From: a virus
Reading direction: 5' to 3' (one strand)
IMG/VR virus record: IMGVR_UViG_3300009124_000079
Coordinates: 1-27,865 of that record
Length of the DNA stretch: 27,865 nt
Positions 1-27,865 of this stretch are shown here, one piece after another (the first letter of the stretch is position 1; every line of letters begins with the position of its first letter). Both the position numbers and the translations under genes were made by a program. Under the pieces are notes generated by a model that saw only the letters and a list, made by a program, of their open reading frames with translations, had not been told where the DNA came from and ran no database searches.

Positions 1-30
1 CCAATGTTTTGGTAGACTTTTGGTGACAGT

Positions 31-52
31 CATTTTTGGCCCATTTTTGGCC
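31..52. repeat. Tandem 11-bp repeat upstream of terS
   Basis: CATTTTTGGCC occurs twice back to back (31-41 and 42-52). The rest of 1-99 holds no gene, only the leader and ribosome binding site of the small terminase gene. Repeats just upstream of a small terminase gene are often packaging (cos or pac) recognition sites, but nothing here proves that role. Confidence 0.4.
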
Positions 53-99
53 CTCCCTTCCCATTCTAGCCCCTTCACTTAGCATAGGAGACCCACGAC

Positions 100-741
100 A
101 TGCCAAGAAAGAAAGTAACCCTTAAACAACTACAACCAGCGATTGAAGCGCTTAAGGTTGGAGCCACATATAAGCTTGCAGCTGAAGCGGCTGGCGTAGC
201 CCCTTCGACATTCTACAAATATTTGAGGAAGGGCAGAGACCAAGAGACGCCAATGTGGGCCGAGTTCTACCGACTGGTCCAAGCGGCCAACCATGACCGT
301 TCGCAGTTCATGCTTAAGCGGATTGAAGAAGGAAGCCGAAAGGATTGGAGAGCTGCAGCTTGGTTGTTAGAACGACGCTATCTTTATAGACTCAACGCAC
401 CAATGGACATTCCAGAAGAAGAACCAGCCAAGAAGACAAGCGACCCAGTCGAACTATTGAAGAACCAAATCGAAGACCTACAGAAGGCTATCGCTTCAGC
501 TGCAGCCGCTCAGTCGTGGCAAGCTTACGCAGCACTTCAACGACAGCTTGTTTCGATGGTGTCAGAACTTCGGAGCATAGAAGGCGAAGACACCGAAGAC
601 GGGTTGGAGCGCATGACCGACGAGCAGCTTATCGGACAAATCGAAGCGGCTGTTCTGTCAATGCCCCCAGTCCTTCGTCAACGACTACAAAACCGTTTAT
701 CCATGGATACTTCCAATGTCGTCTCATTCAAAGGAAAATAA
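100..741 (+). CDS. terS: Small terminase subunit (probable)
   Basis: This 213-residue protein probably recognises phage DNA and recruits the large terminase for packaging. Residues about 8-50 form a helix-turn-helix (K-Q-L-Q-P-A-I-E-A-L, then A-A-E-A-A-G-V-A-P-S-T-F-Y-K-Y-L). Around residues 85-97 is a W-L-L-E-R-R-Y stretch, as in many HTH-type small terminases (often RRYP.R.G). The middle (about 105-165) is helical and charged and could serve oligomerisation. It is the first gene of the late cluster and lies two small genes and a PAS gene ahead of the large terminase. The start is set by GGAG at 87-90, within the leader GGAGACCCACGAC seen at other genes here. The call rests on the HTH, the size and the position. 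Confidence 0.75.
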   Translation: MPRKKVTLKQLQPAIEALKVGATYKLAAEAAGVAPSTFYKYLRKGRDQETPMWAEFYRLVQAANHDRSQFMLKRIEEGSRKDWRAAAWLLERRYLYRLNAPMDIPEEEPAKKTSDPVELLKNQIEDLQKAIASAAAAQSWQAYAALQRQLVSMVSELRSIEGEDTEDGLERMTDEQLIGQIEAAVLSMPPVLRQRLQNRLSMDTSNVVSFKGK

Positions 742-742
742 A

Positions 743-1129
743 ATGTTGATAGTGTTAGGCTTATTGGGTGGGGTAGCTCTCACAACTTCCGCTTGGGTTG
801 TCGTCGAACGAAACAAGCCCGAACCTGAAACCATCAATGTCGAAGACATCGTCAAGTCAACCATAGCCCTTCACAAGCCCAGCGAGAACCTAACGGAGCC
901 CGACTTGTTGAAGGTCCCATGCAGTTTGGACTATATCGCCACGAATGGGGACTTGTTATGTCGAGAAATGTTCTGTCGAATGACAACCAGGGGAATCGAT
1001 TCGAAGACAAGTGGGGGAGAATGTGAACAAATATCCAACATCCAGAACAAACTTGTCATATTGAAAGAGTGTTCCAAACTTGGGGACGCTTACAAAGAAT
1101 GCGTCGAGCTATTCGATAGGAGACTATGA
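743..1129 (+). CDS. Secreted or membrane-anchored Cys-rich protein, unknown function
   Basis: I do not recognise the family. The 128-residue product starts with a hydrophobic segment (residues 1-20, L-I-V-L-G-L-L-G-G-V-A-L-T-T-S-A-W) that could be a signal peptide or a single N-terminal anchor. The soluble part carries six cysteines, suggesting disulfides in an oxidising compartment such as the periplasm. The start at 743 is preferred over an in-frame ATG at 716: AAGGA at 731-735 sits correctly before 743, and the later start leaves the membrane segment at the very N-terminus. It begins one base after the terS stop, and its own stop overlaps the next gene. A spanin-like or superinfection-exclusion role is possible but unsupported. 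Confidence 0.6.
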   Translation: MLIVLGLLGGVALTTSAWVVVERNKPEPETINVEDIVKSTIALHKPSENLTEPDLLKVPCSLDYIATNGDLLCREMFCRMTTRGIDSKTSGGECEQISNIQNKLVILKECSKLGDAYKECVELFDRRL

Positions 1130-1329
1130 TGGAAGACCAACCCGAACAAGTCGGTTTATTGTACGCACATTTTCGAATGTATGCTGACTTAATGAAGATA
1201 GATGTCCAAACCCAAGCCGAAGCTCTTTGTATGTTATTGTTCGATTTAGCAGAGAAGAAGTTTTTCACACAAGAAGAACTTGAACAAATCGTATTCTCAA
1301 TTATGCAAGTCACCGAAATAGACAAATGA
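1129..1329 (+). CDS. Small hypothetical protein (66 aa)
   Basis: A small acidic, mostly helical protein of unknown function (M-E-D-Q-P-E-Q-V-G-L-L-Y at the start; A-E-K-K-F-F-T-Q-E-E-L near the end). Two adjacent ATGs exist at 1126 and 1129. The AGGAG at 1118-1122 is better spaced for the second, and the first overlaps the upstream stop. Its TGA overlaps the ATG of the PAS gene at 1326, so the two are probably translated together. There is no signal peptide, membrane segment or recognisable motif. Tight coupling on both sides is the main evidence that it is a real gene. Confidence 0.6.
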   Translation: MEDQPEQVGLLYAHFRMYADLMKIDVQTQAEALCMLLFDLAEKKFFTQEELEQIVFSIMQVTEIDK

Positions 1330-2069
1330 AGGTTATCGAAGTACTGGAGACCTTAAGCGACCGTTTAATGGTGGCTATGGTGATTTGTGAACATGATGGA
1401 CAGTCTAGCTTAAGGGTTGTACTTGCCAACAATCCAGCAGCTACGATTTTCGGCTATCCATCGTCCCAAGCCATGGTTGGTTTGGATGTTAAGGCGCTTA
1501 TGCCTTCCAAATATGCAGAACATCACGACAGCCATATCGGAAAACACATGGCGAAAAGGGAAGGGATAATTCATAAGAGTTCGATAATGGGACAATGGCG
1601 AGAACTGGAAGCCATGACCCAGTCAGGCGAAAAAATTCCCGTGTTGGCAAATGTGGCCGATGTCAAGAACTCAACCGAGCGTTATTTCGTGGCTATCTTT
1701 CAGGACCGAAGGAAAGAACAAGACGAAAAGGCGAAACTAGAAACGGCCATGTTAGAAATGGCAGCTGCAAAAGAGCAAGCCGAACAACTGAGAGAAGAAG
1801 CCGAGCAAGCCAAGGCGATAGCCGAAGACAACCTTCACCGACAGCAAAAGCTAAGCGCCCAAGTCACGCTCCTTCGACAAATCTTTGGTGGGACTGTCGG
1901 TCTAATTGTTCTTTTGGCTGTCTTGGTGGTTATTGGGTGGAACAGTGGCCAATATGAACTTGAATCGTTGGCTATGTTTGAACGAATCCTGTTGGTTCTC
2001 ACTGGGATGTTAGGGTCGGCTATGGCTGGGGTGTTCGATAGTCGAAATGGAAAGGACGATAAAAAATGA
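1326..2069 (+). CDS. PAS-domain protein with coiled coil and C-terminal membrane hairpin
   Basis: A 247-residue protein that looks like a small-molecule or redox sensor tethered to a membrane. Residues about 10-128 match a PAS fold: N-N-P-A-A-T-I-F-G-Y, then V-G-L-D-V-K-A-L-M-P, then H-H-D-S-H, W-R-E-L-E-A-M, S-G-E-K-I-P-V, and the closing F-V-A-I-F-Q-D-R-R. Residues 128-185 are a Glu/Ala/Lys/Gln-rich coiled coil. Two hydrophobic segments follow (about 187-204 and 219-236), then a charged tail. No kinase, GGDEF, HAMP or DNA-binding domain is attached. The membrane hairpin and charged tail resemble some phage holins, which is my inference. The stop overlaps the ATG of the large terminase gene (ATGA at 2066-2069), so the two are probably translationally coupled. 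Confidence 0.75.
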   Translation: MKVIEVLETLSDRLMVAMVICEHDGQSSLRVVLANNPAATIFGYPSSQAMVGLDVKALMPSKYAEHHDSHIGKHMAKREGIIHKSSIMGQWRELEAMTQSGEKIPVLANVADVKNSTERYFVAIFQDRRKEQDEKAKLETAMLEMAAAKEQAEQLREEAEQAKAIAEDNLHRQQKLSAQVTLLRQIFGGTVGLIVLLAVLVVIGWNSGQYELESLAMFERILLVLTGMLGSAMAGVFDSRNGKDDKK

Positions 2070-3484
2070 TTGACCTAACCCGTCAAGTTCTCCAGCTGAA
2101 GCGTAGGGCGGCTATCAATCCGTTGTCCTACTTCAGACCAACACCCCCCCAATTGGCGTTCCTCAAAGACCCAAGCCCAATCAAACTTCTATTGGGTGGG
2201 AACCAAGTGGGGAAGACAAGGTGTTCAGTCATGGAGCTTTTATATCGTGCGCTTGACTGTCATCCATACTTAAAGACGGACCCAGCCCCTAACGAATCGT
2301 GGCTTATCACCCATAGCCACGACCAGAGCCGAACCATTCAGGAAAAGCTGTTCGAAATGATACCCGAGGGGATGTTGATGGACGATTGTGTGTTCATTCC
2401 TGGAAAGGGTTTTCGGGGTCAAGTTCCAATCGTTCGATTTAAGAACGGTTCGATTATTCGAATCAAGACAGCCCAACAGGGACTTGGTCTAGCTTCGGCT
2501 TCGATTGGGTTCGTGGCAATAGACGAGCCAATCCCCGAAGCTGTTTGGGGTGAACTTGCCGCCCGTGTTCTTAGGGGTGGAGCTGGAGGTAAGACCGGCA
2601 CAATCGCCATAACCATGACACCCGTGGGGGAAGATGTCAGCTATCTTCGACGAATGGTTGAAGACAATAGAATTTCATGTCACCGAGCCCCCCTAACCGT
2701 CGAAGACACGACCCCCTTGGATTGTGATCCCCTATTAAGTCAGGCCCAAATCGACAATATAGCGTCCACCTACCTTCCAATCGACAGGGAAGCCAGATTG
2801 AACGGGTCGTGGGATGTTGGAATCGACCCGAAACAGCTTATCTTCGACAACTTCGACCCTTCAATGATAAGCGGAGCTCCCGTTCCAAATGGTGGGGACT
2901 ACAAATTCGCAGTCGGTATCGACCACGGAAGCCAGCCGAACAGCCAAGTCGCAGTCCTTGCAGCTGTGGACATGACCGACTATCAAGAACCGAAGGTCTA
3001 TGTCCTTGGGGAATACACTGGAGGGGCTTCGAGTGCCGAACACCATGTCCGGGGAATATTGGAAATGTTGAAGCGCCACCATGTCGACCCTTCAATGTGT
3101 TCATGGACTGGGGATGGGGCACATTATGCGGGTCGTGGTCAAACTGGATTCAAAATGTCCAACGGGATGTTGATGAGAGCATTCGAACGGGTGTTGAACC
3201 TTCCACCAAGGGGTCTTCCTTTTACCATTCGTACAGCGCTTAAATTCAAAAGTTCGGTGTATTACGGTTCTAGTGTGCTATATAGCATCATGGCCAAAAA
3301 TCACTTTTATGTGAGACCTGAATGTTCCCAATTGATTCAGTCCTTACAACGCTATACATTCAAGCGAACTTCTTCGCAAAAGTCGACGGACCCCCATGGG
3401 CACTCAGTCGATGCCCTTCGCTATTGTATCCTACCTGTCGTCCACCAACGATTTACGCCACCCGCTAGAATCAGGATGTATTAA
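2066..3484 (+). CDS. terL: Large terminase subunit (ATPase and nuclease)
   Basis: The packaging motor: it drives DNA into the prohead with ATP and cuts it with a C-terminal nuclease. The length (472 residues) is normal. Walker A is G-G-N-Q-V-G-K-T at residues 44-51. Walker B is F-V-A-I-D-E-P at about 149-155, with D153 and catalytic E154. The coupling motif T-M-T-P is at about 183-186. The RNase H-like nuclease domain shows acidic residues D286 (G-I-D-H-G), D350 (G-D-G-A-H-Y) and D449 (H-S-V-D-A-L-R-Y). It starts inside the PAS gene's stop codon and its TAA shares a base with the portal start at 3484. Confidence 0.95.
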   Translation: MIDLTRQVLQLKRRAAINPLSYFRPTPPQLAFLKDPSPIKLLLGGNQVGKTRCSVMELLYRALDCHPYLKTDPAPNESWLITHSHDQSRTIQEKLFEMIPEGMLMDDCVFIPGKGFRGQVPIVRFKNGSIIRIKTAQQGLGLASASIGFVAIDEPIPEAVWGELAARVLRGGAGGKTGTIAITMTPVGEDVSYLRRMVEDNRISCHRAPLTVEDTTPLDCDPLLSQAQIDNIASTYLPIDREARLNGSWDVGIDPKQLIFDNFDPSMISGAPVPNGGDYKFAVGIDHGSQPNSQVAVLAAVDMTDYQEPKVYVLGEYTGGASSAEHHVRGILEMLKRHHVDPSMCSWTGDGAHYAGRGQTGFKMSNGMLMRAFERVLNLPPRGLPFTIRTALKFKSSVYYGSSVLYSIMAKNHFYVRPECSQLIQSLQRYTFKRTSSQKSTDPHGHSVDALRYCILPVVHQRFTPPARIRMY

Positions 3485-4950
3485 TGCTTACTTATACCTA
3501 TCCAACCAAACCAGTCGCACCAAACAACCTAGACCAAAAGCGTTGGGAATTCACAAGTCTTCGAAAACGCATGTTGACAGGAGCTTGGGACCAAGACTTG
3601 GAAGACGAATTGGCACGCCACCTAAGCCCAGACAGGCGAGAATCTTGGGGCCCTTCGGACCTGAGCTCTAACCCGTTCGAACAGGTTACCCGCCAATTGT
3701 CTGTTCTCTATACGGATAGCCCAACGGTCACAGCTGGAGGAAATGACATTTCGTCTTTGGTTGGTCGTGAGGGATATGCCACACGGGCGGGTCTATGGCC
3801 GTTAATGCAGCGTGTCCAACAAATGGTCCTTGGTCTTCGTGAAACTGTTGTTCGGGTGGAGGTTATTCCCCACACTAGAGGGGTTCAACCTGACACCCCT
3901 GGACTGGTCTATCGGTGCGTGACCCCTGATAATGTCTATTGCGAAGTCGACCCCGACCAACCAGACATCCCAGTTTATTACAGAGAATATAGAATTCGAT
4001 TGAATCCAATCACCATGGAACAAGAATGGGTTTGTGATGTCATCGACATTCGAAACATGAACGAGCCCATGTTCGGGATGTTCAAGGCGAACAAAGACGG
4101 CTCATTGGGGGAGGATGTCAGCGAGCTATATATGGGACATCCAACCCATAGGGGCGCAGACTTCCCATTTCGAAATTCATTGGGCCAACCATTCCTTCCC
4201 TTAACGGTCTATCATGCCGAGAAGACAGGCGACCTATGGAACTTCCTAGACGGGAACACCCTTGTGTATGGTTCTTTGAATAGTGCGGTCCTTTATACCA
4301 TGTTCTTACATTGCGTTCGTGATAATGCTTGGGCTCAAAAGTACATGCTTGGGGCTTCGGTCGCTGGACTCAACGCCATGGACCAAGACCTTGTTAGTCG
4401 TCGTGCAGCTGTTTCGACGGACCCATCGTCTATTCTCATTCTTCAGAGTGACCCCGACACGACAGGACAACCGCTTGTCGGAACCTTCAGCCCACCAATA
4501 AAGCCGGACGAGCTGTTGGAAAGTGTTGCGAAATACGAGCTTCGGGTGGCCGTGTCTAGTGGAATCGCTCCCGAAAGTTTGACACGACAGAACGCAGACC
4601 CGCGAAGTGGATACGCCCTTTCGATTGACCGAGCCGGACAACGAGAAGCCCAACGCAAATATGCCCCCGTCTTTCGAATGGGTGACGAAGACCTGTTGGC
4701 CAAAAGTGCAGCTCTTTGTAACCGATACTTAGGCACGAACCTTCCAGAAAGTGGGTATCGTGTCAGCTATCAGTCGTTGGCACTTGGACCGGAGGAGCTC
4801 AAAGCCCAACGAGAAGACATCTTGGCCAAACTACAAGCCGGACTCATTTCACCCATTGACGCTATTCAAACCTTAAACCCTGACTTGGACCAAACCGCAG
4901 CTGTCGAACTTCTCCAAAAGATTCGACGGGAGCGGGCCGAGTTCCTTTAA
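3484..4950 (+). CDS. Portal protein
   Basis: This 488-residue protein should form the dodecameric portal at one capsid vertex, through which DNA enters and to which the tail attaches. It resembles the SPP1 gp6-like portal family in length and layout: an N-terminal segment that binds the capsid, a central region with L-P-L-T-V-Y-H and long helices (about 240-300), the stretch V-A-V-S-S-G-I-A-P-E-S-L near 355-370, and a helical C-terminus with G-L-I-S-P-I-D-A-I-Q-T-L-N-P. Direct adjacency to terL (overlapping stop and start) and to the scaffold supports the call. No protease or Mu F-like gene follows. Confidence 0.85.
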   Translation: MLTYTYPTKPVAPNNLDQKRWEFTSLRKRMLTGAWDQDLEDELARHLSPDRRESWGPSDLSSNPFEQVTRQLSVLYTDSPTVTAGGNDISSLVGREGYATRAGLWPLMQRVQQMVLGLRETVVRVEVIPHTRGVQPDTPGLVYRCVTPDNVYCEVDPDQPDIPVYYREYRIRLNPITMEQEWVCDVIDIRNMNEPMFGMFKANKDGSLGEDVSELYMGHPTHRGADFPFRNSLGQPFLPLTVYHAEKTGDLWNFLDGNTLVYGSLNSAVLYTMFLHCVRDNAWAQKYMLGASVAGLNAMDQDLVSRRAAVSTDPSSILILQSDPDTTGQPLVGTFSPPIKPDELLESVAKYELRVAVSSGIAPESLTRQNADPRSGYALSIDRAGQREAQRKYAPVFRMGDEDLLAKSAALCNRYLGTNLPESGYRVSYQSLALGPEELKAQREDILAKLQAGLISPIDAIQTLNPDLDQTAAVELLQKIRRERAEFL

Positions 4951-4965
4951 TATGGAGACCCACCC

Positions 4966-5595
4966 ATGAAAACAATAGAACACGAGGGACAAACATATGT
5001 CCTTAAGACCGATATGGAAAATGCTATTCAAACCCGTTTACAAAAGATGTCAGCAAGAGCAGCCGAAGCCGAGCAGCAAGCCGCCCAGCTCCAAGACACC
5101 ATCGACGGAATGAATGGACGACTTGGTGCGCTTGACAACCTCCAGTCCCAAATCGACCAATACAAGCAACAGCTCGAACAAGCGAACGGGCGGTTCGACC
5201 GTTACCAAACTGTTTCCAAATTCGGAATGACGGACCCAGACCAAATGGAGCTTATCGAATGGCAATATGAGAAGACCATGTCGAAGCGCAACAAGAAGGA
5301 CCAACAGAGTCTTGGGGATTGGTTGGACGGGTTGGTTCAAGACCCATCGACCGCACCAATCGCCCTTCGACCCCATCTTCAGGCACTAGCCCCTCAAGAA
5401 GCCCCACAAGTAGCCGAAGCCGCCCCACAAGCAGCCGAAGCCCCACAAGCCCTTCCCCAACCCCCACGAATGAATAATGGGGCTATAACCGCACCCCCAA
5501 CGACTGAAAACCTTGTCGAACGAGGTCTTCGGGACTTGGACTTCTACCGTGAAAACAGAGAAGCAATCAAAAAAGCATTTTATAACCGACAATAG
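4966..5595 (+). CDS. Capsid scaffolding protein
   Basis: A 209-residue protein likely to guide capsid shell assembly. Residues about 25-85 form a Gln/Ala/Glu-rich coiled coil. A linker around 140-175 repeats P-Q-x-A-E-A and is rich in Pro and Ala. The C-terminus is short, helical and basic (E-N-R-E-A-I-K-K-A-F-Y-N-R-Q), as expected for capsid-binding tails of scaffolds. It sits between the portal and the head genes. Translation starts after GGAGACCCACCC at 4954-4965. No protease is encoded nearby, so the scaffold may exit intact. Confidence 0.75.
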   Translation: MKTIEHEGQTYVLKTDMENAIQTRLQKMSARAAEAEQQAAQLQDTIDGMNGRLGALDNLQSQIDQYKQQLEQANGRFDRYQTVSKFGMTDPDQMELIEWQYEKTMSKRNKKDQQSLGDWLDGLVQDPSTAPIALRPHLQALAPQEAPQVAEAAPQAAEAPQALPQPPRMNNGAITAPPTTENLVERGLRDLDFYRENREAIKKAFYNRQ

Positions 5596-5604
5596 GAGAC
5601 CATC

Positions 5605-5919
5605 ATGGCAGCTGTTGACCTCAGCGCTTCAAGCGCATTTCCAGTAATCAAACTAATCTCAACCGTTGGAACGACCCAACAAGAAGTTATCCTTCCCCCT
5701 GGAAAGATACGGGTCTCAGCTGGTTCTAGTGTGGCGATTGATATAGCTACTTCGGGCGTGTCCGATGGTGCAGCTATGCCAGCCGACAAGCTAGCAATCC
5801 CAGCGGGAAATCTTTTGGAATTGGACTTGGGTCATTCAGGTGGCGACAAGGTCAGTTCTATAGCCGTAGCCGCTCAAACAGGAACAGCTGATATTAATAT
5901 CGTCTTAGAGAGAATCTAA
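5605..5919 (+). CDS. Small beta-rich head-associated protein, unknown
   Basis: The family is not recognised. The 104-residue product is low in charge and rich in Ser, Ala, Gly and Val, with alternating hydrophobic residues (I-K-L-I-S, Q-E-V-I-L-P-P-G-K-I-R-V, S-S-I-A-V-A-A), suggesting a small beta sandwich. It has no Cys and no membrane segment. It sits between the scaffold and the capsid gene, where decoration or minor head proteins are often found. AGGAGACCATC precedes the ATG. Its stop TAA shares its last base with the next ATG at 5919, so the two are translated together. Confidence 0.6.
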   Translation: MAAVDLSASSAFPVIKLISTVGTTQQEVILPPGKIRVSAGSSVAIDIATSGVSDGAAMPADKLAIPAGNLLELDLGHSGGDKVSSIAVAAQTGTADINIVLERI

Positions 5920-6752
5920 TGGCACAATTCAAATTTCCAACCGGTGGAGGGGCCGCCCCTTCAGCTGGTGCATGGACTGAAATAGCAAGTGGCGACCTAA
6001 CGACCAACGCTCAATCCTACACGACCTTTAACCTAGCCGCTTCAGCGGTTGAGGGTTACGCCCATCGAATCAACATTGGAGCCGATGTTGGTGGCGTGTC
6101 GAACACGACGAGAATGTCCGAATGTGGGATTCTAACATTCGACACGGGAATCAGCCTTGACACCCTGACAGCTGGTGAAGGTTCGAGTGGGGTCGTTCAA
6201 CTTATGTTCGAACCGGCTGGGGTGGATAATTCGTCCGTATATTACACCGATGTCGCTAGACCTCAAACAGTAATGTTATGGTGTGGCTTCGATGGTCCAC
6301 CTTTCGTTTCAGGCGATATGGTCTATTATGGGCATGGTCTGCAGTGTAGGCCTAATCTCAGTGCTACTAATAATGATGGATACTATAACCAAACGAGAAT
6401 CATGCGCACGCAAGGCACGACCACAGCGCCACAAGGCGCGAGCTATGCATTCGGTTATCGTTTTCAAAACCTCCAAATGACAGCGACATTCGGAAAGAGC
6501 TACTTAACACAGACGGAATTCGGAATTAGCCAAGTCGATTGGAATGGGGCGATTTACCGTGACGATGTCGGTTATGATGACTTCGCCATGTTGGGAACAA
6601 TTAGTCAAGTCAGCGACAATCTGAATACGAAGACCACAACCACAAGCGAAACAATAAAATTAGGTGTCGCCTTCCAAGTCGCCCTTTCTAGTGACAATAC
6701 GGTCATGGGTTGGGATTTTAATCTTAAATGGCGAAAGCTCCTTTCGGTTTAA
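5919..6752 (+). CDS. Putative virion structural protein (277 aa)
   Basis: No family is recognised. The sequence is beta-rich, with many Thr, Ser, Gly and Tyr residues and few charged ones (for example Q-S-Y-T-T-F-N-L, G-V-V-Q-L-M-F-E-P-A-G-V, Y-Y-N-Q-T-R-I-M-R-T-Q). It lies between a small beta-rich protein and a decoration-like protein in the head block. The next gene begins two bases after its stop. A head fibre or minor capsid component is the likeliest role, inferred from position and composition. Confidence 0.55.
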   Translation: MAQFKFPTGGGAAPSAGAWTEIASGDLTTNAQSYTTFNLAASAVEGYAHRINIGADVGGVSNTTRMSECGILTFDTGISLDTLTAGEGSSGVVQLMFEPAGVDNSSVYYTDVARPQTVMLWCGFDGPPFVSGDMVYYGHGLQCRPNLSATNNDGYYNQTRIMRTQGTTTAPQGASYAFGYRFQNLQMTATFGKSYLTQTEFGISQVDWNGAIYRDDVGYDDFAMLGTISQVSDNLNTKTTTTSETIKLGVAFQVALSSDNTVMGWDFNLKWRKLLSV

Positions 6753-6753
6753 C

Positions 6754-7167
6754 ATGGCAAATTATCGATTTTACACTGTGACCAGTGGCAATTCTTCGCA
6801 GCTTATTGTCAACACCTCATTAAATGAAAATGTTAGTGAAGGGGATGTCCTACGTTCGAAAGTGGCGGGAGCTCATGGCCTACTTGAAAAGGCCAACGAT
6901 TCAGGCGTTCAGGCTGTTGGGGTCGCCATGGCGACTGGTACAATCGGGACTAGTATAGATGTCTTATACCAAGGGACCCAACAAGTGAATTTTGTTGAGA
7001 CCTTGACATCTAGCGACATTGGCAAACGGGTTTATGTCAGCGCCACAAGTGGAAAAGCGACAATCACCCCACCTTCAGCAGCTGGAAAAACAATCATCCA
7101 ATTGGGGTTCCTTCGAGACACGAATGGGACCTGTTATGTCAACCCTCAAACCATTCTTAAACTTTAG
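6754..7167 (+). CDS. Putative capsid decoration protein, paralogue of the next gene's C-terminus
   Basis: A 137-residue beta-rich protein starting M-A-N-Y-R-F. Residues about 70-130 (V-Q-A-V-G-V-A-M, S-S-D-I-G-K-R-V-Y-V-S-A-T-S-G-K-A-T-I-T-P-P, Q-L-G-F-L) align with the C-terminal part of the next protein (H-Q-V-I-G-V-A-L, S-G-D-T-G-K-A-V-Y-L-S-V-T-N-G-R-A-T-L-T-A-P, R-V-G-F-V-F). This pattern resembles DUF2190-type head decoration proteins, a resemblance I rate as plausible only. The start is set at 6754 because the preceding gene's stop lies at 6750-6752; a longer in-frame reading from 6664 would run back into that gene. Confidence 0.6.
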   Translation: MANYRFYTVTSGNSSQLIVNTSLNENVSEGDVLRSKVAGAHGLLEKANDSGVQAVGVAMATGTIGTSIDVLYQGTQQVNFVETLTSSDIGKRVYVSATSGKATITPPSAAGKTIIQLGFLRDTNGTCYVNPQTILKL

Positions 7168-7176
7168 GAGACCACC

Positions 7177-8418
7177 ATGGCGATTTACAATATTGTCGGA
7201 TTCGACGCTACTAATAACCTTCCAATTGTACCGGCTTCAAGCGATACAGCAAACATCCAAGGGGACCTCACAGTCGCTAATAATGCTATTATTACTGGGG
7301 ACCTAACCGTCAACGGTACGACAACCACAGTCAACGCACAAATAACCACAGCAGACGACTATATCCATTTGAACAGCACCTACACCAACACGGCCGCAGC
7401 TGCTGACAGTGGATTCATTTTCACGGTGGAACCAAGTGGGACGGTCTTCACTTCAAGCCTTTTCGAAAATAGCGACACGGTCCGAGTAACAGCCAACCCA
7501 AGCGCAGCTTTCGCAATTGGGGACATTGTACAAATCAGCGGAGCCGGCACAGGTTCAAACAATGGTCTTTATGAAGTAGCTGCCCTCAGTGCTACCCAAA
7601 TTGCTTTTAAGCTCAGCGTATCGGCTTCCCTTGTTGATATTTGTCAGAATGTATCGTTCACCAATGAGAACGACACAGGGGCTTCCGTCGTCAAAGTAAA
7701 AGTGATGCAGTTTAAGACGGACCAAGCTAGTAATGGATTCAAATATAAATATGGTTCGACTGCTTCGAACATGTCAGCCGACCAGTCGTTCGGTGGGGCT
7801 GTTACATTAACCGACATTTCAGCCGGCACAGGTAACGCAAGCCTAACAACTGGAACAGGTGATATCACAATTGGGGTGGACTCAAGCCAAGCCATAAAGG
7901 TCCAAATCAATACAGCGGACAAGGTTGTCTTTGATGGAGACCTAGTCAAATTAAAAGCTGGAAATGAACTATACATCGAAGACGGGTCCCTTATCTCAAG
8001 ACCGTTGACCTTTGCGGGTGGTTCTTCCGTTGCGTTATATGACCTGATTTGTTGGAACCCGTTCAACCAAGCCAGTCCAGCCAGCGCAAATGGTGCCATT
8101 TCGGGCGTGTCTCAAGTCCAACACCAAGTTATTGGGGTCGCCCTATCAGCTGGAGGTGCAAGCCCAGCAACTGGAAAGGCTTGTATCAATCCAGGGGAAA
8201 TCGTTCCCATGAATTTCGGTTCGGACCTCACAAGTGGAGACACAGGCAAGGCGGTTTATTTGTCGGTTACCAATGGCCGTGCAACCTTGACCGCTCCGTC
8301 CAGTTCTGGCGACAAGGTTGTTCGAGTGGGCTTTGTCTTTGACGGTTCGTCTAACCTTGGAACAACTGGAATTCATTCGGTTATCTTCCAGCCACAATTT
8401 ATTTCAGAAATCGCTTAA
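7177..8418 (+). CDS. Beta-rich head fibre or decoration protein (413 aa)
   Basis: A probable virion surface protein. The N-terminal part (about 25-60) has repeats of the form G-D-L-T-V-x-N-x-x-I and G-D-L-T-V-N-G-T-T-T-T-V-N, which recur in phage fibre and beta-helix proteins. The middle is low in charge and rich in Ser, Thr, Ala and Gly. The C-terminal part (about 300-400) is a paralogue of the preceding 137-residue protein. It is the last gene before the capsid gene, from which a 128-base gap with a promoter candidate separates it. AGGAGACCACC precedes the ATG. Confidence 0.6.
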   Translation: MAIYNIVGFDATNNLPIVPASSDTANIQGDLTVANNAIITGDLTVNGTTTTVNAQITTADDYIHLNSTYTNTAAAADSGFIFTVEPSGTVFTSSLFENSDTVRVTANPSAAFAIGDIVQISGAGTGSNNGLYEVAALSATQIAFKLSVSASLVDICQNVSFTNENDTGASVVKVKVMQFKTDQASNGFKYKYGSTASNMSADQSFGGAVTLTDISAGTGNASLTTGTGDITIGVDSSQAIKVQINTADKVVFDGDLVKLKAGNELYIEDGSLISRPLTFAGGSSVALYDLICWNPFNQASPASANGAISGVSQVQHQVIGVALSAGGASPATGKACINPGEIVPMNFGSDLTSGDTGKAVYLSVTNGRATLTAPSSSGDKVVRVGFVFDGSSNLGTTGIHSVIFQPQFISEIA

Positions 8419-8431
8419 TATGTGATATAAA
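8403..8431 (+). promoter_or_regulatory. Candidate sigma70 promoter for the major capsid gene
   Basis: TTCAGA (8403-8408, 4 of 6 to TTGACA) and TATAAA (8426-8431, 5 of 6 to TATAAT) are separated by 17 bases. The -35 lies in the end of the preceding gene. Transcription would start near 8438, directly before a GC-rich hairpin. The match is decent but could be chance. Confidence 0.4.
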
Positions 8432-8439
8432 GATGTCAA

Positions 8440-8460
8440 GGGGTGGTTCCTAGCCGCCCC
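8440..8460 (+). promoter_or_regulatory. GC-rich hairpin in the capsid mRNA leader
   Basis: GGGGTGG (8440-8446) pairs with CCGCCCC (8454-8460) with one G-T wobble and a 7-base loop. No T-run follows, so it is not a typical terminator. It lies about 85 bases upstream of the capsid start and just after a possible transcription start, so it may protect the 5' end of a highly expressed mRNA. Nothing else is evident in 8461-8530. Confidence 0.4.
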
Positions 8461-8546
8461 CTAACATCGAATGGGGTACGGTCGCACCGGAAACAGCAGA
8501 ACAGCCCTTGAAACCTCAAACCACCATTCATTAATAGGAGCCTATC

Positions 8547-9494
8547 ATGGCCATTTCTAACGGTATTACCAATACCTCTTTAGTGGGCGACCTTCGACTT
8601 GCCCAAATGATTTCACAGGAAATTCGACTTCTTCTTCGTGATGTCAATAACCTTCGTAACACCCCTTATGTCTCATTCGTTGGTTCAATCAACGGAATGG
8701 GTTCAGACACCATTCGAGTCCGAAAAGCTGGACTAGATGGCCGTGACATCTTCTCAGCCATGGCGACAGAAGACACCGCAGTCAGCAACACCGCTTTAAC
8801 CGATGGACATGTCGATGTTAGCGTTATTCGTGCAGCTCTCCAGTACGAACTCACCGACTTGGCCGGCTTGACTGAGTTCCAAACACCAAATGGTATCGAT
8901 GTCTTCCGTATCGCCCAATCAATGGCTGGTTCTTACGAGGGTTACTTCGCTAGCCTTACAGCTGACACCATCGACGACTTCAGCGCTTCAGCTGGTGTTT
9001 CAGGTGCTGTCTTCACTGTTGACGCTATGTTGGACGGTATCTTCACACTTGAGAAGGCAGATTCTAACCGTGGTGTTCCTGGACCATTCGCAGCTATCCT
9101 TCACCCCAAGCAGTTGACAGAGCTCCAAGACGACCTTCGCAATGAGTCAAACAGCATTTTCGCTTATAGCCCAGCTACCTTGGAAGCTATCAGCGCAAAA
9201 GGCCCCGGTTATGTTGGTCGCTTCCTCAATGTTGACCTGTACAGCTCAAGCTATGTTAACACCGATGGTTCAAGCGACTTGAATGGCGCAATCTTCGGTG
9301 TAGGTGCAATGGGTTATGCCACAGGTGTTCCAAGTGACATTCCAGGGGCAGCTGACTTCATGCAAATGGGCGACATCATTGTCGAAATGTCACGCAACGC
9401 CAACACCGCTTCAACCGTTGTCACCGGACACGCTTACCTTGGTCTTGCTGTCCTTGAAGACGCGCGAGGCTGTCAGCTTATCTCAGTAAGCTAA
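8547..9494 (+). CDS. Major capsid protein
   Basis: A 315-residue protein likely to adopt the HK97 fold and form the shell. Features include an N-terminal helix (S-L-V-G-D-L-R-L-A-Q-M-I-S-Q-E-I-R-L-L-L), an extended segment with V-S-F-V-G-S-I-N-G-M-G-S-D-T-I-R-V-R-K, a central helix R-I-A-Q-S-M-A-G-S-Y-E-G-Y-F, the stretch F-A-A-I-L-H-P-K-Q-L-T-E-L-Q-D-D typical of the P-domain, and G-D-I-I-V-E-M-S-R near the end. There is no N-terminal delta domain, consistent with a separate scaffold. It has the strongest individual leader in the cluster (own promoter candidate, hairpin, AGGAG at 8536-8540) and is followed by a large inverted repeat. Confidence 0.8.
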   Translation: MAISNGITNTSLVGDLRLAQMISQEIRLLLRDVNNLRNTPYVSFVGSINGMGSDTIRVRKAGLDGRDIFSAMATEDTAVSNTALTDGHVDVSVIRAALQYELTDLAGLTEFQTPNGIDVFRIAQSMAGSYEGYFASLTADTIDDFSASAGVSGAVFTVDAMLDGIFTLEKADSNRGVPGPFAAILHPKQLTELQDDLRNESNSIFAYSPATLEAISAKGPGYVGRFLNVDLYSSSYVNTDGSSDLNGAIFGVGAMGYATGVPSDIPGAADFMQMGDIIVEMSRNANTASTVVTGHAYLGLAVLEDARGCQLISVS

Positions 9495-9503
9495 ACCTTC
9501 AAA

Positions 9504-9612
9504 CGAGACCCACTTTGTTTATGGGGTGGGGCTTGGGATATAGACTAAGAAAGTGGGTCTCGGTCTTTCGTCCCTTGTTCTACCCCATTCTAACCTTCCA
9601 TTGGAGACCCAC
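9504..9612 (+). promoter_or_regulatory. Inverted repeat with alternative pairing to the next gene's RBS
   Basis: A perfect 13-bp inverted repeat: the arm at 9504-9516 (CGAGACCCACTTT) pairs with 9550-9562 (AAAGTGGGTCTCG) across a 33-base loop. No T-run follows, so a simple terminator is not well supported. The right arm's GTGGGTCTC (9553-9561) is also a perfect 9-base complement of GAGACCCAC at 9604-9612, which contains the ribosome binding site of the gene starting at 9616. The two pairings exclude each other, so this could be a switch: upstream pairing frees the site, downstream pairing hides it. The switch itself is inference. Confidence 0.45.
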
Positions 9613-9615
9613 GAC

Positions 9616-10272
9616 ATGGATTATTCCTCAATCGCCCAACCATGGGCCCAGCCAAGCGGCCAAACACCCCGACTTCCAGTTCGGGCCAACTTCCCCATTT
9701 TCCTGAAACATCATGGAAAGGGGTGGCGCTTCGAATACCTGACAATCAAAGGAAAGGGAAAAGCAGCCGACAAGACAATAGGCGCTTGGTTACCAAACAT
9801 ACAGCTCGAATACGAACGTCCAGGGGTGAACGGTATACGAACCGACGGTCGAAACATTGACAGCACCCTTCGACAAGCCAATTTAAACAAAGAAGGGTAT
9901 ACAACCATCCTTCCACACCAAGCCGACTTCCTTAGGGTCTATCCAGCCCAGAACGGCAAATATTACACGACCAAGTTCTTTAAGCTTGAGAACATAGCTG
10001 GCGAGCTTATCAAGACCTTGGACAAAGAAGCGTGGGCGGAATTTAGAATTCAACTGATACTTGACGGTGTTATTCGACAACCCCATCCAACCATCTTGGA
10101 GCGGATTCGAATCCAACGAGCCCGACACATCGACCGATATATCAGACAACAACACATTCCAGAGCTAGCCGCCAAAATGAAAAGCATTGAAGCGGAAGTG
10201 AAAGGGATGTCCGAAGCCACCAAACTTATCCAAGAGAAGGGGCGAGACTATTATGTCGAACTTCAAAAGTGA
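9616..10272 (+). CDS. Hypothetical protein after the capsid gene (218 aa)
   Basis: The family is not recognised. The protein is basic to neutral and mixed alpha/beta. It has an aromatic-rich N-terminal half (G-K-G-W-R-F-E-Y-L-T-I-K-G-K-G-K) and a helical, charged C-terminal half (R-I-R-I-Q-R-A-R-H-I-D-R-Y-I-R-Q-Q, then K-M-K-S-I-E-A-E-V-K). The second half could be a coiled coil or bind nucleic acid. Start 9616 is chosen over an in-frame ATG at 9553 because GGAGACCCACGAC ends at 9615 and 9553 falls inside the inverted repeat. It lies between capsid and connector genes, so a head-completion role is possible. Confidence 0.6.
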   Translation: MDYSSIAQPWAQPSGQTPRLPVRANFPIFLKHHGKGWRFEYLTIKGKGKAADKTIGAWLPNIQLEYERPGVNGIRTDGRNIDSTLRQANLNKEGYTTILPHQADFLRVYPAQNGKYYTTKFFKLENIAGELIKTLDKEAWAEFRIQLILDGVIRQPHPTILERIRIQRARHIDRYIRQQHIPELAAKMKSIEAEVKGMSEATKLIQEKGRDYYVELQK

Positions 10273-10396
10273 TAGGGAAGCCATGGACCGAGCAGCTGCG
10301 AAAATGTTGGAAGCCCAACGAAAAGCGGGTAACACACAGGTCACGCACGAACAGGTCAAGAAGCGAATAATCGAAGCCGTCAACAGGAGACGATAA
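10253..10396 (+). CDS. Small basic helical protein (47 aa)
   Basis: A short open frame overlapping both neighbours: 20 bases with the gene before and one base of its TAA with the ATG at 10396. The product is helical and basic (D-R-E-A-M-D-R-A-A-A-K-M-L-E-A-Q-R-K, then H-E-Q-V-K-K-R-I-I-E-A-V-N-R-R-R). An alternative start at 10283 after AGGGAAG would give 37 residues. The region is otherwise uncovered, and the overlap with the next gene is of the same type as elsewhere in this cluster. The function is unknown. Confidence 0.6.
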   Translation: MSNFKSDREAMDRAAAKMLEAQRKAGNTQVTHEQVKKRIIEAVNRRR

Positions 10397-11175
10397 TGTC
10401 GACAGATTCAACCCCATATAGTTCAGATTCGAGAACGGTCGAGCTTTTACAAAGAGAAGCGACCAATACAACCGACATAACCATTCATCGGAATGGGGCT
10501 GTCGTGGGGTTGGATTCGGGCAGCTATACGCTTATTAAACCGGATGGGACCAAACTTGTCGACGCTGCAGCTGTTACGATTGTTGACAATGTCGCAAGTT
10601 ATACCCATTCAGCTGCTAGCCTTCCCGACACCCTGACATTGGGTGAAGGGTATATCCAAGAATGGTCCCTATACATAAATGAACTGGTTTATGTGTTTCG
10701 ACGAACCTGTTCTGTTGTTCGTCGTCGTCTTTATCCTGTTGTCTATGATGGGGACTTGACCAGCGTTTATTCGGACCTTGCAAGTCTTCGCCCTTCGACC
10801 TTGTCAAGCTATCAACCTTACATTGACGACGCATGGTTCACCATCATTCGACGGCTTCGAACCGAAGGTGGGGGGCTGGAATACCTTGTTATCAGTCCTG
10901 AAAGCATGTTCGAAGCCCATCGACATCTCACCCTCTATTTGATTTGGAGGGACTTCCATAGTTCACTTGGACAGTCGAATGGGCGTTATCTTGACCTATC
11001 CCAAGAGCATTACAAGCTGTACCAAGACGAATGGAAGCGTATCAATTTTATCTATGATTACGACCACGATGGAAAAGCTGACGAGCCCGACTTGAGAACG
11101 GCCAAACAACCCGTCGTTTATCTTTCCAATCCCGGACGTTTTGGTCGCTTCCGTTATAGGTCCACGAGGTTCTAA
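10396..11175 (+). CDS. Head-tail connector protein with Ig-like N-terminus and EF-hand-like loop
   Basis: A 259-residue protein likely to sit at the head-tail joint. Residues about 10-110 are beta-rich and Ig-like (T-D-I-T-I-H-R-N-G-A-V-V, S-Y-T-L-I-K-P-D-G-T-K, Q-E-W-S-L-Y-I). Residues about 125-220 are helical (Y-I-D-D-A-W-F-T-I-I-R-R-L-R; F-E-A-H-R-H-L-T-L-Y-L-I-W-R-D-F) in the style of gp6-type connectors. Near the end, D221-Y-D223-H-D225-G-K-A-D229-E-P-D232 fits the spacing of a calcium-binding EF loop. AGGAGACGATA precedes the start. The connector call relies on position and the helical domain. Confidence 0.55.
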   Translation: MSTDSTPYSSDSRTVELLQREATNTTDITIHRNGAVVGLDSGSYTLIKPDGTKLVDAAAVTIVDNVASYTHSAASLPDTLTLGEGYIQEWSLYINELVYVFRRTCSVVRRRLYPVVYDGDLTSVYSDLASLRPSTLSSYQPYIDDAWFTIIRRLRTEGGGLEYLVISPESMFEAHRHLTLYLIWRDFHSSLGQSNGRYLDLSQEHYKLYQDEWKRINFIYDYDHDGKADEPDLRTAKQPVVYLSNPGRFGRFRYRSTRF

Positions 11176-11612
11176 TGGCGTTATCGGTCTCACAACTTCG
11201 AGCAGCTGTAGCCACCCAAGTTCTAACGGTCTCAGGCTTCACCGAATCACGAATACCACCTGACTACTTCGGACGAAACGAGAACAGTGTAGCCCATAAA
11301 AGGTTCGCTGTTCAAATGTCGACCTCTAACGCAATGCCCGAAAGACAACGAAGGTCTATTGGGGTTATGATGGAATCAATCGTTCGGGTCAAGTTCTCTT
11401 ATCGACTGAGACCCAAAGACGCATACCCGACCGACTACGACGCAGCCATGGACACCGAACAGGATGTCATAAACGCAATAATAGCGAGCTATGCTTCCGT
11501 TCGTCCAGAAGTCGAGATAAGATATGCACGGACAATCCGTGACATAACCGATTCGACCGAATACATGTTATTCGACATCGAGTTCACTGCTTACCACACT
11601 ATTCCAACCTAG
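11175..11612 (+). CDS. Tail completion or terminator protein (probable)
   Basis: A 145-residue protein just upstream of the tail tube gene, where siphovirus tail terminators or completion proteins usually lie. It has an N-terminal helix (V-S-Q-L-R-A-A-V-A-T-Q-V-L), a basic middle (R-Q-R-R-S-I-G-V-M-M-E-S-I-V-R-V-K-F-S-Y-R), an alpha helix (D-T-E-Q-D-V-I-N-A-I-I-A-S-Y) and a final strand (M-L-F-D-I-E-F-T-A-Y-H). This resembles the alpha/beta layout of terminator proteins. The start overlaps the previous stop by one base. The specific role is inferred mainly from order. Confidence 0.55.
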   Translation: MALSVSQLRAAVATQVLTVSGFTESRIPPDYFGRNENSVAHKRFAVQMSTSNAMPERQRRSIGVMMESIVRVKFSYRLRPKDAYPTDYDAAMDTEQDVINAIIASYASVRPEVEIRYARTIRDITDSTEYMLFDIEFTAYHTIPT

Positions 11613-11623
11613 GAGAGAATAAA

Positions 11624-12133
11624 ATGGCTTATTCAACCGTTCCAAAGGCCAAAAAAGACGGCCAAATCGTCTTCAATGACAGCACAACCCCAACCGCTAT
11701 AACCCTTGAAGTAGCTTATGAAGAAGGGAACTTCACCTTCGACAAGCCAGTCCGAGACGAAGTCGTCGTTCGTGACCGTGGCGTTATCACCACAGTTCGA
11801 CAAGGTGACGAGCAGCCTATCACCGGTTCTTTCAACTTCTACATGAGAGAATTCACCGATACTGCCAACGCTGGTTCTATTCAGGACTTTATCAATCGAA
11901 CAGGAAACTACGCTTCCAATGTATCTACTGGTTCAGGTGGTGCGGTTTATGTCGAGCACCATTCTGTCGATATGGTTTATACCGTCGAAGGTACAGACTT
12001 CGGAGACGATGCCGACCATGTAGCCACCTTTTCAAAGTGTGTTTGTGTTCTTAGCTTCGCTGAAGGCGACCCCAACGCATTCACCTTGAACTTCACCTGT
12101 TATGGTGGCGTGACCTTTACAGGCCCAACCTAA
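11624..12133 (+). CDS. Major tail tube protein
   Basis: A 169-residue beta-rich protein that should stack as rings to build the tail tube. Several strands are visible (Q-I-V-F-N-D; I-T-L-E-V-A-Y-E-E-G-N-F-T-F; Q-P-I-T-G-S-F-N-F-Y-M-R-E-F; V-D-M-V-Y-T-V-E-G; C-V-C-V-L-S-F-A-E-G). The pattern G-S-F-N-F followed by helix Q-D-F-I-N-R-T is typical of siphovirus tube proteins. It lies directly before the tail assembly chaperone, the usual order. AGGAGAGAATAAA precedes the ATG. Confidence 0.75.
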   Translation: MAYSTVPKAKKDGQIVFNDSTTPTAITLEVAYEEGNFTFDKPVRDEVVVRDRGVITTVRQGDEQPITGSFNFYMREFTDTANAGSIQDFINRTGNYASNVSTGSGGAVYVEHHSVDMVYTVEGTDFGDDADHVATFSKCVCVLSFAEGDPNAFTLNFTCYGGVTFTGPT

Positions 12134-12157
12134 TAACGATTCAATGGAGACCCACCC

Positions 12158-12532
12158 ATGAATACTTTCAATCTGGGGTCTTTGGGGGAACATTCCCCCA
12201 AGGTCCCTTCGTCACTTGCTATTATTTTCGAACTAGTCACCAGCTGGAGCGAACAACCCGACAGAACCAAACTTGGGTTTATTTGCGCAGCTGCAATTGC
12301 TCACGCAGTCGACCACCCAAAGAAGCCACGACACAAGACCGGCATTTCCATCTTGGAATATGGTCGGGACTGTATCGAATGGCTGTTAGGGGCTGGGGTT
12401 CCTATCCCTGACATCTACAGTTATGGCTCTTTGGTTCTAGCCCTTTCAATGGAAAAGCTCCCGACACAAAAGGGGGTCGATGAGAAGGCCGATTTTTTGT
12501 CTCAACCCGAAGGGGACAACTTGAACACCTAG
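12158..12532 (+). CDS. Tail assembly chaperone, short form (G-like)
   Basis: The 124-residue zero-frame product of a two-product tail chaperone gene. Such chaperones coat the tape measure before the tube forms. The sequence is helical, with I-I-F-E-L-V-T-S-W-S-E-Q-P near residue 25 and L-G-F-I-C-A-A-A-I-A-H-A-V around 38-52. It lies between the tube and tape-measure genes as expected. Start: GGAGACCCACCC at 12146-12157. Stop TAG is at 12530-12532. The slippery sequence at 12493-12499 lets a minority of ribosomes enter the -1 frame (see the long form). Confidence 0.75.
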   Translation: MNTFNLGSLGEHSPKVPSSLAIIFELVTSWSEQPDRTKLGFICAAAIAHAVDHPKKPRHKTGISILEYGRDCIEWLLGAGVPIPDIYSYGSLVLALSMEKLPTQKGVDEKADFLSQPEGDNLNT

Positions 12533-12732
12533 GGTTAACCATATCCCTTCGCTGGGGTCAAGAACCGTTCTGGTTCGCAACCCTAGACAACGACAAACAA
12601 GAGCTTTTAATCGCAGAATACACGCTAGCCCACGAAACTTCGAAGCAGAAAGAACGACGAAAAGAACGCATAACCCAAGAGCGAATTAACAATCAATTGG
12701 CTATATTGAAGGAAAGGCGGGAACATGGCTAG
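12158..12732 (+). CDS. Tail assembly chaperone, -1 frameshift fusion (G-T-like)
   Basis: A predicted fusion of about 191 residues: codons 12158-12499 in frame 0, then frame -1 from 12499 to TAG at 12730-12732. The -1 frame is open from 12484 (after TGA at 12481-12483). After the shift it reads V-S-T-R-R-G-Q-L-E-H, then S-L-R-W-G-Q-E-P-F-W-F-A-T-L, then a basic helical tail (K-Q-K-E-R-R-K-E-R). No good start codon and ribosome binding site serve this segment, yet it is the only reading of 12533-12724. Frameshifted chaperones at this position are well known in lambda-like phages. Confidence 0.8.
12493..12499 (+). other. Slippery heptamer for -1 ribosomal frameshifting
   Basis: T TTT TTG in the X XXY YYZ frame: zero-frame codons are GAT (12491-12493), TTT, TTG. 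After slipping one base back both tRNAs can still pair with TTT TTT. It lies inside the only window in which the two frames overlap openly (12484-12530). No strong downstream stem was seen by eye. Confidence 0.8.
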
Positions 12733-13180
12733 CGCAAGGCGATTTACAAGCATTAAAGGAAATGCACGGGTGACACTGGATGGTCCCTATAAAGAGATTT
12801 TCGAAGACACCCTTCGTCGTGCCTATCCTGACATCGTGAAAACACTTGAAGCCACGGTGACAAAAATCAAAGACGACGCCCAAAAAGAATGGCCAGTCCG
12901 TCGAAAGAACTCAAAACGCAGTGTCGACGCGTTCGAGATTCGGTTTGGATTGACCAACGATGGAATAACCGTGTCACTTGAGAACGACGCACCCTACGCA
13001 GCGGGAATTCTTTCGGGTAAGGTCAAACCAAGCCTTAACCAAACAGGACAGGAAACAACGGTTCCCCCAAACCATCTTGTCTGGTGGGCTTTACTCTATA
13101 AACCAGCACTTCAAGCGACCAACTTGGTCGTGAACGCACTAGCCGACGAACTACTTCAGGAAATAAGGCGGGTTGACTAA
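12725..13180 (+). CDS. HK97 gp10-like tail completion protein (possible)
   Basis: A 151-residue protein with the look of the HK97 gp10 family: an N-terminal helix (L-E-A-T-V-T-K-I-K-D-D-A-Q-K-E-W-P-V), a basic patch (R-R-K-N-S-K-R-S-V), then beta strands ending in N-D-A-P-Y-A-A-G-I, where the family typically has a Y-A-x-x-V-E-x-G motif. The family normally acts in head-tail joining and lies before the tail tube gene, so a place between chaperone and tape measure is unusual. It overlaps the frameshift product by eight bases and shares one base with the tape-measure start. Confidence 0.45.
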   Translation: MASARRFTSIKGNARVTLDGPYKEIFEDTLRRAYPDIVKTLEATVTKIKDDAQKEWPVRRKNSKRSVDAFEIRFGLTNDGITVSLENDAPYAAGILSGKVKPSLNQTGQETTVPPNHLVWWALLYKPALQATNLVVNALADELLQEIRRVD

Positions 13181-15228
13181 TGGCCGATGTTAACAAGACA
13201 ATACAAATATCATACGAAGCCCAAACCCAAGACCTTGAAAAGGCCCTTCGTCGTATCCCTGGAATAACGGAACAAGAAGTTCAGAAGATGTCTAAGGAAA
13301 TGTCTAAGCATTTCAAAGAGACAGAACGAGCCGCCCAAAGGTCTTCGAAGAACATTGGGGAATCATTCAAGAAGGCGGGAAAGGCTACAGCTGCGCTAGG
13401 GGCTGGGGTTGCGTTAGCTGCGGCTGGGGTCGTGGCGTTCGGACAACATCTAGCCGACTTATCGAACGAACTTGTCGACGCTTCCACCAAGACAGGTTTA
13501 ACGGTTGAAAACTTGGGTGGGCTTCGTCTAGCGGCTGAAGGGGCTGGGGTTGCTTTTCAACAGCTTGAGCCCGGCCTTATCAAACTACAAGACGCAATCG
13601 TCAAGGCTTCAGAAGGAAGCGGCCCAGCTGCGGACGCCTTCAAACGCTTGGGTGTTAGTGCTACCAATGCGGAAGGGGACTTGAGAAGTGCGGACGATGT
13701 CTTCAACGAGATAACGGCCACCCTTGCACAGGTTGAGAACCAAACCGAAAAGAACGCTTTAGCTATGGACATATTTGGAAAGGCAGCCGGTCCCGCCCTT
13801 CTTCAGTCCGGAGCGTTGGACAACATGAATTCATTCGTGATGATGTCCAGAGAGTTCGGAATCAACATGGAACAGAACAGCGCCCAAATGGGAGAATTTC
13901 AGCGAGCCATGGCCGAGATTATGTTGGTCCTTCAAGGTGTTGGGGCCGACTTGCTTCAAGCCGTGACGGGGACCCAAGGTCTAACCGATGGACTGTTCAG
14001 TGTAGCCGACACAATTGTTTATTTCGGTTCGATTGGGACCGATGTTGTTCAATCGTTCATGTCCGTGTTTCGTGGGGTGTTGGAAGGTGTCGACGGTGCG
14101 ATAGTCGGGTTCAGGAACTTAGGGTTCGCAATCGAAGCGGCCTTGTCATTAGACTTCGAAAAGGTGAAAGAAATTGTCACCGGCACAACGGACTATATCA
14201 GCCAACAAATGGGAAAGATGGTTGAACAGATAGACCAATCCGTCGACTTTGGTTCAATGGCCGATAGAGCTGAAGCGGAGGTCTCACGACTTCAAGAGCT
14301 ACGAAAAGACATTCTACAACAGTCAAGCGCCCAAGCCCAAGCCGACAGGGTAGCCGCAGCCGCAGCCGAGGAACTAGCCGAAGCCCAAGAACAAATCGAC
14401 TTCCAACAAGCTGACGATTCAGCCCTTAAAGCCCAAGAAGACGCCCTCAAAGAATTGTTGGCTATCCGTCAAGAATCAGTCGAAGCTCTGATGACTGAAG
14501 AAGAATTGGAGCAAATGCAATTCGAACAACGGCTAGCACGAATCGAAGAACTTAAGGAAATAACTGGGGCCGTCGAAGAAGCCGAGCTAGCGGCCATAGC
14601 CGTTCGAGACGACATGGAAGCCAAGGCCCACAAGCGGAACATGGACAGAATAAACGAGGAAACCGCAGCCCGTCGAGCGTTCGTCTCAACCCTAACCAGT
14701 TCAGCGACAGCAGCGGCCAACGCTATAGAAAGTGTTCTGGTGGACACGGGCAAGATAACCCAAGAACAAGCCCTTAAGCTGCATTTCCTCAAACAAACGG
14801 CAGCCCTAACCGACATAGCCGTGAACACAGCTGTCGCCATAACCAAGGCCAACGCCACCTTGGGTCCAATCGCTGGGGGTATCGCCACAGGTGCGTTAGT
14901 GGCTTCGGGAGCGGCTCAAGCTGCTGCAGTTATCGCCCAACCCCCACCCACCTTCGACATGGGGGGTATGATTGGAAACATGGACCCACTTCGTCCAGGG
15001 GAGACAATCATCAGAGCCCAAAGAGGGGAAGCCGTCTTGGATGAGTCAACCGTCAACCGATTGGGTGGTGAACGAGGGGTCGCAGCCCTTCAACGAGGGG
15101 AAATGGGTGGGCCTCAAGTCGTTGTCATTTCGCCTTTCAAACATCTTGACAGATACAATCGAAGCGCCTTAAGACGACAAAGTGTTTTAACACGACAATT
15201 CAAACCAATTGGAAGCGGAGCTTACTAA
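13180..15228 (+). CDS. Tape measure protein
   Basis: A 682-residue protein that should set tail length and leave with the DNA. N-terminal helices (1-60) are charged. A hydrophobic stretch lies at about 68-90 (A-A-L-G-A-G-V-A-L-A-A-A-G-V-V-A-F). Residues about 90-230 resemble tape-measure domains (A-S-T-K-T-G-L-T-V-E-N-L; F-K-R-L-G-V-S; A-M-D-I-F-G-K-A-A). A coiled coil covers about 368-505. A hydrophobic Ala/Gly region lies near 530-590, then F-D-M-G-G-M and R-G-E-A-V-L-D at about 592-622, common near the ends of such proteins. At roughly 1.5 angstroms per residue the tail would be about 100 nm. Confidence 0.9.
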   Translation: MADVNKTIQISYEAQTQDLEKALRRIPGITEQEVQKMSKEMSKHFKETERAAQRSSKNIGESFKKAGKATAALGAGVALAAAGVVAFGQHLADLSNELVDASTKTGLTVENLGGLRLAAEGAGVAFQQLEPGLIKLQDAIVKASEGSGPAADAFKRLGVSATNAEGDLRSADDVFNEITATLAQVENQTEKNALAMDIFGKAAGPALLQSGALDNMNSFVMMSREFGINMEQNSAQMGEFQRAMAEIMLVLQGVGADLLQAVTGTQGLTDGLFSVADTIVYFGSIGTDVVQSFMSVFRGVLEGVDGAIVGFRNLGFAIEAALSLDFEKVKEIVTGTTDYISQQMGKMVEQIDQSVDFGSMADRAEAEVSRLQELRKDILQQSSAQAQADRVAAAAAEELAEAQEQIDFQQADDSALKAQEDALKELLAIRQESVEALMTEEELEQMQFEQRLARIEELKEITGAVEEAELAAIAVRDDMEAKAHKRNMDRINEETAARRAFVSTLTSSATAAANAIESVLVDTGKITQEQALKLHFLKQTAALTDIAVNTAVAITKANATLGPIAGGIATGALVASGAAQAAAVIAQPPPTFDMGGMIGNMDPLRPGETIIRAQRGEAVLDESTVNRLGGERGVAALQRGEMGGPQVVVISPFKHLDRYNRSALRRQSVLTRQFKPIGSGAY

Positions 15229-18200
15229 TGGGAACCGATAGAACACCCAACAACATGAGGGGATTTATTTCGCCCCTAAAGTTCACGACCGATTCGTTCT
15301 GGATGGACGAGACAACAGCCCAACAGAACACGCCACGAGCTGGGGTCCCAAGGGCTTCCCAAAATTCGCCAATGGTTCTTCAGTCTTCGGGCTTTATGGC
15401 TGAAGGGGATGTCGTACAGGTTCGAACGGTTAGAGCTGGACATGTTGGATTGGGTGGACGCTCCCAACTACAATGGAGACCGTCAACAAGTGGCGATTGG
15501 TATGGCCGAGACGCCTATAACTTTAACACTTGGTGGGAACGGGTTGTCGGTTCGAACACCATTAAGTTCATCCCAAGGGATTGTCTTCAGGCTTCCGATG
15601 GTTCGGTCTATATCTCAACCGAAAAACAAGAAAGTGGGGTCTTCGATGTTATGGTCGTCAAGCGTTTGACCGATGGAACCTATTCAAGCCCAATCAGCCT
15701 TTATTCGAGTGACGCTTCTATCGCTGAAGACTTCCTTTTTTCGGGTCTTTGTGAACTTGAAGACGGGTCGATTCTTTGTGTTCATTGGACCATCGATGGA
15801 GACGACGAGCTAGCCCAAATCAATGTCCACAGAACGGAAGATGGGGGAACAACATGGTCTCAGGTATCGACTGAAGCGGTCCCCTTCGATGATTTCAATC
15901 TATCCATAGCCAATAAGGGCTCATTCGGAGCGGGAACGGCTGGTGTCGACTTGTCGGACATTCGAGTTCGTTCGATTGGTGGACAAACTGTTCTCACGGC
16001 CCATATCATCAAACACAACACGAGCTTAACCACGACAAACATGGGGGTTTTGCTTCAGTATCTTTCGACCAATCAAGGCTTGACCTTCGAGCTTGTCGCT
16101 GAAAACAATACGGGCGGGTTCCTAAGCCATGGTCTTCAGGTGGTGAATGGAACCTTCAATGTGACCTATATCGAGTTCCCAGCTAGTCCAAGGGTGTTGG
16201 TGTTGGCTACTATGGCGAGCGCAACCAGTCCCATTTCGTCTTCTATCAAATACGACATAAGCACGAACACAAACTTCCAAGGCGGAGCTCCAGGGGCGGC
16301 TTGGGAGGGCGAGCTATCAGTATGGTTAGATACCGACGGCAAATACTACGCCATGTCCAGACAAATCCAAGGCACAGCAGCAGACACGACACAAATATTT
16401 CAATCTGATGATGGGGGCCGGACTTGGTCTTCGATGGGGATTGGGGGTTCAGTTTTCACGACCCAACCAGCGGGACAGGTGAATAACTTCCTACCTTCGG
16501 CCAATCTCTATTTGACCAACTTCGTTGGGTGTTCCCAAGGTGGAGAAGGGCTTGTCTTTCATAATACGGCTGGAACCGCAGCTAGTGCGTACAATGAAAT
16601 ATTGGGGTGTCTTCAGATAGGGGGCTATTCAACGGTCACGGCTCCCCCTTACCAACAGTTTTCAGGCGATACCCGTCGAATGAGATGGGCTATAAACTGG
16701 TTTGGGGTTCAATTACCCGGCACGGTTGGTTGGACAGCTGTGGGACTTGGAGGTCAAACCCTCCAAAATGGATATGTCAACATAACGACGACAGCCATAT
16801 CCCAACGATACTACAGTCGAACAGCTTTATCGGGTGGGCTTCAATCGGGAATCGTAGCTCGTATCCACATAAAGGTCACGACAGGGACCATTCTCAAGCC
16901 GATTTTACAGCTACAAATCAGTGACGGGGTTGGGGTCTCATATCGTGTCAGCGTTCGGGCAAGTGCAACCCAATTAGACCTATACGACGAAGTAGCGGGA
17001 GCCCGTGTTGGTTCCCTTCGTTCGGTCGACATGACACAAGAGACGGACATCCTTATCGGTTTAAGCGATTCGAATGTGTATGCTTGGTATCGTGAAGCGG
17101 CAACAGGCTTGGTTCGTGCGTGGTCTTTGCTTGGGAATAGCGCAAGTTTAACCAGCGGGACTCAAACCACCCAATACATGTATTTCGGAGCTATTGGTTC
17201 GGGTTCAGTTCGTGACATATCGGTCTATGAAGCCCATGTCAGTTATGACACCCACACCGGACGCCAATTGGCTTATGGTCAAACAGATAGGGAGCTGTGG
17301 TCAAGACCTTATCCGGGTCTTGGGTACAATGTGAAACTAGATGGGGACTTGTTCATCTCAACAAGGGACGGAGCCACCCAAGAAGTGGACACATGGGACA
17401 TTGAACCACGGTTCGACTATCCGTTGGAAAACATTGTCTATTCAATCAGCCCAACGACACGAACGACATGGAGAACACCCGCTTCAGCTGGTCCTATTCC
17501 ATCGTCACGAATCGCCCTTTATGTCGACCCTTCGCAAGAAGTAACTGAGCTGGAAAACGATATGTTGGGGGTTTGTCTTGAGAACATCAATTTCGAAAAC
17601 TTCACCATTCGACGACATAATGGAAGCGCATGGGTCACGATTGGAACCGTCGACAATAACGCTTATTCAGGAGCGTTCACACGAACAGGGGCGACCATTC
17701 AGAGTTCGGCCACAAGTGGAACAATCCAACATCCCTACTTCTTTTACAATGAATGCAAGGGCTGGAGGGTTAAGCTGGACGATGGAGCGGACAATGTGGT
17801 CTATCGAAAGATAGCTTCGAACAGTGAAGGCCCATTCGTCGTCACTTCGTCGAAATATGCTGTCTTGACCTTGGAAGGGGTGGACGGCACAGAACCCACA
17901 AGTGGAACGGCTACAATTATTCCTGACAGCTGTTGTGTCTTGGTTTATACAGACAACCAGTCGACTTCGTGGCGTGATACCAAGGCAATTGGGATTGAAA
18001 TTTCGTCTCAAGAGACCGTCGAAGACTACTTCCAAATCGGTCTAGTGACAGCTGGCCCAATGTTCATTCCTGGACGACAATATGGAAGGGGTCGACGAAT
18101 CACAGAATCCCAAGGGGTTGAGGACACCGAGACGCTAGACGGAACTGTCTTCAGTCGGAACACTGGCAACAATGGACGGTCTATCCAAATCAGTTGGTCG

Positions 18201-18548
18201 GATGGAATCGACATATCGGATTTGTATAGTGAGAACACCGAGCCCGACTATTGGAGAGGTTCGAACCGTGGGGACGCATTGGCCAATGTTGGGGACGCCC
18301 CAAGCAGCCTACAAGGGTTCTATAGATATTTGGAAGGCGGTGTTCATCAAACGGTTTATGTCCCATCGTTCACAGGTTCCATCGATGGAGACAACCAAGT
18401 CCAAGTCTTAAACCGAAGGGGCGACCATATGACTTGTCGATTCGTCGACCCTGTCCAAATAACCAACATTGTTGGGGATGAACTTCAAGGTCTTGGGGCT
18501 GGGGAAGTATTCAGAATAGCCACCATTCAGCTGGACGAAATCAAATGA
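15228..18548 (+). CDS. Large tail protein with sialidase-type Asp boxes
   Basis: A 1106-residue tail protein following the tape measure, so probably part of the tail tip or a receptor-binding fibre. Two Asp-box motifs are visible: T203-E-D-G-G-T-T-W210 and S393-D-D-G-G-R-T-W400. These mark beta-propeller folds of sialidases and other glycan-active proteins. Residues about 510-630 are beta-rich and resemble a concanavalin-like lectin domain (inference). The C-terminal third is beta-rich and ends near a short helix overlapping the next gene. No sialidase arginine triad was identified, so enzyme activity is unproven. Glycan binding is the more cautious reading. Confidence 0.6.
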   Translation: MGTDRTPNNMRGFISPLKFTTDSFWMDETTAQQNTPRAGVPRASQNSPMVLQSSGFMAEGDVVQVRTVRAGHVGLGGRSQLQWRPSTSGDWYGRDAYNFNTWWERVVGSNTIKFIPRDCLQASDGSVYISTEKQESGVFDVMVVKRLTDGTYSSPISLYSSDASIAEDFLFSGLCELEDGSILCVHWTIDGDDELAQINVHRTEDGGTTWSQVSTEAVPFDDFNLSIANKGSFGAGTAGVDLSDIRVRSIGGQTVLTAHIIKHNTSLTTTNMGVLLQYLSTNQGLTFELVAENNTGGFLSHGLQVVNGTFNVTYIEFPASPRVLVLATMASATSPISSSIKYDISTNTNFQGGAPGAAWEGELSVWLDTDGKYYAMSRQIQGTAADTTQIFQSDDGGRTWSSMGIGGSVFTTQPAGQVNNFLPSANLYLTNFVGCSQGGEGLVFHNTAGTAASAYNEILGCLQIGGYSTVTAPPYQQFSGDTRRMRWAINWFGVQLPGTVGWTAVGLGGQTLQNGYVNITTTAISQRYYSRTALSGGLQSGIVARIHIKVTTGTILKPILQLQISDGVGVSYRVSVRASATQLDLYDEVAGARVGSLRSVDMTQETDILIGLSDSNVYAWYREAATGLVRAWSLLGNSASLTSGTQTTQYMYFGAIGSGSVRDISVYEAHVSYDTHTGRQLAYGQTDRELWSRPYPGLGYNVKLDGDLFISTRDGATQEVDTWDIEPRFDYPLENIVYSISPTTRTTWRTPASAGPIPSSRIALYVDPSQEVTELENDMLGVCLENINFENFTIRRHNGSAWVTIGTVDNNAYSGAFTRTGATIQSSATSGTIQHPYFFYNECKGWRVKLDDGADNVVYRKIASNSEGPFVVTSSKYAVLTLEGVDGTEPTSGTATIIPDSCCVLVYTDNQSTSWRDTKAIGIEISSQETVEDYFQIGLVTAGPMFIPGRQYGRGRRITESQGVEDTETLDGTVFSRNTGNNGRSIQISWSDGIDISDLYSENTEPDYWRGSNRGDALANVGDAPSSLQGFYRYLEGGVHQTVYVPSFTGSIDGDNQVQVLNRRGDHMTCRFVDPVQITNIVGDELQGLGAGEVFRIATIQLDEIK

Positions 18549-20242
18549 CAACATTTCGAAGGGTCTTAGACGAGAACGACTATAAAGGAGCCGACCTTGT
18601 TTGGTTGCTTGTCGTGGATTGGGGTGGAGCTCTATATCGGTTCTCAAACATCCCAATCGAAATCCAATATGACAATGGCGACTATCAGTTCCAAGGGCAG
18701 CTTGAACAACTAGATTACACAGAACAATCCGATTTATTCCAAATATCGGTTGAGTCGAACAGCGTATCCCTAGCGGTGGTCTTCCCTCATGACATGGTCG
18801 AAGAATTCCGAAAAGGGCGTATTTTGGACGGTGCACGGGCCGAGCTTAGTTATGTCATGGTCCGAAATGGACAGCCCCTTCAGACATGGGAACAACGGAT
18901 TCTATTATTCGAAGGTGAGATAAGCCAACCCATCATCGGAGACCCCGAAGAACCGTTGGGTTTTGCCGCCTTCAGTGTCGAACAACAGCCCTACGACATG
19001 AGCGGCTATATCTTGGACCAAGACAATCTCATCAACATTTCGAAGTTCCCAAATGTCCCAAATGACCTAGGCCCTGGAAAGGCTTATCCTTTCGTCTTTG
19101 GGAATCCATCCAACAGCGTTAGAGCTGACGGAACGAATGTTCCCAACCTCTATTCGACACCCGCTTATCCCATCGATTCAGCTCATGGGGGTGGAGGTGG
19201 AGAGGAAAACCACGACAAAATCATGATAGCCGGTCACAAGGTGGACGCAGCTACAGTTATGATTCGTGATGGGGACTATCGAATCACGACCCAACCCGTC
19301 CAAGAAGCCAAGGACGCCAATGGGGTTCTATATTCCTTCGTGGATGTCCACGGCTCCCCAGTCTATGAAGCGGACGACGCTGGACATTCAAATAAAAGCT
19401 ATTTCACAAGGTGGTTCAACCCAGCGGGAGCGGGAACCTATTCAGGTGGGCACTTAAACCCATTCGGAGAAGGCATTTTGGAAGGCGGTGGGGACCTTGT
19501 CATGTATGCCCTATCCAAGACAAAAATGGCTGTCGATTGGGAAGCATGGGGAAGCGTCCAACAGCTACTCAACACCTTTCGGTTCGCTGGATATGTCAAC
19601 GAACCACGGGTCACGGCTTGGGACTGGCTTAACCAAAACATTCTCCCGCTTATGCCCTTGTCCGTTGTTTCGGGTCCTTATGGCTTGAGACCTGTCGTTT
19701 ATCTTCAGTATTTCCAAGGGCAACGAATCGCATTTACCACCCACATTCTAGAGGGTAGCGACTTCCAGAGAATAAGCGCACTTGAAGCGGCCGTGGGGCT
19801 GGATGAAATATACAATGTCATCGAGCTACGATACGCCAAAGACGGAACAAGCGGTTCTTTCATGTCCTATTATTCGATTGGTGCCGACTTGGAATACATA
19901 CCCGAGACCATGGACTTCGATGGATACGCCACCCTATCCCAACAGCGTTATGGGGTTCGACGAAATGTTATTGAGACGAGCTATGTCTATGACACGGGGA
20001 CAGCTGGACGGATAGCCCGATACCTACTTCGGGCGAACTGTCTAGTCAAAAGACGATTGACCTATAGAGCTGCGGCCAAATATGGCTATCTCATGATTGG
20101 GGATGTTATAGGGCTTACGAGTTCGTCTTTGTATCTCACCGAACAGATAGCCACAATCACTTCGAAGAAGTGGGACGGGTCGTCTTGGTTGTATGATATA
20201 CTTATCGAAGACAACCCATATACAACACCAAGGGGGACATGA
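18545..20242 (+). CDS. Tail tip or hub protein (565 aa)
   Basis: A 565-residue protein between the large tail protein and the endolysin. The N-terminal part has strands as in tail-tip proteins (L-V-W-L-L-V-V-D-W-G-G-A-L-Y-R-F-S-N). The middle has a Gly-rich loop (H-G-G-G-G-G-E-E-N, about 213-221). The C-terminal half (about 330-560) carries W-D-W-L-N-Q-N-I-L-P-L-M-P-L, Y-N-V-I-E-L-R-Y-A and Y-G-Y-L-M-I-G-D-V-I-G-L-T, which resembles baseplate hub proteins. Its start overlaps the previous gene (ATGA) and its stop overlaps the endolysin start. The hub call is from order and these patterns only. Confidence 0.55.
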   Translation: MTTFRRVLDENDYKGADLVWLLVVDWGGALYRFSNIPIEIQYDNGDYQFQGQLEQLDYTEQSDLFQISVESNSVSLAVVFPHDMVEEFRKGRILDGARAELSYVMVRNGQPLQTWEQRILLFEGEISQPIIGDPEEPLGFAAFSVEQQPYDMSGYILDQDNLINISKFPNVPNDLGPGKAYPFVFGNPSNSVRADGTNVPNLYSTPAYPIDSAHGGGGGEENHDKIMIAGHKVDAATVMIRDGDYRITTQPVQEAKDANGVLYSFVDVHGSPVYEADDAGHSNKSYFTRWFNPAGAGTYSGGHLNPFGEGILEGGGDLVMYALSKTKMAVDWEAWGSVQQLLNTFRFAGYVNEPRVTAWDWLNQNILPLMPLSVVSGPYGLRPVVYLQYFQGQRIAFTTHILEGSDFQRISALEAAVGLDEIYNVIELRYAKDGTSGSFMSYYSIGADLEYIPETMDFDGYATLSQQRYGVRRNVIETSYVYDTGTAGRIARYLLRANCLVKRRLTYRAAAKYGYLMIGDVIGLTSSSLYLTEQIATITSKKWDGSSWLYDILIEDNPYTTPRGT

Positions 20243-20835
20243 TGTTGGTAATATTGGATAGACAGCACAGCGGCCAAATAAACCGCTTAAACTCAATCGG
20301 AGCAATAGCCGATGTTGATGGGGATGGGGAAGAATCAATCCACGAAGCCGAAGCGTTTTGGACGGGCTATTTGTCTCTAGCGCTTGAACTGGAACTTCGA
20401 CAAGCGGGTATCCATGTTATCCCTATTTCGGATGGGTCATACCCAGAACGCCACGCACGGGTGAACGAATACGCAGCTCGTTATTCGGGTCCTGTTGTTT
20501 ACATTGCGCTACATCTCAACGCTGGGGGCGGTGATTATGGGGCGATGTTCTACGACCATCGGAGCGCAGCTGGAGCTGACCTAGCCGACAACATAGCCGA
20601 AGCCATGGAGAAGAACTTGTCCGAGATTCGGGTGGTTAAGAAGATACCGGCTAGCCCTTCGGATTGGACTAAGAACGCATATTACACCATTAAGGGCGTG
20701 AACAGACCAGTGGCGATATGTTCCGAACCTCTATTCATTGACTGTGACGCCCACAAAGTTCTATTGACCATTGATGGGATTCATCGACTTGGGGCGGCTA
20801 TGGCGCTAGGTATCAAGACATGGGGGGCTATCTAA
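20242..20835 (+). CDS. Endolysin: N-acetylmuramoyl-L-alanine amidase (Amidase_3), with EF-hand-like loop
   Basis: A 197-residue zinc amidase that should cut the bond between muramic acid and L-alanine in the cell wall. From ATG 20242, the zinc ligands by motif are H9 (L-D-R-Q-H-S-G), E37 (H-E-A-E-A-F-W) and H91 (A-L-H-L-N-A-G-G). The catalytic Glu is in C-S-E-P-L-F, about residue 160. Residues 24-35 (D-V-D-G-D-G-E-E-S-I-H-E) match the EF-hand loop spacing, just ahead of the second zinc ligand. There is no signal peptide, so a holin or other export route is needed. ATGs lie at 20239 and 20242; the AGGGGG at 20231-20236 is better spaced for the second. The holin-like gene starts in its stop codon. 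Confidence 0.85.
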   Translation: MLVILDRQHSGQINRLNSIGAIADVDGDGEESIHEAEAFWTGYLSLALELELRQAGIHVIPISDGSYPERHARVNEYAARYSGPVVYIALHLNAGGGDYGAMFYDHRSAAGADLADNIAEAMEKNLSEIRVVKKIPASPSDWTKNAYYTIKGVNRPVAICSEPLFIDCDAHKVLLTIDGIHRLGAAMALGIKTWGAI

Positions 20836-21188
20836 TGGAACACGAAAGCCTATTAATGATGTTAACGGGACCCCTTTCAGGTCTAGCCCTAGCTGTCACG
20901 ATGTTATTGGGGATTGGTCGAATGGTCTCAAAGTATGTTCCCCAATTGGTGGACAAGCACATTCGACAAATTGACGAACAAATCGAAGCCAGCCGGAAAA
21001 TTAGCGAACGCCTGGACGCAATGAACGAGAGAATGAACGAACAGCACATTCAGACGAGCGAGATTATTCGAAACACAGCTTCGGGTCTTCATAAGCGCTT
21101 AAACCCCATGGAGAACGACTTGAAAGAAGTCCGTACATTCTTAAAACTAGATACCCAGTTCAAAGAGACCCACACAACAAACCACTAA
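20835..21188 (+). CDS. Holin-like membrane protein with coiled coil
   Basis: A 117-residue protein with one hydrophobic segment at about residues 8-28 (L-M-M-L-T-G-P-L-S-G-L-A-L-A-V-T-M-L-L-G-I), followed by a long charged coiled coil (about 38-105: I-D-E-Q-I-E-A-S-R-K-I-S-E-R-L-D, then E-N-D-L-K-E-V-R). It lies directly after the endolysin with overlapping stop and start (TAATG at 20833-20837), so a lysis role as holin or spanin is the best guess. A single membrane segment at the N-terminus also fits an i-spanin. An in-frame ATG at 20820 would overlap the endolysin by 16 bases. Confidence 0.55.
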   Translation: MEHESLLMMLTGPLSGLALAVTMLLGIGRMVSKYVPQLVDKHIRQIDEQIEASRKISERLDAMNERMNEQHIQTSEIIRNTASGLHKRLNPMENDLKEVRTFLKLDTQFKETHTTNH

Positions 21189-21209
21189 TCCTATTCGATG
21201 GAGAATAAC

Positions 21210-21533
21210 ATGGCCTTTAATAACGAAGCCCCTTTTCAGGTGCGTAAGCATATCGCCCTTTTGAATGGCGTAAATGTTGAGACAATCAGCGCTAACAAAA
21301 CCCTTGTCCTTAGCGACTCAACCTATCAAATCCTTGATGGGGGCGGTTCAGACTATGACCTAGTCCTTCCAGCTGAAAACGATGGTGTTTCATTCTGGAT
21401 TCGAAACGATGGTTCTTCAAATTCTATCGTTGTTAAGGACGCTGGGGCAACCACAGTAACCACCCTAACAGCTGGACAAGCGTGTCATGTTGTTTGTAAT
21501 GGGTCTACTTGGTTCCTTGTTCTGAAAGCATAG
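21210..21533 (+). CDS. Small beta-rich virion protein (107 aa)
   Basis: A small protein with the pattern seen at the ends of phage fibre and decoration proteins: L-S-D-S-T-Y-Q-I-L-D, Y-D-L-V-L-P-A-E-N-D-G-V-S-F-W-I-R-N-D-G, S-I-V-V-K-D-A-G, T-L-T-A-G-Q, and G-S-T-W-F-L-V-L. The start is 21210 because GGAG at 21201-21204 lies before it; an in-frame ATG at 21198 overlaps that ribosome binding site. It is the last gene of the rightward late cluster. A fibre tip or decoration role is inferred from the pattern. Confidence 0.6.
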   Translation: MAFNNEAPFQVRKHIALLNGVNVETISANKTLVLSDSTYQILDGGGSDYDLVLPAENDGVSFWIRNDGSSNSIVVKDAGATTVTTLTAGQACHVVCNGSTWFLVLKA

Positions 21534-21571
21534 ACCAAAAAGTGAAAAGGCTTGGGGAACTTCCCCAAGCC
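21533..21571 (-). terminator. Intrinsic terminator for the leftward genes
   Basis: A GC-rich inverted repeat GGCTTGGGG...CCCCAAGCC (21549-21571) with a very short loop. Read on the minus strand it is followed by TTTTCACTTTTT, the T-rich tail of an intrinsic terminator, 44 bases after the HTH gene's stop. On the plus strand no T-run follows, but the stem sits just after the last late gene and may slow rightward transcription too. Confidence 0.75.
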
Positions 21572-21614
21572 GTACCATTAACCAAAAAGGATAACGGGCG
21601 AATTGCCCAATGTC

Positions 21615-21899
21615 CTATATCGTGTTTTTGTCGATTTGTCTCAATCTCATTTGCCAAGACATTTCGGTCTCACGGAACCCTAGCAATTTGACAAAGACGA
21701 ATTCCCGATGGTTCGTTGTCCAGTGTGCAAAGTGGGCCAAGGTGTCCACAATGTTTCGAATGGACTGCTTATTGGGAATAGACCGTCGACTAAGCCAATT
21801 GTGAACGACTTTTCGGTCATAGCCTGAAAGGGTCGCAAAAGTCGTTACATCGAGATTGTATTGTTCAAGCCATAAGCGTAACATGTGTCCTATCATCAT
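21615..21899 (-). CDS. HTH (XRE-like) DNA-binding protein
   Basis: A 94-residue protein with a helix-turn-helix near the N-terminus: L-W-L-E-Q-Y-N-L-D-V-T-T-F-A-T-L-S-G-Y-D-R-K-V-V-H-N-W-L, matching XRE-type repressors in layout. The C-terminal half is helical (I-R-N-I-V-D-T-L-A-H-F-A) and may dimerise. It is the last gene of the leftward operon, and its ATG overlaps the TGA of the Rad52-like gene. Adjacent ATGs lie at 21899 and 21896, after GGGGGA. A repressor of the divergent promoters at 22819-22859 is a reasonable guess. Confidence 0.6.
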   Translation of the reverse strand: MMIGHMLRLWLEQYNLDVTTFATLSGYDRKVVHNWLSRRSIPNKQSIRNIVDTLAHFAHWTTNHREFVFVKLLGFRETEMSWQMRLRQIDKNTI

Positions 21900-22630
21900 T
21901 CCCCCACATGTAGTTCGCCCTTTTCGAGCTTGATAACAAAATTTCGTCGACGCTCCGTTCCCCATGTCGACGGCTTCGACCAACCTTTCGCCACAGTCCA
22001 ATCACGAACCGCAGCATAACCGCCAAACTTGCCCATAGCCGCACAGAACCATTTTTGGTCTTTGGTCCATAGTTCATCGTGGGGTGTTTCGTCTTTTGGT
22101 GGTTCGGGATTGGGAAGCGGTGCAGCTGGAGCGACTAAAGGCGGCTTGGATTGATAGGTCACTGGGAGGGCCCATTGTGGAAGTTCTGGTGGGGTTGCGT
22201 AACCTGTCGTACCCTTTGACGAGACATAGATTTGGCCCTTGGACTGAATAGGAACCCAAACAAGGGGTAGCCGATATAAATAGCGCCCTATCCCCCACTT
22301 GACCGCAGCACGCTTGAACGAATCGGAATAGGCCCCTTTTATGGACTCTATTTGGGTTGGTTCAGCCCCGTCTATCTTGGTGACCCAAGTCCCATCCGTC
22401 ATGCGAATAGACAGTCGACATTCGAATCCGTTACCCAATGGGGTTTTGTGGTATTCGTCACGCCAGTTTTCAGGACCGACAACAGCGTCCAATCGGTCCA
22501 TGACAGCCCGTGAAGTGATATAAGCGAGCAGGGTACACATCTTGCCAGATTTGGCGACATTGCCCACCCGCCATTCGAGGTCTTCAGGTGGAAAGGGCTT
22601 ACAAAGGTTAGCTATTGGTAGTCGTGACAT
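21896..22630 (-). CDS. Rad52/Rad22-family single-strand annealing protein
   Basis: A 244-residue recombinase that should anneal complementary single strands during phage recombination or repair. The core is visible at residues about 38-125: D-R-L-D-A-V-V-G-P-E-N-W-R-D-E-Y, C-R-L-S-I-R, I-D-G-A-E, and S-I-K-G-A-Y-S-D-S-F-K-R-A-A-V-K-W-G-I-G-R-Y-L-Y, the strongest family signature. A Pro-rich linker (about 145-185) joins a C-terminal domain with repeated aromatic residues (W-T-K-D-Q-K-W-F) of unknown role, perhaps SSB-binding. Its start directly follows the stop of a small membrane-protein gene. Confidence 0.85.
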   Translation of the reverse strand: MSRLPIANLCKPFPPEDLEWRVGNVAKSGKMCTLLAYITSRAVMDRLDAVVGPENWRDEYHKTPLGNGFECRLSIRMTDGTWVTKIDGAEPTQIESIKGAYSDSFKRAAVKWGIGRYLYRLPLVWVPIQSKGQIYVSSKGTTGYATPPELPQWALPVTYQSKPPLVAPAAPLPNPEPPKDETPHDELWTKDQKWFCAAMGKFGGYAAVRDWTVAKGWSKPSTWGTERRRNFVIKLEKGELHVGE

Positions 22631-22765
22631 TTACTTGTCCCCTTTAAGGTCTAAGGTTGAGAAGGCCCATAGCATGACCATGGGGGCTGCTACAGCGATA
22701 CAAGCGACAATCAAGCCGCTATAGTGAACGATTTGTTCTTGGTTATTAAGAAGAAAGTTATACAT
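22631..22765 (-). CDS. Small membrane protein (44 aa)
   Basis: An open frame of 44 residues (M-Y-N-F-L-L-N-N-Q-E-Q at the start) with one hydrophobic segment at about 15-35 (Y-S-G-L-I-V-A-C-I-A-V-A-A-P-M-V-M-L-W-A-F). AGGAAA lies about five bases before the ATG on the minus strand. Its TAA is immediately followed by the ATG of the Rad52-like gene, so it is the first gene of the leftward transcript. The function is unknown; small early membrane proteins of phages often affect superinfection or host physiology. Confidence 0.6.
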   Translation of the reverse strand: MYNFLLNNQEQIVHYSGLIVACIAVAAPMVMLWAFSTLDLKGDK

Positions 22766-22785
22766 TTCATTTTCCTATGTTGGTT

Positions 22786-22802
22786 ATGGACAACATGTCC
22801 AT
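22786..22802. promoter_or_regulatory. Palindromic operator candidate
   Basis: ATGGACA-ACA-TGTCCAT is a perfect 7-bp inverted repeat with a 3-base centre. It lies between the leftward start point and the first leftward gene, a good place for repression of that transcript. The TGTCCA half-site also recurs at 26883-27122. Confidence 0.55.
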
Positions 22803-22818
22803 GAAAAGAGCTTACTGT

Positions 22819-22847
22819 GTTATATTTGTGTTGTCAACAGATAACAA
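22819..22847 (-). promoter_or_regulatory. Candidate leftward promoter
   Basis: On the minus strand, TTGTTA (22847-22842, 4 of 6) and TATAAC (22824-22819, 5 of 6) are spaced by 17 bases. It would transcribe the small membrane protein, Rad52-like and HTH genes. Its -35 interleaves with the rightward promoter, so both probably cannot be occupied at once. Confidence 0.55.
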
Positions 22848-22859
22848 ATAAAGTATAGA
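22831..22859 (+). promoter_or_regulatory. Candidate rightward early promoter
   Basis: TTGTCA (22831-22836, 5 of 6) and TATAGA (22854-22859, 4 of 6) are spaced by 17 bases, upstream of the HTH gene at 22889. The palindrome TGTTG-T-CAACA (22829-22839) covers the -35 and is a candidate operator. Confidence 0.6.
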
Positions 22860-22888
22860 AATTACATCCATTAACCAAGGAGAACAAA

Positions 22889-23155
22889 ATGGATTTTAAT
22901 GAATGGCTTCGGGAGACCATGACCAAACATGGTTTGTCCGATTTGGAGGTCCAGAACAGGACCAAAATAAATAGGAGCCTGATTTGGCACTATAAACAGG
23001 GAAGCAAAAGACCATCATTTCAGAATGTTGGTTTATTGGCGGATTTGTTCGCAAAAGTGGAAGGGGAAGCCGAAAAGATGGACCATCGACAAGTCTATTT
23101 CCTTCGATTGGAGCTCATCTATAAAATGTATCAACTTTTGGAGGTGGAAAAATGA
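22889..23155 (+). CDS. HTH (XRE/Cro-like) regulator
   Basis: An 88-residue protein with an N-terminal helix-turn-helix: L-R-E-T-M-T-K-H-G-L-S-D-L-E-V-Q-N-R-T-K-I-N-R-S-L-I-W-H-Y-K-Q-G, matching XRE domains. The C-terminal half (R-L-E-L-I-Y-K-M-Y-Q-L-L) is helical. It is the first gene of the rightward early operon, directly behind the switch promoters, like Cro or CI-type proteins. AAGGAG lies before the ATG. Its TGA overlaps the RusA start (ATGA at 23152-23155). Its operator is probably among the palindromes at 22786-22839. Confidence 0.7.
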   Translation: MDFNEWLRETMTKHGLSDLEVQNRTKINRSLIWHYKQGSKRPSFQNVGLLADLFAKVEGEAEKMDHRQVYFLRLELIYKMYQLLEVEK

Positions 23156-23592
23156 AGGAATTATGGCCACCCTCATTTATTGGTTGTTTTCAGGTCTTGG
23201 GCGAGCCGGTCGCCATGGGCCGTCCACGGTTCACACGAAACGGTCGGGTCTATACCCCAAAGAAGACCGAAGAAGCGGTGAATCATATCGCCAGTGTAGC
23301 GGCTGAAATGATACCCTATCGTGAATGTGAAGACATGTTCGACATATCCATCCAATTCCATTTTAAGAGACCCAAACGAATGAAGAAGGGCGCAGCTGTA
23401 CGAAAGGCGACAAAACCCGACATTGATAATTTGGTCAAGACCGTGTTGGATGGTCTCAATCGTTCGGGTGTTTGGGTTGACGACAATCAAGTCGTAGCGC
23501 TTAGGGCTTCGAAATATTACTGTGGGACCGACGAGGAACCACGGACCCAAATCTTCATTTATTCGGTGCGACATGACACGCTCCCATTCTAA
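23152..23592 (+). CDS. RusA-family Holliday junction resolvase
   Basis: A 146-residue endonuclease expected to resolve branched DNA. The RusA signature is present: G-R-P-R-F-T near residues 23-28, and K-P-D90-I-D92-N-L-V-K-T-V-L-D-G-L-N, then V-W-V-D110-D111. The spacing of D90, D92 and D111 matches the three catalytic aspartates of RusA (21 residues from first to third). It overlaps the HTH gene by four bases and the primase gene by 20 bases. Together with the Rad52-like protein it gives the phage its own recombination kit. Confidence 0.9.
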   Translation: MKELWPPSFIGCFQVLGEPVAMGRPRFTRNGRVYTPKKTEEAVNHIASVAAEMIPYRECEDMFDISIQFHFKRPKRMKKGAAVRKATKPDIDNLVKTVLDGLNRSGVWVDDNQVVALRASKYYCGTDEEPRTQIFIYSVRHDTLPF

Positions 23593-24481
23593 GCCTGTTA
23601 TCGACTGGGGGGCTTGGGACCTAGGCGTGACCCTGTTCGACAATCGCTTCCAACGGGTTGGGCTATCCTTGACATTGAATCACCAACACCCGCTTGATTG
23701 GGTGTTGAATGTTGGGTGGACGAATCGCAAGTGGAAAGGAAAGGACAAGGAAATGTTGTGGTCTCCAGCTGTCTATGAACCTCAAGCAACCCGAAAGAAG
23801 GCAAATGTCGTTAAGGTCAGCTGCATGGTCTACGATGTCGACGACGGGACACCTTTCGAAATGCACGCTTTATTTGGGGACTTCTATTATTATGCACACA
23901 CGACAGCAAGTTCGACACCTGAGACACCCAAGTGGCGATTGGTGCTTCCGCTAAAGAAAGCTGTCCCTGGAAAGGAATGGGGAAGGGCTTGGGAAGCGGG
24001 ACGACGGCTATTTAAGGACAGAACAGGTTCGGACATCGATGGGGCGTGCAAAGACCCGTCGAGAATGTACTATGTAGCGCCCCCAAAAGACATGTGTCAG
24101 GTGGCGACCTCAAGCCGAAAAGCTATTACGAGCTATGACGAAGGGGTCTTTTTGGACTTGGATTGGAAATCAATCGAAAAGCCCAAGCCACGAAACAAGG
24201 TTGTCAGCTTAACCCAACGAAAGGCCAAGACAGCCAAGTCTAGCGAACGGAAGATAATGGAAGCGCTGAAATGTGAACCCGACAGTCGAAAGGTAGCAGC
24301 TGAAAGACTTGGGGCACAGATAACAGGTGATGGTATAGCTCGTTATATTGAGTGCCCCCAATGCCGAAAGAAGGACGTGTGGTTTTGTATTGACCCTTCA
24401 CAGAAGCACACAGCACAATGTAACCACCGGAATTCGTGTGGTTGGTACGGGTCGGTTTATGATTTACTTAAGGAGATATGA
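23573..24481 (+). CDS. AEP/PrimPol-type DNA primase with C-terminal zinc ribbon
   Basis: About 302 residues. The catalytic DxD is likely D88-V-D90 (V-Y-D-V-D-D-G), the next motif is Y-A-H109 and then W-R122-L-V-L-P-L, with a later D-I-D-G-A-C-K-D-P-S-R-M-Y-Y-V (about 154-168). This order and spacing resemble archaeo-eukaryotic-type primases of phages and mobile elements. The last 45 residues hold a zinc ribbon: C-P-Q-C, then C-N-H-R-N-S-C-G-W-Y-G. The start is set at 23573, 20 bases inside RusA; an upstream in-frame ATG at 23522 would overlap much more. It is followed by the helicase, its natural partner. Confidence 0.75.
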   Translation: MTRSHSKPVIDWGAWDLGVTLFDNRFQRVGLSLTLNHQHPLDWVLNVGWTNRKWKGKDKEMLWSPAVYEPQATRKKANVVKVSCMVYDVDDGTPFEMHALFGDFYYYAHTTASSTPETPKWRLVLPLKKAVPGKEWGRAWEAGRRLFKDRTGSDIDGACKDPSRMYYVAPPKDMCQVATSSRKAITSYDEGVFLDLDWKSIEKPKPRNKVVSLTQRKAKTAKSSERKIMEALKCEPDSRKVAAERLGAQITGDGIARYIECPQCRKKDVWFCIDPSQKHTAQCNHRNSCGWYGSVYDLLKEI

Positions 24482-24483
24482 AA

Positions 24484-25734
24484 ATGGATATTAACGAAAT
24501 GGGACAACTACTCAACATTGAAACAACAGACCAACCCGAACGGGATGTCATGGACATGTTGGAGCGGAGCCGAGACCGAACGGTCGAAGGGGTGTTGATT
24601 CGTGGGGCTGTCAAAAGTCACGCCCTTAACGGTTCGATAATACTTGAAAACGATAGTCGAATGGAAGACCGCTTCACATATAACGAATTTAACGACCAAA
24701 TTTATGTCTTGGACCGACGGTTCGAAGACGAAGACATAACCGAGACCCAATTATGGTTACATCGTGTTTATGGGGTGCGGATTGGAAAGGATGTTGTATA
24801 CGACTTGATTGTGAGACAAGCCAAGTCTAAGCGCTTCCATCCTCTACAGGAATATCTTTTGGGCCTAGAATGGGACGGTGTTTGTCGTCTTGAAACATTG
24901 CTTCAGACCTATTGGGGCGTTGAAGACACCGAACTATTGAAAGAAATTGGACGTCGTTGGGCTGTTTCATGTGTAGCCCGTGCAATTATGCCAGGGTCAA
25001 AGGTGGACACGGTGTTGATTTTATGCGGTCCCCAAGGGGCTTACAAGTCAACAAGTCTTCGGGTGTTGGCTGGAAATGGGTGGTTTTCAGATAGTCACTT
25101 GGACATATCACGCAAAGAAAGCTACGAACTTATCCATTCAAGCGGTGTTTGGATTTGGGAAATGGCGGAAAACTACGCCCTTAATAAAAGCGATGTCAAT
25201 AACGCTAAAATGTTCCTTAGTGCACAGTCCGACCGCTTCCGCCCTTCCTATGGACGCACCCCAATAACCCGAGAACGGTCCGTGGTCTTCGTGTCAACAA
25301 CCAACGAACCCTCCTTCCTAACCGATGGAAGTGGGAACCGTCGTTATTGGCCGGTGAACATTGGGGAAGTCGACTTGGAAGGACTAGAACGAGACCGTGA
25401 CATGATATGGGCCGAAGCCATGCAGCTCCTACGAGATAATGAACCTTGGTGGTTGGATGAATCCTTCGAGGTTGATTTGTTCGAATACCAACAGAACTTT
25501 GTTATCGAAGACCCTTGGGAAACAGCCGTGAATAAATGCGCTGACATGTATCCCGATGGATTCCTTAACGATGATGTGTTCTACCAACTTGGACTCAACC
25601 CAAGCAGACAAACAAGAGACGACAACAAGCGGGTGAACAACATATGTCAGTCCCAAGGGCTGTACAAACACCGAATAACCGGTTCACTTCCACGACATCC
25701 ACATCTCATTCGACCAAGGGTTTGGAAATGCTAG
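24484..25734 (+). CDS. VapE/VirE-family P-loop ATPase, probable replicative helicase
   Basis: 416 residues. Walker A is G182-P-Q-G-A-Y-K-S-T; the Walker B region is V-W-I-W-E-M-A-E (about 222-229). F-V-S-T-T-N-E-P (sensor, N274) and G-N-R-R-Y-W-P (arginine finger, about 284-290) complete the SF3-like layout of VapE proteins. These are replicative ATPases in prophages and satellites. A C-terminal helical part may bind DNA. ATG 24484 is chosen over 24478 because AAGGAG (24470-24475) is correctly spaced for it. It follows the primase within one operon. Confidence 0.85.
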   Translation: MDINEMGQLLNIETTDQPERDVMDMLERSRDRTVEGVLIRGAVKSHALNGSIILENDSRMEDRFTYNEFNDQIYVLDRRFEDEDITETQLWLHRVYGVRIGKDVVYDLIVRQAKSKRFHPLQEYLLGLEWDGVCRLETLLQTYWGVEDTELLKEIGRRWAVSCVARAIMPGSKVDTVLILCGPQGAYKSTSLRVLAGNGWFSDSHLDISRKESYELIHSSGVWIWEMAENYALNKSDVNNAKMFLSAQSDRFRPSYGRTPITRERSVVFVSTTNEPSFLTDGSGNRRYWPVNIGEVDLEGLERDRDMIWAEAMQLLRDNEPWWLDESFEVDLFEYQQNFVIEDPWETAVNKCADMYPDGFLNDDVFYQLGLNPSRQTRDDNKRVNNICQSQGLYKHRITGSLPRHPHLIRPRVWKC

Positions 25735-26318
25735 TATTTATCGACATTGAAACAAGCGCCCTATACGCTGGACACCATCGAGATTCTAACGGCTTCCTTT
25801 ATTATGGGGAGCTGTTGGAGGTAGCCGTCATTCGTGAAGATGGAAAAGAATATGTATGGCGAATGGAGCCCGAAAAGCCCACCCTACACGACCCCAAGTC
25901 CATGTCCATTAACGGATACAACAATCGAAAACACAACTACTTAACCGAACCATGGCGCAATCACATTACACGAATCCATGAAACACTAGCTGTTCCTGGA
26001 ACGCTTTATGTTGGACACAATGTCCAATTCGATGTCCATTGGCTGAACTTTTGGTTCGAGAAAGCTGGACTTCCACCCATTCCCGTTCGATGTCTGGACA
26101 CCATGACCTTAGCCCATGAACATCTCACACCATGCGGTCTTCGTGGTTTGTCCTTCGACAAGATACGGAAGTTCCTTGGGTGGGAGCTGCGAGAATGTCA
26201 CGACGCCTTAAACGATTGTCGGGATGTCAAGCGGCTGTTCCAAACACTGAGACGAGCTACACTATTCGATAGACTGATATGGAGGTTCACAGGGTTATGT
26301 ATTTCCAAGTGGTTATAA
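25728..26318 (+). CDS. DEDDh 3'-5' exonuclease (DnaQ-like)
   Basis: A 196-residue exonuclease that may process ends or proofread. Motifs: D6 and E8 in V-F-I-D-I-E-T-S; D102 in V-G-H-N-V-Q-F-D-V-H-W; H158 and D163 in C-H-D-A-L-N-D-C. This is the DEDDh set. The N-terminus is short, with no other domain. The start overlaps the helicase stop by seven bases; an in-frame ATG at 25644 would overlap much more. It sits between the helicase and an HTH gene. Confidence 0.85.
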   Translation: MLVFIDIETSALYAGHHRDSNGFLYYGELLEVAVIREDGKEYVWRMEPEKPTLHDPKSMSINGYNNRKHNYLTEPWRNHITRIHETLAVPGTLYVGHNVQFDVHWLNFWFEKAGLPPIPVRCLDTMTLAHEHLTPCGLRGLSFDKIRKFLGWELRECHDALNDCRDVKRLFQTLRRATLFDRLIWRFTGLCISKWL

Positions 26319-26542
26319 AGGACCTCATGAAACGAAAGGGAATGACGATTGACGAATTCGCTGAAGCGCTTCACCTATCAGCTGGAGCTGTCTTGGGTTG
26401 GTTGACTGGATACGAACTTCCAACAGACAAAGAACTTTTGGTCTTGTCTTTATGCTTCGGAAACACCCAAGACCAATGGAAGCGAGCGTTCGAACTATTG
26501 CAACGAATTCGGGATGTTGACAGTCGAAGACATTTGAATTAG
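26297..26542 (+). CDS. HTH (XRE-like) protein, end of early operon
   Basis: An 81-residue protein with an XRE helix-turn-helix: V-I-K-D-L-M-K-R-K-G-M-T-I-D-E-F-A-E-A-L-H-L-S-A-G-A-V-L-G-W-L. It could be a late activator or an anti-repressor, but that is a guess. Start 26297 keeps the first helix whole and has GGAGG (26281-26285) ten bases upstream. Starts at 26279 or 26327 are possible. It is the last gene before the terminators and the DnaA-box region. Confidence 0.6.
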   Translation: MYFQVVIKDLMKRKGMTIDEFAEALHLSAGAVLGWLTGYELPTDKELLVLSLCFGNTQDQWKRAFELLQRIRDVDSRRHLN

Positions 26543-26592
26543 TGGACGCTTGAGTTCTGTACGACTCATTTCGTTTATCTCAATAAAATATT

Positions 26593-26635
26593 GAACCTCA
26601 TGTCAACTTTGCCCCTGACATGGGGTTCTCTTTTA
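26593..26635 (+). terminator. Intrinsic terminator of the replication operon
   Basis: A 13-bp stem GAACCTCATGTCA (26593-26605) with TGACATGGGGTTC (26616-26628), one G-T wobble and a 10-base loop, followed by TCTTTTA. It lies 50 bases after the HTH gene's stop. Nothing else is visible in 26543-26592. Confidence 0.65.
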
Positions 26636-26644
26636 TGTTATAGA
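26615..26644 (+). promoter_or_regulatory. Candidate promoter overlapping the terminator
   Basis: CTGACA (26615-26620, 5 of 6) and TATAGA (26639-26644, 4 of 6), 18 bases apart, with the -35 inside the terminator's right arm. The -10 is identical to that of the rightward early promoter. It would start a short transcript ending at the terminator at 26687. Confidence 0.35.
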
Positions 26645-26650
26645 ATTTGG

Positions 26651-26717
26651 CCGGAGAAGTTCTTCGGTGTTGCGAGAGATGAAGCAGGCGACCCATTCGT
26701 GGGTCGTCTTTATTTTT
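26651..26717 (+). ncRNA. Candidate small RNA next to the origin region
   Basis: If transcription starts near 26651, the RNA would be about 65 bases: a small hairpin at 26651-26667 (CCGGAGAA / TTCTTCGG), a short single-stranded part, then the terminator stem at 26687-26708. There is no open frame with a ribosome binding site. The role, if any, could be to regulate or prime replication. This is a sequence-based guess only. Confidence 0.3.
26687..26717 (+). terminator. Strong intrinsic terminator with TTCG loop
   Basis: GGCGACCCA (26687-26695) pairs with TGGGTCGTC (26700-26708) with one wobble, closed by a TTCG tetraloop and followed by TTTATTTTT (26709-26717). A textbook intrinsic terminator on the plus strand, directly upstream of the DnaA-box array and shielding it from early transcription. 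Confidence 0.85.
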
Positions 26718-26731
26718 GGCTTGAAAAAAAG

Positions 26732-26854
26732 TTATCCACAGGTTTATCCACAGAGTTATCCACAAGCAAACAGCCCGATACAATCGATACTCTTTGAAGT
26801 TATCCACAGAGTTATCCACAGGTTTATCCACAAGTTATCCACAGGTTATCCACA
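26732..26854 (+). repeat. Array of eight DnaA boxes (TTATCCACA)
   Basis: Eight exact copies of the consensus DnaA box TTATCCACA, all in the same direction, start at 26732, 26744, 26756, 26800, 26812, 26824, 26835 and 26846. Steps are 12 or 11 bp, about one helical turn, in groups of three and five with a 44-bp gap. No GATC is present. This looks like a DnaA-binding element: a phage origin, or a decoy that titrates host DnaA. Confidence 0.9.
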
Positions 26855-26882
26855 GGACAAAACCCAATTGGTTGAACCAATC

Positions 26883-27122
26883 TGTCCACGTTGTCCACCT
26901 GTGTCCAATAGTACTGGACAAGTTTAACCCATATCGAAACTAGATTATGAACAATCTGTCCAAAAGTCCACTAACTTTCTATAAGAGGGGTTTTATAGAA
27001 ATAAATAATAGTACTACAAAAGGGATTTTTTTGTGGACACGTGGACAGAATCACGAAAAGCCGCATAGAACAAGGGGTATTCCTGTCCACAACATGCGGG
27101 ACAACGTGGACAAACGTGGACA
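26883..27122. repeat. Cluster of TGTCCA/TGGACA iterons
   Basis: TGTCCA starts at 26883, 26892, 26902, 26957 and 27084; the reverse TGGACA starts at 26915, 27034, 27042, 27107 and 27117. Most are part of CTGTCCAC or TTGTCCAC, and neighbours are spaced 8-10 bp. They could be weak DnaA boxes, or binding sites for a phage initiator or regulator. An inverted repeat ATTGGTT-G-AACCAAT (26867-26881) lies just before. Confidence 0.7.
26971..27035. other. AT-rich stretch, candidate unwinding element
   Basis: A strongly AT-rich stretch between the iteron groups, with a small inverted repeat CTATAA/TTATAG, a run of A/T around 26997-27010 and TTTTTTT near 27026-27032. Such stretches next to DnaA boxes and iterons commonly open first at origins. 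No coding frame is credible here. Confidence 0.45.
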
Positions 27123-27124
27123 GG

Positions 27125-27472
27125 CTACTTCTTTCGGTCAATCTCTCTTAGGGTAGCGTTCACCCATATCCGTCCAGCCGAGCCACCCCAAAGGGCCCAA
27201 GCAATGGCAGCTTTAGAATTGGACTTCATTCGGGCTTTGGCTTCCAAGGGGCTATCCCCATGACGAGCGAACCAAGCAGACATTAACCGAAGCTGTTCTT
27301 CATCCACTTGGTCGTTCACTATCCGACGGGCTGTTCTCATCCCAGTCCCTTCGACTTTCTTTCCATCCACTTCTTTGTAAGCTGCACGCTGGGACAAGGG
27401 ACGGTCCAAGTTTACATTGATAGCACGCTGGACGAGTTGTTTGACATGGCTTGGGGCTTTATATACAGGCAC
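27125..27472 (-). CDS. Phage protein with a common ARH...AW.LWGG-type domain, unknown function
   Basis: A 115-residue protein starting at GTG 27472, set by a perfect AAGGAGGT four bases upstream on the minus strand. The C-terminal part (about 50-110) has A-R-R-I-V-N-D-Q, L-R-L-M-S-A-W-F-A-R-H, and A-I-A-W-A-L-W-G-G-S-A-G-R-I-W. From memory this matches a short domain of unknown function found in many phage proteins, often as F-A-R-H-E...A-W-x-L-W-G-G-D-A-G. A longer reading to 27724 would be antisense to the plus-strand gene at 27522. It faces left towards the iteron region and ends three bases from it. Confidence 0.65.
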   Translation of the reverse strand: MPVYKAPSHVKQLVQRAINVNLDRPLSQRAAYKEVDGKKVEGTGMRTARRIVNDQVDEEQLRLMSAWFARHGDSPLEAKARMKSNSKAAIAWALWGGSAGRIWVNATLREIDRKK

Positions 27473-27521
27473 ACGACCTCCTTTTAAGTTACAATATGAA
27501 TATATCCGATAAGGAGACGAT

Positions 27522-27824
27522 ATGGCTAAACGAGCACGAATCACTAGAACGAACGCTGAGAATGTCGCAATACGAGCACAGGTAAACGCATATATGGCCC
27601 AAGGGCTTCCGATGGACCAAGCCCAAGCTGCAGCTTTTAAGATGTTTAGCCAGGGGGAAATTAGCGCAAGCCCAACAGCCAAACCAGCAAAGACAACGGG
27701 TGGACTACTTCGCAATCTAGCCAAGCGGGCAGCTCAAACAGCAGCTGCAGCCAAGGCGGCCGACATCCAAGCCGGTCGGAGAACATCTAGCGGTCGAAAA
27801 CGGACTACCAAATCGAGACGATAG
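27522..27824 (+). CDS. Basic Ala/Lys/Arg-rich histone-like protein
   Basis: A 100-residue, strongly basic protein. The N-terminal half is helical (R-A-R-I-T-R-T-N-A-E-N-V-A-I-R-A-Q-V-N-A-Y). The C-terminal half (about 60-100) resembles histone H1 tails: L-A-K-R-A-A-Q-T-A-A-A-A-K-A-A-D, then G-R-R-T-S-S-G-R-K-R-T-T-K-S-R-R. It probably binds nucleic acid. AAGGAG at 27508-27513 precedes the ATG. It diverges from the GTG-started gene with only 49 bases between them, so any promoter must lie within that gap or the opposite gene. The function is unknown. Confidence 0.7.
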   Translation: MAKRARITRTNAENVAIRAQVNAYMAQGLPMDQAQAAAFKMFSQGEISASPTAKPAKTTGGLLRNLAKRAAQTAAAAKAADIQAGRRTSSGRKRTTKSRR

Positions 27825-27839
27825 GCCATGTGCCTAGGG

Positions 27840-27865
27840 CTGTCTCTTATACACATCTCCGAGCC
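27840..27865. other. Nextera transposase adapter (artefact)
   Basis: CTGTCTCTTATACACATCT (27840-27858) is the 19-bp Tn5 mosaic end used in Nextera libraries, followed by CCGAGCC from the read adapter. These 26 bases are not phage sequence. The genuine sequence ends at about 27839, and the right genome end may be missing. Confidence 0.97.

Follow-up and report, generated by a model that had tools for sequence, protein, structure and literature searches.

Phages with helicases of the VapE/PriRep type are thought to initiate their replication by themselves. Related helicases, i.e. the Rep proteins of the SaPI/PICI elements (PriRep1, SaPI5 Rep), are of the self-loading SF3 type, are encoded beside a primase and have short iterons downstream; in the SaPI Rep helicases it is the C-terminal domain that recognises the iterons located downstream of the helicase gene (PMC7581432). 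A second type of origin, represented by P1 oriR and other DnaA-assisted iteron plasmid origins, has boxes for the host DnaA beside the iterons of the initiator (RepA in P1), in P1 with one box pair on one side and a box with one mismatch on the other. DnaA-box clusters that bind much DnaA also occur outside oriC, namely in E. coli datA and DARS; datA holds two consensus boxes and four boxes with one misfit, and needs an IHF site between the essential boxes (PMC5835720). Bacterial oriC itself has an AT-rich tract bordered by DnaA boxes in head-to-tail order, and DnaA boxes are likewise present in non-coding DNA of virulent phages, for instance in the injection-stop region of T5 and the terminal regions of Berlinviruses.

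The contig analysed here (27,865 nt, referred to as the window) belongs to a tailed phage, and encodes a terminase, a tape measure protein and other structural proteins as well as a Rad52-like annealing protein, RusA, a primase-like protein and a VapE helicase. Downstream of the primase and VapE genes, an array of DnaA boxes adjoins TGTCCA iterons that are arranged in inverted order around an AT-rich tract. The array is placed 3' of the last gene of the replication operon (the HTH gene, which ends at 26542) and of two intrinsic terminators, and since a convergent gene, gpR, lies ahead of it, it occupies a 3'-3' intergenic region. The features are:

23522-24481, + strand: primase-like protein (PHROG 9765 DNA primase, 1.6e-16)
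24478-25734, + strand: VapE / PriRep-type SF3 helicase, putative phage initiator (Pfam PF05272, 8e-68)
25644-26318, + strand: DnaQ-like 3'-5' exonuclease (PF00929, 1e-8)
26279-26542, + strand: small HTH protein, last gene ahead of the array (PF01381, 7e-6)
26594-26635, + strand: intrinsic terminator 1, AACCTCATGTCA / TGACATGGGGTT, then CTCTTTT; also in L122
26686-26717, + strand: intrinsic terminator 2, AGGCGACCCA-TTCG-TGGGTCGTCT TTATTTTT; also in L122
26732-26764, + strand: DnaA-box block I, three perfect TTATCCACA at steps of 12 bp
26765-26799, no strand: spacer between the box blocks, 35 nt
26800-26854, + strand: DnaA-box block II, five perfect TTATCCACA at steps of 12, 12, 11 and 11 bp
26883-26971, + strand: left iteron set, TGTCCA(C) at 26883, 26892, 26902 and 26957, inverted copy at 26915
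26970-27034, no strand: AT-rich tract, putative unwinding element, up to 75% A+T (60-bp windows)
27033-27123, - strand: right iteron set, inverted TGGACA at 27034, 27042, 27107 and 27117, forward copy at 27084
27125-27469, - strand: gpR, convergent gene of unassigned function, used as marker for fetching relatives

With SaPI-like replicons the locus shares a helicase homologous to PriRep/VapE and iterons on both sides of an AT-rich tract, located 3' of the helicase gene, and with origins of the P1 oriR type it shares DnaA boxes adjacent to initiator iterons. It differs from the SaPI/PICI loci in the added DnaA-box array, in two more genes between helicase and origin (those of the exonuclease and the HTH protein precede the iterons) and in being part of a tailed phage that encodes a terminase and structural proteins of its own, whereas it differs from P1 oriR, with its unrelated RepA initiator, in having eight perfect boxes in phased blocks and a VapE helicase. 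Array and core together are a new variant of the known DnaA-plus-initiator origins, notable for the VapE-type core, for the density and perfection of the boxes and for the repeated gain and loss of the array. In the T5 and Berlinvirus regions the boxes are fewer or degenerate and have no VapE core alongside. A bacterial chromosomal oriC was rejected in view of the phage structural and replication genes found throughout; moreover, dnaA/dnaN or other chromosomal neighbours are absent and the AT-rich tract is framed by the iterons of another initiator. The likeness to datA and DARS lies in a box cluster outside oriC that is predicted to bind much DnaA. Assignment to the datA type appears to fail on the IHF site: no match to the IHF consensus (at most one mismatch) was found in the 35-nt spacer, and those one-mismatch matches that the window does contain lie within the array of boxes.

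Some observations concern the contig as such. Between the genes of the small and large terminase subunits, positions 1326-2069 encode a protein that has a PAS domain and a likely membrane segment; this block is unaligned in most relatives. The first 32 bases of the contig differ from the start of L124, L128 and L132 (bases 1-37), which share the end GTGTGCGTACGC...; this suggests that the latter have a fixed, cos-like genome end and that the start of the present contig is odd or chimeric. At the other extremity, 27840-27865 is Illumina Nextera adapter sequence (CTGTCTCTTATACACATCTCCGAGCC), and a one-mismatch box at 27847 is therefore not of phage origin. No TerL matches were obtained in phage records, and the single TerL relative among genome contigs (14.7 kb, in a MAG labelled Rhodospirillaceae) was considered too thin for a host assignment. 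The primase also matched a designed protein over 26 residues, which was treated as spurious.

The first-pass annotation of this DNA had reported eight perfect same-direction DnaA boxes with one-turn spacing. The boxes are indeed there, as exact + strand copies of TTATCCACA at 26732, 26744, 26756, 26800, 26812, 26824, 26835 and 26846 (array 26732-26854), and no further exact copy exists in the whole window. The spacing claim stands within the two blocks of three and five boxes, where the steps are 11-12 bp, but not across the array, where a 44-bp step spans the spacer (12, 12, 44, 12, 12, 11, 11 bp). From base composition, the two strands of the window together should hold about 0.23 exact copies, and the probability of eight copies on one strand within the array stretch (~6e-32) excludes a chance origin of the cluster. 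The array is a real, strongly selected feature. Coding use of the open reading frames that cross it was ruled out, as the frames are not kept in the 90%-identical relative L122, whose array differs by 1 nt and by 13 nt in length; RNA families were not found in the window, and a search for a promoter function of the array likewise yielded none. Neighbouring boxes are separated by 2-3 bp, which matches the in vivo preference of E. coli DnaA for box pairs (PMC11317965). Genomes contain copies of TTATCCACA to which DnaA does not bind (PMC11317965), and the boxes could thus be read by a phage protein or another factor instead of host DnaA; we regard this as highly improbable, considering that no DnaA-like match was found among the window proteins searched and that the box keeps to the common DnaA consensus where phage groups differ in iteron sequence.

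The iterons also stand out as a local feature, with 11 occurrences of GTCCA/TGGAC in the core region against 1.1 expected (~ten-fold, P 4e-8). The iteron/AT-rich region next to the array is a probable phage replication origin. That the phage has its own primase and an SF3-like VapE helicase, as annotated at first, was confirmed by the domain matches listed above (PF05272 and PHROG 9765). The VapE protein matches PriRep1 (PDB 7pds) in sequence (4e-41), and its AlphaFold2 model (mean pLDDT 87) matches the same structure in Foldseek (2e-26, TM about 0.7); the C-terminus (residues about 344-418) is modelled as winged-helix-like. Given this resemblance in sequence and fold, and the recognition of iterons by the SaPI Rep proteins (PMC7581432), it is most likely VapE that opens the iteron core.

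Taking array and core together, we consider it probable that the region 26543-27124 is an origin of which the iteron core is opened by VapE, and in which the array is an accessory, DnaA-recruiting helper. In this scheme the phage helicase would bind the inverted iteron pair around the AT-rich tract and open it, while the array would recruit host DnaA as a cooperative oligomer beside the core; the bound DnaA could then aid the opening of the origin or draw in parts of the host replisome, as at P1 oriR. The boxes, the core, the terminators, the helicase family, the constancy of the core and the repeated gain or loss of the array can be read from sequence; that DnaA binds the array, that the region fires, and that DnaA helps rather than being titrated is what we infer.

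The organization of the locus is retained in relatives. One of them, L122 (90% nucleotide identity), has 2+6 perfect boxes and one degenerate box in the same place, with an almost unchanged 35-nt spacer between drifting flanks. In L146 and L147 (VapE about 52%), 3+3 and 4+2 perfect boxes plus degenerate ones are found, in the same order as in the window: terminator(s), block I, spacer, block II, iterons, AT tract, inverted iterons. The block-to-block steps in this group are 44, 45, 54 and 54 bp, the last two being those of L146/L147 and differing from the former by about one helical turn, so that the two blocks stay roughly in phase on the helix. Further away, the corresponding slot of L024 (VapE 35%) is occupied by eight boxes on the other strand, together with a different iteron (ACAGAT), and most of the more distant VapE phages lack any perfect box near VapE. 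The premise of the first-pass annotation that a VapE origin can usually do without DnaA therefore holds.

To avoid picking loci by their boxes, relatives were also fetched by means of gpR, which has no matches in Pfam, NCBIfam or PHROG and is conserved beside the origin region in 59 viral loci. In the 58 loci that were scored, an array was defined by a minimum of three boxes, each having no more than one mismatch. A core, consisting of an AT-rich tract flanked by inverted iterons and never differing in orientation, is present in most loci; the score for symmetric iterons exceeds 5.5 in 35 of the 58, which happens in none of their shuffles. Arrays are present in 14 of the 58 loci, each time beside a core, which amounts to 14/43 loci with a core against 0/15 without (Fisher P 0.012), the no-core list having been compiled by hand from slot reading and symmetric-iteron scores; after clustering at 95% the numbers are 11/28 and 0/11 (P 0.017). 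The slots hold 67 perfect boxes, compared to 2 in 300 kb outside them (2.5 expected). On the VapE tree the iteron type changes four times, where three is the least possible, and array presence undergoes at least five changes (gains or losses), as exemplified by L275 with an array and L269-L273 without. The core is thus inherited with VapE, and the array is an optional add-on. Three quarters of the relatives with such a locus lack an array, which suggests that boxes are dispensable for the core. Arrays run either way or are of mixed orientation; they can precede or follow the terminator, at distances of roughly 130-360 bp to the AT tract. In L244, L246, L247, L256 and L275 the boxes form head-to-head pairs (TGTGGATAA-C-TTATCAACA) every 22-23 bp, against a head-to-tail arrangement in the window.

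The array lies at a junction of convergent genes, with the terminators on one side and the origin core on the other, which might indicate that array-bound DnaA acts as a barrier to transcription converging on the origin, or that it controls the neighbouring genes. This is very unlikely, however, as the two intrinsic terminators already do the former job, the array yielded no promoter that would serve a flanking gene, and it lies upstream of the terminator in L244, L247 and L256.

More weight has to be given to the possibility that the array was selected as a decoy, which would titrate host DnaA as the phage DNA multiplies, delay host initiation and free replisomes, and would be located beside the origin merely since there is non-coding space. 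Each phage copy brings eight consensus boxes, perfect and at the preferred spacing, into a multicopy situation, compared to 32 on the E. coli chromosome (PMC11317965), and plasmids with DnaA boxes raise the initiation mass (PMC5835720). In addition, the presence, orientation and position of the array vary freely among relatives: flipping orientation, location on either side of the terminator and variable distance are looser than expected of a fixed, oriC-like machine, and this loose geometry favours titration, as do the varied gene contexts of arrays in unrelated viruses (see below). Varying orientation and position would be equally compatible with a helper site of loose placement. The co-location of array and origin is also weaker evidence than it appears, because the slot is among the few long non-coding stretches of a compact genome. 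Nevertheless, a pure decoy would fit any gap, whereas no array in this phage group stands away from an iteron/AT core, boxes outside the slots are no more frequent than expected by chance, and the block-to-block steps in the group of the window (44, 45, 54 and 54 bp) roughly preserve the helical phase. On balance we consider selection as a decoy unlikely. Some titration seems unavoidable at high phage copy number, and titration of host DnaA is likely a by-product of the array.

The helper role, in turn, is supported by the strict co-occurrence of arrays with an origin core. A combination of DnaA with a phage initiator at one origin, which the first-pass annotation had put forward as one of two options, fits best, the array being found only beside symmetric iteron/AT-rich cores. 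The best reading of the comparisons is that the VapE-type origin would be self-sufficient and that a DnaA-recruiting module has been recurrently acquired, most likely with a role in origin opening or replisome loading. Against the background of a constant phage core, such origins repeatedly take up and discard what would be a strong docking site for the host initiator, and sister phages with and without the array thereby constitute a natural experiment on DnaA at a foreign origin, as helper or as hostage.

Arrays of this kind are not limited to the relatives of VapE loci. IMG/VR was scanned for three boxes 2-3 bp apart, with the letter-reversed pattern as a control, which gave at least 119 stretches (L003-L121; at least 66 clusters by sequence), with boxes at steps of 11-12 bp, against one for the control; this implies that arrays are selected and common in viral DNA. 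The boxes within a locus nearly all have the same direction. Among unrelated viruses the gene context is mixed and includes terminases, portals and replication genes, and a single gene context as explanation was rejected on the basis of this tally. In plasmids there were just two weak matches to similar arrays. A description of DnaA-box arrays as a class, which span at least 66 viral clusters, was not found in the literature searched. It is conceivable, although rather doubtful, that dense arrays are a mobile anti-host module, namely a self-amplifying DnaA sponge for phages with DnaA-independent origins, in which case host initiation would be shut down as the phage copy number climbs. DnaA-box clusters were also observed between the packaging and early genes of the T7-like Berlinviruses P483 and VB_Ship_A7 (L139, 3443-3568, and L140, 22-147). 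Finally, a similar box array is present in a gap between annotated genes of a Microviridae ssDNA phage (L286, MG945667.1, 3001-3050), and the pattern was matched in several further Microviridae records.
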